This document shows, in pieces, positions 1 to 58,545 of a stretch of 58,545 nucleotides of DNA. Every line of letters begins with the position of its first letter. The stretch's first letter is position 1. Under the pieces are notes generated by a model. That model was given only the letters and a program-made list of their open reading frames with translations. It did no database searches and was not told the DNA's origin. This DNA is from an uncultured Bacteroidota bacterium. Its GTDB lineage: Bacteria > Bacteroidota > Bacteroidia > Bacteroidales > WCHB1-69. The DNA is taken from assembly GCA_902786595.1 (NCBI GenBank), contig CADADB010000016.1, forward strand, positions 1-58,545. Direction: 5' to 3'. The translations under genes and the position numbers were made by a program.

Positions 1-1
1 C

Positions 2-1351
2 TACACGGAGTCGGGTGATTATCAGTACCATACGACCAACGCATTGGGTTGTGACAGCGTGGTGACGTTGCACCTGACGATAAACCACGGCACTTCCGGA
101 GACACGACTGCGGTTGCTTGTGAGAACTTTACGTGGCACGGCACAACCTATACGGAGTCGGGTGATTATCCATACTATACGACCAACGCACTGGGTTGTG
201 ATAGTTTGGTGACACTGCATTTGACGGTGAATCACCTTGCGATTCAGGAAATTTCCAAAACTGACGAGGTTTGCGGTAATGACGGCAGTGTGGCGGTGGC
301 GGCGGAAGGCAGTGAACCGATCCAGTACTCCATTGACGGCATCATCTACCAATCCTCGAATGTGTTTAACAACTTGTCTGACGGCAGCTACACGGTTTAT
401 GCCATAGATGCCAACGGCTGCGAGGCCACGATGAACGTGACCATTGCCCCTGCTCCGATTGTTGTATTGGATCTCACCTGTCCGCCCACTCACCATGACA
501 CTCTGGCGTATGGTGACTGCGTGATGGAAATCTATCCTGAGGCGTTTGGAACGCCGACTGCCACGATTTACCCGGCGGAATGGCCGTTTGAAATCACCAA
601 CGACATACCAGCAGACCATCTCTACTACGAGGGCGTGGCGATGATTACCTATACGATGACGGACCTGGTGTGCGGTAACACGGCGACATGCAGTGATTCC
701 GTGGTGGTGGTGTTTCCGCAGTGTCCTGACGCAGTGGACTGTGAGGGCAATGTCTATCACGGAGTGCGTATTGGCTGTGACTGTTGGACACAGACCAACT
801 TGCTGTCGAAATGCTACGGCAGTCCGAACGAATGCATGGGGAGCGGCGAATGTGAGGATCCGATTCCGTGCGTGTATGAGTATGAAAGCGAGTCCTTCCC
901 GAATGTGGAACAGAATGTGGATATCTACGGACGATTGTATTGTGCTGAGGCGGCGCTGAATGACAGCGTAGTGAACGAGCACGGTCACATTCAAGGCATC
1001 TGCCCAGAGGGATGGTACCTGCCCACGCCTGAGCAGTATGAACAATTGTACCTCTATGGTGGAGGCACGAGCATTTTGACCGCCAATGGATTGCGTTCTC
1101 CGCTGTATTGGCTTGATGGCGGTGGCGACAATGCCACAGGGTTCAGTGCCTTGCCAGCGGGTTACTATAACGGAGCTTTGCAGCGTTACGAGCGCATGAT
1201 GCTAGACACCTACTTTTGGGCCACGGAAGTGATTCATGGTGAGGTGCATAGCACGGCTTACAAGATTACCTATGATTGTAGCGAAGTCCAACGGACAGAC
1301 GTCCACTCCGGCTACGGCATCAGCGTGCGGTGTGTCAAAGAGAAGGATTAG
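2..1351 (+). CDS. Surface protein with Cys-Asp repeats and C-terminal FISUMP domain, 5' truncated
   Basis: The reading frame is open from the left edge, so the start lies outside the window; 449 codons are visible. The first part holds two copies of a 49-residue (147 bp) repeat with the signature TYTESGDY...GCDS.VTLHLT. A SprB-like repeat follows at about residues 82-150 (CGNDGSVAV, DGSYTVYAIDANGC), then a Cys-containing beta-type domain (about 155-243). The last 200 residues match the Fibrobacter succinogenes major paralogous (FISUMP) domain: CEGNVYHGVRIGCDCW, GICPEGWYLPT and the terminal GYGISVRCVK. No T9SS sorting domain follows, so FISUMP is the C-terminus. An extracellular adhesin-like protein is inferred; its ligand is unknown. 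The repeat also occurs in the proteins at 24177-26654 and 26701-30885. Confidence 0.85.
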   Translation, partial: YTESGDYQYHTTNALGCDSVVTLHLTINHGTSGDTTAVACENFTWHGTTYTESGDYPYYTTNALGCDSLVTLHLTVNHLAIQEISKTDEVCGNDGSVAVAAEGSEPIQYSIDGIIYQSSNVFNNLSDGSYTVYAIDANGCEATMNVTIAPAPIVVLDLTCPPTHHDTLAYGDCVMEIYPEAFGTPTATIYPAEWPFEITNDIPADHLYYEGVAMITYTMTDLVCGNTATCSDSVVVVFPQCPDAVDCEGNVYHGVRIGCDCWTQTNLLSKCYGSPNECMGSGECEDPIPCVYEYESESFPNVEQNVDIYGRLYCAEAALNDSVVNEHGHIQGICPEGWYLPTPEQYEQLYLYGGGTSILTANGLRSPLYWLDGGGDNATGFSALPAGYYNGALQRYERMMLDTYFWATEVIHGEVHSTAYKITYDCSEVQRTDVHSGYGISVRCVKEKD

Positions 1352-1361
1352 GTTATGGCAA

Positions 1362-1406
1362 AAGAAAAACGTAGGGGCGTATCGCATACGCCCCTACGTT
1401 TTTCTT
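1362..1406. terminator. Long perfect hairpin between convergent genes; also a dispersed-palindrome candidate
   Basis: Two 21-base arms are perfectly complementary (1362-1382 and 1386-1406) around a CGC loop. The GC core GTAGGGGCGTAT is flanked by A-rich and T-rich ends, so it can terminate in both directions. It lies between the FISUMP gene and the convergent folD. The core resembles GTAGGGGCG...CGCCCCTAC palindromes that recur in many bacterial genomes. Confidence 0.8.
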
Positions 1407-1436
1407 ACAAACCTGCGTTCTCCTAAGGCAAGGTCG

Positions 1437-2315
1437 TTATTCGTTAATTTTCAATAATCGTGCCTTCAGGGTGTTTTGCAGCAGGCAAGCGGTCGTCATG
1501 GAACCGGTCCCGCCAGGGACGGGAGTGATGGCCCCGCATTTCTTGGACACCTCTTCATAGAGCACATCGCCGCAAAGTCGGTACCCTTTGGGCAATTCTG
1601 GCGCTTCAATGCGGTGGATGCCCACATCAATCACAGTGGCGCCCTCCTTGACATAATCTGCGGTGATCATTTCGGGTTGGCCGATGGCAACAATCAGAAT
1701 GTCAGCGCGTTGACATACCTTTTTCAAGTTTTGGGTGTGACTATGGCACACGGTCACGGTGGCGTTTATGCTTTTCTGAAGCATCAGCATGGCCAGCGGT
1801 TTGCCCACGATGTTGCTACGCCCGACAATGACACAATTTTTGCCCTTGGTTTCGATGTTGCAGCGTTGAATAAGCTCAATGACGCCGTGGGGGGTGGCGG
1901 GCAGGTAGCATTCCTTCCCTAACAAAAGGTTGCCCATATTAACGGGATGAAAGCAGTCCATATCCTTTTCGGGAGACACATGAGCCGTCACTTTGTCAAC
2001 GGAAATGTGTTTCGGCAGAGGCATCTGGATGATGTAGCCGTCAATCTCCTCGTCTTGGTTCAGGAAATCTATTGTGGCCAGAAACTCCTCTTCCGTGGTG
2101 TTGGCGGAGAGGTGATAGACCGAGGATATAAATCCAACGCCTTTGCATTGCTTCTCGATGCTGCTTACATAACTGAGAGCCGCACCGTCATCACCTGCAA
2201 TGACAACGGCCAAATGTGGAGCGCGTAATCCTTTGTCCAACAAATCTTTAACGGACAGCGCGATTTCCGTTTTGATGTTTTCGGAAACTTGTTTCCCGTC
2301 TATAATGATAGCCAT
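1437..2315 (-). CDS. folD: FolD: methylenetetrahydrofolate dehydrogenase/cyclohydrolase, with atypical active site
   Basis: 292 residues, the normal FolD length. The family converts 5,10-methylene-THF to 10-formyl-THF with NADP in the cytosol. Recognisable parts are the N-terminal catalytic domain with YIIQMPLP, the PATPHGVIELI loop, the nucleotide-binding VIVGRSNIVGKPLA, and the C-terminal ITPVPGGTGSMT. Three signature positions differ from the family. The conserved YxxxK reads Y49-V-S-S-I53, so the catalytic Lys is Ile (codon ATC; a Lys remains at 55). DVDGFHP reads DMDCFHP, and GVGPMT reads GTGSMT. The motif Tyr and Gln remain. In characterised FolD/MTHFD1 proteins this Lys is essential for cyclohydrolase activity, so an altered activity balance is inferred. 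The gene lies 10 nt downstream of the coiled-coil gene and is probably co-transcribed with it. Confidence 0.93.
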   Translation of the reverse strand: MAIIIDGKQVSENIKTEIALSVKDLLDKGLRAPHLAVVIAGDDGAALSYVSSIEKQCKGVGFISSVYHLSANTTEEEFLATIDFLNQDEEIDGYIIQMPLPKHISVDKVTAHVSPEKDMDCFHPVNMGNLLLGKECYLPATPHGVIELIQRCNIETKGKNCVIVGRSNIVGKPLAMLMLQKSINATVTVCHSHTQNLKKVCQRADILIVAIGQPEMITADYVKEGATVIDVGIHRIEAPELPKGYRLCGDVLYEEVSKKCGAITPVPGGTGSMTTACLLQNTLKARLLKINE

Positions 2316-2325
2316 GGGTCAGAAT

Positions 2326-3141
2326 TTATTGAATTCTTTGAAGTTCGGCTCTCTTTTGTTCCAAATTCTTCTGGATCTCTTCCAGTTTCTTGTCATTTTT
2401 ATGCAAAGTCTCGTTGAGCTTGAGCAGAGACTTTTGCAAGCTGGATTGTGACTTCTGAAGCGTTTGTTTTTCTTTTGCAACTTTGGAGATTTGCTCCTTA
2501 ATAGACGAGTTGTGCGTTTGATTGTAGTTTTCTTGAAGTTTGGTGATCTCAGCGGTTTTGGCTTCCACTTGTGCCACATTTAATTGCATATCTTCATTGG
2601 CCTGGTTGACTTTCTGCTGAGCTTTCTCTTGGTCTTTCTCCACTGAAACACGGTCTTTTTCAAGAGCTTCGATTTCGCTCTTTAACTCGTTAATCCTCAA
2701 TACTTTTTTGTAAGCTTCCACATTCAAAGGAAGCGTTTCGAGGAAATTGACGATGTTTCTGGATGTACGAGGATCGTTCGAGAAACTGATGCAGTTCTGG
2801 TTGCCTGTAGAGACCACCAATGTGACCTGTGTGGATCTGTTTTTCTTTTTTCCGACTTCTTCTGTTTTGAAATAGAGGTCATAACGGGCATCGCCAAAGG
2901 TAGGACACGGTTGGTTCTGATACACATAATATCCTTTTTTCTTGGAACCCTTTAAGGCAAATTCCTTCTCGAATTTGTTGACAAGCGTTTGTTCCACAAT
3001 TTCGGAAGATGCTTGGGTGATGTTTGTGACGAATCCGGTTAGTTGTTCTTTGCCGAACAATGTGACTGTTTCGTTGACCTTTTGGGCTGACAATGAGCCA
3101 AATACAAAAACCAATGTCAATAGTGCAAATAATTTCTTCAT
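2326..3141 (-). CDS. Secreted coiled-coil protein of unknown function
   Basis: 271 residues starting with a Sec signal peptide (MKKLFALLTLVFVFGSLSAQ, cleavage after the AQ). Residues about 25-145 form a small alpha/beta domain with YYVYQNQPCPTFGDARYDL and a VTLVVSTGNQNC strand. The C-terminal 120 residues are almost entirely charged heptads rich in E, K and Q, predicting a long coiled coil. No membrane segment follows the signal. It is probably periplasmic or outer-membrane associated. It precedes folD by 10 nt and has its own -7 box upstream. No named family was recognised. Confidence 0.8.
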   Translation of the reverse strand: MKKLFALLTLVFVFGSLSAQKVNETVTLFGKEQLTGFVTNITQASSEIVEQTLVNKFEKEFALKGSKKKGYYVYQNQPCPTFGDARYDLYFKTEEVGKKKNRSTQVTLVVSTGNQNCISFSNDPRTSRNIVNFLETLPLNVEAYKKVLRINELKSEIEALEKDRVSVEKDQEKAQQKVNQANEDMQLNVAQVEAKTAEITKLQENYNQTHNSSIKEQISKVAKEKQTLQKSQSSLQKSLLKLNETLHKNDKKLEEIQKNLEQKRAELQRIQ

Positions 3142-3179
3142 CGTTTTAATTTTTATTGATTAACATATTTTTCAAGCTG

Positions 3180-3187
3180 CAAAGATA
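3180..3187 (-). promoter_or_regulatory. -7 box for the coiled-coil gene/folD
   Basis: On the minus strand this reads TATCTTTG followed by C, an exact fit to the Bacteroidota TAnnTTTG -7 element, about 38 nt before the start codon at 3141. Confidence 0.6.
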
Positions 3188-3195
3188 AAAAAAAT

Positions 3196-3203
3196 TATTT
3201 TTG
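3196..3203 (+). promoter_or_regulatory. -7 box for the dihydrouridine synthase gene
   Basis: TATTTTTG followed by CC fits TAnnTTTG. It lies only 8 nt from the oppositely oriented -7 box, so the two promoters are back to back. A start near 3208-3212 leaves a very short leader and argues for an initiation codon at 3219 or 3243. Confidence 0.6.
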
Positions 3204-3218
3204 CCACCCAAAATGGAA

Positions 3219-4172
3219 ATGATAATTGATTTTTTGCAGAAGATGGATTTCCCTGTCTATTTGGCTCCTATGGAAGGGGTCACTGACGGGGCTTTTCGCC
3301 GTATTTGCAAAGAATATGGGGCTGATGTCCTGATTTCGGAGTTTGTTTCTTCTGAAGCTCTGTCTCGGGAAGTGGAAAAAAGTATCCGGAAAATGGAATT
3401 TTCGGAGGAGGAGCGCCCATACGGAGTGCAGATCTTCGGCAGCAACGAGGCGGCCTTGGTGTCAGCCGCGCAGCATGCCGCGGACTGCAATCCGGATTTC
3501 ATCGACATCAACTGGGGCTGTCCGGTGAAGAAGATTGTAAGCAAAGGGGCGGGAGCCGCTATCTTGCAAGATATTCCCAAAATGGTGTCGCTCACCTCTG
3601 CGGTGGTCAAAGCGGTGGATTTGCCGGTGACCGTAAAAACACGTTTAGGTTGGGATAGCACTGACAAGCCCATTGTGGAAGTTGCTGAACGACTTCAAGA
3701 TGTTGGAATACAGGCAATTGCCATACATGGGCGCACCCGTGCCCAACAGTATGGAGGTGAGGCGGACTGGTCCCTTATCGGCGCAGTGAAAAACAACCCC
3801 AGAATGCATATCCCGGTTATCGGCAACGGAGATATCAATAGCGCAGAGAAGGCGTTGGAGTATCAGGCGAGATACGGGGTGGATGCGGTCATGATCGGTC
3901 GTGCCGCTATGGGGAATCCGTGGATATTCCGACAAATCAAAGCTTTAAGAAGGGGTGAACCATGCCAGGCACCCGACTACGATGAACGGGTCTCGCTGGT
4001 GTTGCGCCATCTTCATGAAAATGAGAAAATCAAAGGAGAACGCACCGCCGTGATCGAGATGCGCACCCTTTATGCAGGATACTTCCGGGGCGTTTTCAAT
4101 TTCAAACCTAAACGCATCCAACTGATGGCCGCCACAACGCTAAAAGAATGCGAAGAAATTTTGCGCAGCTAA
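3219..4172 (+). CDS. dusB: tRNA-dihydrouridine synthase, DusB-like
   Basis: An FMN-dependent enzyme that reduces uridine to dihydrouridine in tRNA D-loops. The N-terminal YLAPMEGVTDGAFRR is the family FMN-binding signature. INWGCPVKKIVSKGAGAAIL holds the catalytic Cys in the N-x-G-C-P motif. VKTRLGW, IHGRTRAQQYGG and VIGNGDI are barrel strands that bind FMN and substrate, and a helical tRNA-binding domain closes the protein. The start at 3219 gives 14 residues before LAPME, as in homologues. ATG codons at 3213 and 3243 are alternatives, and 3213 would leave almost no leader after the promoter. DusB is chosen by overall resemblance; another Dus subfamily is possible. Confidence 0.9.
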   Translation: MIIDFLQKMDFPVYLAPMEGVTDGAFRRICKEYGADVLISEFVSSEALSREVEKSIRKMEFSEEERPYGVQIFGSNEAALVSAAQHAADCNPDFIDINWGCPVKKIVSKGAGAAILQDIPKMVSLTSAVVKAVDLPVTVKTRLGWDSTDKPIVEVAERLQDVGIQAIAIHGRTRAQQYGGEADWSLIGAVKNNPRMHIPVIGNGDINSAEKALEYQARYGVDAVMIGRAAMGNPWIFRQIKALRRGEPCQAPDYDERVSLVLRHLHENEKIKGERTAVIEMRTLYAGYFRGVFNFKPKRIQLMAATTLKECEEILRS

Positions 4173-4207
4173 AAAAACTTTTTTTCCCAACCATACATTT
4201 TTTTTTA

Positions 4208-4215
4208 TATCTTTG
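4208..4215 (+). promoter_or_regulatory. -7 box before the giant T9SS protein gene
   Basis: TATCTTTG followed by CC matches TAnnTTTG. It predicts an untranslated leader of about 130 nt before the ATG at 4353; that leader is A/T-rich with no obvious strong hairpin. Confidence 0.5.
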
Positions 4216-4352
4216 CCCACTTATTTTGCATACTGAAGTGAGGTAGGTTTTGTCGTGTTTTGAATCTTTGGGATGCAGCAAGGAAATATATAAAAAGAGA
4301 ATTGAAAAATACTGATAGTCAATTATATAGAAAAAAAATAAAAGTTGAAAAT

Positions 4353-7300
4353 ATGAAAAAGAGATTATCTATTCTTATGGTCATTTTGTTCCCTGTGATG
4401 TTGTTCGCTCAACCGATGGACACCACCACGATTTTCTGGGAGGATTTCGAAGTGAATCCTATTAAGATGACTGTATCGCATTTGCCTGCCGGCGGTAGCA
4501 CACTTGGTGACTGGCGTCTTGTCGGACCGGATACAAGTTACGAGGGCTGGAATTATATGCTGCTGTATAAGTCCCCCACGCACTCGTTCCACACCCCAGT
4601 GTATTCCACTGCGGGTAACTCTCAAGCAACTACCGAACCTATACCGTTGTCTTCGCCTGGCTTGGAAGTGAACTATGTGTATATTGATTTCGACCATATT
4701 TGTAAAGTTAACCAGTTGGATAACGCTACCATCTACTATCAAGTCGCCCAAGGGTTTGATGAATTTGGAAACTACAACTGGGGGCAGACGAAGATGCTGA
4801 ACTTTGCCAGCAACAGCGCGTTCTACTATGGAGACGCGAAGAGCACCAGCTCTTCAGCTTTCAGCGGTGGTGCCCTGTCGGATAAAATGTATTCTGTTTG
4901 GAACTCGAACTCCATTACTGCCGTTCCGAATAACGATACATGGTGGCGTCACGAGATGATCGACCTTACCCAATTCATCTTCGTGGAAGGTACCAACCCC
5001 ACCCATTTCCGTTTTCAGTTCCGTTTGAACAAAACATCCCCGTCCACATCAGGAACCCAGGACTGTGCTGGTTGGTATATTGACAACCTGTCTGTCCGTT
5101 TGTCCAACTGTGAGTTGATTCGGCCTGAAATCACGATGCAGGCCCCCTTCTTCTACAACACTAACAACTCCTTCACCAACGACGTGGGTCCTTACACCAT
5201 CAAAGCGAAATTGTTCGATAATGACACTATCGCAGAGAATCTGGTCCAATTCAGCTATGAAATCAATAGTGGCCCGACAGTTATTCTCCCCAACACCAAT
5301 GCTTTCACCAGCAATGTGTTGAATGCGAACGGCCACACCATCCAAGCTCAATGGGTGTTGCCGAGTATCTGTTATCAGGATACCATTTATTACCATATTT
5401 ACCTCGAGGACACCCACGGGAGTAACACCCGTTTTGACACATTTCTGGTGGCACACCATAACTATACCAATATCCACCAAAATGATATTCGGATAGACAG
5501 TTTGAATACGATGCCGCACTGTCTGATCACCAACTCCCCTCAGGAGGTGGTGGTGTATTTCACCAACCGAAGTGACGCTGTCAACTCCCCGAATTCCTCA
5601 ACGATGACTTCGGGTAATTTTACCGTGGAGGTTCGCAATGAAAACGGCACTTTGACCCATTCCAGCACTCATACTTGGAGTGGGGACATCTGCTTTGACA
5701 TCCCGTCCTCCTTGTCTTTGGGTACTTTTTTGCCGACCCAGGGGTATAACTATGTGACGGTTTATGTGAACACCCGTAACGGACAGGTTGATGGCTTCCA
5801 TACCAACGACACCATCCGGATTTCGCCTTATTCCTGTGACAGCTTGTTGCAGGGGAATTACACAGTGGGTGGCACCAATCCGGATTTCGCCGACATGACT
5901 GCCGTTAAAGAGGCGTTGGACTACTGCGGACTGGGTGGCCCTGCTGTTTTCCATCTGCGTCCAGGCACCTATACCGACTTTGACTTTGATATGAACTATA
6001 TCGGGCAATCGGCGGAGAACACCATCACTTTCCAAGGCGATGATGTGAACTCAGTGATCGTGACGAATAACAAAACGGATGCCGGTGCTAATGTTTTCGG
6101 TGCGGTGACCTTGGTGAACGTGAAGAACTATGTTTTCAAGAACCTGACCATCCAGGGCAACGATAACGCCACGGCATCAAGAGGTGTGGTGGTTCGCGGA
6201 AACGGAAGCACCAATATCCTTTTTGACGGTTGTAAGATCACGGCTCACAATACACACTCCACGTCAACCTCCAGCTGTGCCGTCAGCCGTACGACAGCAG
6301 TCCCCAATGGTGGCACCAACTATCCTGACACGGTAACCTTCCGCAACTGCTCCATTCTCGGTGGTAACTTCGGTATCCATTATGTGGGTTCCACTAACCG
6401 CAAGAATTTCGTGACCATCGACAGTTGTTTCATATCCTCTTGTTACAGAGGTGTATATACAAACTACACGAACGGCCCGATTTCCAACAACCACATCAAA
6501 CAGGTGAGCTCCTCGAACCCGCAGAATTTCACCGGTATTTATTCGAACTATGTGACGGGTGCCGATATTCATAACAATCTTGTGGACTCTGTCCTCAAAT
6601 TAGAATATGCCATCTATTTAGGATATGCCACCGCAGAGGATTTCTACGTCCGTAACAACCGAATCCACGCCGGTAACGGAAACGCAGGTCTGTATGTCAC
6701 CAACAGCTCTTCCACTACCACCATCACGGGTTATCTGTATAACAATGAAATAATCTTTTACCCGGTGACTGCAGCCAACAGTTACGCAATGCAAATCAAC
6801 AGCAGTAACGGCCTTCGCTTGATTAACAACAGCATATTGGCGAAATCCGATGCTCCGTTCAGCAATTCGGCGGCGTTATACATCTCCAATAACAATACTA
6901 CTTATATATACAACAATATTTTGATGAATCAGGTTGTCTGTAGTGACAACACGGATTATCCTCTCTATTTGAACGGAAACTCCAAGGCGTCAGGTAGTTA
7001 TAATGATTTCATTTCAGGTTCTGGCGTCGTCGCTTTCAAGACGGTGGCCAGAAACTCCATCAGTGAGTTGGAGAGTGCAGACACGAGTCTCTCCCATAGT
7101 ATTTCTTATCTGCCTGCCTTTGTGGATAATACGCAATCGTTACTGCCATCATCATTCACTGGTTTGGAATGTTGGCGCAACAGTGCCGTCATGGCTGATA
7201 TTCGCGGGTTGAACCGTTCCGAGGTTACCTATATGGGTGCCTATGCAGATGCTATTCCGGCTATTGATGCCGCACTTACCGCATTGGTCAGCCCGGCTTT

Positions 7301-10300
7301 GGGCGAATGTCCTCAATCCGCTTATGACATCACGGTTGAAATCACCAACAAGGGTGCGCAAACGATTAATTTCGCCAGCAACGCGGCTGTCATCCATCTG
7401 CATTCCACTGTTTTGAACCTGGATCAGAATATCAATGTGAACACTGGTTCCATCACCGCCTTGAGCAGTATGAACAAGGTCTTGCTTCAGAACGTGAGTA
7501 TTCCGGTGAACCAAGCGGTGGATTTCCTGATTACGATCAACACTTCCGGAGACAACAATCATGGCAATGACACCTTGTCTCAGACGTTCACACTGGAGAC
7601 AATCATTCCTGACTATGAGGAAGATTTCAGCAACGGCACTCAGCAGACTTGGACGATCCAACAGGTGTCAGGTGCCGGTAACTGGACGTTCCAAAACGGT
7701 ACGGGTGTGAACCCGACTATTGCTCCCGTTTACGGTATCGGTCGTCTGTTCTTCAATTCCAAGAATTTCAGCACTACTACCGTTTCCCGCGCAATCCTGC
7801 CGGTTGTGACGTTAACGAATGCTGTGAACCCTATATTGGAAGTGTGGTTCGCACATGATAATACGTCCAACAAAGCTGACGAAGGTGTCACGGTGAAGAT
7901 CTCCACGGATGGTGGCAGCACTTATTCCAACTTGATTCCACAAGGTCAGACGACAGCTCTTCTGAAACGTTACAAACAGACAGCAACCACTCCGGAATGG
8001 CAGTTATACACATTTGACCTCTCCAACTATGTGTCACAAGGTTGTGTCTATATTGCATTTGACGCTGCTGCCAAGGGAGGTAACAACATCAACATCGACC
8101 GTATCCGCGTCAGAAACCTCTATGACAACGATGTGGCTGTGACTAAGATTTATGGAGCAGGTGAAACCCCGACCACCTATTCTATGCGTGGAGTAGTGAG
8201 TGCTCTGGTCAAGAACGAAGGCGCCCAAGGACAGAATAATGTCCAGGTGTATCTGAATGTGACAGGTGCCAATGAGCAATGGCAGGACACCTTGACCATT
8301 CCGAGCTTGCCTTATAATACTGAAACGCTGATCACCTTCCCCGATCATCTCTATAACGTTGCGGAGGTGAAAGATGTGGAGGTCCGTGCCGCCAATGACC
8401 AACACAATATCAACAATGCACAGCATTGGCGTATGGAGACCACACAGAATGTGGCAAACTACGCTGACACGACAACAGATATCGTGCTGCTTGGCGACTA
8501 TAACAATATTATCCGTCCTTGTGTCCGTTATAAAACCAATGAGGAATTGGCTGTGACAGCAGTGAAATACTACTATGACCAGACGTTCATTTCTGATCCC
8601 GCGAATGGTTTCAAGGCCTTTGTGTCTGATGCCTCTGGCAATATTCTCGCCACCTCTGAACTGGTTGATTTCAGCACATTGATGCCTAAAGCGTGGAACA
8701 TTATCCCTATCCATAACTTTGCATTGACCAATACGCAAGATGAGTTCTATGTTGGCCTTGAGATGTTCGCCCATGGTAACTATCTGGCAGCTCAGGTGGA
8801 AACCCCGCTTCGTGATTCTACATTCTTCTACCTGCAAAACGGCGCGTATATTCCCCAAACGACCGGACGTTTCATGATTGGTGTCGTTGTGGACACTCCG
8901 TTTGTCCATGATGTGGCACTTTTGGAACTGGTTCATCCTGTCACGAACTGCGATTTGGGCCACGAGCACCTGAATGTGAAAATCACCAACAACGGTACAA
9001 CAGACATTGTTCCTCCCATTCAATTGCACTATACCATAAATGGAGGCCCGGTTGTCACCGAGGAGTTTTCTGACACGCTTCACAGCCACGAGACCACGGT
9101 GTTCACCTTTGCGAGTATCTATGACTTTACCAATAACTTGATTGATTATGACTCTACCTATGCCATCAGCATTTGGTCAACCAAGTTGCTTCAGGATCGA
9201 CTGACTTTCAACGATTCTTTGGATGTCATAGTGGTGTCCCGCGGCAAATCGCCGATGCCGATAGCTCCAGACACGGTGATTGTGAACTATCACACTACTG
9301 CTACGCTTTCCGCTCAGTTGCCTGCCTCTATCCCGCAGGGTGTTATCGGTTGGTACACCAGCACTGGTTATGAGTCTTGGAATCTGTTGGGTTACAACAG
9401 CACCTATACCACGCCTCTTATCTACTTCGACACCACCTACTATGCAACGGCCAATCCCGGTACTGTTGAAGATGTGATTGTGGGTACAGGTACGGCTTCT
9501 GGTGCAGACCCGTTGACATTTACCAATGGTTACTCTAGAGGACGAATCATCTATTTGGAGCAGGAAATCGGTAATCACGGCACCATCACTTCTTTCGCAC
9601 TCAGTGTGAAAACGGCCTCAAATGCAAGTGCTTCTGCCGGTATCCCGATGAAGATTTATATGAAATGCACTGACGAGAATGTGTTCAATTCCACGAATGT
9701 CAGCTGGGAGGATGAGATTAACAACGCCACTTTGGTGGTGGATGACCGGGTCTTCTTCGATCAGGCCGGCTGGTTCTATTTCGACCTTCTGACTCCGTTT
9801 GATTTCAATAGCGGTAATCTGGTCGTGTTCATGGAAACCAATTGTGCCGATTATTGTACGGGCACAGGCAACCAATGTAACAACTGCGGTCAATATGTGT
9901 CAGGTGCGGCCAGCTATCCGGTGTTCTATAGAACCAACACCTCATCCACACTTTGCCAAAAGAAAGCGGCGAACACAATGGCTCAGATGACGGGCGCTTA
10001 CAGCAATGTCTCCAGCAGACCTAACGCCCGCTTCACGGTTGCCAACCTGGAGTGCGGTAGCGAGAAAGTGCCGATCAGACTCCACGTGCCTGATATCCCG
10101 ACTTATGACGTGGAAACCCAAGAACTGCTCTATCCTGAATCCAGTTGTGCGCTTTATAACGAGCATATCCAAGTTCAGCTCAAGAACATGTTGAATATCC
10201 CGATCCCCGCCAACAAGGTGGTGATTCATGCCCTGTTCAACGGTTCCGAAGTCACCCATACTGTTGCGGACACTTTCGCCCCTGAAGAGGTGAAGATTGT

Positions 10301-13300
10301 GGAATTCGCCACTCCGTTTGACTTCAGCGCTCCTACCGCTAACATCACCTTCAACTATGTCATTTACACCACTATGAACAACGAAGATGTTGTTTATACG
10401 GGTAACGATACCATCTCTGGCAATTTCGTCTCAACGCGTACGGCCTATCTGCCCGACAGCATTGTTTACACGGGTGCATTTACCAACCCATACACCATTC
10501 TGGAACCTCAACACCGTCCTTCAGATATTACCCAATATTATTTCTATGCGAATTTGAATGATGAAACACCCATCCACACCACCACTACGTCTGCCCAATA
10601 TTATACCACACCTGCTTTATATGACACTGCTGTGTACTGGGTATCCGGTAAGACGCAGAGTAGTAACTGTATTACGAAGCGCATTAAAGTGATTATCAAT
10701 GTGTTCAGACCGCAATACGATCTTAGCACGGATGAGTTGATCTATCCGGTTTCCTATCAGTGTGCTAACTCGTTGAGCCCGAACCTGAAAGTCTCGGTGA
10801 CGAATCAGGACACCACCTCTACGTCTGTGATCCCAGCAGGAACGTTCAACTTGAATGCTCATTTCACTGGTTCCAGCAATGTTGACGGTGTCAACTTGAT
10901 TTCCGTTCCGATCTCATCTCTGCATCAGGATACCATCACATACGACAATGGTTTGACGCTTGGCTCTGCCACTCAGAACAAGATTTATCAGTATGTGATT
11001 TACACTACTCCTGCTAATCCGAATTTGCCTGTTTATACACTCAATGACACGATTAGCGGATCCATGTACTTCCCTGCATTGCCGGTCGCTCCTCAAGCGT
11101 TGACCTTTACGGTGCCTTACGGTGGCACGCAGACGGTGACGCCGAACTCCCCGGCATTGAACCACTACTATTTCTATGAGAATTCAACTGATGAGTCCGC
11201 AATGGCGGAAGGTAACTCTTTCACTACGGATCCGATCTATGAACCCACCACATATTATTACAGCGGACGTATTGAATCTGCCGGTTTCAATGCTTCTGTG
11301 ATTGCAGGGGTAGGCAATGTGACCAACCAGACTAGTGCAGCGCCGTTCACCTTCAATAACGGACACTCGTACGCGAAGATTCTTTATAACCGTGAAGACA
11401 TGGGTGGTGCGGAAGGTCGTATCGACAGCATCTACTTCCATGTGTGTGGAACAGAGAACAATGGAGTTGGAATTCCTATGAAATTCTGGATTACAAATAC
11501 GGAAGATGCGCAAAACATCGGAACCGGTTCCACTTCAGTGAACTGGCCTGCCGAGACAGCTAACGCTACCCTGATATTTGACGGGGAGATGTATCTTGAC
11601 CAGACGGGTTGGGTTGGATTCCCAGTGAATGGCGGCTTCCAGTATGAAGGTGGAGGTTTGTTCTTGTATGCCGAGCATAATTGCGGCGATGCCAGCTGTA
11701 TCACGGCTTACGGTATCAACCCCACTCCGAAATTCACCAACTCCCAAATGACGAATACAACCAAGAAAGTGCTGACCAAGGCCCAGAACACCGAGTTGAC
11801 TGCGGCCGCCAACTTCTCTGCCTCCAGCTATCGTTTGAATACAAAGTTCAAGATGAATTATACTTGCGAGTCGCCGAAGGCCACGATTACCATCAACACC
11901 ACGGTTCCTCAACATGATGTGGGTGTGATTGCCATCACTGCTCCTGTTACCCAGAACAACAATTTCACAAATAGTGAAAATGTGACGGTCACGTTGCAGA
12001 ACTTCGGTACACAAGCCGCTTCTAACTTCCCGGTTTCCTATCAGTTGAGCAATGGTACACCTGTTACCCAGAACTACAGCGGTTCGTTGGCAGCAGGAGC
12101 TACGGCAACGATGTCTTTCTCCACGAATGCCGATCTGACGAGTGTCTATTTCCCGACTCCATTCAGAGCTTACACTGGCCTCACTTCTGATACCTATCAT
12201 CCTAATGATACGACCACTATCTATTTGAGTGCAGAGGATCCTTGTTTCTCACGTCCTTTGTCAACGGCCGAAGGCGCTCATATCAGCAATGTGACATTCG
12301 CCGCCCTTAATAACGGAACTGCAGCTCCTTATACGGGTCATCCTGCAACACCAGGAAACGGCATGTATTCGGATTTCACTCAAACAGTTGCTCCCGTGGA
12401 ACTTATTCTTGGTCAAGAATACACACTCTCTGTCACACATGCTTTCACAGGAACGACGACGAAGGCCGTGTTCAAACGTGCCTATATCGACTACAACCGT
12501 AACGGTGTGTTTGAAGATTCAGAGTTGATATTCTCCACTCCGTCTATCCCTGCCGGGGATGTTAACGCCACCACCTCTGATTATGTGAATGTGCCCACAA
12601 ATGCTGAAATCGGTCTGACCCGTATGCGTGTGATTTGTGCCGCCACTAATGTTACCAGCCCTTGTACGTTCTACAATGCTGAAGGTGAAACGGAGGATTA
12701 TGCCGTGTTGTTGAGCGCTCCAATGGAGATAGACCTCGGTATTCCTGCCATTTTGCATCCGGTCGGTGACATTTGCGCCGACACGAACGCCAATATGCGC
12801 GTCAATGTGCGTAACTATGGTACGGCGACCCAAACCTTGAGCATGAGCAATCCGATGACTATCACGGCCACATTTACGGGTGCAGTTCCCGCCACCTATA
12901 CCAAAACGGTGGAAAGCGGCACTTTGACGCCTAACAGTGAAATGACGGTGGTGATCCCGAATGTGAATGTAAGTGCTTTGGGCACCTATAACGTTTCTGT
13001 GCAGCTTACTTACGCCAGTGACCAGTATCTGACGAACAACACCCGTGCCACGGTTGCTGAAGTGTCAGATTTGACGGTTGAACAATTGCCGTTTGTGGAG
13101 CCCTTCTCTCCGGGCAGTTCTCTCGAGGAACCGCAATTGCCATCTGATTGGGAACTCTCTTACTCAAATAGCAATTACAAATGGCAAGAGTATATTGGAG
13201 CTTCACCCAACAACGGCGTGGGCGGTGGTCCTGCCCATGACCATACTTTCGCTGGCACGTTCCAGCAGAATTATGGTGGTTATGCGGCTGTGGCCGGTGT

Positions 13301-14279
13301 GAATAGTGCGACCAACGCCAATAAATGGACCTCTTTGACCAGCGGTTGCGTTAATATGCACTATAGAAACGGCTATCCGTCAGAACTATACTTCTACAAG
13401 TATTTTGCCGGCGCTTCTAATGCTGATTTTGAGATGAGAGTGGAAACGGGTTCCGGAAGCTATTATCAAACGATTGAACAACTCACAAAAGCCGATGGCG
13501 GACAAGTCGGAGGTGATGATGTTTGGAATGAACATCTTGTTGTTCTCCATACGGTTGATGAAGTGGCCCGCCTTAGATTCACTGTCACAAATCAACGTTA
13601 TAGAATTGATCCCAGCATTGACGACATTAACCTCATTATAGGTTTGCCCGACATGGCTGTGAACCGCATTATTTATCCTGAAGACAAGTCTGTCTCTACG
13701 GAATGTCTGACCGTGAACAGTGTGATTAATCCGGTAATTGAGCTTTACAATAACGGCAATTCCGCTGTGGAAGGTTTTGATGTCATCTTTAATGTGGGTA
13801 CGGGTAATGACCTTGTGACGGAAACGGAGCACATTGATTATCACCTTGAGCCGGGAGATTCTTTGATCTACACGAGCACTCACGACTTTGTGGTCACCAA
13901 TCTCACGCACAATTGGGAAGTCAAGGCCACCGTGGTTATCGAAGATGACAAGTACGAGTATAACAACACCAAGCGTGTCCTTACTTGTACGGATGTCTCC
14001 ATTGATGACTATACGGAGAACAGTGTCTATCTTGGACAGAACGAGCCGAACCCGGCTGTTGTGAGCACGCGTATCCCCTATTCAGTGCTGGAACCGGGCA
14101 AAGTGACGCTTGAGGTGACCAATTCCGCAGGACAGGTGTTATACACGACCACTCAGGATGCTGAATTAGGGACCAACTATATTGAGTTGAACACCAACAA
14201 TTTTGCTGCTGGAGTGTATTATTACACCCTTTATTTCAAGGATACCGTATTAACCAAGAAGATGGTTGTTGAAAAATAA
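4353..14279 (+). CDS. Giant secreted multidomain protein with T9SS type A sorting domain
   Basis: About 3308 residues from the ATG at 4353, chosen because it opens a clean signal peptide (MKKRLSILMVILFPVMLFAQ). An upstream in-frame extension to 4260 is charged and lacks signal character. Order (approximate residues): MAM/jelly-roll-like domain 20-255 (GTQDCAGWYIDNLSVRL); Ig/CARDB-like strands; parallel beta-helix of right-handed type 499-957, with repeated N-N turns; jelly-roll 1085-1260; many CARDB-like modules; a duplicated Cys-bearing domain at 1708-1894 and 2316-2500; GEVED domain 2702-2788 (YIDYNRNGVFEDSELIF); MAM-like 2912-3099; and a Por-secretion type A C-terminal domain 3225-3308 (GQNEPNPAVVSTRIPYS ... 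KKMVVEK). The CTD predicts export by T9SS, removal of the domain and attachment to the cell surface. The beta-helix suggests polysaccharide binding or cleavage, but no catalytic residues were identified. It appears monocistronic, with a strong terminator downstream. Confidence 0.88.
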   Translation: MKKRLSILMVILFPVMLFAQPMDTTTIFWEDFEVNPIKMTVSHLPAGGSTLGDWRLVGPDTSYEGWNYMLLYKSPTHSFHTPVYSTAGNSQATTEPIPLSSPGLEVNYVYIDFDHICKVNQLDNATIYYQVAQGFDEFGNYNWGQTKMLNFASNSAFYYGDAKSTSSSAFSGGALSDKMYSVWNSNSITAVPNNDTWWRHEMIDLTQFIFVEGTNPTHFRFQFRLNKTSPSTSGTQDCAGWYIDNLSVRLSNCELIRPEITMQAPFFYNTNNSFTNDVGPYTIKAKLFDNDTIAENLVQFSYEINSGPTVILPNTNAFTSNVLNANGHTIQAQWVLPSICYQDTIYYHIYLEDTHGSNTRFDTFLVAHHNYTNIHQNDIRIDSLNTMPHCLITNSPQEVVVYFTNRSDAVNSPNSSTMTSGNFTVEVRNENGTLTHSSTHTWSGDICFDIPSSLSLGTFLPTQGYNYVTVYVNTRNGQVDGFHTNDTIRISPYSCDSLLQGNYTVGGTNPDFADMTAVKEALDYCGLGGPAVFHLRPGTYTDFDFDMNYIGQSAENTITFQGDDVNSVIVTNNKTDAGANVFGAVTLVNVKNYVFKNLTIQGNDNATASRGVVVRGNGSTNILFDGCKITAHNTHSTSTSSCAVSRTTAVPNGGTNYPDTVTFRNCSILGGNFGIHYVGSTNRKNFVTIDSCFISSCYRGVYTNYTNGPISNNHIKQVSSSNPQNFTGIYSNYVTGADIHNNLVDSVLKLEYAIYLGYATAEDFYVRNNRIHAGNGNAGLYVTNSSSTTTITGYLYNNEIIFYPVTAANSYAMQINSSNGLRLINNSILAKSDAPFSNSAALYISNNNTTYIYNNILMNQVVCSDNTDYPLYLNGNSKASGSYNDFISGSGVVAFKTVARNSISELESADTSLSHSISYLPAFVDNTQSLLPSSFTGLECWRNSAVMADIRGLNRSEVTYMGAYADAIPAIDAALTALVSPALGECPQSAYDITVEITNKGAQTINFASNAAVIHLHSTVLNLDQNINVNTGSITALSSMNKVLLQNVSIPVNQAVDFLITINTSGDNNHGNDTLSQTFTLETIIPDYEEDFSNGTQQTWTIQQVSGAGNWTFQNGTGVNPTIAPVYGIGRLFFNSKNFSTTTVSRAILPVVTLTNAVNPILEVWFAHDNTSNKADEGVTVKISTDGGSTYSNLIPQGQTTALLKRYKQTATTPEWQLYTFDLSNYVSQGCVYIAFDAAAKGGNNINIDRIRVRNLYDNDVAVTKIYGAGETPTTYSMRGVVSALVKNEGAQGQNNVQVYLNVTGANEQWQDTLTIPSLPYNTETLITFPDHLYNVAEVKDVEVRAANDQHNINNAQHWRMETTQNVANYADTTTDIVLLGDYNNIIRPCVRYKTNEELAVTAVKYYYDQTFISDPANGFKAFVSDASGNILATSELVDFSTLMPKAWNIIPIHNFALTNTQDEFYVGLEMFAHGNYLAAQVETPLRDSTFFYLQNGAYIPQTTGRFMIGVVVDTPFVHDVALLELVHPVTNCDLGHEHLNVKITNNGTTDIVPPIQLHYTINGGPVVTEEFSDTLHSHETTVFTFASIYDFTNNLIDYDSTYAISIWSTKLLQDRLTFNDSLDVIVVSRGKSPMPIAPDTVIVNYHTTATLSAQLPASIPQGVIGWYTSTGYESWNLLGYNSTYTTPLIYFDTTYYATANPGTVEDVIVGTGTASGADPLTFTNGYSRGRIIYLEQEIGNHGTITSFALSVKTASNASASAGIPMKIYMKCTDENVFNSTNVSWEDEINNATLVVDDRVFFDQAGWFYFDLLTPFDFNSGNLVVFMETNCADYCTGTGNQCNNCGQYVSGAASYPVFYRTNTSSTLCQKKAANTMAQMTGAYSNVSSRPNARFTVANLECGSEKVPIRLHVPDIPTYDVETQELLYPESSCALYNEHIQVQLKNMLNIPIPANKVVIHALFNGSEVTHTVADTFAPEEVKIVEFATPFDFSAPTANITFNYVIYTTMNNEDVVYTGNDTISGNFVSTRTAYLPDSIVYTGAFTNPYTILEPQHRPSDITQYYFYANLNDETPIHTTTTSAQYYTTPALYDTAVYWVSGKTQSSNCITKRIKVIINVFRPQYDLSTDELIYPVSYQCANSLSPNLKVSVTNQDTTSTSVIPAGTFNLNAHFTGSSNVDGVNLISVPISSLHQDTITYDNGLTLGSATQNKIYQYVIYTTPANPNLPVYTLNDTISGSMYFPALPVAPQALTFTVPYGGTQTVTPNSPALNHYYFYENSTDESAMAEGNSFTTDPIYEPTTYYYSGRIESAGFNASVIAGVGNVTNQTSAAPFTFNNGHSYAKILYNREDMGGAEGRIDSIYFHVCGTENNGVGIPMKFWITNTEDAQNIGTGSTSVNWPAETANATLIFDGEMYLDQTGWVGFPVNGGFQYEGGGLFLYAEHNCGDASCITAYGINPTPKFTNSQMTNTTKKVLTKAQNTELTAAANFSASSYRLNTKFKMNYTCESPKATITINTTVPQHDVGVIAITAPVTQNNNFTNSENVTVTLQNFGTQAASNFPVSYQLSNGTPVTQNYSGSLAAGATATMSFSTNADLTSVYFPTPFRAYTGLTSDTYHPNDTTTIYLSAEDPCFSRPLSTAEGAHISNVTFAALNNGTAAPYTGHPATPGNGMYSDFTQTVAPVELILGQEYTLSVTHAFTGTTTKAVFKRAYIDYNRNGVFEDSELIFSTPSIPAGDVNATTSDYVNVPTNAEIGLTRMRVICAATNVTSPCTFYNAEGETEDYAVLLSAPMEIDLGIPAILHPVGDICADTNANMRVNVRNYGTATQTLSMSNPMTITATFTGAVPATYTKTVESGTLTPNSEMTVVIPNVNVSALGTYNVSVQLTYASDQYLTNNTRATVAEVSDLTVEQLPFVEPFSPGSSLEEPQLPSDWELSYSNSNYKWQEYIGASPNNGVGGGPAHDHTFAGTFQQNYGGYAAVAGVNSATNANKWTSLTSGCVNMHYRNGYPSELYFYKYFAGASNADFEMRVETGSGSYYQTIEQLTKADGGQVGGDDVWNEHLVVLHTVDEVARLRFTVTNQRYRIDPSIDDINLIIGLPDMAVNRIIYPEDKSVSTECLTVNSVINPVIELYNNGNSAVEGFDVIFNVGTGNDLVTETEHIDYHLEPGDSLIYTSTHDFVVTNLTHNWEVKATVVIEDDKYEYNNTKRVLTCTDVSIDDYTENSVYLGQNEPNPAVVSTRIPYSVLEPGKVTLEVTNSAGQVLYTTTQDAELGTNYIELNTNNFAAGVYYYTLYFKDTVLTKKMVVEK

Positions 14280-14298
14280 CCCCTTCTTAACAGAAGAG

Positions 14299-14326
14299 GC
14301 TACCCCTAGGGGTAGCTTTCTTTTTT
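14299..14326 (+). terminator. Rho-independent terminator of the giant gene
   Basis: The 18-base perfect palindrome GCTACCCCTAGGGGTAGC (14299-14316) is followed at once by a T-rich tract, 20 nt after the stop codon. Confidence 0.85.
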
Positions 14327-14351
14327 GCAACTTAGGCGAATGAAATTGATT

Positions 14352-15572
14352 ATGACAAAGAGAATTATTGTTTCGGTCTTCTGCCTGATGATTCTGGTGA
14401 CTTCTTGTGCTCAGAAAGAGACTGCGAAGCCAACAAGCCCCTCTTTGCCTGCAATTTCCGAGTCATCCTTGCGTACGGGTGCCGAATGCATGGAGCGGTA
14501 TTTGCCCGGTCTTAAAGGGAAACGGGTGGCTTTGTGCGGCAACCAGACCTCCATGGTCGGAAGCACACATTTGGTGGATACGTTGTTGGCTTATCATATT
14601 AACATCGTGAAGCTGTTCTGCCCGGAACATGGTTTCCGCGGGCAGGCAGAGGCCGGTGCAACTATTGCCTCCGGCAAGGATCCGCTCACAGGCATTCCCG
14701 TGGTCTCTCTCTACGGAAAGAACAAAAAACCGACTGCTGAGCAATTGCAAAATATTGACATCCTGCTGTTTGACTTACAAGATGTAGGATGTAGGTTTTA
14801 TACTTACATTTCCACATTGCACTATGTGATGGAGGCCGCCGCCGAGAATCATGTCAAGGTTATTGTGCTCGACCGTCCGAATCCAAACGGCTTCTATGTC
14901 GATGGTCCGGTATTGGAACCGGCATATAAGTCTTTTGTGGGCATGCACACAGTGCCCATCGTTTATGGCATGACGATAGGGGAGTATGCCAGGATGATTA
15001 ACGGCGAGAAGTGGCTGGCAGACGGGCTCCAATGTGATTTGGATGTGGTACCGTTGGAAGGTTATACCCACAAAACACGTTATGAGCTGCCTGTCGCGCC
15101 GTCCCCGAACCTGCAAACCCCGGAAGCCGTTTTCCTCTATCCGTCGCTTTGCCTTTTCGAGGGAACAAATATCAGTGTGGGGCGCGGCACCGAACGGCCC
15201 TTCGAGATGTACGGCGCTCCGCAGCTACAGACGGGAGACTATCGGTTCACGCCGCACGCTATCCCTGGCGTGTCTGAAAATCCTCCGCACAAGGATAAAG
15301 AGTGCCGCGGTTTCATGCTTCACGACGAGGCAGCAAAGAATTTGGACCAGTCAGGCAGTTTTAATTTGGATTATGTCTTGACCGCTTATAACAGCTATGC
15401 CGATAAGGAGAATTTTTTCCTGAAAAACAATTTCTTCGACAAATTAGCCGGCACTGATCAATTGCGCAAACAAATCAAAGAAGGAAAATCGTTGGGAGAA
15501 ATCCGCGCATCTTGGCAACCAGGGCTGGAAAAATTTTACCAAATAAGAGATAAATACCTTTTGTATGAGTGA
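14352..15572 (+). CDS. NamZ-like (DUF1343) exo-beta-N-acetylmuramidase lipoprotein
   Basis: 406 residues from the ATG at 14352; in-frame starts at 14340 and TTG 14325 only lengthen the n-region. The N-terminus is a lipoprotein signal with lipobox LVTSC (Cys19). The rest matches the DUF1343/NamZ family: LCGNQTSMVG, FCPEHGFRGQAEAGA, the FDLQDVGCRFYTYISTLHY block, VLDRPNPNGFYVDGP and SVGRGTERPFE. Characterised members release MurNAc from peptidoglycan fragments, pointing to cell-wall recycling or scavenging of other bacteria's walls in the periplasm or at the outer membrane. Length and motif order are typical. It follows the giant gene's terminator, so separate transcription is expected. Confidence 0.87.
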   Translation: MTKRIIVSVFCLMILVTSCAQKETAKPTSPSLPAISESSLRTGAECMERYLPGLKGKRVALCGNQTSMVGSTHLVDTLLAYHINIVKLFCPEHGFRGQAEAGATIASGKDPLTGIPVVSLYGKNKKPTAEQLQNIDILLFDLQDVGCRFYTYISTLHYVMEAAAENHVKVIVLDRPNPNGFYVDGPVLEPAYKSFVGMHTVPIVYGMTIGEYARMINGEKWLADGLQCDLDVVPLEGYTHKTRYELPVAPSPNLQTPEAVFLYPSLCLFEGTNISVGRGTERPFEMYGAPQLQTGDYRFTPHAIPGVSENPPHKDKECRGFMLHDEAAKNLDQSGSFNLDYVLTAYNSYADKENFFLKNNFFDKLAGTDQLRKQIKEGKSLGEIRASWQPGLEKFYQIRDKYLLYE

Positions 15573-15694
15573 GTTACAAAATAAATGAAAAAAAATTTCA
15601 TTTGGATGTAACAAAATGAAAGTTATGTGCGACAAAGCGAAAATGAAAGGCAAGAAGTTTTAAAAAGGAAGTAATAGTAAAAACAATAAACAAT

Positions 15695-16156
15695 ATGAAA
15701 AAGACAGTATTGACAATGATGATGATGGGTGTGATGCTCATCGGTTTCGCGCAGCAAAGGCAATTGCCAATGAGCGAGTATGTTGTGTCAAAAGAGCTGA
15801 ATGAGTATCTGACTCCCGCAAAGGTTGAGCAGATGCGTGCCAATCAGCCGGCGGAATTAATCCGTATGAACTACATCATGCTTAACGGTGCAAAGCTGAT
15901 CACCAAAGAATTAGGCGGTAACACTAAGGATATGGGCTATCTGAAGGACTATGCGCCGGCAGGTGTCGTTTATAACGAAGCGGAGATTTTGGACAAAAGC
16001 TGGATTAACCCGTTTTTGTGGAATTTGCCGCAAGACCAATATCGCACTAATATCTTCAAATTGAAGAACAGTGATTATTTCATTATGGTGCTTCCGACTT
16101 CTGTGATGGAAGAGCGGATAAACGCACAGATGCAACAATATGGTGTTCACAAATAA
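15695..16156 (+). CDS. Small secreted protein of unknown function
   Basis: 153 residues with an N-terminal signal peptide (MKKTVLTMMMMGVMLIGFAQ), then a compact mixed alpha/beta sequence with no Cys, no repeats and no further membrane segment. The region LIRMNYIMLNGAKLI followed by NPFLWNLPQDQYRTNIF looks like a folded core. No family was recognised. It ends 12 nt before the type B cargo gene, so the two are probably one operon and may act together. The 120 nt upstream hold an A/T-rich hairpin (AAATGAAA...TTTCATTT, about 15588-15611) that may end the NamZ transcript. Confidence 0.78.
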   Translation: MKKTVLTMMMMGVMLIGFAQQRQLPMSEYVVSKELNEYLTPAKVEQMRANQPAELIRMNYIMLNGAKLITKELGGNTKDMGYLKDYAPAGVVYNEAEILDKSWINPFLWNLPQDQYRTNIFKLKNSDYFIMVLPTSVMEERINAQMQQYGVHK

Positions 16157-16168
16157 AATTCAGGCGTT

Positions 16169-19006
16169 ATGAAAAAGATACTTGCTATAATTGCTGTTTT
16201 GTTTATGACGGTCACCACCTATGGCCAGGTGATTCAATTGGGTGCTGCTGGAACCCAACCCACATACACGGGCTGTACCATGACAGTTACAGATATTGGC
16301 GGTACCAACGGTGACTACCAGTCTAACCGTGATGACGTTGTTACCCTCATTTCCAACGACCCCAATAATGGTGCTGTGGCTGTTAATGTTGACATTACGT
16401 CGATGGATATCCCGTGCGGAGACACGCTATTTATCTATGACGGGCCGGCGGCGGTGGATTCCATGTTGCTTGACTATTTCACGAGCTGCGACTCACTCCA
16501 AACCTCTGTCATTACTGTTGCGGCGACAGTGCGTTCCAATGGCTCGATTACCATCCGTTTCAAAACAGATGGTGACACCGTGGGCGCCGGTTTTATCATT
16601 ACTACCGAATGTGTAAGCCCTTGTCAACGTATCAATGTGGAGATAGACCCGTCACTCTCCTCCAAAGTTCCCTATATGGATGCCGACGGCTATTTCTATT
16701 TGGACGTGTGCCCTTACGACACGATTATGCTGGCAGCTCGTGGCATCTATCCCGACAATGATTTCAGCTACCATCAGGATGATGCTCATGCGACGTTCCA
16801 TTGGGACTTTGGTTGGGAAATAATAGATACGTTGGGTGGCAATGTCTTAGGCAGACAATTCCCCGAAGGCAGAGGTTATGATGTGGCTATTTCCATCACG
16901 GACAGCGCAGGATGTGTGTCGTATGTCCCTTACACTTTCCGTGTGAGAACCTCTTCCAACCCTATCCGTGAGGTGCTTGATTTTCCGGAGGTCTGTGCAG
17001 GTACTGAGGTGGAGCTTTCCGTAGGTTATGACTTTATTTCCGCATTGCAGGTTGATACCGTCGGTAGTGAGCAGGTCACATCCCTCTCTGTGTCAGATAC
17101 GGTGTTCTTGCCCGATGGACAGGATTGCGGTAACGGTTGCTCCTATATCTCCCCTGTGACGTTCACGAGTTTCTCCCCTGCTGCCACGATTACATCGGCT
17201 AACGATATTTTGTTTGTCCGTGTCTTTATTGAGCATTCTTATGTGGGTGATGTATGGATTCGGTTGACTTGTCCGAACCAACAGTACGTCTCCATTCTGA
17301 AGAAATACCAATCCAGTTCGACCACCGGTTGTTCCGGATTGATTCCTGCCGCTGAATGGGGATGGAATACAAGTGACGGTGGTTATTGCTATTTTGGTAA
17401 TTATTATGAACCTGATGGCAGCACTTGTGACCCTGCCCAGAATCCCATGGGTGGTTGCTGGAATTATTGCTGGTCGAATGCCACCAATCAGGGCTATCAA
17501 TATAATTCTGGCAGTTACGTCTATTCCAGCGCGAACAGATCTGGAAACTATTTGGACTCCACCAATGTGGCTCAGATGACCAACGTGTTCCATCCGGACG
17601 GCTCTTTTGCCAGCTTGATCGGTTGCCCGATGAACGGCACTTGGAGTATTGAAGTGGTTGACGGTTGGGGTTCCGATAACGGCTATATGTGCGGTTGGGA
17701 AATGGCCCTTGATCCGGCGCTCCTTCCTCAAGACTGGTCCTATCAGGTTCTGGTGGACTCAGCATGGTTGGTCGGACCTGGTGCCGATGGCCCTGTGGTT
17801 GTCCCGGATTCTGCCGGAGATCTTACTTACCAAATCTATGTTATGGATGAGCTGGGCTGCGTGTATGACACCGTTAACCACATGAGTGTGGTGGAACATC
17901 CGCAACCAAATCTCGGTGAAGACTTTAATATCTGTTATGGAGACATAACCGTCCTTGACCCTCATTACACTCAGGGTGGTGCGGAAGGCCAAACCACTGT
18001 GTATCATTGGAGCACTGGTGATGAAACGAGTTCCATCGAGGTGCTGACGGCGGGTGATTACTTTGTGAATATTGCCACCACCAGCGAGTCGGGACTCACC
18101 TGCGAAGGGAGCGATACCATCCATATTGACATGTTTGAGAAACCTATATTTGACTTTGATCTTCCAGAGATGTCGGGTTGTGCTCCGTTGAATCTTCGAA
18201 TTGAAAATAATTCTACTCCGGCGGGAAGTTCGTACGAATGGTACATCTCGACGTTGGATGATTTCGGCAACATGAATTTAGCGTATAGTTCAACGCTGGA
18301 ATCGCCTACGTTCCAGTTGAACGATCCTGGTGTCTATTCTGTGACAGTAAAGGTTCAAACCCCTGATGGCTGTAGGGATTCCCTTACCATGTGGAATTAT
18401 ATCGTTGTGAATCCACAACCGTTGGCAGAGTTTGAGGCCGATCCTGCCATCTCCATGCTGAGTGAGAATGGCGGCGTGGTCAATTTCATCAACTATGCCG
18501 ATCCTTCTACTGCAATGGGCGACCAGGGCAGCTTCTATTGGGATTTCGGCGACGGCACGGTGGATTCCATCCATTTCTCAGACCCTCATACGTACACCAC
18601 ATGGGGCGATTTTAATGTCACCCTTCATGTGGAGAGCAATTCGGGCTGTTCCAGCGAAATCACCCATACGGTTGTCATTGAGCAGGATCTCATCTTCCCG
18701 AATGTGATTACACCCAATGGCGACGGAATCAATGATGTGTTTGCCATTGAGAATCTGAATACGAACATCAATGAGGAAGACCCTGACGCTTATCGTAACA
18801 ATCGCCTGCTTGTCCACGACCGTTGGGGTAATAAGGTCTATGACGCAAAGAATTATGATACATACGCTAAAGATGGTGTGGTTTACCCCGGTAGTAAAAT
18901 CTTTGATGGTTCGGGTCTTTCCGACGGGACCTATTTCTACACCTTCTATTATAAAGGAAAAGCAAAAACAATATCTTTCAATGGCTCTTTGACCATTCTG
19001 AGATAA
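16169..19006 (+). CDS. Secreted CUB/P-domain/PKD protein with T9SS type B sorting domain
   Basis: 945 residues. After a signal peptide ending VTTYGQ comes a CUB-like domain (about 22-150; CGDTLFIYDGP). A PKD-like strand pair follows (205-255; HWDFGWEI), then a long Cys-rich module resembling a proprotein-convertase P-domain (305-515; FVRVFIEHSYVGDVWIRL, GTWSIEVVDGWG). Ig-like repeats and a PKD domain (770-840; FYWDFGDGTVDS) follow. The gliding-motility-associated C-terminal domain spans 845-945 (FPNVITPNGDGINDVF, VHDRWGNKVYD, DGTYFYTFYYKG). The type B CTD predicts T9SS export. No protease triad is visible, so binding or structural roles are more likely. Its P-domain module has a close counterpart in the protein at 26701-30885. 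Confidence 0.88.
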   Translation: MKKILAIIAVLFMTVTTYGQVIQLGAAGTQPTYTGCTMTVTDIGGTNGDYQSNRDDVVTLISNDPNNGAVAVNVDITSMDIPCGDTLFIYDGPAAVDSMLLDYFTSCDSLQTSVITVAATVRSNGSITIRFKTDGDTVGAGFIITTECVSPCQRINVEIDPSLSSKVPYMDADGYFYLDVCPYDTIMLAARGIYPDNDFSYHQDDAHATFHWDFGWEIIDTLGGNVLGRQFPEGRGYDVAISITDSAGCVSYVPYTFRVRTSSNPIREVLDFPEVCAGTEVELSVGYDFISALQVDTVGSEQVTSLSVSDTVFLPDGQDCGNGCSYISPVTFTSFSPAATITSANDILFVRVFIEHSYVGDVWIRLTCPNQQYVSILKKYQSSSTTGCSGLIPAAEWGWNTSDGGYCYFGNYYEPDGSTCDPAQNPMGGCWNYCWSNATNQGYQYNSGSYVYSSANRSGNYLDSTNVAQMTNVFHPDGSFASLIGCPMNGTWSIEVVDGWGSDNGYMCGWEMALDPALLPQDWSYQVLVDSAWLVGPGADGPVVVPDSAGDLTYQIYVMDELGCVYDTVNHMSVVEHPQPNLGEDFNICYGDITVLDPHYTQGGAEGQTTVYHWSTGDETSSIEVLTAGDYFVNIATTSESGLTCEGSDTIHIDMFEKPIFDFDLPEMSGCAPLNLRIENNSTPAGSSYEWYISTLDDFGNMNLAYSSTLESPTFQLNDPGVYSVTVKVQTPDGCRDSLTMWNYIVVNPQPLAEFEADPAISMLSENGGVVNFINYADPSTAMGDQGSFYWDFGDGTVDSIHFSDPHTYTTWGDFNVTLHVESNSGCSSEITHTVVIEQDLIFPNVITPNGDGINDVFAIENLNTNINEEDPDAYRNNRLLVHDRWGNKVYDAKNYDTYAKDGVVYPGSKIFDGSGLSDGTYFYTFYYKGKAKTISFNGSLTILR

Positions 19007-19028
19007 TGATTAGTGAATAGTATTATGG

Positions 19029-19061
19029 AAAACGGAGTCACTGGCATAGTGACTCCGTTTT
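19029..19061. terminator. Bidirectional terminator between convergent genes
   Basis: Fourteen-base perfect arms AAAACGGAGTCACT and AGTGACTCCGTTTT around a GGCAT loop serve both the type B cargo gene and the facing activase gene. Confidence 0.85.
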
Positions 19062-19111
19062 GTTTCATCATATCCAGGGCTGCCGTATTGTGACAGTCCT
19101 ACAACGTTTCA

Positions 19112-22100
19112 TTAATTGTTTTCTATCAAGAAATGTAGCCGGTTGAAGACGTTGGCTTCGGAGGTGCCGCCATCGAAATCGAGGAACAGCAGGTTCACAT
19201 CGGGGTAGAGTTTCCGCATTTTCTTTTCTATACCCTTGGAAATGATGTGGTTGGAGATGCAGGCGAACGGCTGTAAGCTGATGATGCTTTTCACTCCCTC
19301 TTCCGCCAAAGAGGACATCTCCGCCGGTATCAGCCAGCCCTCACCGAAGTTGGCCGCCATGTTGATGATACGGGAAGCTAACTTCGCCTCATGGAACATG
19401 TCAGCAAACGGTCGGTAATAGGGGAAGTCTTGACAGACCTTGTCGTAGGATTTGGCGTAGCGGAAAATAATTTTGTAAAGGACATCCGTCACAAAGAGTG
19501 GTAAATCCACGGGCTTGATGTGGTTTTCCTTGTTGATGTGGCGGTTTACAAAACTGTTGATGAAGAAGTTGTAGATGGACGGGGCCACCACTTCCACGCC
19601 TTGTTCCGCAAGCCAGTCTAAAACGTTGAGGTGCCCGAAGGAGTTATATTTGATGTAGATTTCGCCTACTACACCTACACGCGGGAGCTTCTTTTCAGGT
19701 TCGATATTGGCGTTGAATTCCTTTACCGCTTCTTTCAGCAGCCGCTTCATGCCACGGTAGTCGCGGGCTTCAATTAGCGGAAGGCATTGGTCAATGTACT
19801 TCTGATGCAACGTTTTGGCGATGCCAGGTTGTTTTTCGCGGGGCCGCGAAGCATAGTAGATTCGAGACAAACAGTCGGCGTAGAGCAGAGCGTTGATGGA
19901 AGGCAATGCCAAGTCTTTGGCGTTAAAGGTAAACCCCGGCTGCTCATTGGCCAAAGTATTTCCTAAAGCCAACGACAAAACGGGAACGTTTTCGAAACCT
20001 GCCGCTACTAACGCTTTCTTAATCAGCATGATGTAGTTGGTGGCACGGCATTGTCCTCCGGTTTGCGTGATGATGACCGCCGTCTCTTCCAAAGGATACT
20101 TGCCGCTGCGTAGTGCTTTCAACAAACTGCCGACCACGATGGTGGCGGGATAACAAACCTCGTTGTTGGCGTATTGCAGTCCTAAGTCCACGCACTCTTT
20201 GTCCCCGAGTGGCAGATTGATGAGGTTGTAGCCGGCCATCTTGAATACGGTCGGGATAAATTCGGAGTAACCGCCGGCAAAATAAGGTCCGATAATGGTT
20301 CTCTTGCGGTCTGCAGCGGTGAAGGGTGGGGTGGTGATGAAAGGTTTGTCAATCTTCTCCTGGTGGCTGAACTTCAGACTCTCCACCATCGAGCGCACGC
20401 GTAAATGCAACGAGCCGATATTGTTGACATCATCAACCTTCAACAGCGTGAAACTCTTGCCTTTGCGGTCGAGGATGTCGTGGGTCTCGTCGATGATGAA
20501 CGCGTCGGGGCCGCAGCCGAAGGAGGTGATCATCATAAAGTGCACATTGTCAGGGCTGTTGGCAACATAGTGTGCCGCTTTGAAGACACGGTTCGGGTAG
20601 GTCCACTGCGTGACGGACATCAACTCTTTATAGACTGCCGTATCCTCTTCACCCGCCACAAATTCCGTGACCACGTCAATGCCCATATCGGATATGCAGT
20701 CGGAGATTTTGTGTTGGATGAGCGGGTCGGAGTGGTAGGGGCGACCTGCCAGTACCACCACCATGCGGCCCTGCTTTTTCGCTTTTGCCACAATCTCAAC
20801 GGCTTCCGTGTGCAGTTCCTCCAAATAATCTTTCTGTGCGGTGATAGCCGCATCCACGGCTTTGTTGGCCAATTTTTTGTCTATCCCTAAGGTTTTCAGA
20901 TATTTGACACAGCTTTTTCGCAAGAAATCCTCGTTATTCATGGAGATGATGGGCGCATCGGTCGGGATGCCGAACCGTTCTTCCGTGTCAATGGCGTTGC
21001 GCACCACATCGGAATAGCCAGCCACCACGGGGCAGTTGTAGCTATTGCGGGCCGCGCTGTCGGAGGGCGCCTCCATGACGATGAAGGGGTAGAAGATACG
21101 GTCAACCCCCTGCTTTGCCAACTCGAACACATGGCCATGCATCAGCTTTGCCGGGAAACATATATTTTCAGACATCACCGTATGGATGCCCTTTTCGTAC
21201 TGTTTTACCGTGGAAGGTCCTGACAATATTGTGCGGATGCCGCAAGTACGGAACAGCGCGTGCCAGAAGGGATACAGTTCGAACATGCCGAGTGCGCGGG
21301 GGATGCCAATCACGGGCTTTCCGCCGGCATCGTTCAGTATCGGGCGCAGGAACAGCATTTTCAGCCGCCGGTGATGCTGGTTCGACCCTTTTCTTTTCAC
21401 TTCCGAGTGGTTGGCGTATATCTTTTCGCAGTTGTTGCCGGAATAGAAAGTCTGTCCGTTGGAGAAGTGATACTCCAGCACCGTGCAGTGGTTCGGGCAG
21501 CCGGGACAAACCTGCTGCTTGTTCTCGAATTGCTGTATGGAGAGCAGGTCGTCTAGGGTGAGTACTTTGGTGACTTCCTGTTCGCGGGCATAGAGGGCGC
21601 AGCCGTAGGCCCCCATCAGTTCGGGGATGTCGGAAAAACGGACATCCTTGCCGGTGAGCAGCTCCAGGGCACGCACCACCGCGAGGTTCTTGAATGTTCC
21701 GCCCTGCACGACCAGCTTGTCGCCGAGTTCCTCGATTTTTCGTAATTTTAACACTTTGAACAGGCAGTTCTTGATGACGGAGTAGGCGAATCCGGCGGAG
21801 ATGTCTTCCGCGGAGGTGCCCTCGCGCATGGCCTGTTTCACTTTGGAGTTCATGAAAACGGTGCAGCGAGTGCCCAAATCGTATGGATGTTTCGCTTCGC
21901 AGGCAATACGGGCAAAGTCAGCCACCGTATAACCCAACATTTTGGCAAAGGTTTCAATGAAAGATCCGCATCCGGAAGAACAGGCCTCATTGATTTCCAG
22001 TCTTCTGATAGCTTGATTTTCAACGAAGATGGCTTTCATGTCTTGGCCACCGATATCCAAGATGAAGGAGACCTCAGGGGAAACGCGTTTTGCGCCCAAA

Positions 22101-23344
22101 TAATGCGCCATCGTCTCCACCACACCATGGTGCAGCCCGAAGGCCGTTTTTAACAGATTTTCACCGTAGCCGGTGACCGCGCTGTTGAGGATATTTGGCT
22201 CGAAATCGTGGTCTTTGCATTCCTGCGCGAACCGTTTCAGTGCACTATGGAAGGCCTCGAAACTGTTTCCGTTGTTGGATCGGTAGTCCGAGAAAAGGAT
22301 ACGCCCTTCCGCATCCAACACCACGAATTTGGTGGTCGTTGAGCCGGAATCGATGCCGAGGAAAACCTCGTTGCTCTTAACCTCATCCCAATTCACACGG
22401 GATACGAAGAAGTTCTGTTTCTCCGCTTTCCATTGCTCAAAATGCTGGTTGTCCTCAAATAACGGGTCTAAACGGTTCGCCAGTAGCCGGGATTCATCAC
22501 CCATGGCCTGGCTTTGGATGGTGGCGATAAAGTCGGCCATTGGGATAGGGGTAGGGCAGGCGGTTCGCGACATCAGGGCGGCACCATGGGCAGGAACCAC
22601 GCGCGCGTCGGCCACCGCAACGCAATCGTTGTCCGTGAGTTGCAGATTCTCTAAAAAAACCTGTTTCAACTTGGGTAGGAATGCAAACGGACCGCCGCAG
22701 AAGAAAACAGGGGCCTGCACATCAACACCGTGGGAGAGCGTGCCAAGCACTTGCAGACATACTGCATGGAACACGGAAAGGGCGACATCCGCCTTGCTGA
22801 CATTGCGGGACAATAGATTCTGGATGTCGGTTTTGGAGAATACGCCGCAACGCGATGCGATGGGATAGACGCGTTGGGCCTGTTCCGCAAGGGTGTTTAG
22901 CTCACTTGTCTCCACATTCAGCAAGCTGGCGGTTTGGTCAATGAAGGCACCGGTGCCGCCTGCGCAGTTACCGTTCATGCGGATGTCGGGCATCCGGCCT
23001 TCACCGAAGAAAATCATCTTGCTGTCCTCTCCGCCGATGTCAATAAACGTGCGGGTCTGCGGGTAGGACTCTTTCACTAACGTGGCGGCGGAAACCACCT
23101 CTTGAACGAACGGGAAACCCCACAGTTCGGCATAGCCCATGCCTACAGAGCCGGTGATGGCGATCTGAAGCTGTGCGTCAGTGAAGCGTTCAGCGATAGG
23201 TTTCAGCACTGTTTGTACCGTCTCGCGGACGTTCATGTTGTGCCGCCGGTAATCACTGGAAATAACGTGGTTGTCGGTGTCTAGTACCACAACTTTCACC
23301 GTTGTGGAACCAATGTCGATACCTATTTTTATATTTTTGTTCAT
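19112..23344 (-). CDS. Fused 2-hydroxyacyl-CoA dehydratase activase (two BcrAD/BadFG ATPase domains plus HgdB-like region)
   Basis: 1410 residues, the usual size of the fused acyl-CoA dehydratase activase family. ATPase domain 1 (about 5-260) has IGIDIGSTTVKVVVLD and NGNCAGGTGAFIDQ. ATPase domain 2 (about 324-590) has FLGIDSGSTTTKFVVLD and NEACSSGCGSFIETF; the paired Cys would hold a 4Fe-4S cluster as in HgdC. A linker cluster CPGCPNHC lies near residue 612. A DUF2229 region (about 670-900; IGIPRALGMFELYPFW) follows, then an HgdB-like region (about 1000-1400; TQTGGQCRATNY). Relatives couple ATP hydrolysis to low-potential electron transfer in anaerobes; the substrate of this fusion form is not established. 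It follows the TetR gene by 44 nt on the same strand, and a weak -7 box (TATTTTCG, 23360-23367) lies in the gap. Confidence 0.9.
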   Translation of the reverse strand: MNKNIKIGIDIGSTTVKVVVLDTDNHVISSDYRRHNMNVRETVQTVLKPIAERFTDAQLQIAITGSVGMGYAELWGFPFVQEVVSAATLVKESYPQTRTFIDIGGEDSKMIFFGEGRMPDIRMNGNCAGGTGAFIDQTASLLNVETSELNTLAEQAQRVYPIASRCGVFSKTDIQNLLSRNVSKADVALSVFHAVCLQVLGTLSHGVDVQAPVFFCGGPFAFLPKLKQVFLENLQLTDNDCVAVADARVVPAHGAALMSRTACPTPIPMADFIATIQSQAMGDESRLLANRLDPLFEDNQHFEQWKAEKQNFFVSRVNWDEVKSNEVFLGIDSGSTTTKFVVLDAEGRILFSDYRSNNGNSFEAFHSALKRFAQECKDHDFEPNILNSAVTGYGENLLKTAFGLHHGVVETMAHYLGAKRVSPEVSFILDIGGQDMKAIFVENQAIRRLEINEACSSGCGSFIETFAKMLGYTVADFARIACEAKHPYDLGTRCTVFMNSKVKQAMREGTSAEDISAGFAYSVIKNCLFKVLKLRKIEELGDKLVVQGGTFKNLAVVRALELLTGKDVRFSDIPELMGAYGCALYAREQEVTKVLTLDDLLSIQQFENKQQVCPGCPNHCTVLEYHFSNGQTFYSGNNCEKIYANHSEVKRKGSNQHHRRLKMLFLRPILNDAGGKPVIGIPRALGMFELYPFWHALFRTCGIRTILSGPSTVKQYEKGIHTVMSENICFPAKLMHGHVFELAKQGVDRIFYPFIVMEAPSDSAARNSYNCPVVAGYSDVVRNAIDTEERFGIPTDAPIISMNNEDFLRKSCVKYLKTLGIDKKLANKAVDAAITAQKDYLEELHTEAVEIVAKAKKQGRMVVVLAGRPYHSDPLIQHKISDCISDMGIDVVTEFVAGEEDTAVYKELMSVTQWTYPNRVFKAAHYVANSPDNVHFMMITSFGCGPDAFIIDETHDILDRKGKSFTLLKVDDVNNIGSLHLRVRSMVESLKFSHQEKIDKPFITTPPFTAADRKRTIIGPYFAGGYSEFIPTVFKMAGYNLINLPLGDKECVDLGLQYANNEVCYPATIVVGSLLKALRSGKYPLEETAVIITQTGGQCRATNYIMLIKKALVAAGFENVPVLSLALGNTLANEQPGFTFNAKDLALPSINALLYADCLSRIYYASRPREKQPGIAKTLHQKYIDQCLPLIEARDYRGMKRLLKEAVKEFNANIEPEKKLPRVGVVGEIYIKYNSFGHLNVLDWLAEQGVEVVAPSIYNFFINSFVNRHINKENHIKPVDLPLFVTDVLYKIIFRYAKSYDKVCQDFPYYRPFADMFHEAKLASRIINMAANFGEGWLIPAEMSSLAEEGVKSIISLQPFACISNHIISKGIEKKMRKLYPDVNLLFLDFDGGTSEANVFNRLHFLIENN

Positions 23345-23388
23345 ATTCTAAATTGGGGTGCGAAAATACGATTTTTTAGGTTAAGCGT

Positions 23389-24027
23389 TTATGCCTGTTC
23401 TCCTTTAGGGATTGGTGTTATTCGACTTGTGATGAGGAGTATGTTTTCTGCTTTCCGTCTCTCATAGTATGTTTCATTGCAGTCGGTTTGTCCGATTTTG
23501 CGGATGAGGGGGGCGCAGATAAGGACGAACAGATTCACGGAGATGATATCTTCCAGCAGCAGACGGGCACTGATGGGCAGTATTTCGCCCTTTGCGGTGG
23601 CCTTGTCGATCTCGCCCTGTAATTTTTCCAGAAAATGGTTCATCTCTTCAGCTGTCTTCGTTTGGATGTCGGTGAATATCTCTGGATATAGTTCCATCTC
23701 CTGAAACTGAAATCGCAAGTAGTCGGCGTTCTCCTTCACAAAGTCGAAATGCCTCCCGATGGTGGCAGATAACTTTTCAAGAAAGCCGCTGTCTGATTCA
23801 TCCCACGACATCATCACGGTTTGGCGCAATAGGTCAATTTTCCGGAGTACCACGAATTTAAAAAGTTCTTTTTTCGTCTTGTAGTGATAGTGCAGTAGTG
23901 GATGCCCGACGCCGGCACGCTTGGCGATGCTCACGGTTCTCGCCCCTGCATATCCGTGCTGCATGAACTCCCTTTCCGCTGCGTTTAAAATCTCCTCTTT
24001 CTTGCTATCGTTTTGGTTATTAGGCAT
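23389..24027 (-). CDS. TetR-family transcriptional regulator
   Basis: 212 residues. The N-terminal helix-turn-helix is typical TetR: EEILNAAEREFMQHGYAGA, then TVSIAKRAGVGHPLLHYHYK and KKELF. The C-terminal 150 residues form a helical ligand and dimerisation domain with a hydrophobic pocket. A near-perfect inverted repeat overlaps its own predicted transcription start, implying autorepression. The activase gene follows by 44 nt on the same strand, so the regulator probably also controls that gene. The ligand cannot be read from sequence; an acyl-CoA or related metabolite is a guess from context. Confidence 0.9.
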   Translation of the reverse strand: MPNNQNDSKKEEILNAAEREFMQHGYAGARTVSIAKRAGVGHPLLHYHYKTKKELFKFVVLRKIDLLRQTVMMSWDESDSGFLEKLSATIGRHFDFVKENADYLRFQFQEMELYPEIFTDIQTKTAEEMNHFLEKLQGEIDKATAKGEILPISARLLLEDIISVNLFVLICAPLIRKIGQTDCNETYYERRKAENILLITSRITPIPKGEQA

Positions 24028-24051
24028 TTAATATGGTTTGTTTCTTTAAAA

Positions 24052-24067
24052 CTGACAAAATTGTCAG
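24052..24067. promoter_or_regulatory. Probable TetR operator
   Basis: CTGACAA-AA-TTGTCAG: seven-base perfect inverted arms with a two-base spacer. It lies 24 nt before the TetR start codon and just downstream of the minus-strand -7 box, where bound repressor would block initiation. It also sits near the facing plus-strand promoter. Confidence 0.65.
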
Positions 24068-24071
24068 GGTG

Positions 24072-24079
24072 CAAAAATA
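24072..24079 (-). promoter_or_regulatory. -7 box of the tetR/activase operon
   Basis: On the minus strand TATTTTTG followed by C. Transcription would begin around 24060-24066, within the inverted repeat. Confidence 0.6.
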
Positions 24080-24091
24080 CATTTTTTTTAA

Positions 24092-24099
24092 TAATTTTG
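24092..24099 (+). promoter_or_regulatory. -7 box candidate for the choice-of-anchor L cargo gene
   Basis: TAATTTTG matches TAnnTTTG and lies 77 nt before the ATG at 24177. No following C, so it is less certain than the minus-strand box. Confidence 0.4.
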
Positions 24100-24176
24100 A
24101 TTACGTATAGATTTATTAAGGTATGGCTGTAATATTTGTATCAAAGGATACGTTAATTAAGTATGTTCATATAGAT

Positions 24177-26654
24177 ATGAATCAGAGAATTGTCATACTC
24201 CTGCTTATTGCTCTTTCTGTAGGTTATGGGTTTGCTCAAAATCCAAACCTTACCGTGCAACATTTGGAGGGCACCAGTATTGATTTCGTGCTGAATCATT
24301 ACCTTGCCGGCGAGGGTGTGACTCTTTCTAACGGGAGATTTAACAACCAACTCGGAAATATTAACTCCAATCAGATTGGTGTTTTTCAACGCAATGGCTT
24401 TACGGATTTTCCATTTGTTTCGGGACTGGTTATGTGCACGGGAGATGTTGTGGTAGCTGAGGGTCCGAATAATTCCTTTTCTGCCAGTGCGTACCCTACT
24501 TCGTCTTATGAGGAAGAATCGCTTTATTCTTTGGCTATGGCGAATCTTGAAGATTGCGCATCACTGGATTTTGACTTTATGACGAACTCTGACACCTTTG
24601 TGTTCCGCTATATTTTCGCTTCAGAAGAGTATTGCGAATATGTCAATTCGGAGTATAACGATATTTTCGCCTTCTTTTTGACAGGTCCGGACCCTGTGAC
24701 CCTTGTCCAGACCACCAAGAATGTGGCCATCATTCCAGGTTCAATCTCCACATCTTATCCTGATGGCATTCCGGTGGCGATCAACAATGTCAATCATGGT
24801 TATCACGAGGTTGGATTTCCAGGGCCAGGAACCGAACCGTCTTTCCCACAATATTTTATCCACAATTCATCCAATACTGGCACCCAATTCGACGGTTACA
24901 CTACCGCTTTGGAAGCCGGTGCCACCATTCAAGCTTGCGTGAGCTACCATATGAAGATTTCTGTCTGCGATGTGACCGATAATTTATATGACTCGGGTGT
25001 TTTTTTGGAGGAAAACAGCTTTGAGAGTGCTCCGGATCCATCCCTTAACATGGATGGTTTTTACTGCTTGCATGACGATATCGTATTTCAGTACCAGGCC
25101 CAAGGTGTGGATTCTGTGCACATCGTTACCCCATCAGGTGACACGCTGTGGAGTCCACCGTTCATCATTGCCAACGCGCAGGAAGCCGACAGCGGCTACT
25201 ATGTCCTTCGTGCGAAAAAGGAGGCCTCGTGTAGCGGCGATTTGTGGTCAAGGGACAGTGTGTATATTGATATTCATGTGCCTTGCGTGTCGGAACTCTG
25301 TGATGGGGCTGAATTCTGCGCCGGCACGGTGATGTCCTATCCCTACGACTACGACTCCATTGTTGGACCTTGGGTTGCATACGTCAGCGACAATCTGTTC
25401 ACGATTGCGCCACCCACCACACTGCTCGCCGACACGACCGTGTTCTATGCCTTAAGTATGTATGATCAGTATGGTTGTCACTTCGACACAACCGTGCAGG
25501 CGATTATACACGTTCCTCATCACATCGAACTTGATTCTGTGGTTTGCAATAGTTGCACTTGGAATGACACAACATATACTCAATCAGGAAATTACACTAT
25601 AATTACCCAAACGGCCGCGGGTTGCGACAGTTTGGTGACCCTTCACTTGACGGTGCATAATACTACCACAACAACGGATACTCTCTATCTGGTGGAAAAC
25701 CAATTGCCCTATTATTTCGCACCTGCAGACACGACCTTTGCAATCGGGTCGCCTGCGCAATTCCAGTTCACATACACTTTGCCAAACCATTTCCAATGTG
25801 ATTCTGTTATTCAACAAACGGTTCTCATCTATTTCAATACTTTACAAGTTTTTGATACAATGGTGTGTGTCAATGATTTACCGCTTCTTTGGCATGAACA
25901 CTTGTTTGTCGAAGCGGCAGATTTCAGCGACACTTTGACTACGGTTAATGGCAGTGACAGTGTCTTGGTGTTACATCTGAGAGTGAATCCTGTCTATGAA
26001 CAGCAACTTCAAGCATCCGTGTGTGAAGGTGCGGATTATGTGGTTGGGGGTTTCCTCATTCCGGGGAATGCGACTATGGGAATAGAGTCTTTGGACAGTA
26101 CACTGACACTGCAGACGGTCAACGGATGTGATAGCATTGTGCATCTGCATTTGACAATTGTGGACACAACGTTGCACATTGTGCCGTTGACAGAAGATTT
26201 TTGCGAGAATATGTCGTTCGAGCTGATGGTGGTTACCACTTTTGACAACTATGTGTGGAGCACAGGGGAGGAATCGCCGAATATCACGGTGCAGTCACCT
26301 GGCTTGTATCAGGTGACCGCTTCGCTGGATGGATGTCAAGTTTCAGCGCATTACATAGTCGAAGGATGTGACCTGCAGGTGTACCTTCCCAACGCCATTT
26401 CGCCATCCAAAAGCGACGGTCTGAATGATGTCTTCGCGCTTCCTGAAAATCTATTGCCTCAGATGGACGATTTTGAAATCAGAATTTTCAACCGATGGGG
26501 CGTACAGGTTTTCTATTCAGCAGATAAATCCTTCCGTTGGAATGGTGAGGTCAACGGAAAACTTACCGTCAATACTGTGTACAATTACATTATCCGTTAT
26601 AGAGGAATCAATGGAAAACCACACATTGTCAATGGAACATTGACGATTCTGTAA
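24177..26654 (+). CDS. Choice-of-anchor L domain protein with T9SS type B sorting domain
   Basis: 825 residues from the ATG at 24177, which opens the signal peptide MNQRIVILLLIALSVGYGFA; an upstream in-frame ATG at 24123 would bury it. Residues about 30-270 match the choice-of-anchor L domain (TFVFRYIFASEEYCEYVN, NDIFAFFLTGP, CVSYHMKISVCDV). An Ig-like segment follows (275-370), then one Cys-Asp repeat (about 448-496; TQSGNYTIIT, GCDSLVTLHLT), several related modules, and the gliding-motility-associated C-terminal domain (735-825; YLPNAISPSKSDGLNDVF). A T9SS-exported surface protein is inferred. From about residue 500 onward it parallels the next gene closely, indicating duplication. Confidence 0.9.
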   Translation: MNQRIVILLLIALSVGYGFAQNPNLTVQHLEGTSIDFVLNHYLAGEGVTLSNGRFNNQLGNINSNQIGVFQRNGFTDFPFVSGLVMCTGDVVVAEGPNNSFSASAYPTSSYEEESLYSLAMANLEDCASLDFDFMTNSDTFVFRYIFASEEYCEYVNSEYNDIFAFFLTGPDPVTLVQTTKNVAIIPGSISTSYPDGIPVAINNVNHGYHEVGFPGPGTEPSFPQYFIHNSSNTGTQFDGYTTALEAGATIQACVSYHMKISVCDVTDNLYDSGVFLEENSFESAPDPSLNMDGFYCLHDDIVFQYQAQGVDSVHIVTPSGDTLWSPPFIIANAQEADSGYYVLRAKKEASCSGDLWSRDSVYIDIHVPCVSELCDGAEFCAGTVMSYPYDYDSIVGPWVAYVSDNLFTIAPPTTLLADTTVFYALSMYDQYGCHFDTTVQAIIHVPHHIELDSVVCNSCTWNDTTYTQSGNYTIITQTAAGCDSLVTLHLTVHNTTTTTDTLYLVENQLPYYFAPADTTFAIGSPAQFQFTYTLPNHFQCDSVIQQTVLIYFNTLQVFDTMVCVNDLPLLWHEHLFVEAADFSDTLTTVNGSDSVLVLHLRVNPVYEQQLQASVCEGADYVVGGFLIPGNATMGIESLDSTLTLQTVNGCDSIVHLHLTIVDTTLHIVPLTEDFCENMSFELMVVTTFDNYVWSTGEESPNITVQSPGLYQVTASLDGCQVSAHYIVEGCDLQVYLPNAISPSKSDGLNDVFALPENLLPQMDDFEIRIFNRWGVQVFYSADKSFRWNGEVNGKLTVNTVYNYIIRYRGINGKPHIVNGTLTIL

Positions 26655-26677
26655 AAAACACTGTTTTAAAAAAATAT

Positions 26678-26685
26678 TACTTTTG
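26678..26685 (+). promoter_or_regulatory. -7 box before the second mosaic cargo gene
   Basis: TACTTTTG followed by C matches TAnnTTTG, 15 nt before the ATG at 26701, so the leader would be very short. The upstream gene ends at 26654. Confidence 0.55.
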
Positions 26686-26700
26686 CAATTTATTTTTGAA

Positions 26701-29700
26701 ATGCAAAAGGGTGTCCTTCTCAGTCTGTTTCTCCTGATGGCCGCAGTTGTTTGCGGGCAGAGCTATACGATGCCCTCCAGTGGGAGCCAGACCATCACCG
26801 CTTGTTCCGGGGTGCTTTTGGATCCTGGTGGGGAAGGCGATTATCAAAGCAGTTGTGACGCTTACATCATCATCAATCCAGCTGTTCCCGGCTGCAAAGT
26901 CAAGCTGACGGGCTCCTACGAAACGGAAAGCAGTTACGACTATATTCGTGTGTATAACGGCACGACCACATCGGGGACGCAGTTGGGCAATTTCTCGGGT
27001 ACGGGCACCTGTAACGTTACCTCCACGTCCGGCCCATTGCTTGTTTATTTTCACTCTGACATATCTGTGCAAAGAAGCGGTTTTGAGTTCAACATCAGCT
27101 GCGCGGGCGGCTGCATGTGTGCAAACCCGAACGTCACCGTGACCGCGGGCAACCAGACGGCTGTGTTGTCGTGGAATTCTTCCCAATACACGAACGGATA
27201 CATCTTGGAATATGGGCCGCACGGATTCACGGTGGGTGAGGGGACGCAAGTATATACCGCGAACACAAGCTACACCGTCAACAATTTGAACAACGGGGCG
27301 GAATACGATTTCTACGTATGGTATGATTGCGGGAACGATCAGATAGTTACTGATGAGGTTCCTGGCATGGTGAGCGCCACGCCCAACAATGTCCACATCA
27401 TGACCGGCGATAATGCCACGATTACCTCATGCAGTACAATCATCTACGACAACGGAGGCCCGTCAAACAACTACTCCAGCTTAAGCAACAATACGCTCCA
27501 TATCCATCCGGCCACTTCCGGATGCAAGGTCGTTCTCACCGGCACATACAATACCGAAAGCTCATTCGACTACATCCGTATTTACAATGGCAATACGTCA
27601 ACAGGCACCCCGATTGCGGAATATTCGGGGACGGGCTCCATCAATCCACCGATTGTCTCCACCGCGTCCTCGGGTTACCTTACCGTTGTGTTTCATTCAG
27701 ATGGCACGATGCAGAAAAGCGGTTTCGAGTTGACCGAATTCTGCGTCTGCGAAATCGACACCACCTGCGTGGACTCGCCTTACCAACTGCATGGTTTCGA
27801 TACTGCGTTTTCCTCAATGGGATTTCATATCCTGCACCGCGCTGATCAAGACGGGACGCCAATCAATGTAGGGGTTTTTGTGCAGAGTAAAACCCCTGTC
27901 TCCATTGCGGGTGACCGCTACTTTTGCGGAGAAGACACCATCACTCTCACGGCGAGCAGTGCCGAATCTTACTTGTGGAATACTGGGGCAACCTCTCAGT
28001 CTATTTCGGTTCAAGATGTTGGAGTTTACACTGTGACAATCACAGATAATCGTGGATGCACCGCCATTGCCAAACATAGGATTTCTCCAATCGAAGACTT
28101 TATCACCTCTATCAATTTCCCGACGATGTGCGCGGGAGGTGATTACTCTATAGTCGGCAGTTACGATAGCGGCCATGAAATTGAGATGTTCCACATGCAG
28201 TCCACACTTTCCATCGCGGATACCGCTTTCCTGCCCGATGGTGTCCCCTGTGAACCATACGGTTGTTCCTACCGTTCTAACCTGACCTTTACCGACTATA
28301 ATGATGGCGATGTTGTGGAGAGTGTTGATGATATCTACTATGTGAGAATCAAGATGGAACATTCCTATATTGGCGATATATACATCAACATCACTTGCCC
28401 GAACGGGCAGAAGGCGGACATCATGCGGTGGTCGGGCACTGGCTCCACCCAGTGCAGCTCTCTGATTCCGGAGTCTTCGAGAGGTTGGCAAAACGGATAC
28501 AACTATGAAAGCGCTTACTTTGGAGTGGCATACGATTACGAGGCATACGATAAGTGTGATCAGGATGCTTCGGCAAATGCACCCGGAACGCCGTGGAATT
28601 ACTGTTGGTCGAACAACACGACGCAGGGCTATACTTATGCCTCCAGTGCCGGAAGTCTGGTCTATCGGAGCGCCAATGTCCATGGTAACAAGGTGGACTC
28701 TTCTAACGTTGCTGCAGGCACTCAGTTCTATCATCCTGACGAGTCTTTCGAAAGTCTGATCGGTTGCCCGTTGAACGGCGCATGGTATATTGAAGTGATG
28801 GATGGTTGGGGAGTTGACAATGGCTATCTCTTCGGCTGGGAGTTGGCCTTGACGGATGAGTACGCCACCAACGTCGGTTTCGATGTCGAAACCATTGTCC
28901 CGGATGCCCCGTGGACTACGGTTACGACGGACACAACCTTTATTATGTCTCCACCGGCCAGTCTTGAACATGACACGGTCGTCAACTGCACCTTGCATTT
29001 TTTCGACTCAGATGGATGCTCCTTCGATAGTATCGTACAGGTGAATGTGGTGGCGGCTTATCATGAGGATACAACGGTGACGACTTGTGAATCATTTGTT
29101 TGGCACGGCGAAAACTATACGCAATCGGGTGACTACACGCTCAGTTACACCTCGTCGGCGGGCTGTGACAGTATTCTCACTCTGCATCTGACGGTGAACA
29201 ACAATGTGGAGAGCAGTGATACTTTGGAACTGGTGCAGAACCAACTGCCATATTATTTCGCGCCAGCGGATACAACTTTTCCTGTAGGGTCGCCAGTTCA
29301 GTTCCAATTTTCCTACATACTGCCCGACCAATATCAATGTGATTCGCTTATTTGGCAAACAGTCATTATTCATGAGAACACCAGCCAATCTTTCGACACG
29401 ATGGTGTGCATTAGCGACATGCCATTCACGTGGCAAGGACACACGTTTGTTGAGGCGGGAGATTATGTTGACACGTTGATGACGGTTACTGGAAGTGATA
29501 GTGTGGTGTTTTATCATTTGGAGGTGGACATGTTGCAAACGGTGCCCTACAACGTGACCTTGGTTACCTGTGATGGCGGCTCCGACGGCGGCGCGGAAGT
29601 ACTTGCGGATTTGGGACAGCCGCCATATACTTACTTGTGGACTAACTCTGCCGGGAATACGGTCTCTACGAATATGCAGATGAACAATGTACCCGCAGGT

Positions 29701-30885
29701 ACCTATTTTTACACTGTTATGGATACTTTAGGATGTTCGAGTTCGGATTCGGTCATTATCCAAACCGCGTTCCCTCCGTTGGATGCAGGCATCATATCCA
29801 GCGATCAGTCGGTCTGTGTTGGGGCTGTTTTGGATCCTTTCACGGGCACGGCAGCTTCAGGATATTCTCTTATCGAATACCAATGGCAGATTTCCTATGA
29901 CGGTCAGGACTGGCAGTCGGCGCCGGGTGACAACTCCAATCAGGGTTATACCTATCCGTTGGCGTCTGAACAGACATTTTTCCTGCGGCGGCAAGCAAGC
30001 AGCTTTTGCGGTACTGTCTATAGCGATGTTCTTACCATATCGGTGTTCTCATCTTACATCGACACAGTGGCGGTGGCGGCCTGTCAAGGCGATAATATTG
30101 AATATGAAGGCATTGTGGTTCCGGAGGAGTTACTTGACACCCCTGGAGATTATTACATCGAGCACTCTTTCTCCAGTGGGCTGTGCGACAGCGTTCTGGT
30201 GTTGCATCTTAAGGTGAACCCTGTCTATGAACGGCAGTTTGAGATGACATTGTGCGAGGGTGCCGGCTATTTCGCCAATGGATTCCACATTCCAGGCAGT
30301 GCTACCGTTGGACTGGAGTCGATGGACAGCACGCTGCTCCTTCATTCGGCGGCAGGTTGCGACAGTGTGGTGCGGTTGCATCTGGACTTTGTCGATACGA
30401 CACTGTACATTGTCTCCTTGACCGAGGATTTCTGCGATGAAATGATGGCCGAGCTAATGGTGGTCACCAATTTTGTGGACTATATGTGGAGTACCGGGGA
30501 ACATTTTCCGAACATCTCAGTCTCGCAACCCGGCCTTTATACGGTTTCGGCTTCGTTGGACGGTTGTCGTGTTTCCGCGCATTATATGGTGGAAGGATGT
30601 AACCTGCAACTGTATCTTCCTAATGCTATCTCCCCATCCAAAAGTGACGGCCTGAATGATGTCTTCGCGCTCCCGGAAGCTCTCTTGCCACAGATATACG
30701 ATCTAGAAATCAGCATATTCAGTAGGTGGGGGGAACAGGTTTTCTACAGCAAAGACAAAAATTTCCTTTGGCGTGGTGAGGTTAATGGCAAACTTGCCGC
30801 CAATTCGGTGTTCAACTACATTATCCGTTATAATGATGTCAATGGCAAGCCCTTTGTGGTGTCAGGTCAAATAGTGGTGCTTTGA
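26701..30885 (+). CDS. CUB/FN3/P-domain/SprB mosaic protein with T9SS type B sorting domain
   Basis: 1394 residues from the ATG at 26701, with a signal peptide ending AAVVCGQ. Order (approximate residues): CUB 24-135 (YDYIRVYNGT), fibronectin-III-like 140-230 (YILEYGPHGF), second CUB 234-350 (FDYIRIYNGN), Ig-like 400-465, P-domain-like 500-718 (YVRIKMEHSYIGDIYINI, YIEVMDGWGVDNGY), Cys-Asp repeat 792-836 (YTQSGDYTLSY), SprB repeat 949-1022 (VTCDGGSDGGAEV), Ig-like 1027-1117, further modules, and the gliding-motility-associated CTD 1300-1394. The two CUB domains suggest carbohydrate or protein binding. T9SS export is predicted. The C-terminal part duplicates the preceding gene, with the SprB and Ig modules inserted; the P-domain part matches the protein at 16169-19006. 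Confidence 0.9.
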   Translation: MQKGVLLSLFLLMAAVVCGQSYTMPSSGSQTITACSGVLLDPGGEGDYQSSCDAYIIINPAVPGCKVKLTGSYETESSYDYIRVYNGTTTSGTQLGNFSGTGTCNVTSTSGPLLVYFHSDISVQRSGFEFNISCAGGCMCANPNVTVTAGNQTAVLSWNSSQYTNGYILEYGPHGFTVGEGTQVYTANTSYTVNNLNNGAEYDFYVWYDCGNDQIVTDEVPGMVSATPNNVHIMTGDNATITSCSTIIYDNGGPSNNYSSLSNNTLHIHPATSGCKVVLTGTYNTESSFDYIRIYNGNTSTGTPIAEYSGTGSINPPIVSTASSGYLTVVFHSDGTMQKSGFELTEFCVCEIDTTCVDSPYQLHGFDTAFSSMGFHILHRADQDGTPINVGVFVQSKTPVSIAGDRYFCGEDTITLTASSAESYLWNTGATSQSISVQDVGVYTVTITDNRGCTAIAKHRISPIEDFITSINFPTMCAGGDYSIVGSYDSGHEIEMFHMQSTLSIADTAFLPDGVPCEPYGCSYRSNLTFTDYNDGDVVESVDDIYYVRIKMEHSYIGDIYINITCPNGQKADIMRWSGTGSTQCSSLIPESSRGWQNGYNYESAYFGVAYDYEAYDKCDQDASANAPGTPWNYCWSNNTTQGYTYASSAGSLVYRSANVHGNKVDSSNVAAGTQFYHPDESFESLIGCPLNGAWYIEVMDGWGVDNGYLFGWELALTDEYATNVGFDVETIVPDAPWTTVTTDTTFIMSPPASLEHDTVVNCTLHFFDSDGCSFDSIVQVNVVAAYHEDTTVTTCESFVWHGENYTQSGDYTLSYTSSAGCDSILTLHLTVNNNVESSDTLELVQNQLPYYFAPADTTFPVGSPVQFQFSYILPDQYQCDSLIWQTVIIHENTSQSFDTMVCISDMPFTWQGHTFVEAGDYVDTLMTVTGSDSVVFYHLEVDMLQTVPYNVTLVTCDGGSDGGAEVLADLGQPPYTYLWTNSAGNTVSTNMQMNNVPAGTYFYTVMDTLGCSSSDSVIIQTAFPPLDAGIISSDQSVCVGAVLDPFTGTAASGYSLIEYQWQISYDGQDWQSAPGDNSNQGYTYPLASEQTFFLRRQASSFCGTVYSDVLTISVFSSYIDTVAVAACQGDNIEYEGIVVPEELLDTPGDYYIEHSFSSGLCDSVLVLHLKVNPVYERQFEMTLCEGAGYFANGFHIPGSATVGLESMDSTLLLHSAAGCDSVVRLHLDFVDTTLYIVSLTEDFCDEMMAELMVVTNFVDYMWSTGEHFPNISVSQPGLYTVSASLDGCRVSAHYMVEGCNLQLYLPNAISPSKSDGLNDVFALPEALLPQIYDLEISIFSRWGEQVFYSKDKNFLWRGEVNGKLAANSVFNYIIRYNDVNGKPFVVSGQIVVL

Positions 30886-30892
30886 TTTCAAA

Positions 30893-30910
30893 ATCCCCAT
30901 TTTTGGGGAT
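30893..30910 (+). terminator. Short hairpin after the mosaic cargo gene
   Basis: ATCCCC and GGGGAT arms around a six-base A/T loop, 8 nt after the stop. No T-tract follows, so it may be a weak or Rho-assisted end. Confidence 0.45.
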
Positions 30911-30984
30911 ATCGCATACCGTTTATTTTTTGCACTTTTGCAGCGTGATAATGGGCTCTTACCCGAAATCTAATTTTAGTTGTG

Positions 30985-33480
30985 ATGAATAACGAGGTGC
31001 AATCCGGTAAAGTGTTGACGCTCGCCGATGTGCGGACTGGCGAGTATGGTGTGATTGTGCGCATTACGGGACATGGAAGTTTCCGCCATCGTCTGATGGA
31101 AATGGGTTTCGTGCGTGGCGAGAAGGTCAAGGTCATCCGCAACGCGCCCTTGCGCGATCCTATAGAGTATGAGATTATGGGCGGCCACGTGTCGTTGCGC
31201 CGTATTGAGGCCCGTAGGGTGGAGGTGGTGCCCGTTACCGAAGAGGTCGCCAACAACTACCTTTTCCATGGCACTATCACTGAGGAGACCGAACGCATTC
31301 TCGGCAAGGTCGGCAAGAAAATCAATGTGGCTCTCGTCGGCAACCCCAACTGCGGGAAAACCTCCTTCTTCAACCACGCCACCGGCATGCGCGAGAAAGT
31401 CGGCAACTACAGCGGCGTGACCGTCGATTCCAAATTAGGATACTACCAGTATAAAGACTACACCATCGCTCTCGCCGACCTGCCCGGCACCTATTCCATT
31501 ACGGAGTATACCCCAGAGGAACTCTATGTGCGTCAGTATATTATGGAGCAACATCCTGATATTGTGCTGAATATTGTGGATGCCTCCAATCTCGAGCGCA
31601 ACCTTTTCCTCACTACCCAGCTCATCGACATGAATGTGCCCATGGTGATGGCGCTCAATATGTACGATGAATTGGAAAAGAATGGGGATCAGCTAGATAT
31701 CGACACCCTTAGCGAACTTTTCGGTTTCCCTATTATCCCGACGGTCTCTTCAAAAGGCACTGGAATCCAAGAGGTGATGGCCAAGATTGTGGATTTGTAC
31801 GAAAATTTGGAGCAGCACACCAAGCATATCCACATCAACTATGGCACGGATCTGGAGAAATCGATCGATCTCATCAAGGAGGAAATGAGGGAACACCTTG
31901 ACCTTTCAGGAGCCTATTCCACTCGTTATCTGGCCATTGAGATGCTTGCCGGTGACAAAGTGATTTCCGAGCTGGTGAAGAAATTCGATGATGACGGCAG
32001 TGTTGGCAAGGTGGCCGACGAACAGCGTGCTGTTATTGAAAAACGCTATAATGAGGATGCCTCCACAATCGTTTCCGGTGCCAAGTATGGTTTCGTGCGC
32101 GGCGCTCTTCTCGAGACTTATACCCAAGGTAAAGACAAGAGCAAACAACCTGCTTATTCTATTGATAAGATATTAACAAACAGATGGTTAGGGTTTCCAA
32201 TTCTGATTTTCTTCCTTTGGTTTATGTTCCAGATGACGTTCACCTTGGGCGCCTATCCACAGGCATGGCTAGAGGGATTCTTCGGATGGCTCGGAGAGGT
32301 AACCACACGAGTGCTGCCAGACGGTATCATCAAAGATCTGATCGTAGATGGTATCATTGCGGGTGTCGGAGGTGTCTGTTCATTCCTTCCCAACATCCTG
32401 ATACTCTTCTTCTTCATCTCCATATTGGAAGATACTGGCTATATGGCCCGTGCCGCATTCATTATGGACAAACTGATGCACAGGATGGGACTTCACGGGA
32501 AATCGTTCATACCCTACATCATCGGTTTCGGATGCAGTGTGCCGGCTATTATGGCTACTCGCACGCTTGAGAACCGAAAAGACCGCATTCTCACCATCAT
32601 CACGGTGCCGTTTATGTCGTGCTCTGCCCGCTTGCCTGTCTATCTGCTTTTGATTTCTGCCTTTTTCACGAAACATCAAGGGTTGATTCTAACCTCTATC
32701 TACTTGATAGGCATTTTGATGGCGATTGTCACATCTCTGATTGTCAAGAAAGTGGCATTCAAGAAGGAGCGTGACCAGTTTGTGATGGAATTGCCTCCTT
32801 ACCGCATCCCGACCTTCCGTAACGCCATGATCCACATGTGGGACAAGAGTGTGCAGTATATCAAGAAGATGGGAACGGTGATTTTAGTGGCTACCGTTAT
32901 CATCTGGGCGCTGGAGTATTTTCCGCAGCACGGTCCGGAGCTGGACGCCTACACTGCGCAGATTGAACAGGTGGAAAACAACTCCTCCTTGACTGATGCC
33001 GAACAGGAAGCGCAGATCGCGCAGTTGGAACTTGACCGTTCCGCCTGCCAGATTGAAAATTCCTACATCGGGCGGTTCGGCAAGTTTGTCGCGCCGGTAT
33101 TCCGTCCCCTCGGTTTCGACTGGCAGATGGGCGTTTCCCTCATCACGGGTTTTGCTGCCAAGGAAATTGTGGTTTCTTCGATGGGTGTGCTCTACCACAG
33201 TGATGCGGAAGCTGATGAGCACTCATCTGCATTACAGAAAAGCTTGCAGTCACACACATGGTCCTCGGGCCCGGAGATGGGGAAACCTGTATTTACCCCA
33301 TGGGTGGCTTTCGGATATATGGTGTTCATCCTGCTCTACTTCCCCTGTGTGGCTGCCATCACCGCGGTCAAAAGGGAATCCAACATCAAGTGGATGCTCT
33401 TCACTATGTTTTACACCACCGGTGTCGCTTGGATTGCCGCCTTCGCGATTCGCATTCTCAGTTCTTTTTTTGCAGGATAA
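30985..33480 (+). CDS. feoB: Ferrous iron transporter, fused FeoA-FeoB
   Basis: 831 residues from the ATG at 30985 (a GTG at 30982 is adjacent). Residues about 8-85 are a FeoA SH3-like domain (LMEMGFVRGEKVKVI). The FeoB G domain follows: G1 GNPNCGKT, G2 region GNYSGVTVD, G3 DLPGTYS, G4 NMYDE. About 385-830 is the membrane part with two gate motifs (FIPYIIGFGCSVPAIMATRT; MGVSLITGFAAKEIVVSSMG). It imports Fe2+ across the inner membrane with GTP hydrolysis. FeoA-FeoB fusion is common in Bacteroidota and suits an anaerobe. A -7-like TATTTTTTG with one extra base lies at 30924-30932. No Fur box was recognised. Confidence 0.95.
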   Translation: MNNEVQSGKVLTLADVRTGEYGVIVRITGHGSFRHRLMEMGFVRGEKVKVIRNAPLRDPIEYEIMGGHVSLRRIEARRVEVVPVTEEVANNYLFHGTITEETERILGKVGKKINVALVGNPNCGKTSFFNHATGMREKVGNYSGVTVDSKLGYYQYKDYTIALADLPGTYSITEYTPEELYVRQYIMEQHPDIVLNIVDASNLERNLFLTTQLIDMNVPMVMALNMYDELEKNGDQLDIDTLSELFGFPIIPTVSSKGTGIQEVMAKIVDLYENLEQHTKHIHINYGTDLEKSIDLIKEEMREHLDLSGAYSTRYLAIEMLAGDKVISELVKKFDDDGSVGKVADEQRAVIEKRYNEDASTIVSGAKYGFVRGALLETYTQGKDKSKQPAYSIDKILTNRWLGFPILIFFLWFMFQMTFTLGAYPQAWLEGFFGWLGEVTTRVLPDGIIKDLIVDGIIAGVGGVCSFLPNILILFFFISILEDTGYMARAAFIMDKLMHRMGLHGKSFIPYIIGFGCSVPAIMATRTLENRKDRILTIITVPFMSCSARLPVYLLLISAFFTKHQGLILTSIYLIGILMAIVTSLIVKKVAFKKERDQFVMELPPYRIPTFRNAMIHMWDKSVQYIKKMGTVILVATVIIWALEYFPQHGPELDAYTAQIEQVENNSSLTDAEQEAQIAQLELDRSACQIENSYIGRFGKFVAPVFRPLGFDWQMGVSLITGFAAKEIVVSSMGVLYHSDAEADEHSSALQKSLQSHTWSSGPEMGKPVFTPWVAFGYMVFILLYFPCVAAITAVKRESNIKWMLFTMFYTTGVAWIAAFAIRILSSFFAG

Positions 33481-33537
33481 TTGGCTTTTGGCTTTTAGCC
33501 AGTACTTATTACCTAATTACCTGTCGGCTACCGGCTA

Positions 33538-33626
33538 CTATTGCCTGTTGCCTATTGCCTGTTGCCTGTTGCCTATTGCCTGGCCACAGTCCAAAGTCTA
33601 TAACCAATAACCAATAACCAATAACC
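33538..33626. repeat. Tandem heptamer repeats (TGTTGCC/TATTGCC and ATAACCA)
   Basis: Seven-base units TGCCTAT/TGCCTGT run through 33538-33583 and TAACCAA units through 33599-33626, separated by non-repeat sequence. They lie in the non-coding space after feoB. Reverse complements of the first type recur at 56517 and 57367, and the second type recurs at 37825. Confidence 0.8.
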
Positions 33627-33956
33627 TGATATTGTAACATATATAATATTGTATCGTATAAACCGAAAGTGATAGCAATATTTTTTTTTGAAAAAAAATC
33701 AAAAAAAGATTTGCTATTCAAATAATTTATATATTTGCAAGTTGATTAAAAAAGAAAAAGTAAAGCGATTGATGAATTGTAACTGTATGGTTGACAAGCA
33801 TTTAGCTGATTTTTTGCGGATTGCCGAAAGTGCGGTGGTTTGCACAAAAATTAGCCATTTCCCGTCAAAAGGGCGGATTTGAGGATGCTCAAATATCGGA
33901 TTCCAGGTATGATTCATGTGTTAAAAACGAATAATTAATAAAAAAAATAAATGAAT
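33627..33956 (+). promoter_or_regulatory. Intergenic region with promoter and roughly 210-nt leader of the three-gene operon
   Basis: A -7 box TATATTTG followed by C lies at 33730-33737, with TTTG 16 bases upstream (33710-33713). The leader then runs about 210 nt to the ATG at 33957. It contains a 36-codon frame at 33772-33882 beginning MNCNCMVDK, which resembles no protein I know and lacks supporting signals. The stretch just before the operon is strongly A-rich. The leader length is unusual for this window; a regulatory role is possible but not shown. Confidence 0.45.
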
Positions 33957-35015
33957 ATGAAAAAAAGCTTACTGATTTTGATGATGGCGCTCTTTAGCGC
34001 AGGTGTATTGTCAGCACAAGAAGTCGATCGTCTTCATGGCTTTAGCGGCGGTGCTAACAATGCGAGCAACACCACGATTGTTTTGGGACAGGCATTCGCC
34101 TTCCAGGGAACTGACGGAGACTATGAAGTCTGCGCTGGCGTGGCCGAAGCCCAACTCGACAGAGAAATCATGGATGAGGTTACCCTCACTCCTGACATGG
34201 ATTACAACCATCCTATCTTTGGTCTGCTGACAGCCCCCGTAGCTCCAGGCGACTACAACATTTACACCGTTTACACGGATCGTGAGAACTATGACTCTGT
34301 TCGCATTTACAGAGTGAACAGACTTGATTGTACCGAACCGGTTGCTGACGCTGACGGCAATGAATACGAGGTTGTTGGCTTGGTTGGCTTGTGCTGGACA
34401 AAATCCAACCTCAAAGCCCAACATTATATGAATGAAGACGGCAGTGTAGGAGGTGAGATCCCTGTAGCTTTAGTGTATAATTTGGCTCCCGATAATAATG
34501 TAGATGCCAACCTCGAAGACTTTGGCCGTCTCTACACTTGGTATTCCGCAGTGAATGTCCCCGAAGGCAGCAACACCGCCCCTGAATGGGTTGACGGTTA
34601 TGTGCAGGGTATCTGTCCTACCGGTTGGCATATTCCAACATATGAAGAAATGGACAAACTCATGAATAAACCCGCCAACGAACTCAAAGAGGCAGGCGAA
34701 CAATATTGGCTTACCCCCAACGACAATAACAATGCTACCGAGTTTTCTGCTCGCGGTGCCGGTAAGGCGATTGTCGGTGGTGACCCCGCTTTCATGACTC
34801 TCCGTGGTTTCACGGATTTCTGGACCGATGAAATGAATGCTTCTGGACTTGTCCCCGCCCTTGAAATGAGACATTTCTGCGCTCAACCTGTATTTGAAAA
34901 TATGAACCCGGCCGTAGGTATCAGCGTGCGTTGTGTGAGAACCGATAACGTCGGCGGCAACATAGACGAACTGATTGAACCGGTGCATATTGAAGAACCT
35001 ACGGATGGCGAATAA
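33957..35015 (+). CDS. Secreted FISUMP-domain protein
   Basis: 352 residues from the ATG at 33957, which opens the signal peptide MKKSLLILMMALFSAGVLSAQ; an ATG two codons upstream is equivalent. The mature protein starts with a short beta domain (residues 22-120, with DGDYEVCAGVAEAQ). A FISUMP domain follows at about 125-330: DADGNEYEVVGLVGLCWTKS, GRLYTWYSA, GICPTGWHIPTYEEM and the end GISVRCVRT. No T9SS sorting domain is present; the acidic tail is EPTDGE. It heads a three-gene operon with the two paralogous proteins that follow. Extracellular or outer-membrane location is inferred and its role is unknown. Confidence 0.85.
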   Translation: MKKSLLILMMALFSAGVLSAQEVDRLHGFSGGANNASNTTIVLGQAFAFQGTDGDYEVCAGVAEAQLDREIMDEVTLTPDMDYNHPIFGLLTAPVAPGDYNIYTVYTDRENYDSVRIYRVNRLDCTEPVADADGNEYEVVGLVGLCWTKSNLKAQHYMNEDGSVGGEIPVALVYNLAPDNNVDANLEDFGRLYTWYSAVNVPEGSNTAPEWVDGYVQGICPTGWHIPTYEEMDKLMNKPANELKEAGEQYWLTPNDNNNATEFSARGAGKAIVGGDPAFMTLRGFTDFWTDEMNASGLVPALEMRHFCAQPVFENMNPAVGISVRCVRTDNVGGNIDELIEPVHIEEPTDGE

Positions 35016-35049
35016 TAATCACGAGTAGTAATAATAAAAAATAATAACA

Positions 35050-35958
35050 ATGAAAAGAATAATCACACTTATTTCGATGTTCCTGTTCGCAGGTGGCATC
35101 TTGATGGCGCAAACAACGACGCCTAAGTTAAGCTATGAGATGGTGATTCGTGACGCTCAGACCAACGACCTGCTGGTTAATCAGGACGTTGCAGTGACTG
35201 TTAACGTGTATAATGCTTCTAACTTGGAAACAGCTTTGTACACGGAAGATCTGGACCTGACAACTGACAATAACGGTATTCTTATCGTAGCTTTTGGTGA
35301 GGATGTTAACTGGCAAGAGCAAGGTGTTAATTGGATGAACGCTGAAATTCACTTTGAAATTGATTACAGTGGAGATTACACCGGTCACATCAGCCACGTT
35401 GACAGAGTTTTCGCTGTCCCCTACGCTCTGCAATCACCGAATGGCGAACTTCTTACAACAGATAATATTGTAGAGTATATCAATGGAATCAATTTCCAGA
35501 ATGATGTGAGAAGAATACTGAAGGCCTATCATGAGAACACCTATGGTCTTGAGGATGATTGGGTTGACACTTTCAAACATTATTTGATGAGCCATCGGGC
35601 TGAAATAACGGAAATTGTGTTGAGCTATGCCGACAGAGTGGATTCTGTTGACATTTGGAATACTTATAATACCGTGAAAGGAAATGAAGTCGCTATGCGT
35701 AATGGCATGAAAGTTCTGAAACAATATGCGAAGGAAAATATGGCATCAGCCAAAGAAATTATGATGCATTACCTTTCCGATGAATTTACCGCCGATAACC
35801 AAGCTGACCTCCAGCAAGCTGTGGACAAGATGAAGAATAACAACGCTGAAGTGTATGAATTATTCAAGACTTATCTTGAAGTCATGGTTCAGGAATATTT
35901 GGAAGACAAACATTATGTGAGAAAAACAGATTGTCCGGATTTCCAAATTTGCGATTAA
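35050..35958 (+). CDS. Secreted protein: 'VPYAL' beta domain plus unrecognised helical domain (paralogue 1)
   Basis: 302 residues with signal peptide MKRIITLISMFLFAGGILMAQ. Residues 22-135 match the N-terminal beta domain common in Bacteroidota surface proteins that starts '.Y..V.RDA....L..Q.V' and closes with VPYAL; here it reads YEMVIRDAQTNDLLVNQDVA and FAVPYALQ. Residues 140-302 are mostly helical, with NIVEYINGINF, RVDSVDIWNTYNTV and the end EDKHYVRKTDCPDFQIC. No family was recognised for the helical part. The downstream neighbour has the same layout and motifs, so the pair arose by duplication. The 35-nt gap from the FISUMP gene indicates an operon. Confidence 0.82.
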   Translation: MKRIITLISMFLFAGGILMAQTTTPKLSYEMVIRDAQTNDLLVNQDVAVTVNVYNASNLETALYTEDLDLTTDNNGILIVAFGEDVNWQEQGVNWMNAEIHFEIDYSGDYTGHISHVDRVFAVPYALQSPNGELLTTDNIVEYINGINFQNDVRRILKAYHENTYGLEDDWVDTFKHYLMSHRAEITEIVLSYADRVDSVDIWNTYNTVKGNEVAMRNGMKVLKQYAKENMASAKEIMMHYLSDEFTADNQADLQQAVDKMKNNNAEVYELFKTYLEVMVQEYLEDKHYVRKTDCPDFQICD

Positions 35959-36000
35959 CACTAATTCAAGAATAATATTAATAATTAAAACATAAAGAAA

Positions 36001-37269
36001 ATGAAAAAAATTTTAGCTTTATTGATGATGTTCCTGATAGCAGGGAACTTCGTGTTCGCTCAAGTTGACGGTACCACGGGTACTGAGGGAGAAGCCACAG
36101 CGACTGTCTCCGTTCAACCTAAACTGAATTTCCAGGCAGTGGTTCGCAATGCGGATAATGAACTGGTGTACGAACAACCGATGACTGTTGTGATTAACAT
36201 TACCTCTGGTGAAACGGTTTATTCCGAAACCCACAGTGATGTTATGACCAACAAAAACGGTCTCCTGACTATTGTCATTGGTGGTGAGGATGCTTCAGAC
36301 GTCCAAGGTTCCATGTATGATGTGGATTGGAGCAATGCCACCATTGAGGCAGTTCTTACCTTCACACCGATTACTCATGATGAAGGCAGCGCTACCACTG
36401 AAGAAACCACCATTACGGTTACTTCTGAGGTTACAGCGGTTCCCTACGCTTTGCAAGCTGGTTCAACCAAACTTAATACCGATATGATTGTGAATTACAT
36501 TTCCGGTATTAAACTGGGTACCGAAGCTGACAAATACGATGTTCTTAAGATTTTGGATGCTATCCGCTACAATGAGCATGGTCTCAAAAATGATTTGAAG
36601 GACACGATTGTGGAATACATGAAGACCCGTATGGACATCGCCAGAGAGATTTTCCAATTCTATCTTGAAAATGTTGATTCAGTCGATGTCTGGAATACCT
36701 ACAACCAGTTAATGGCTAACCCCACCGCTAAGCAACAAGTCAGAAAGGTGATTATTGATTTCATCAAAAATCATAAAGCTGACGCATTGGAAGTGTTGGA
36801 GTATTATGCTGAAAACGTAACTGTTGCAGATTTGCATGACCTTTTTGTTCAATTCAACAATAATGAAACTCTGAAGTCTGCTGTTAGAGCAGTTGTTGCT
36901 ACTGAGCTTGAGGGTTATCTTACAGAGAACCATTATGTTTCTAACAAGAACTGTCAGGAAGTTGAAATTTGTGCTATTGCTAATCAGGGTAAGGATTGTC
37001 CTTCCGGTGACACTTTCATTGGCGCTACCACAGTCGTTAGCAATTTGCTGCAAACCACTATCTCAAATCCCGAGAATCTTGCTGTAGGTGCTACCTATGA
37101 AGTAACTTATACGATTGGTGGTGAAACGGTTACTGTTTCATTCCCAGGTCATAAAGATGGTGCAAACTTGATTAAAGCAGAAGAAGAGATTCCGAGCGGC
37201 GCTACCAATGTTCATGGTACTGTTACGGTGAATGTTTATGGATGTGCAGATTATACGAAATCATTCTAA
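36001..37269 (+). CDS. Secreted protein: 'VPYAL' beta domain, helical domain and extra C-terminal beta domain (paralogue 2)
   Basis: 422 residues with a signal peptide ending AGNFVFAQ. The N-terminal domain reads LNFQAVVRNADNELVYEQPM and closes with AVPYALQ. The helical domain (about 160-325) carries MIVNYISGIKL, NVDSVDVWNTYNQL and ENHYVSNKNCQEVEIC, mirroring the preceding gene. It adds about 95 C-terminal residues of Thr/Val-rich beta sequence (GATYEVTYTIGGETVTVS), with Cys near both ends. No T9SS sorting domain was recognised, so the surface attachment route, if any, is unclear. It is the last gene before a strong terminator. Confidence 0.82.
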   Translation: MKKILALLMMFLIAGNFVFAQVDGTTGTEGEATATVSVQPKLNFQAVVRNADNELVYEQPMTVVINITSGETVYSETHSDVMTNKNGLLTIVIGGEDASDVQGSMYDVDWSNATIEAVLTFTPITHDEGSATTEETTITVTSEVTAVPYALQAGSTKLNTDMIVNYISGIKLGTEADKYDVLKILDAIRYNEHGLKNDLKDTIVEYMKTRMDIAREIFQFYLENVDSVDVWNTYNQLMANPTAKQQVRKVIIDFIKNHKADALEVLEYYAENVTVADLHDLFVQFNNNETLKSAVRAVVATELEGYLTENHYVSNKNCQEVEICAIANQGKDCPSGDTFIGATTVVSNLLQTTISNPENLAVGATYEVTYTIGGETVTVSFPGHKDGANLIKAEEEIPSGATNVHGTVTVNVYGCADYTKSF

Positions 37270-37290
37270 TTTCTGATTGAAGATAGATTA

Positions 37291-37330
37291 AAAGAGAGCG
37301 ACATCAGAAGATGTCGCTCTCTTTTTTTAT
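37291..37330. terminator. Bidirectional terminator between the three-gene operon and nrdG
   Basis: Fifteen-base perfect arms (37291-37305 and 37310-37324) around an AGAA loop. The core is GAGAGCGACATC, with a T-run after it on the plus strand and a shorter one on the minus strand. Confidence 0.85.
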
Positions 37331-37366
37331 GCTAATGAATGTAAGCGAAGAAGTAATTCTTAGCTA

Positions 37367-37822
37367 TTATTTTTTCCAGAATCTTTCTGTGATATCTTCG
37401 GAATGCCCGTTGGTGTAGCGGTATAGACGCTGGTTGGTGGTGCGGGAACGCAGACCTCCAAGTTCAGGTTTGTATCCTCCAACCTTAACGTAGTCGAATA
37501 GCTGGGCATTGCGGGGTAACATGGCATTGCCCGAATACCACGCCACTTTAAGTTTTGAGTGCTGCCGCAGATGCTTGGCAAGCGTCTCCACGTCGTTGGC
37601 TTGACCGTCACCCCCCATGAAACAAACACAGGTGATCTGCTGTCCGTATTTCTTCAGAAGAGAATCCAATGTGCGATCATTCAAAACATCCCCTATGTCT
37701 TCACGAAGATGTGGACTGTGGCAGCCCACACATCGGTGCGGACAATTAGTGAGATTCACCGCGAGGGTCACCTCATCGGGAATCTCCTGGAAGACAATAT
37801 CGTAGTTGTAGTATTTTAACAA
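37367..37822 (-). CDS. nrdG: NrdG, anaerobic ribonucleotide reductase activase
   Basis: 151 residues, normal for NrdG. This radical-SAM enzyme installs the glycyl radical on NrdD. The cluster motif is C-P-H-R-C-V-G-C (CX3CX2C), preceded by LAVNLTNC. CVCFMGGDG supplies the glycine-rich SAM-binding strand, and KVAWYSG follows. It lies downstream of nrdD on the same strand, separated by 187 nt of repeat sequence, and probably shares the cobalamin-riboswitch-controlled transcript unless the repeats add a promoter or end. Confidence 0.93.
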   Translation of the reverse strand: MLKYYNYDIVFQEIPDEVTLAVNLTNCPHRCVGCHSPHLREDIGDVLNDRTLDSLLKKYGQQITCVCFMGGDGQANDVETLAKHLRQHSKLKVAWYSGNAMLPRNAQLFDYVKVGGYKPELGGLRSRTTNQRLYRYTNGHSEDITERFWKK

Positions 37823-37824
37823 AA

Positions 37825-37920
37825 TGGTTATGGGTTATTGGTTATTGGTTATTGAAGGGTTATGGTTGGAAGGTTATTGAGGGGTTATGGTTAAAAGGTT
37901 AGGAGGTTAGAGGGTTAGTT
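37825..37920. repeat. Tandem heptamer repeats (GGTTATT and GGTTAGA types)
   Basis: GGTTATT units run through 37825-37857, then degenerate GGTTATG/GGTTAGG/GGTTAGA units reach 37920. They lie in the gap between nrdG and nrdD. The first type is the complement of the ATAACCA units at 33599. Confidence 0.75.
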
Positions 37921-37949
37921 GATTGTCGAGACAATCAAAGCATATATAA

Positions 37950-38020
37950 TCATATTACGCAATCTCTAAATCGGGCAACCCCTAATAATTATCCATTATC
38001 CATTATCAATTATCCATTAA
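37950..38020. repeat. Dispersed composite element, copy A, overlapping the nrdD stop codon
   Basis: About 70 bases containing CATATTACGCAATCTC, then ACCCCTAAT, and ending in TTATCCA heptamers. The last units form the nrdD stop codon and final Asn-Gly codons. A similar copy in the same orientation ends at 40573. Confidence 0.6.
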
Positions 38021-40100
38021 AGTGTTCATAGTGGCGGCGGCCGGCTTCCTCCTGGCGGGCCTGGGAGAAGCTGCTGACACGTTTCATATATCCGATAACG
38101 CGGGTAAGGTAATCCACGTTCTTGCTGTGGCATTCAGGGCATTCATGGAGATAGCGCTTGTCGATATGACCACAGTCGTTGCAAACGGTGTTGGGGATAT
38201 TAAAGGTGAAATAGTTGCACCCTTCTTGGGCAGCCACGCGCAGCAGCTGGCGGTATTGCGCTTGCGAGAGGTGTTCCTCAAGGTTGGCATGCAGAGCGGA
38301 ACCACCGGTGAGGTGAGCAATGTAGCGTTTGCCATGCAGACGGAATTTGTCAATCAGATTCAAGGAATCGTCTTCCACGCGGTAGAAGTAGCTGTTGTAG
38401 CAGTCGCGAGGCACTCGGTAACCGTCTTCGCGATCCCATTTCGCGTGCTTGACGCCCACATTTTCAGCAGGAATCATCTCGCAGTTGAAGAGTAACTCTT
38501 TGCTCTTATATTGGTGGTTGTATTTTTCGATCAAACCGAGCACTTGTTCCACAAAGTGCTGGTATTGCGGGTTGTCATCAATGGGGATGCTGAGGAATTC
38601 AGCGGCTTCCACTAACCCATTTACGCCGATGGTGAGGTATTGACGGTTAATGGCGATATAGCCGGCATCGAACAGCGGAAGCATTCCTTTGGATTGCAGG
38701 TATTTGAGGTTCTCGTTGTAGGCAATCTGTACTTTGTGCATCAAATCGATGACCTCGCCGATGAACTGGAATTGCGGGATATTGTTGCGGCATTCGTATT
38801 GGATGCAGCGGTTGATGTTGATGGTAAGTACGCTCTTGGAACCCGTGGAGACACCGCCGGCGCCAAGGGTGTAGCTGAAACCGTTGTCCTGGATTTCGTT
38901 GCGCAGACGGCAGCAGCTGCTCAAAGAGTCGGCATTGTCGCTCACGTATGTGAAGAAGGAGTGGCCGGCAGCGTACATCTCGGCCGTGAAATCGGCGTAT
39001 TCCGTATCAATGATGTCCCCATCTTTGGAAAGCAGAGCCATGGTTTCAACGGGGAAAGTGAGCACGGAGCGTGTGCGCTCTTGGTTAAACCAGCGCATAA
39101 AGCGTTTCTGCAGCCAGCTGAGCGACTCCCAGATGGGTTTGGTGCCGTCGGGGAAGCGGAACTCGCCGAAGAGACTTTCGAAGTAATAGCGGTCGTAATA
39201 AGCTACATTCCAGAATACGGATTGGAAGTTGCGCGCACCGGTGGGCTGGTTGATGGAATAGACTACCTGTTCAAAGCTGTCGGTGATCATTTTGTCGATT
39301 GTGCGCTGGCGCAAGGAGAGATCCACCACCTTGTCGCTGTTCTGATAGTAATCGTCACCGTATTCCTTACGGATGAAATAGTCCATATACATGAGGAATT
39401 CCGGGGTGGCGCAGGCGCCGCTGAGCATGCTGGAGACCATGAAGACCATGTTGATGAAGCCGCCGCAGTAGGATTTGAGATTTGTGGGTGCGGAGGCGTT
39501 GCCGCCGATGCTGCGTGTGCCGTCCAGCAGCCATGGATACATGGTGATGGAGGCGCAGTAGTTGGCGATGCTGGTCTCATCGTTCTTATAGATGAAATGG
39601 TTGTTGAGCAGGTACAAATACTTGTCAGACAATTCCTTGCCGTAAAGGTCTTTGATTTTGTCGCACAGCATCCGGCGGTTCAGGCGGATGAAGTTCGACT
39701 TAGGCAGTTCACCGATAAGGGTGGCGATGTTTTTCTTCTCCACGTTGGCGTTGGCGTCGTACTTACTGCCGGTGGCGGCGTTGGAGGCGTTGCAGTAGTT
39801 GATGAGGAAGTCCAGTTTCTCCTTGACTTCGCGGTCTTCATAATGACGTTGACGGTAGAGGATGTAGGCCTTGGCCACCTCGTAATAGCGTTCGGCCATG
39901 AGAGAAACCTCCACTTGGTTTTGAATCTCCTCCACTGAGATGCCGTCGTGGATTTTCAGGCGGCTCATGACGTTGACGAGCACTTCCTGTGTGGCGAAGC
40001 TGTTCACGGAAAGGAACGCCTTGGCGATGGCGTTTTTGATTTTGTCGGCCGAGAAGGGCTCCCGCTTGCCGTTTCGTTTGATAATGTACAATTGATCCAT
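38010..40100 (-). CDS. nrdD: NrdD, anaerobic (class III) ribonucleoside-triphosphate reductase
   Basis: 696 residues, close to the family norm of about 700. It makes dNTPs from NTPs without oxygen in the cytosol. An N-terminal ATP-cone (about 1-95; IIKRNGKREPFSADKI) should give allosteric control. The catalytic barrel has SNFIRLNRRMLCDKI and SCCRLRNE. The C-terminal zinc site is C-N-D-C and C-P-E-C around GHIDKRYLHE. The glycyl-radical motif is RVIGYM, about 24 residues from the end. A cobalamin riboswitch precedes it. The last codons overlap repeat DNA, so the C-terminal Asn-Gly may be repeat-derived. Confidence 0.96.
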   Translation of the reverse strand: MDQLYIIKRNGKREPFSADKIKNAIAKAFLSVNSFATQEVLVNVMSRLKIHDGISVEEIQNQVEVSLMAERYYEVAKAYILYRQRHYEDREVKEKLDFLINYCNASNAATGSKYDANANVEKKNIATLIGELPKSNFIRLNRRMLCDKIKDLYGKELSDKYLYLLNNHFIYKNDETSIANYCASITMYPWLLDGTRSIGGNASAPTNLKSYCGGFINMVFMVSSMLSGACATPEFLMYMDYFIRKEYGDDYYQNSDKVVDLSLRQRTIDKMITDSFEQVVYSINQPTGARNFQSVFWNVAYYDRYYFESLFGEFRFPDGTKPIWESLSWLQKRFMRWFNQERTRSVLTFPVETMALLSKDGDIIDTEYADFTAEMYAAGHSFFTYVSDNADSLSSCCRLRNEIQDNGFSYTLGAGGVSTGSKSVLTININRCIQYECRNNIPQFQFIGEVIDLMHKVQIAYNENLKYLQSKGMLPLFDAGYIAINRQYLTIGVNGLVEAAEFLSIPIDDNPQYQHFVEQVLGLIEKYNHQYKSKELLFNCEMIPAENVGVKHAKWDREDGYRVPRDCYNSYFYRVEDDSLNLIDKFRLHGKRYIAHLTGGSALHANLEEHLSQAQYRQLLRVAAQEGCNYFTFNIPNTVCNDCGHIDKRYLHECPECHSKNVDYLTRVIGYMKRVSSFSQARQEEAGRRHYEHFNG

Positions 40101-40189
40101 AAAATGGTTAAGGTTTTGGTTGTTAATAAAAACAGCTCAGGGATGACAATGGCCGGTGAATCACCGCTCTCGTTTGCTCTTAGTCCCGA

Positions 40190-40375
40190 AAGCCACGAAT
40201 GCAGGTCGCAGGCAGGTCTTCTGGCTTGTCCCCGCTTTTCTCCGCCTTCCCGACATGATTTTGTCAGTGACTTATTGGAGCTAGCGCAAAATGGAACTCA
40301 CAGCTACGGGTATAGCCGCTGATTCTCACAGCGTTCCCTATTAATCCGTTCAGAACCTGAACCCGTGCAAAAGTA
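40190..40375 (-). promoter_or_regulatory. Cobalamin (B12) riboswitch controlling nrdD(G), with its promoter
   Basis: Read on the minus strand, the order and sequence of conserved blocks fit a cobalamin riboswitch. A -7 box TACTTTTG+C lies at 40375-40368. Then come GGTTCAGGTTC, TTAATAGGGAACGCTGTGAG, the pieces CCCGTAGCTGTGAG, AGTCACTG, GGGAAGGCGG, and the B12 box GCCAGAAGACCTGCC (40225-40211). Between the aptamer and the nrdD ATG (40100) lie about 110 nt with a hairpin CGGTG-ATT-CACCG, which may belong to the expression platform. No clear T-tract terminator is visible there, so translational control is more likely. B12 would be expected to switch the gene off. Confidence 0.92.
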
Positions 40376-40448
40376 ATATTTCCCGCCGATGGTTTTTGGG
40401 TTGCTCAAATTTTTTATAAACAAGGTTATTAACAATCCTGGTTATCAA

Positions 40449-40573
40449 CGGGTTAGAGGGTTGAGTGGTTGGAAGGTTAGAAGATCGGGGGAAGGATCAC
40501 AATAGCATATTATGTAATCTCAAAAACGATACCCCCAAATCATTATCCATTATCCATTATCAATTATACATTA
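40449..40573. repeat. Dispersed composite element, copy B
   Basis: GGTTAGA/GGTTGAG/GGTTGGAA units (40450-40479), a spacer with CATATTATGTAATCTC and ATACCCCCAAAT, then TTATCCA heptamers to 40573. It matches copy A (37950-38020) in order and orientation, with scattered substitutions. It lies between the riboswitch promoter and the aminopeptidase promoter. Confidence 0.65.
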
Positions 40574-40583
40574 AAAAAAGTTG

Positions 40584-40591
40584 TACCTTTG
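40584..40591 (+). promoter_or_regulatory. -7 box of the C1 aminopeptidase gene
   Basis: TACCTTTG followed by CC matches TAnnTTTG, 39 nt before the ATG at 40631. Confidence 0.6.
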
Positions 40592-40630
40592 CCGCCAGTT
40601 TTTGAATGTTTAATAAAAAATAATAAATCA

Positions 40631-42037
40631 ATGAAAAAATTATTCCTTCTCGTGTGTGCGGCGGCTTGTGTGATGGCCGTCCAGGCGCAAAACATCACGA
40701 AAGATGGTGGACTGACCATGCAGCAGATAAGCACGCTGCGTGCTTCCTTTAACGCTGATCCGACCAACAAAGCACTGCGTAACGCTATCAATAGCAATGA
40801 TATCAGCAAGTTAGCAGTGAATTATGACAACAACACCGCTTTTGACGCCCATTTGTCGAATACGGTGCCTTCCAAGGCCATCACCAACCAGGAGTCTTCC
40901 GGCCGTTGCTGGATGTTCACGGGTATGAACGTGCTTCGTAACAAGGCCATCCGTAAACACAACCTGCCCGATGACTTCCAGTTCTCACAGTGCTACACCT
41001 TCTTCTGGGACCAGCTGGAGAAGGCCAACCTTTTCCTGCAGGCGATTCTCGACAACCGCGCCAAGTCCATGGAGGACGAGACCGTGCAGTGGCTTTTCAA
41101 GAACCCGATCGGTGACGGTGGACAGTTTACCGGTGTGGCCAACTTGATGACCAAATATGGTGTGGTGCCGAAAGACGTGATGCCCGAAACCTACAACAGC
41201 AACCACACTTCCCGTATTTCGGAGCTTATCAAGCTGAAATTGCGTGAAGATGGCCTTGTTTTGCGTGAAATGTCCAACAACAAGGGCGTCACCGAGCAGA
41301 AATTGCAGGCCACGAAGATGGCTATGCTGGAGACGATTTACCGTATGCTGGCTTATTCGTTCGGGGAACCCCCGACAGAATTCACCTGGACACAGCGCAA
41401 CGCCAAAGGCGAAGTGGTGAGCACAGAGAAATACACTCCGATGTCTTTCTACAACAAATTCGTGAATGAGGATTTCTCAAAGTATTATATGATCATGAAC
41501 GACCCGACTCGCGACTACTACAAGGTGTATGAGATTGAATATGACCGTCATGTGTATGATGGGCAGAACTGGAAGTTCCTGAACCTGCCGATGAACGAGA
41601 TTGCCGCCATGGCCATCGCCTCCATCAAGGACAGCACGATGATGTATTTCTCCTGCGATGTGGCGAAGTTCCTCGATCGTGACAAAGGTTACATGGACGT
41701 GAACAACTACGATTACGGTTCCTTGTTCGGCACCACTTTCGGGATGGACAAAAAACAGCGTGTCAGCACATACGCCAGCGGCTCATCGCACGCCATGACG
41801 CTTTGCGGTGTGGATCTTGACGCCAACGGCAACCCCACGAAGTGGATGGTGGAGAACAGCTGGGGCAGCAATCGCGGTCACAATGGCTTTCTCATCATGA
41901 CCAACGAATGGTTCAACGAATATATGTTCCGTTTGGTGGTGGAGTCCAAGTACATCCCCGCTGCCACGCTTAAACTTTTCGACCAGAAACCTATCCTATT
42001 ACCTGCTTGGGATCCGTTGTTCGCCCCGGAGGAGTAA
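40631..42037 (+). CDS. pepC: Exported C1-family aminopeptidase (PepC/bleomycin hydrolase-like)
   Basis: 468 residues from the ATG at 40631, chosen because it opens the signal peptide MKKLFLLVCAAACVMAVQAQ. The mature part has the papain-fold catalytic set: Gln and Cys in NQESSGRCWMF, His in GSSHAMTLCGV and Asn in VENSWGSN. The length and the terminal region fit bleomycin-hydrolase-type aminopeptidases, which trim N-terminal residues from peptides. The signal peptide places it in the periplasm or outside, as is common for Bacteroidota members, where it would assist peptide feeding. The gene stands alone with its own promoter. Confidence 0.93.
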   Translation: MKKLFLLVCAAACVMAVQAQNITKDGGLTMQQISTLRASFNADPTNKALRNAINSNDISKLAVNYDNNTAFDAHLSNTVPSKAITNQESSGRCWMFTGMNVLRNKAIRKHNLPDDFQFSQCYTFFWDQLEKANLFLQAILDNRAKSMEDETVQWLFKNPIGDGGQFTGVANLMTKYGVVPKDVMPETYNSNHTSRISELIKLKLREDGLVLREMSNNKGVTEQKLQATKMAMLETIYRMLAYSFGEPPTEFTWTQRNAKGEVVSTEKYTPMSFYNKFVNEDFSKYYMIMNDPTRDYYKVYEIEYDRHVYDGQNWKFLNLPMNEIAAMAIASIKDSTMMYFSCDVAKFLDRDKGYMDVNNYDYGSLFGTTFGMDKKQRVSTYASGSSHAMTLCGVDLDANGNPTKWMVENSWGSNRGHNGFLIMTNEWFNEYMFRLVVESKYIPAATLKLFDQKPILLPAWDPLFAPEE

Positions 42038-42062
42038 TAAATAAAGACTATTTCCTTGAACA

Positions 42063-42076
42063 GCCCCGATAGGGGC
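42063..42076. repeat. Small GC hairpin, possible dispersed-repeat remnant
   Basis: GCCCCGATAGGGGC, a 5-bp stem with a GATA loop, 25 nt after the aminopeptidase stop. The surrounding AGCCCCGATAGGGGCAA is like short palindromic elements seen repeatedly in Bacteroidales intergenic DNA. It may also act as a weak terminator. Confidence 0.4.
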
Positions 42077-42120
42077 AAGAGCTTGGTAGAAAAAATAACG
42101 TTTTAAGAATAATTGACATA

Positions 42121-42540
42121 ATGAGACGATTCCTTTTCATAACGTTAGTAAGTTTATTGGCAATGTGCGGTTATGCGCAGAATGCGGATGACATCTGCGG
42201 TATTTTCTTTTCCAGAGATCCGTTTTCCAAGGAGGGGTCGCAGTGTGAGATTTACAAGGCCGCTGACGGCACGTATGAGGCCAAGGTGATATGGGTGGAG
42301 AACCCGAAAAAGAAACCGCATCTCGGTCTTGTGTTTATGACAAACCTTACGTATAACGCCAAGGAGAACGAATATCAGGGCGGAAAGTTGAAATACCCCG
42401 GCAAGTCGGGTACGTACAAAACGTTTATCCGTCTGGTGAACGATGGGAAAACCTTGAAGATGCGCGGCTACCTCGGCATTTCGTTGTTCGGCATGACCGT
42501 TGATTGGACCCGAGAGTCGAAAGTCCGGGAACAAAAGTAA
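42121..42540 (+). CDS. DUF2147 family secreted protein
   Basis: 139 residues with signal peptide MRRFLFITLVSLLAMCGYAQ. The mature part fits DUF2147: DICGIFFSRDP, CEIYKAADGTYEAKVIWVEN, a YQGGKLKYPGKSGTY-type central block and TLKMRGYLGISLFGMTVDW. The family is small, beta-rich and periplasmic, with no defined biochemical role. A bidirectional terminator follows directly and separates it from enolase. Confidence 0.88.
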   Translation: MRRFLFITLVSLLAMCGYAQNADDICGIFFSRDPFSKEGSQCEIYKAADGTYEAKVIWVENPKKKPHLGLVFMTNLTYNAKENEYQGGKLKYPGKSGTYKTFIRLVNDGKTLKMRGYLGISLFGMTVDWTRESKVREQK

Positions 42541-42573
42541 AAAAAAAACGCGGCAACTGCCGCGTTTTTTTTT
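42541..42573. terminator. Bidirectional terminator between DUF2147 gene and eno
   Basis: A-run, then ACGCGGCA, an AC loop, TGCCGCGT and a T-run: a symmetric hairpin with poly-A and poly-T flanks serving both convergent genes. Confidence 0.9.
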
Positions 42574-42574
42574 G

Positions 42575-43876
<1,302 letters not shown>

Positions 43877-43903
43877 TTATTCTTGATTATTTATTAAAGG
43901 ATG

Positions 43904-43911
43904 CAAAGGTA
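43904..43911 (-). promoter_or_regulatory. -7 box of eno
   Basis: On the minus strand TACCTTTG followed by C, 40 nt before the eno start codon. Confidence 0.65.
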
Positions 43912-43953
43912 CATAAATTTCAAATACACACAGACGAATGAAATGACCGCTGT

Positions 43954-43977
43954 AGAGACGTTTCATGAAACGTCTCT
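43954..43977. repeat. 24-bp perfect palindrome overlapping the ligase-like gene's stop codon
   Basis: AGAGACGTTTCA and TGAAACGTCTCT, self-complementary with no spacer. It supplies the last residues (Arg-Asp-Val-Ser) and the TGA stop of the O-antigen ligase-like gene. Its form, AGAGACG...CGTCTCT, resembles palindromes dispersed through many bacterial genomes. Confidence 0.75.
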
Positions 43978-45498
43978 GCTATTGCTAAACAACAGCAGTG
44001 GCACAAAAATCGTGAACATCATGCGACCGGTTTGGGCATTCAGGGTGTCTTCAACCAACATGGAGAGTACTAATAGCATGATGAGGGCAATATAGACAAA
44101 AGAGATTCGTTTTTTCATCTCCACAAATGGATAAACGAGCAAAAAGCAGAAATAGAGGAGCGGGATGATGCCGGACGCCATCCAGAAAGTGAGAAACTGG
44201 TTGTGGCTGCCTCGGTTTTTCTTCTTGTCTGCGATAGGGGAGTGTTGGAGCTCCAATTGTCTGTCTAAGGCGGCGCGTTGCTGCCCGATACCGACTCCGA
44301 GGAACCAGTGTTCACGGATAATCTGCCATGACGCTTGCCATAATTCAATGCGCTCCAACATGGACGATTCGTTGATGACACCGTGTTTCTCGTATAGTGT
44401 CAGCCCGAAGTAGGTTTCGTAGAGTGCCCTACGTAGAGAGCCCTTATGGGTGTAATAGATGTTAGCGGTCTTATGTTCGATGTTGCGGATGTCATTGTCG
44501 CTGAGACTCATCACCGCGGCGGAATCTTTGCGTAGTCCGAGCGAGTTGAGGTAGCGGATCAACGTGGCGGCCGTCAATTCGTCGTACAACTTGTCGGAGC
44601 GCATTTCCCAAGCGGTCTGCAATTCCTCTTTGCAGACGTAATACCCTATGTAGTGGCCGTTTTCCACCATGGGATTCTCTTCAAAAGTATAGGGATTGCC
44701 AGAGGCGGTCAAAGCGGTGCGGTCGGGCTCAGAATCCTTAACATGGAAGTAGTCGTAGGTAATATACAATGCATAGACAATGGCAGCTGTAAGCAACAGT
44801 CCCATAAGTCCCCCTGATGCCCATTTTGTTTTTGTATTCTTCTGGTTCTCAATAAGATGTATCACATAGCATAGGGCAATCACCATCAATATGAAAATTC
44901 CGGATAGGGTCTGGGCGTAGAGGAGGTATAAAATAACTAATATGCTAATTGCGAGATAGATATAACGAAGCGGAGTTTTATTGTTCAAGGGATGGAGCAG
45001 AAGGTGGAAACAAAAGACAACGGTAAGTACTATGCAGAGACTGAAGCGGATATGGTCAATAAAGCGTGACATCTCCCGGATGTTGTCGAGCGTGTGGGTC
45101 TGTGCATAACCGAAGTTCCAGCAGCAGCCGAACAGAGTGGCAAGAATAAAGGAGATATAAACATAGTGTAATTCTTTGTCTTTTAGAGGTTTGCTGGATA
45201 TGACAACTAAAGGGGCGAGCAGGAACGGAAGTTTGGAGAGCATCTCTTTTCCGGCGGCACCCCAGTCGGTGACGCGAATGAGTCCGATGGCATAGACGAG
45301 GTAGAAGGCGGCAAACCAAAGACCTTGGCGGTTTTTGCGGAATCGTATCCGCTTCTCGCCCCAGTTCCATTCGGCAATCCAGTTGAGGAACAGCAGGAAA
45401 CAAGCCAGACCCATGACGAAATGCGACAACGGCATCGCCACGGCCAATGCGATGATTCCGAGCAAGTAGAAGGTGTGGTGAAAGCGCTTTCGGCTCAT
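43963..45498 (-). CDS. O-antigen ligase/polymerase-like (Wzy_C) membrane protein
   Basis: 511 residues, hydrophobic, with about ten predicted membrane segments. A large extracytoplasmic loop lies at about 265-400. The Wzy_C signature is present: WFLGVGIGQ, then RGSHNQFLTFWMASGIIPLL, with the SHNxFL block near the end of the loop. Family members transfer or polymerise O-antigen or related glycans on lipid carriers at the periplasmic face. In T9SS bacteria such an enzyme could build the LPS to which cargo is attached, but that link is inference. It begins 2 nt after the S41 protease gene. A palindrome forms its 3' end, so the final residues may be recent. Confidence 0.85.
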   Translation of the reverse strand: MSRKRFHHTFYLLGIIALAVAMPLSHFVMGLACFLLFLNWIAEWNWGEKRIRFRKNRQGLWFAAFYLVYAIGLIRVTDWGAAGKEMLSKLPFLLAPLVVISSKPLKDKELHYVYISFILATLFGCCWNFGYAQTHTLDNIREMSRFIDHIRFSLCIVLTVVFCFHLLLHPLNNKTPLRYIYLAISILVILYLLYAQTLSGIFILMVIALCYVIHLIENQKNTKTKWASGGLMGLLLTAAIVYALYITYDYFHVKDSEPDRTALTASGNPYTFEENPMVENGHYIGYYVCKEELQTAWEMRSDKLYDELTAATLIRYLNSLGLRKDSAAVMSLSDNDIRNIEHKTANIYYTHKGSLRRALYETYFGLTLYEKHGVINESSMLERIELWQASWQIIREHWFLGVGIGQQRAALDRQLELQHSPIADKKKNRGSHNQFLTFWMASGIIPLLYFCFLLVYPFVEMKKRISFVYIALIMLLVLSMLVEDTLNAQTGRMMFTIFVPLLLFSNSRDVS

Positions 45499-45500
45499 GT

Positions 45501-47144
45501 CTATTTTTTCGGGGAGAGAATTGATTTGTAGCGGCTTGGATTGAGCAGCACCGACTTGGCGGTCTCAATGTAGCTGTCGTGGTGTAAGCTGTTGATGAGT
45601 TTTCCTGTGCTGTAATAGTAGCGTGACACGATTTCCTGCGTCAGGACGCGGGCAATATCAGATTTGTAGGTGGTCAACTCTTGTGTTTTGAGGTTCCCCA
45701 GCTGTGTTTTCAGCTGATTGTAAGCATTCTGGATGCCAGAGAACGACTTTTCTTCTTCCGCAGCGCTCTTCAGCTCCTCCAGCTTTTTCTCTAAAGCGGT
45801 GGTGTATGTGTATTTGTTCGTTTTGAGATACTGCAGGAATTCGTTGTATAGAGCGTCGTCAACAAAGAATTTGTCAGCTTCGGGGATGGTTTCGTGCTTG
45901 GCGCGGTAGTCGTTGGCAAAGTCGAAGATGGCCTGTTCCTCAATGAGCGCGGACAGCACTTCGGGAACCCGTTCTTCAGGGACGGCTACATCGGGCTCCA
46001 CTCCGCCTTTGTCATAGACGGTCCGACCGTTTTTTGTCTTGTAAGCAACAGCCAGTGAGTCGGGGATTTTGTAGCCACCTTTAGTGGTATCGCGGTCAAA
46101 GTATTCGATGTTTTGCACGCAGCGGCCGCTGGGAATGTAGTATTTCGACACCGTAATCTTCATGCTGGTGTTATAATCCATGGAATAGACTTTCTGCACC
46201 AGCCCCTTGCCGAAGGATTTGTGCCCTACAATAACAGCGCGGTCGAGGTCTTGAAGCGTGCCGGAGACAATTTCAGAGGCGGAGGCGCTGTGCTCGTTCA
46301 CCAAGACCACGATGGGAATGTCCGCGTCAACGGCCACGTTTCTCGTTTTATAGATGTTGTTCATCTCGGCAATCTTCCCTTTCGTCTCCACCACGGTGAC
46401 ATCCTTCCCTACAAAGAGGTCAATAATGTTAACAGCTTCCCCTAACAAGCCACCGCCGTTGTCACGCAAATCAATGATCAGGTATTCCATACCCTCATCT
46501 TTGAGCTTATTGAAAGCTTCATACACTTCACTGCCGGCTTTTTCGAGGAACTGGTTGAGCTTGATATAGCCCACCTTGTCGCCGATAATGCCAGAGTACG
46601 GGATGTTGGGTAGTTTCACCTTTTCCCGTTTTACCTTGAAAGTCAGATTTTTGCCATCAGTAGGGCGGAAGACTTCCACGGAGTAGGTGGTGTTCGGTTG
46701 TCCGCTCATGGCTATGTTGACGGCCTCGATACCGCGGTTCTCCGACGACTGCCCATTGACGCTTAGGATACGGTCTCCCACGCGCAGACCCGCTTTCGCA
46801 GATGGACCGTCCTCTACCATCTCCGTGATTACTAACTGTTTGCCGATCTCTTTCAAGGTGATATCGACATCGCCGGACTCGCTGGTGTTCCTCATGCGAT
46901 AGCTCTCAATCTCTGATTCGGGGTAATAAACCGTATAGGGATCCAGACTTTTGAGCATGGCTTTGATGGCGGTTTGGGTGAGCTCGCCGGGTGAGATTTC
47001 GTCGGCGTATTTGTCGTTCAGCTCATTGAGCACGCTGATAAAAATGTCAACATTCTTGACAATTTCAAAGTCGTTTTGGGCGGTGACTTTTGAAACCAGC
47101 CCTGAAAACACTATACAAAGGATAGGTATAATCGTTTTTTTCAT
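45501..47144 (-). CDS. S41-family C-terminal processing peptidase (CtpA-like)
   Basis: 547 residues with signal peptide MKKTIIPILCIVFSGLVSKVTA. Order: N-terminal helical part (about 25-85), PDZ domain (about 90-170; SAKAGLRVGDRILSVNGQSS), S41 protease core (about 190-370; YLIIDLRDNGGGLLGEAV, catalytic Ser in HSASASEIVSG, Lys in GHKSFGKGLVQ), and a charged helical C-terminal region. It is a periplasmic serine protease that cuts near protein C-termini. It sits between an outer-membrane protein gene and an O-antigen ligase-like gene in a tight minus-strand operon. Confidence 0.95.
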   Translation of the reverse strand: MKKTIIPILCIVFSGLVSKVTAQNDFEIVKNVDIFISVLNELNDKYADEISPGELTQTAIKAMLKSLDPYTVYYPESEIESYRMRNTSESGDVDITLKEIGKQLVITEMVEDGPSAKAGLRVGDRILSVNGQSSENRGIEAVNIAMSGQPNTTYSVEVFRPTDGKNLTFKVKREKVKLPNIPYSGIIGDKVGYIKLNQFLEKAGSEVYEAFNKLKDEGMEYLIIDLRDNGGGLLGEAVNIIDLFVGKDVTVVETKGKIAEMNNIYKTRNVAVDADIPIVVLVNEHSASASEIVSGTLQDLDRAVIVGHKSFGKGLVQKVYSMDYNTSMKITVSKYYIPSGRCVQNIEYFDRDTTKGGYKIPDSLAVAYKTKNGRTVYDKGGVEPDVAVPEERVPEVLSALIEEQAIFDFANDYRAKHETIPEADKFFVDDALYNEFLQYLKTNKYTYTTALEKKLEELKSAAEEEKSFSGIQNAYNQLKTQLGNLKTQELTTYKSDIARVLTQEIVSRYYYSTGKLINSLHHDSYIETAKSVLLNPSRYKSILSPKK

Positions 47145-47158
47145 AATTCTGTGTGATA

Positions 47159-47926
47159 TTAACCGTGTAACCCTTTCCTTTTTCCAAAATTGAATGCTAA
47201 ATAGCCGGTAAGGTAGAATTTTTTGGCGGGATTAAAGGCCATCTGCTGGATGAAGGGAAACACCATTTGAATCTGCACCCCTACTTCAAGGGATAGCAGT
47301 TTGTAATCTTTTTTGGAGAAGTCGAAGTTTAAGCCGGTTTTGGCATAGAAGCCGGGTCTCACAATGGTTTCCGAGATGCCGGTGAACAGGCGTGTGCCAC
47401 CCAGTATGTTGTTAAGGTTGTGCTTCTCCGGATCGTAGCGCACAATCTCGGAAAATCCCGTGTTGTAGTTGAGTACTTCTATATAGCAGGGGATGCCGAT
47501 TCCAAGGGCGGGACCTGCCGAAAGGGTATAACTCACCTGCACACCACCCCAATAAGGTTTCAGGTGAAGGGCGCGTTGGTAACCATAGCCCCCCTGAAGG
47601 AAAAACAGCGTGTAGAGTTGCCCATAACGGATGGGACGCACATTCTCGTAAAACGCGTTAATTGACCGTACCGACTTGGGGTGCTTGTTGGTCATCAACT
47701 GCACCTCCCAGAAGTGCTTGTTGTAGAGGTCTGGGGTGCGCCCGTGCTGGAATCCGATTCCGAAACCGGCAGTGTGCGCGAAAATCTGGAAGTTCCACTC
47801 CTTGGTGGTCACATCGTGGTGATAATCCCCGACGTTTTGGGCGACGGATAACACAAAAGCACCCGCTAGCAGGAATGTTAGCAGGAACTTTTGAATAGTG
47901 ATTCGTCCGACTTCCATTTTGCGCAT
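47159..47926 (-). CDS. Outer-membrane beta-barrel-like protein of unknown function
   Basis: 255 residues from the ATG at 47926, with 47917 as an alternative. The signal peptide runs to VLSVAQ. The mature part alternates polar and hydrophobic residues with many aromatic and Gly residues (FGIGFQHGRTPDLY, FFLQGGYGYQRAL, VQVSYTLSAGPALGIGI) and ends in strand-like GYLAFNFGKRKG, as in small outer-membrane barrels. No family name was recognised. It lies 14 nt upstream of the S41 protease gene and 12 nt after the small lipoprotein gene. Confidence 0.78.
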   Translation of the reverse strand: MRKMEVGRITIQKFLLTFLLAGAFVLSVAQNVGDYHHDVTTKEWNFQIFAHTAGFGIGFQHGRTPDLYNKHFWEVQLMTNKHPKSVRSINAFYENVRPIRYGQLYTLFFLQGGYGYQRALHLKPYWGGVQVSYTLSAGPALGIGIPCYIEVLNYNTGFSEIVRYDPEKHNLNNILGGTRLFTGISETIVRPGFYAKTGLNFDFSKKDYKLLSLEVGVQIQMVFPFIQQMAFNPAKKFYLTGYLAFNFGKRKGLHG

Positions 47927-47938
47927 GGAAATCAATGG

Positions 47939-48079
47939 TTAGTTCATGTTGTTCGGGTTATCCGCCGGCATGTTGTAAGTATAATGGCCGTAAGCAGCGC
48001 AACGGTGCTGGGTGTCACATGCCGAAAAAATCAGGACTGACCCTAAAATCAAAATACCTATAGCAATAATTTTTTTCAT
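47939..48079 (-). CDS. Very small lipoprotein (46 residues)
   Basis: The peptide starts MKKIIAIGILILGSVLIFSAC, with a lipobox FSAC at Cys21, followed by only 25 mature residues, including a second Cys (QHRCAAYGHYTYN) and an Asn-rich end. It has its own -7 box 25 nt upstream and heads the operon with the outer-membrane protein gene. Similar tiny lipoproteins are common in Bacteroidota and often missed. Function unknown; an outer-membrane accessory subunit is a guess. Confidence 0.75.
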   Translation of the reverse strand: MKKIIAIGILILGSVLIFSACDTQHRCAAYGHYTYNMPADNPNNMN

Positions 48080-48104
48080 TTTCTGTCGTTTTTTTATCAA
48101 ACGG

Positions 48105-48112
48105 CAAAAATA
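48105..48112 (-). promoter_or_regulatory. -7 box of the lipoprotein/OMP/S41/ligase operon
   Basis: On the minus strand TATTTTTG followed by C, 25 nt before the start codon at 48079. Confidence 0.6.
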
Positions 48113-48203
48113 CGATTTTATTGGTAATGATTCATTTTTTTTATTGTGGAAAATCATCATTTTGAAACCACATTTTTTGAAGGGGAAACTGGGACAAAAA
48201 TAG

Positions 48204-48211
48204 TATTTTTG
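48204..48211 (+). promoter_or_regulatory. -7 box of the 48234 lipoprotein gene
   Basis: TATTTTTG followed by C matches TAnnTTTG, 22 nt before the ATG at 48234. The 90-nt gap to the opposing promoter shows only A/T-rich sequence. Confidence 0.6.
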
Positions 48212-48233
48212 CAGCTGTTTAAAAAGTGAGAAT

Positions 48234-48956
48234 ATGAAATGGATAGCTAAAATCATATCGGTGTTCTTGGTGATTGCTTGGACTTCGGTGACGGTTTCGT
48301 GCAACCGAGGCGAAGGTCCTGGCGGCACGGGCAGCATCGAAGGCACTGTTTATAAGGTGTTGCATCCCGATGACAATTACAATTTAGAGACCGACACGGT
48401 GCTGGCCGTCAAGGAGGATGTCTTTCTGGTATATGGTACGCAGCGGTTTTATGGCGACGATGAAGAGACCGATCACACGGGTTTTTATCAGTTCAAGTAT
48501 CTTCGACCGGGAACATATACGGTTTATGCCTATTCTACTTTGGCAAGCGGGGAGCGTACCGCTGTTTCGCAAACTGTTGAGGTTCAGCGCGGCAAAGCCA
48601 CTGCTGCCCCTGTTATCTATATTCACGAAGGAAAAGCATACGGCACCTCCATAGTGAAAGGGCATGTTTGGGCGTATTACATCGACAAGAACGGCAATGT
48701 AATCTCGCAGGGCTGGGCATACGGACAGCGCATGTACATACAGCGGCAGGGGGAGGATTTCCCTTGCGATGACGTTCGTGTGGGCATAGATGGAGTTTTC
48801 GCCTTCCAAAAGCTATCTCCCGGTTACTACACTGTCTTCACATTCGGCGAGGACGAGGATGAAATCCCTTCTGTCGTTTCCCAAACCATCTCTGTGACAG
48901 GGACCGACCAAATCTATTGGCTTTCGGACACGATGAGAGTGAATGTTAAGCCGTGA
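48234..48956 (+). CDS. Lipoprotein with two Ig-like (carboxypeptidase-regulatory/SpaA-type) domains
   Basis: 240 residues. The signal ends in lipobox VTVSC (Cys23). Two beta-sandwich repeats follow: residues about 33-125 (GSIEGTVYKVL ... YQFKYLRPGTYTVYAYS) and about 140-240 (VKGHVWAYYID ... FAFQKLSPGYYTVFTFG). The F..L.PG.Y.V pattern is typical of prealbumin-like folds. It would be anchored in a membrane and face the periplasm or outside. Specific function unknown. The stop codon merges into an octamer repeat. A downstream gap of 134 nt separates it from the polyphosphate cluster. Confidence 0.82.
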   Translation: MKWIAKIISVFLVIAWTSVTVSCNRGEGPGGTGSIEGTVYKVLHPDDNYNLETDTVLAVKEDVFLVYGTQRFYGDDEETDHTGFYQFKYLRPGTYTVYAYSTLASGERTAVSQTVEVQRGKATAAPVIYIHEGKAYGTSIVKGHVWAYYIDKNGNVISQGWAYGQRMYIQRQGEDFPCDDVRVGIDGVFAFQKLSPGYYTVFTFGEDEDEIPSVVSQTISVTGTDQIYWLSDTMRVNVKP

Positions 48957-48999
48957 GACGATGAAACGATGAGACGATGAGACGATGAGGCGATGATAA
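48955..48999. repeat. Tandem octamer repeat GAGACGAT
   Basis: Six near-identical eight-base units (GAGACGAT with single changes) start at the lipoprotein stop codon. Unlike the other arrays the unit is eight bases. The rest of the gap up to 49090 shows no strong hairpin or -7 box. Confidence 0.8.
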
Positions 49000-49090
49000 G
49001 AAGATGAAGGGTAGGATGATACGAAAGTCATAAATGATACGTTTAACGTCAATTGTAAAATTGAAATTTGAAGGAAAAACAAACGAATAA

Positions 49091-49492
49091 ATGAAAAAGA
49101 TAATCATTCTGTTGGGTTGTGTTTTATTCTGTGTGTCAGTCACTTTCGGGCAGAATACCGAGAAGAGGGAGCAACGGAAAAACATGACGGTGAAGACGTG
49201 GAAAACGCCTGTCAAGGGGACTAAGTATTTGGACCATGTGACCAAATATGATGCCAAGGGACGAAAAACGGAGGAAATTGAGTACAATTCCTCCAGTATG
49301 ACGGCCCGAATCACCTATGAGTATGACGCAAACGACCGCGTGGTGCGCGAAGTGGTCTATGACGCGCATAACAAGGCCTCCCGTATTCACAAGATTGAGT
49401 ATAATGCTGACGGAACCAAAAAACGGCAGTTGAACTACAACGCTAAAGGCAACCTTTTGTCTGTCAGGGAATACGAATACATTCGAAAGTGA
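49091..49492 (+). CDS. Small secreted protein with YD-type repeats
   Basis: 133 residues with a signal peptide ending VSVTFGQ. The mature part holds about four short repeats of the Y-D/N-A-x-G/N-x type (YDAKGRKTEEIEYN, YEYDANDRVVREVVYD, YNADGTKKRQLNYN, YNAKGNLLSVREYE), resembling the beta-strand repeats of RHS/YD proteins, though too short for a full shell. It overlaps the polyphosphate polymerase gene by one base (TGATG), so translation is probably coupled. The role is unknown; context suggests an envelope part of the same cluster. Confidence 0.8.
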   Translation: MKKIIILLGCVLFCVSVTFGQNTEKREQRKNMTVKTWKTPVKGTKYLDHVTKYDAKGRKTEEIEYNSSSMTARITYEYDANDRVVREVVYDAHNKASRIHKIEYNADGTKKRQLNYNAKGNLLSVREYEYIRK

Positions 49493-50280
49493 TGGAGGAG
49501 CTGGAAAACATCTTGCAGTCGATGTCCTCTATCTCGTTGGAGGAGATGAGCGCCGTGAAGCTGATGAACCGCGTGGACAGCAAGTTTCCGATGAACAGGG
49601 AAACGCTGTTGCGTATGTCATCGAGGTGGGGCGAGCATTTCTATGTGCAAGAGCATGAAGGTCAGCGTATTGCGCATTACCGTTCCCTCTATTTCGACAC
49701 GCCGGATGCCATCACTTACACGATGCATCACAACCGCAGATTACGCCGGCAGAAGATTCGCCAGCGTATCTATGTGGATTCCAATCTCGCCTTTTTGGAG
49801 ATCAAAAACAAGAAAAACACCGGGCGCACTAAGAAAAAGCGCATCCCTATTCCGGTTGAACAATGGGGAGAGATCTATTCCACCCCGGAGTCCACTGATT
49901 TCATCCGCGAGAAGGTGTGGGTGACGGATCAGCCCTTGACTCCGCGTTTGGAGAACGCATTTCAGCGGATTACACTAGTGAACAAAGCCAAAACCGAGCG
50001 CATCACTATTGATTTCGGAATCCGGTTTCACAATTGGCTGAGCGGTTGCGATGCGGATGTTTCCGATTTGGTCATCGTGGAGGTGAAACAGGACGGCACG
50101 TTGCCTTCCAAATTCAAGGATTTCTTGCGAGACGCCCGCGTGAAAAAGAAGGGGTTGAGCAAATATTGTCTTGGGATGCTCCTCACTGATGAACATCTGA
50201 AATACAATCGTTTTAAGAATAAAATACGTTATGTCAATAAGTTAACGGATAAGAATTATAAAATTAAATCGTTGGAATAA
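49492..50280 (+). CDS. VTC-domain polyphosphate polymerase
   Basis: 262 residues from the ATG at 49492, which overlaps the previous stop. The sequence fits the VTC catalytic tunnel fold: KLMNRVDSKFPM, RSLYFDTPD, the basic RRLRRQKIRQRIY, FLEIKNKKNTGRTKKKRIP, RITIDFGIRF and the metal-binding VIVEVKQDG. The domain uses ATP to make polyphosphate in yeast VTC4; bacterial relatives are assigned the same reaction by homology. It is soluble here and is followed without a gap by a DUF4956 membrane protein, its usual genomic partner. Confidence 0.9.
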   Translation: MEELENILQSMSSISLEEMSAVKLMNRVDSKFPMNRETLLRMSSRWGEHFYVQEHEGQRIAHYRSLYFDTPDAITYTMHHNRRLRRQKIRQRIYVDSNLAFLEIKNKKNTGRTKKKRIPIPVEQWGEIYSTPESTDFIREKVWVTDQPLTPRLENAFQRITLVNKAKTERITIDFGIRFHNWLSGCDADVSDLVIVEVKQDGTLPSKFKDFLRDARVKKKGLSKYCLGMLLTDEHLKYNRFKNKIRYVNKLTDKNYKIKSLE

Positions 50281-50996
50281 TGTTACAATTTGATTCAGAT
50301 TTGTTTGACCCTTCCATAGCAAGCGAGTTTGCTGAGGACGGCCCCGGGCTTTTCGGAATCCCGTGGTTTGACGGTCCGAGCTTATGGCAGATGCTCTTTC
50401 GCTTTGCCATTAACTTGGTGGTTTGCTGGCTGATTGTCGGGTTGCTGTATTACCGTAAAAGCAAACGTCGCGACTACTATTTCACGTTCATGCTGTTCAG
50501 CATCACGATTTTCTTCCTGATTTTCCTGATGGACAACGTGAAAGTGCAGATTGGTTTCGCTTTGGGATTGTTCGCCATTTTCGGGATGATACGATACCGT
50601 ACCGAGACGGTGCCGATCCGCGAGATGACCTACCTCTTCGTGGTGGTAGGCATTTCCGTCATCAACGGTTTGGCCATGACGGTAAGTTACACCGAATTAA
50701 TCGTCACCAATGTGCTCATCGTGTTGGCTGTCTGGTTGTTCGAAACAATTCACCGCAAAACTCATTTGGAGTGCAAAATCATTGTCTATGAGAAGGTCGC
50801 TTTGGCGCACGCGGACCGCGAGAACGAATTGATGGCGGACTTGAAATTGCGCACCGGATTGGATATCAAACGGTTGGAAGTGGGTCATATCGACTATCTC
50901 AAGGATATCGCCTATGTGAAAATATACTATGCCTCCGACAAACCGGCGAATACAGTGAATGAGCTTTTGAAGGTGAAGAAGGACAACTTCTTTTAG
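50280..50996 (+). CDS. DUF4956 membrane protein, partner of the VTC polymerase
   Basis: 238 residues. After about 35 polar residues come four predicted membrane segments (about 38-140), then a soluble C-terminal domain (140-238; CKIIVYEKVALAHADREN). GMIRYRTETVPIREMTYLF between the segments is the family hallmark. DUF4956 genes commonly adjoin VTC-domain genes, so a membrane anchor or a polyphosphate channel analogous to yeast VTC is plausible but unproven. Its ATG overlaps the upstream TAA by one base. Confidence 0.87.
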   Translation: MLQFDSDLFDPSIASEFAEDGPGLFGIPWFDGPSLWQMLFRFAINLVVCWLIVGLLYYRKSKRRDYYFTFMLFSITIFFLIFLMDNVKVQIGFALGLFAIFGMIRYRTETVPIREMTYLFVVVGISVINGLAMTVSYTELIVTNVLIVLAVWLFETIHRKTHLECKIIVYEKVALAHADRENELMADLKLRTGLDIKRLEVGHIDYLKDIAYVKIYYASDKPANTVNELLKVKKDNFF

Positions 50997-51008
50997 CGAT
51001 GAAAGACG

Positions 51009-51686
51009 ATGAATATCAGGCAAATCATATTGTTGGGCTTTTCGTTGTTTGTGTGCGTTTGTGCGAGTGCGCAGACGTTCTCAACAGGCGGGGTGATTGG
51101 TGCGGATTATGAGTTAAAAATCCTAAAAGGGTGGCATTTCACCGTGGAAGGGGATCTTCGTTTCGACCATAATTTCACTCATTACAACCGCGCAAAGCTG
51201 GGAGTTGGAACGGATTACTCCTTTTGGCGGAAACGGATGAAGATCGGGGTGGAGTACAGTTTCCTGAGCTACCACGACAGGGAAGACCAATTGTTTGACA
51301 ATCGTCACAGAATCAAAGGGTTCGTCTCCATTGCGCCGAAGTTCGGTAATTGGAAGGTGGGGTGGCGCTGCATGGCGCAGACCACTTTCCGGGACAAGCG
51401 TTACGGTCCTTACAGGTTCAATCCGAAAACATATCTTCGTAACAGACTGTCGGTTGCTTGGTCAATTCCACAAACTGACCTGAAGCTGCATTTTTCGGAG
51501 GAGTTCTGGTGGCGGCTCTACAAGCCCGGCGACAATATCATTGACCAATTGCGCACGATTGCTGGATTAGAGTACAGCATCAACAAACGCCATGCGCTGG
51601 ACTTTTTTGTGCGCAGCGACAATGAAATCCAAGTTAAAAATCCTGAAAATGTGCTATACTTCGGTGTGGCTTATTCGTTTAAATAA
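51009..51686 (+). CDS. DUF2490 outer-membrane beta-barrel protein
   Basis: 225 residues with a signal peptide ending CVCASAQ. The mature part is made of alternating strands rich in Tyr, Phe, Trp and Arg (HFTVEGDLRFDHNF, RMKIGVEYSFLSYHD, WKVGWRCMAQTTFRD) and ends with the aromatic strand VLYFGVAYSFK, typical for barrel insertion. It fits DUF2490. It lies 12 nt after DUF4956 and 1 nt before the MscS gene, so it belongs to the same operon. Confidence 0.88.
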   Translation: MNIRQIILLGFSLFVCVCASAQTFSTGGVIGADYELKILKGWHFTVEGDLRFDHNFTHYNRAKLGVGTDYSFWRKRMKIGVEYSFLSYHDREDQLFDNRHRIKGFVSIAPKFGNWKVGWRCMAQTTFRDKRYGPYRFNPKTYLRNRLSVAWSIPQTDLKLHFSEEFWWRLYKPGDNIIDQLRTIAGLEYSINKRHALDFFVRSDNEIQVKNPENVLYFGVAYSFK

Positions 51687-51687
51687 T

Positions 51688-52542
51688 ATGGAAAAAACAA
51701 ATGTAACCACTTGGGAGTCTTTTGCTTCTGGAGCGAAGCAGTTTTTGAATGACATCGTGTTCCAGTATGTGCCGAAACTGATTTTGGCTGCCATCGTGCT
51801 GTTTGTGGGTTGGAAACTCATCAACCTGCTCAACAAGGCGATGAAGCGTACTTATGACCGACATAAAGTTGATCCCTCGCTGCAGGACTTCCTGCACTCT
51901 TTGATCGACATCATCCTGAAGGTACTGCTCGTGATTACCGCAATGGGTATCATGGGCATCCAGATGACCTCGTTTATAGCCATTCTTGGTGCGGCGGGTG
52001 TGGCTATCGGCATGGGGTTGCAGGGCACCTTGCAGAATTTCGCGGGCGGTGTCATCATTCTGCTGCTCAAACCGTTCAGAGTGGGCGATTACATTGAACA
52101 GGGCTCGTATGCCGGTTTCGTGGAGAGCATCCAGATTTTCAATACCACTTTGCGCACCTATGATGCCCGCAAGATTATCGTGCCGAATACCGAACTGGCC
52201 ACCAAGTCGCTGGTCAACCACTTCAACCTGCCGCAACGTCGGGTGGCCATTGATGTGGGGCTGGCATACGGCATGTCGGTGGAGAAGGCCAAAGAGGTGA
52301 TGTTGCGGGTGGCCGCCGAGAATCCGTTGGTGCTGAATGAACCCAAAGCCCCGTTTGCCACGTTGGAAAATTTCGGAGACAGCTCCCTCAACATGCGCCT
52401 CTACGCATGGACGCTCCCCGAAAACTACTGGTCCACCCTCTATTCCCTCAACGAAGGGATTTATAACGCATTCCGTAAAGAGGGACTGGAGATTCCGTTC
52501 AACCAGATGGATGTGCATATCAAGAATGAAGAAAAGCAATAG
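51688..52542 (+). CDS. MscS-family small-conductance mechanosensitive channel
   Basis: 284 residues from the ATG at 51688, one base after the DUF2490 stop; an in-frame extension to 51592 lies within that gene and is unlikely. Three membrane segments (about 25-125) lead to the pore helix AILGAAGVAIGMGLQGTLQN and FAGGVIILLLKPFRVGDYIE, followed by the beta domain (IVPNTELATKSLVNHF) and the alpha/beta cytoplasmic vestibule. It releases small solutes on hypo-osmotic shock. Its place at the end of the polyphosphate cluster is unusual and may link osmotic control to polyphosphate synthesis. Confidence 0.93.
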   Translation: MEKTNVTTWESFASGAKQFLNDIVFQYVPKLILAAIVLFVGWKLINLLNKAMKRTYDRHKVDPSLQDFLHSLIDIILKVLLVITAMGIMGIQMTSFIAILGAAGVAIGMGLQGTLQNFAGGVIILLLKPFRVGDYIEQGSYAGFVESIQIFNTTLRTYDARKIIVPNTELATKSLVNHFNLPQRRVAIDVGLAYGMSVEKAKEVMLRVAAENPLVLNEPKAPFATLENFGDSSLNMRLYAWTLPENYWSTLYSLNEGIYNAFRKEGLEIPFNQMDVHIKNEEKQ

Positions 52543-52560
52543 CCAAAAGACAAAAAATAG

Positions 52561-52568
52561 TATTTTTG
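52561..52568 (+). promoter_or_regulatory. -7 box of the rbfA operon
   Basis: TATTTTTG followed by CC matches TAnnTTTG, 20 nt before the ATG at 52588. Confidence 0.65.
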
Positions 52569-52587
52569 CCGTCCAAAATTGTTAACG

Positions 52588-52923
52588 ATGAATACGACAA
52601 GACAACAGAAAATCTCAGCTATGCTGCAGCGTGAGCTGGCGAATATCTTCCTTGTAGATAGCCGCAATATTTACAAATGCATGATCACTGTGACGAAGGT
52701 GACGATTACTTCTGACCTTTCCATCGCACGTGCGTATCTCAGTATCTATAATGCACAAGATAAAGAAGTGATTATCAGTTTGATAAAAGAAAACACAAAA
52801 GATATACGCTATCGTCTCGGCCAGCAAATACGCAACCAGTTGCGAGTGGTGCCGACCTTGGAGTTTTTCTTGGACGATACACTCGACTATCTGGAGCATA
52901 TTGACGAACTTTTGAAGAAATAG
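52588..52923 (+). CDS. rbfA: Ribosome-binding factor A
   Basis: 111 residues from the ATG at 52588, the usual length. RbfA is a KH-fold protein that assists late 16S rRNA and 30S maturation. The typical parts are TRQQKISAMLQRELANIF, VTITSDLSIARAYLSIY and the closing VPTLEFFLDDTLDYLEHID. It starts the rbfA-permease-porZ-recO run; its TAG overlaps the next gene's GTG. Confidence 0.93.
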   Translation: MNTTRQQKISAMLQRELANIFLVDSRNIYKCMITVTKVTITSDLSIARAYLSIYNAQDKEVIISLIKENTKDIRYRLGQQIRNQLRVVPTLEFFLDDTLDYLEHIDELLKK

Positions 52924-54170
52924 TGTCCCAGAAAGCGCATAATACGGCTTTTTTTCTGGCGTGGCGGTATCTTTTTTCCAAAAAAGAGCACAATATTATC
53001 AACGTCATCTCAGGAATCTCCATGATAGGTATCATGGTGAGCACTGCTGCCTTGGTCGTGGTGCTCTCTGTGTTCAATGGTATGAGCGACATCATCGGAG
53101 GGTGGTTCAACGCGTTGCATGCCGACTACGAGGTCACCCTGCGTGAGGGGAAATCGTTTGCTGTGGATAGTTTCCCCATCAAGCAACTCCAGGAAATTCC
53201 CGATGTGAAGCAGGTCAATGAGATCGTGTGCGATCTTTCGCTGGCGAACTACGACAACCGTCAGGAATTGCTGTATCTCAAAGGAGTGCCCGATAATTAT
53301 CTCAAAAACAATCATTTTGAGAAAATGCTGATAGATGGTGACACTGCCTTGTGGAAGATTCAGGAGCCATGTGCCATTTTCGGTACAGGAGCTGCCGGTA
53401 AGCTGGAAATCAATCTGTTAAGCTATAATCTGGTCAAATTGTATTATCCCAAGAGGACGAAGAAAAACTTTGCCAATGCTGCTGATGCCTTTAACACCCA
53501 GTATCTGATTCCCAACGGCGTTCTCTGTACGAATACCAATTACGACGAAAACTACATTTTCTGTCCGATTGAGTTTGTACGCAAGCTGATGAACTATGAA
53601 GGCGAGGTGACCTCTATCGAAATCCAGCTGAAGGAGGGAGCGAATGCGGAAAAATGCCGGGCGAAAATCATGTCCGTGATTGGCGACAAGTATCGTCTGA
53701 AGAACATTTACGAACAAGAAGAGTCGTTGTATAAGACCATGAAGTCTGAAAAGTTTGTTATATACCTGATTTTGGTCTTCATACTGATTTTGGCGGCTTT
53801 CAATATCATCGGGGCGTTGGGAATGCTGATTTTGGAGAAAAAGACCGATACCGCCGTGCTGTTTAGCATGGGGGCGTCCAAATCGTTGATACAAAGAGTG
53901 TTCGTGTTTGAGGGACTGTTGGTTTCTGCTTTGGGCGGCTTGGCCGGGACTATTCTAGGGGCGTTGATTTGTCTGTTGCAACAGACGTTCCATATCGTCA
54001 AGCTGGGCGGTGGCGGCGCACATTACATCATCCCCTATTATCCAGTGCAAATAAGGTTGACGGATCTGCTGATAGTGCTTTTTACCATACTGATAATCAG
54101 TCTGTTGACATCGATAATTCCAGCTTATAATTTGAAAAAATCCAATCTGTACCGAAATACCGCATTATGA
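52923..54170 (+). CDS. LolC/E-like ABC transporter permease (FtsX/MacB family)
   Basis: 415 residues starting at a GTG that overlaps the rbfA stop. The layout is one N-terminal membrane helix (about 20-50; NVISGISMIGIMVSTAALVV), a large periplasmic domain (about 55-275), and three C-terminal helices with the FtsX pattern (LILVFILILAAFNIIGALGM, EKKTDTAVLFSMGAS, FVFEGLLVSALGGLAGTI). LolC/E relatives extract lipoproteins from the inner membrane for carriage to the outer membrane. The ATPase partner is not in this window. The next gene (porZ) overlaps by four bases (ATGA). Confidence 0.88.
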   Translation: MSQKAHNTAFFLAWRYLFSKKEHNIINVISGISMIGIMVSTAALVVVLSVFNGMSDIIGGWFNALHADYEVTLREGKSFAVDSFPIKQLQEIPDVKQVNEIVCDLSLANYDNRQELLYLKGVPDNYLKNNHFEKMLIDGDTALWKIQEPCAIFGTGAAGKLEINLLSYNLVKLYYPKRTKKNFANAADAFNTQYLIPNGVLCTNTNYDENYIFCPIEFVRKLMNYEGEVTSIEIQLKEGANAEKCRAKIMSVIGDKYRLKNIYEQEESLYKTMKSEKFVIYLILVFILILAAFNIIGALGMLILEKKTDTAVLFSMGASKSLIQRVFVFEGLLVSALGGLAGTILGALICLLQQTFHIVKLGGGGAHYIIPYYPVQIRLTDLLIVLFTILIISLLTSIIPAYNLKKSNLYRNTAL

Positions 54171-56518
54171 AAAAATACCTGATCGTCTTTCTCTTTTCTT
54201 CTCTGGCGTTGTGGGTTTCCGCGCAAACGGCGATAGGGGAGTTCCACGCCCATATTTCGATGAATAAGTTCCTTTCGGTAGCTTGTGACAATGAGACCGT
54301 TTATGCAGCCACCGACAACGGGCTTATGTTATTGGACAAAAGCTCTTTGGATGAGCAAAATCCGCAACTCTCTTCATGGACAAAGGTGGATGGTCTTTCG
54401 GATATTGATATTGTGAAGATTCATGGCGACAGACGAAACAATGTGTTGATTATCTGTTACAGCAATGGGAATATTGACATGATTCGCGAAGACAAGCTGA
54501 TCAATTTGCGTGATGTTAAGGACAAGTCGCTAAGCGGTTCCAAGCGCTTGAAAAGTTGCAGAGTATTTGGTGACAAGGCATATCTGGTGTATCCTTTCGG
54601 GATTGTGATTGTGGACATGAACGAGTTTGTGATTACGGATACGTGGTTCACCAAGCGAGATAACCAGCAGGTTATTCCGACAGATGTGGCAATAGGAAAT
54701 CAAAGATACTATGTTTCCACTTCGGTGGGTCTGTTCAGCATTCCGGTTTCTTCGTGGGTGGTTTCGGATTTTAACCAATGGGAAGAGGTAAATTCATGGA
54801 ACATCTCCCAACTGACGTATAATGCCGGCAACCTTTTTGTGGTGAAGGAACATAATGCTGCGATGCAAGGAGCTTACGACTCATTGTTTGTGTTATCGTC
54901 AGACGGGTGGGCCTTTACGGGGAAAAACAGTGTTTACATCCCATATTTGGCTAGCCAGGGGGACACGCTGGAGGTTTGTTACTGGGATGGGGTGGAACTT
55001 CTGGATTCGAATATGGAAAGGATCTTTTATTCGACATGGTATGAGAACGATTTATATCCTGATGCCCGCGATTGTGTTTTGGATGGGGATAATATTTGGG
55101 TGGCTGACCATGTTTTCGGTTTGGTCCAGAACAACATGACCTATTATTTTCGTCGATTTTTGAAGATTCCGGGTCCTTATTTTGATTATGTGGAGGGTTT
55201 GGCATCCCTAAACGGGATTGTCGCGGTTGTCCATGGTTCACGGAAGGGCTCTACGGCTTTTGCGCCGGCTTACCGTTTCCCCGCAGTCAGCTGGTATCAG
55301 AACCATCAATGGTCTTACAATAGCAACGATTTTCTGAGCTATGACACGAATCATTATTCCTACGACCTCACCACGATTGCCATCAACCCTTTGGATGAGA
55401 CGGAGTGGAGTGTGGCATCTTGGGGGAACGGTATCTTCAAATGCAAGGATCATCGCGTGGTGGCGCATTATAATGCTGCAAATTCCCCGCTGGATTCCAT
55501 CAGCAATGGATGTACGTTTGTGTCGGGACTTCAGTACGATGCGAAGGGTAATCTCTGGATGACAAACAGTTATAGCCAGAGGATGTTGAAGATGTTGGAG
55601 CCGAACGGCACGTGGCATGCGTATAACATTACCTCCGGGGTGGTGACGAATGACTTAACCGAAGTAGTGGCGGAGCATTTGCTGGTGGATTCGCACGGCT
55701 ACAAATGGGTGAATTTTCCCCGTGATGCTACGTATAACCGTTACCATCTGATTGCTTTTTCCGACAACGGCACCTACGACAATTACGGTGACGATCGGAT
55801 GGCGCGCATTGACATGAATATGGCGGCCGAGGTTAACTCTTCGTCGGTATATTGCATGGCGGAGGATTTGGATGGGGAGATTTGGATCGGAACTGACAAG
55901 GGGATAAAGGTGATTTATTATCCCGAGAAGGTCTTCACGGGGAATGCTTATCCGAGGAACATTCTGCTTGAACAGGATGGCTATGTTTCTGTTTTGTTGG
56001 AGTATGAACAGGTTACTGCTATCGCTGTCGATGGCGCCAACCGGAAATGGATTGGTACCGGCAAAGCAGGTGTCTTCTTGATGAGCGAGAATGGTCAGGA
56101 GCAGTTGTTGCATTTTACTGAGGAGGACAACCCCTTGTTTTCCAACCAGATAGAATCTATCTGTATTGATCAGCTCTCTGGCGAGGTCTTCTTCGCTACT
56201 GCCAAGGGGTTGGTGAGTTATCGCGGCACTGCGACAACAGGATTTGAGACTTACGAGGATATTCTTGTGTATCCGAATCCGGTTCCGCATGGTTATGCCG
56301 GTATGATTGCGGTAAAAGGTTTGAAATCCAATTCGTTGTGTAAGATTACGGACAGCGCAGGCCGGTTGGTTTGGCAGGGCTATAGCCATGGTGGACAGCT
56401 GGTCTGGGACGGGAAGGACTACTATGGAAATCGTCCCGCAACGGGAGTCTATTATGTGATGGCCTCCGATGAGGATGGTAAAGAGAAGATAGTGACTAAA
56501 TTTGTGTTTATTTATTAA
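54167..56518 (+). CDS. porZ: PorZ, T9SS component with two beta-propellers and a retained CTD
   Basis: 783 residues with a signal peptide ending ALWVSAQ. The body has two-component-regulator-like propeller repeats throughout (VYAATDNGLMLLD, NLWMTNSYSQ, EIWIGTDKGIKVIYYP, VFFATAKGLVSYR). The last 80 residues form a T9SS-type CTD with ILVYPNPVPHGY and ATGVYYVMA. Length, order and location next to recO fit PorZ, which in Porphyromonas gingivalis brings A-LPS to the sortase complex on the cell surface and keeps its CTD. The start overlaps the permease stop (ATGA). If it is not PorZ, it would be a two-propeller T9SS cargo. Confidence 0.85.
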   Translation: MKKYLIVFLFSSLALWVSAQTAIGEFHAHISMNKFLSVACDNETVYAATDNGLMLLDKSSLDEQNPQLSSWTKVDGLSDIDIVKIHGDRRNNVLIICYSNGNIDMIREDKLINLRDVKDKSLSGSKRLKSCRVFGDKAYLVYPFGIVIVDMNEFVITDTWFTKRDNQQVIPTDVAIGNQRYYVSTSVGLFSIPVSSWVVSDFNQWEEVNSWNISQLTYNAGNLFVVKEHNAAMQGAYDSLFVLSSDGWAFTGKNSVYIPYLASQGDTLEVCYWDGVELLDSNMERIFYSTWYENDLYPDARDCVLDGDNIWVADHVFGLVQNNMTYYFRRFLKIPGPYFDYVEGLASLNGIVAVVHGSRKGSTAFAPAYRFPAVSWYQNHQWSYNSNDFLSYDTNHYSYDLTTIAINPLDETEWSVASWGNGIFKCKDHRVVAHYNAANSPLDSISNGCTFVSGLQYDAKGNLWMTNSYSQRMLKMLEPNGTWHAYNITSGVVTNDLTEVVAEHLLVDSHGYKWVNFPRDATYNRYHLIAFSDNGTYDNYGDDRMARIDMNMAAEVNSSSVYCMAEDLDGEIWIGTDKGIKVIYYPEKVFTGNAYPRNILLEQDGYVSVLLEYEQVTAIAVDGANRKWIGTGKAGVFLMSENGQEQLLHFTEEDNPLFSNQIESICIDQLSGEVFFATAKGLVSYRGTATTGFETYEDILVYPNPVPHGYAGMIAVKGLKSNSLCKITDSAGRLVWQGYSHGGQLVWDGKDYYGNRPATGVYYVMASDEDGKEKIVTKFVFIY

Positions 56519-56556
56519 GGCAACAGGCAATAGGCAATAGGCAACAGGCAACAGGT
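56517..56556. repeat. Tandem heptamer repeat GGCAACA/GGCAATA between porZ and recO
   Basis: Five seven-base units start at the porZ stop codon. They are the reverse complement of the array at 33538 and share the opening AAGGCAACAGGCAATAG with the array at 57366. Confidence 0.8.
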
Positions 56557-56583
56557 TGCAACCATTGGTTAAAAATAGAAGAA

Positions 56584-57297
56584 ATGATTGTTTCAACTCA
56601 GGGCATAGTGATGCGCGCCACCAAATACGGAGACACCTCGCTGATTGTGAAAATCTTCACGCAAGAGCAGGGGAATCAGTCGTTTATCATTAAGAATGCC
56701 TTTCGGAAGAACAACCGTTTCGCGGCCTCCTACTTCACTCCATTGGCGATGATGGACATTTCCTACGAAGACCATAGCAAAGGTTCGTTGAAGTATCTCA
56801 AGGACATTGCCCCCCATCGTACCGCCAATCCGCTGTTTTATGATCCGGCAAAGAGTTCTATATTGTTGTTTTACAACGAGATATTGTATAAAATGTTGAT
56901 GGATTACGGGGAGGATAAGGTGTTGTTTGATTTTTTGCGAAGGGAGATTGACCGGGTGAATACGGCTACGGATAGTCTCGCGGAACTGCCGTTGCGTTTT
57001 TTGCTGCGGCTCTGCAAGGTGATGGGGTATTTCCCGGAGGACAATTACTCCGCCACTAACGAATATTTCTCCATGCAGGAGTGTCGTTTTCAGTCGTATT
57101 ATGTGGAAGATGCCGGTATCATGAGCAGAAACGAGAGCTCCTATTTGCACCAGTTGTTAAGTGAAGAAAAGCCAGTTCCTGCAACGAGAGGTCTGCGGGC
57201 CGCTTTGTTGAAACAGTTGGTTGCCTACCTCCAGATGCACAACGAGCAAATTCACAAAATCGACTCTCTGGAAATCCTCGCTTCCGTGCTGCATTGA
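56584..57297 (+). CDS. recO: DNA repair protein RecO
   Basis: 237 residues. The N-terminal OB-fold reads STQGIVMRATKYGDTSLIVKIF, then a conserved helical part with FYNEILYKMLMDYGEDKVLFDFL and LPLRFLLRLCKVMGYFP. RecO anneals single strands and, with RecR, loads RecA in the RecF pathway. The four-Cys zinc motif of many RecO proteins is absent (only two Cys). It follows porZ after a 65-nt gap with heptamer repeats and probably shares its transcript. Confidence 0.93.
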   Translation: MIVSTQGIVMRATKYGDTSLIVKIFTQEQGNQSFIIKNAFRKNNRFAASYFTPLAMMDISYEDHSKGSLKYLKDIAPHRTANPLFYDPAKSSILLFYNEILYKMLMDYGEDKVLFDFLRREIDRVNTATDSLAELPLRFLLRLCKVMGYFPEDNYSATNEYFSMQECRFQSYYVEDAGIMSRNESSYLHQLLSEEKPVPATRGLRAALLKQLVAYLQMHNEQIHKIDSLEILASVLH

Positions 57298-57346
57298 TAT
57301 CACGGTAGTTTTTTGTTTTTTAAGGTGTTCCAGTCTGAAAAAAAGT

Positions 57347-57354
57347 TATTTTTG
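57347..57354 (+). promoter_or_regulatory. -7 box of tatA-tatC
   Basis: TATTTTTG followed by TGG matches TAnnTTTG, about 90 nt before the tatA start. The heptamer array lies inside the predicted leader. Confidence 0.5.
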
Positions 57355-57365
57355 TGGCCAATTTT

Positions 57366-57433
57366 TAAGGCAACAGGCAATAGTTAACAGGCAACAGAAA
57401 AGCCAACAGCTAACAGCCAACAGCCAATAGCTA
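57366..57433. repeat. Degenerate heptamer repeat in the tatA leader
   Basis: Units GGCAACA, GGCAATA, GTTAACA, then GCCAACA/GCTAACA/GCCAATA, read as two related sub-families. They end 14 nt before the tatA ATG. Confidence 0.75.
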
Positions 57434-57446
57434 AAAAGTCAAAGTT

Positions 57447-57632
57447 ATGAGAATCGGAATGACAGAAATCATTATTATCGCCCTTATCGTGTTGTTGTTG
57501 TTCGGTGGCAAGAAGATTCCCGAGTTGATGAAGGGTCTTGGAAAAGGGGTGCGTTCCTTCAAGGACGGCATGAACGGCAAAGATGATGAGAGCCCTCAAG
57601 ATGATTTGAAAAAAGACGAAAAAGCTGATTAG
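57447..57632 (+). CDS. tatA: TatA, twin-arginine translocase pore subunit
   Basis: 61 residues: a short N-terminal membrane helix ([17 protein letters not shown]), the hinge [13 protein letters not shown], an amphipathic helix and an acidic/Lys-rich tail. An ATG at 57459 is an alternative start. It forms the pore that carries folded proteins through the inner membrane. No tatB is present, the usual state in Bacteroidota. tatC follows directly with no gap. Confidence 0.95.
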
Positions 57633-58394
57633 ATGTCCGAATCGGCGGAAAATAAGTCTTTTTGGGAACATTTGGATGATTTGCGCGGCAGTTTGATCAA
57701 AATTGTCGTGGCAATTGTCTTGTTCTCCACCTTGGCGTTTTGTTTTAAAGACATTCTTTTTAAGATTGTATTAGCACCGAAGGATTCCTCCTTTTTCATG
57801 TATAAACTTTTCGGCGGTGGGGATTTTACCATCCGTTTAATGAACATCGGGCTTACCGAGCAGTTCATGATTCACCTGAAAACGGCGTTTGCTTTTGGCG
57901 TACTCATGGCTTCGCCTTATATCATTTATGTGTTGTTTGATTTTGTCCGGCCTGCTTTATACGAGAAGGAACGCCAGCATTCCACTGGAATAGTTGTCTC
58001 TTCCTACGTGATGTTCATGATCGGTGTCGCCGTCAACTATTTGTTCATTTTCCCATTGACCGTACGCTTTTTAGGCACCTATCAAGTGAGCGAGCAGGTG
58101 AGCAACATGTTGACGTTGCAATCGTATATGGACACGCTGCTAATGATGAGCATCGTGTTCGGCATTATATTTGAAATCCCGATAGTGTCTTGGCTGTTAG
58201 CTCGTTTCGGCCTTCTTAAAGCGGAATATATGACCCGTTACCGTCGTCACGCCATCGTGGCCATCTTAGTCATTGCAGCCATTATTACTCCGACGGGTGA
58301 TGCATTCACCCTGCTCATTGTCTCTTTGCCGATATGGTTGTTGTATGAACTGAGCGTGGTGATTGTAAAACGGGTAAACGTTACAGAACCGTAA
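57633..58394 (+). CDS. tatC: TatC, twin-arginine signal receptor
   Basis: 253 residues with six predicted membrane helices. The N-terminal FWEHLDDLRGSLIKI carries the family HL-x-x-LR motif, and the first periplasmic loop and FVRPALYEKER are as expected. It binds Tat signal peptides and recruits TatA. A second long periplasmic-side segment (DSSFFMYKLFGGGDFTIRL) after helix 1 is typical of the Bacteroidota form. Its last 14 bases overlap the 3' end of the facing T9SS cargo gene. Confidence 0.95.
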   Translation: MSESAENKSFWEHLDDLRGSLIKIVVAIVLFSTLAFCFKDILFKIVLAPKDSSFFMYKLFGGGDFTIRLMNIGLTEQFMIHLKTAFAFGVLMASPYIIYVLFDFVRPALYEKERQHSTGIVVSSYVMFMIGVAVNYLFIFPLTVRFLGTYQVSEQVSNMLTLQSYMDTLLMMSIVFGIIFEIPIVSWLLARFGLLKAEYMTRYRRHAIVAILVIAAIITPTGDAFTLLIVSLPIWLLYELSVVIVKRVNVTEP

Positions 58395-58545
58395 TACTTC
58401 CTTTCAACTTTCGTGGGGAACCGCTCTTTGTGCGGTATTCTATGATATAATTATACACATTGTCATGATAGACGGTGCCGTTTACCTCCCCGTTCCATTG
58501 GAAATATTTGCTGGTGGAGGAGAAGACCTGAGTGCCCCAGCGGTT
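58381..58545 (-). CDS. 3' end of a T9SS type B cargo gene (truncated by window edge)
   Basis: The minus strand is open from the right edge to a TAA at 58381-58383: 54 codons. The product starts NRWGTQVFSSTSKYFQWNGE and ends KGSITVL, the last third of a gliding-motility-associated C-terminal domain. It aligns well with the ends of the 24177 and 26701 proteins (RWG.QVFYS, W.GEVNG, YNYIIRY). It is convergent with tatC, and no terminator hairpin lies between them. Confidence 0.85.
   Translation of the reverse strand, partial: NRWGTQVFSSTSKYFQWNGEVNGTVYHDNVYNYIIEYRTKSGSPRKLKGSITVL

Follow-up and report, generated by a model that had tools for sequence, protein, structure and literature searches.

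The window, that is, the whole stretch of 58,545 nucleotides that was analysed, carries on its minus strand two neighbouring genes, one for a class III (anaerobic) ribonucleoside-triphosphate reductase, nrdD, and one for its activating protein, nrdG. Both score above the curated cut-offs of their families, nrdG barely so, and the nrdG reading frame as listed begins with TTG, 187 nt downstream of nrdD. A domain search of the window's NrdD returned the NRDD and ATP-cone domains and no others. Upstream of nrdD lies a divergent gene, and the following features could be located at the locus:

37367..37822, minus strand: nrdG, activating protein (TIGR02826, 155.7 bits, cut-off 151.7)
38010..40100, minus strand: nrdD, class III reductase (TIGR02827, 956.9 bits, cut-off 568.3)
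40125..40132, minus strand: U-rich run UUUUUAUU, abutting the anti-P13 strand (sequence; conserved in the window's leader cluster)
40133..40144, minus strand: anti-P13 strand AUCCCUGAGCUG, complement of the P13 5' arm and L13 (duplex of -11.9 kcal/mol)
40169..40199, minus strand: P13 hairpin with loop L13 (CGGG, 40188-40185) (sequence and folding)
40194..40381, minus strand: cobalamin riboswitch aptamer (RF00174)
40307..40310, minus strand: CCCG in loop L5, partner of L13 (sequence; kept in 45 of 45 leaders)
40368..40375, minus strand: -7 box of Bacteroidetes type, TACTTTTG (sequence and recurrence of TAnnTTTG in relatives)
40589-42037, plus strand: divergent gene for a Peptidase_C1_2 protein (domain match)

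Short repeats of the type gataatggataatgg flank nrdD on both sides (window 40560-40540 and 38020-37990, minus strand).

A sequence-only reading of this DNA had placed a B12 aptamer on the minus strand at 40190..40375. When the Rfam cobalamin model was run on that strand, it matched almost the same stretch (40381-40194) from one end of the model to the other (positions 1-189 of 189), with 101.1 bits and an E-value of 3.6e-24 against a gathering score of 31.5; among all Rfam families scanned, RF00174 was the only one to match the window at its own gathering score. The conserved blocks of the aptamer are all present in the order in which that reading had quoted them, and its gap of about 110 nt to nrdD is exact, since 110 nt separate the 3' strand of P1 from the nrdD ATG. 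The -7 box that it had seen at the aptamer start corresponds to TACTTTTG (40375-40368, minus strand), located at the 5' end of the RF00174 match and conforming to TAnnTTTG, which we take to be the consensus of the Bacteroidetes-type -7 box. Between -45 and +25 of the aptamer start, TAnnTTTG occurs in 43 of 43 nrdD riboswitches, where the background of these loci would lead one to expect 1.0; the 43 are 43 of the 51 riboswitch-bearing nrdD loci among the best 80 of 576 (see below), the others being L111, L114, L116, L122, L135, L143, L144 and L165. By eye, no canonical -33 box was seen at the usual spacing upstream of the TACTTTTG box, and a sigma-70 scan returned a single site, on the strand opposite nrdD.

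The part of the leader that follows the aptamer was compared among relatives. Forty-six leaders passed the patterns set for P1 and for the NrdD N-terminus, so that loci with a slightly deviant P1 or N-terminus lie outside the set, and 45 were usable (L077 has a wrong start call); at 70% identity they form 13 clusters. The element GCUUUCGGG of P13/L13 is found in 45 of 45, and the complement CCCG/CGGG of the L5/L13 kissing loop in the window and in the same 45 of 45. In a wider set of 43, the L5 pattern is present in 42 and the exact L13 motif in 27, with CGGG visible by eye in 14 of the 16 others. The nrdD leader is thus confirmed as a genuine full-length cobalamin riboswitch, for which binding of cobalamin is predicted from its sequence.

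Downstream of P13, a second strand is able to pair with the 5' arm of P13 and with L13. Taking one representative per cluster, the summed energy of this anti-P13 duplex is -151.9 kcal/mol, against -105.5 kcal/mol (sd 6.5) for dinucleotide shuffles, which corresponds to a z of -7.1 over the 13 clusters; all 13 representatives fall below their own shuffle mean, and a reversed arm of equal composition, used as control, gives a z of +2.0. In 24 of the 25 leaders listed the 3' strand of the helix ends 22-37 nt before the AUG (54 nt in L035). Two competing folds are therefore well supported across the leader group, and the anti-P13 helix, which resembles an antisequestor, would exclude the kissing hairpin. 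The predicted probability of the alternative helix averages 0.61 over the 45 leaders and is 0.29 in the window. The fold of the entire leader (z -1.39) is unremarkable, as is that of its downstream part alone (z +1.10).

How this exchange might reach the gene could be followed in some of the leaders. In four clusters (L013/L017/L020, L026, L033 and L067; z -1.5 to -3.0) the strand that is set free is able to base-pair across the AUG, which is suggestive of translational control in them, and in L012 it completes a hairpin shortly before the start (z -3.0). The mean z of the start-codon hairpin over the 25 leaders listed is -0.38, and in the window's own cluster no stable hairpin of this type is formed (z +0.7 to +1.5 in the six members listed). 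When L13 was blocked in folding, mean start-codon accessibility passed from 0.29 to 0.28 in the 45 leaders and was 0.18 both ways in the window. Hiding of the start codon was considered as a general mechanism and is not claimed for the window, because accessibility is unchanged and its cluster has no stable competing hairpin. An intrinsic terminator was likewise set aside: two terminator-like sites were found, both on the strand opposite nrdD. How control is finally exerted in the window's clade is hence not visible, and the platform folds are weak in the window itself. The nrdD start codon sits inside a small CCAU-UUU-AUGG hairpin (ccattttatgg, window 40111-40097, minus strand), and a similar sequence recurs in several members of the window's leader cluster.

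The sequence-only reading had also predicted a nrdJ gene elsewhere in the genome, together with uptake or synthesis of B12. The assembly (2.84 Mb in 40 contigs, 93% complete) does encode one full-length NrdJ (TIGR02504, 548.5 bits, cut-off 399.95), a reading frame of 906 aa which is the sole match in the genome to the barrel domain of class I/II large subunits; no small subunit of class I was detected there. As to the vitamin, the prediction is in keeping with one FecCD permease and with two further cobalamin riboswitches before genes for surface proteins. B12-binding domains occur in three proteins, of the MetH-like, methylmalonyl-CoA mutase and D-ornithine aminomutase types. NrdJ needs adenosylcobalamin. 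A search with PF02572, the one adenosyltransferase family covered (CobA/BtuR), gave no match in the genome, which counts against the OFF model set out below. The first of the two additional riboswitches (102 bits) precedes the gene for a 370-aa DUF5074 beta-propeller protein; BtuG proteins have a beta-propeller, according to the available part of PMC8941943, and by analogy this one may be BtuG-like. The second (93.2 bits; L008 9092-9278, plus strand, contig C2 of the same genome) precedes the gene for an 802-aa protein (9497-11905, plus strand) in which a type IX secretion tail is the sole Pfam domain to score above its cut-off; this may be a B12-capture protein of a new type.

The nrdD leader very likely works as a cobalamin riboswitch of the common OFF kind, with NrdJ used at high B12 and NrdD kept as backup, so that vitamin B12 probably decides which reductase is made. 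Transcription would begin at the aptamer. With ample cobalamin, probably adenosylcobalamin, this aptamer would fold around its ligand, L5 would pair with L13 and the P13 hairpin would be held; this would exclude the alternative helix between the P13/L13 strand and its complement, which lies 32 nt ahead of the nrdD AUG. Less nrdD, and probably also less nrdG, would then be expressed, and the cell would depend on the B12-dependent NrdJ. If cobalamin ran short, the alternative helix could form and nrdD would be made as the backup reductase. What we infer here is that the leader binds its ligand, that the direction is OFF, that nrdG is affected too, and at which level control acts. That B12 governs the choice between NrdD and NrdJ had already been proposed in the sequence-only reading, and it is supported by the aptamer, by the presence of NrdJ, by the lack of a detected class I enzyme and by an association between riboswitch and NrdJ, which is not significant once kinship is considered.

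The arrangement is widespread among relatives. In a set of 148 genomes, the window's own included, NrdD scored over the TIGR02827 cut-off in 64 (66 matches), and 56 of the 66 genes have a cobalamin riboswitch directly upstream on the same strand. The distance from the end of the riboswitch to the start of the HMM match is 339-426 nt in 49 of these 56; the remaining seven are loci L015, L026, L027, L037, L039, L040 and L043. For the NrdD genes without a riboswitch among the matches listed, the upstream stretches were scanned individually: in one (G128) a DUF4465 gene intervenes between riboswitch and nrdD, in two (G061 and G078:C42, outside the 56) the nearest riboswitch lies about 3.7 kb upstream, and in seven (G004, G054, G046, G085, G078:C20, G050 and G105) the scanned stretch showed none. 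NrdD-like matches below the cut-off in G129, G091, G094 and G083 have a riboswitch upstream in four of four cases. As for the other classes, NrdJ is above its cut-off in 133 of the 148 genomes and class I NrdB was detected in one; G063 has a fragment of NrdJ only. In two genomes whose NrdD passes the cut-off, G105 and G121, NrdJ gave no match whatsoever; the nrdD of G105 is without a riboswitch and that of G121 has one. Contrary to what the model would lead one to expect, G121 yielded neither NrdJ nor class I NrdB, for which a gap in the assembly is a possible cause. The G121 riboswitch before nrdD scores 112.4 bits (L032 3687-3884, minus strand), in a genome that is 96% complete.

Two variants of the arrangement were observed. 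In G128 (L052 1997-2225 and 783-1853, minus strand) the riboswitch is followed by the DUF4465 gene, which is lipoprotein-like, and then by nrdD; DUF4465 is termed a B12-binding domain in the title of a 2026 paper (PMC13398666), so that a single leader may serve both B12 capture and nrdD in this genome. In Bacteroides oleiciplenus and B. timonensis two RF00174 riboswitches stand back to back, one directed toward nrdD and the other toward its divergent neighbour (L146 1846-2050, minus, and 2142-2360, plus; L149 1840-2044, minus, and 2136-2354, plus).

The link with NrdJ was analysed in NrdD loci taken from GTDB contigs, of which the best 80 of 576 were used. The nearest NrdD relatives in this set come from Bacteroidales MAGs of rumen and gut and are at most 98% identical, which places the window's organism among the Bacteroidales; riboswitch-nrdD loci occur also in genomes of Bacteroides, Alistipes and Parabacteroides. 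Of the 80 loci, 51 have a riboswitch upstream in the coding orientation (17, 14, 11 and 9 per batch of 20). With L131 excluded, its upstream sequence being absent, 79 loci remain, and NrdJ is present in 49 of the 51 genomes with the switch versus 18 of the 28 without it (Fisher's exact p = 0.00035, kinship ignored). Seen from the other side, the switch is absent in 10 of the 12 NrdJ-less genomes (L105, L106, L108, L112, L113, L119, L128, L137, L157 and L163). A search for the class I small subunit was negative in the 11 of these 12 that it covered (L116 was outside the set) and in G105 and G121, and detected one in 1 of its 30 genomes. With neither NrdJ nor a class I small subunit detected, the NrdJ-less genomes checked seem to have NrdD as their sole reductase, and that such genomes mostly lack the switch is as the OFF model predicts.

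The rule is not strict: 18 genomes of the 79 loci have NrdJ and an unswitched nrdD, and a switch without a detected NrdJ is seen in L116 and L148, as well as in G121 among the 148 relatives. Absence of NrdJ from draft assemblies is weak evidence, and L114, a close relative of L116, has NrdJ. On a quick NrdD tree of 81 rows, the window included, in which 27 of the 78 inner branches are weak, the state with neither riboswitch nor NrdJ requires five changes, at least four of them forced by starred branches. A kinship-aware test on independent pairs is not significant (median p 0.375): among six pairs differing in NrdJ, a mean of 3.6 go with the model, 1.0 go the opposite way and 1.4 show no difference. 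The direction fits the model, and the test has little power.

Compatible with this OFF model is a variant with the same riboswitch and the same logic in which control is mainly transcriptional, by intrinsic or factor-dependent premature termination; it is a serious possibility, if one that we would not favour. In the available part of PMC6143338, the B12 riboswitch of locus 2 in B. thetaiotaomicron gave about 70-fold repression at 37 nM B12 by qRT-PCR; this repression speaks for the OFF logic as such and, being a fall in the mRNA of riboswitch genes, also for the transcriptional variant, but decay of untranslated mRNA could explain it as well. Read mapping found transcriptionally active cobalamin riboswitches in 10 of 15 Gram-negative taxa, as reported in the part of PMC12121620 available, and the lack of a start-codon hairpin in the window's leader cluster points in the same direction. 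Against this, the nrdD strand has no terminator-like site, and several related leaders do have hairpins at or near the start codon.

The weak platform could also mean that the aptamer is intact and has become uncoupled from nrdD in the window's species, a relic. The expression platform of the window is indeed unconvincing in folding, and its anti-P13 duplex, taken alone, is equalled by 38 of 200 shuffles; but an aptamer of full length and 101.1 bits, and a promoter box and an L5/L13 complement that are retained in divergent relatives, make such a relic highly improbable. Reverse polarity in the window's clade, with the alternative helix and UUUUUAUU forming a ligand-free terminator so that B12 raises nrdD, might be read from the U-rich run after the anti-P13 strand in the window's cluster (by eye also in L027 and L073), but is very hard to credit, for a short stem would enclose a loop of some 40 nt, the terminator scan is negative on the nrdD strand, the run is missing in most other leader clusters, such a polarity makes no sense for a B12-independent enzyme beside NrdJ, and it leaves unexplained why NrdJ-less genomes are mostly without the switch.

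A different question is whether B12 could also touch the protein. With a B12 photo-affinity probe in B. thetaiotaomicron, BT_1998, annotated as an anaerobic ribonucleoside-triphosphate reductase, was captured in both screens with log2 enrichments of 3.66 and 2.82, beside 3.37 and 5.10 for the B12 enzyme MetH; the capture passes without comment in the available part of the paper (PMC8941943). By analogy it could be imagined that B12 acts twice on the class III reductase of Bacteroidales, on the mRNA by the riboswitch and on NrdD itself, in which case NrdD already made would be restrained by corrinoid binding and its further synthesis halted by the riboswitch; we regard this as a long shot. Unspecific labelling of BT_1998 is the likelier reading, because 16 proteins were captured in both screens, several of them without a known link to B12 (PMC8941943, same part). 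Class III reductases are not known to have a B12 site.

The kind of regulation described here is already known. The sequence-only reading had cited the Streptomyces nrdAB case, and rightly: Borovok et al. (2006) reportedly described a nrdABS riboswitch through which B12 shuts off the B12-independent reductase when NrdJ can work. That system differs in its target, a class Ia enzyme, and in its host, an aerobe, and nearer precedents are offered by nrdDG of Desulfovibrio vulgaris, Desulfuromonas and Propionibacterium acnes, for which the same arrangement and model have been in print since 2004 and 2013. B12 elements before nrdDG of the first two were reported by Rodionov et al. 2004 (PMC545781); these species belong to another phylum than the window, and the passages available give no expression platform. 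In P. acnes, cobalamin riboswitches were annotated in 2013 before nrdAB and nrdDG (PMC3848588); the element before nrdDG, the presence of NrdJ and the regulatory reading are the same as here, whereas P. acnes also has class I nrdAB, none of which was found in the window's genome, and, by the same partial source, its nrdAB transcription largely stops before the first gene. 'Ca. Chlorobium antarcticum' is likewise an anaerobe with a cobalamin riboswitch directly upstream of nrdD, but is a member of the Chlorobi, and its authors, in the part available, call the control mainly translational (PMC8620254). The riboswitches of cobamide transport in Bacteroides share phylum and Rfam family with the one described here, and B12 repression was measured there, but their targets are genes for B12 uptake, not a reductase (PMC6143338, PMC8941943 and PMC12751083, each in part). 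The available text of a regulon survey with a class for isozymes of B12-dependent enzymes contains neither 'nrd' nor 'ribonucleotide reductase' (PMC3766115). No description of an nrdD riboswitch in Bacteroidales was found in open-licence PMC full texts, a body to which supplements and subscription papers do not belong, and no priority is claimed. What is added here is the breadth of the arrangement in Bacteroidales, the association with NrdJ and the conserved alternative helix of the leader.

If the OFF model holds, the choice between two enzymes for DNA precursors in gut and rumen Bacteroidales would be placed under a shared and scarce vitamin, and competition for B12 may extend to dNTP synthesis, beyond methionine and propionate metabolism. 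Elsewhere in the window, a reading frame of 3339 aa (4260-14279, plus strand) with matches to GEVED, Ig-like and type IX secretion tail domains encodes a giant secreted surface protein.
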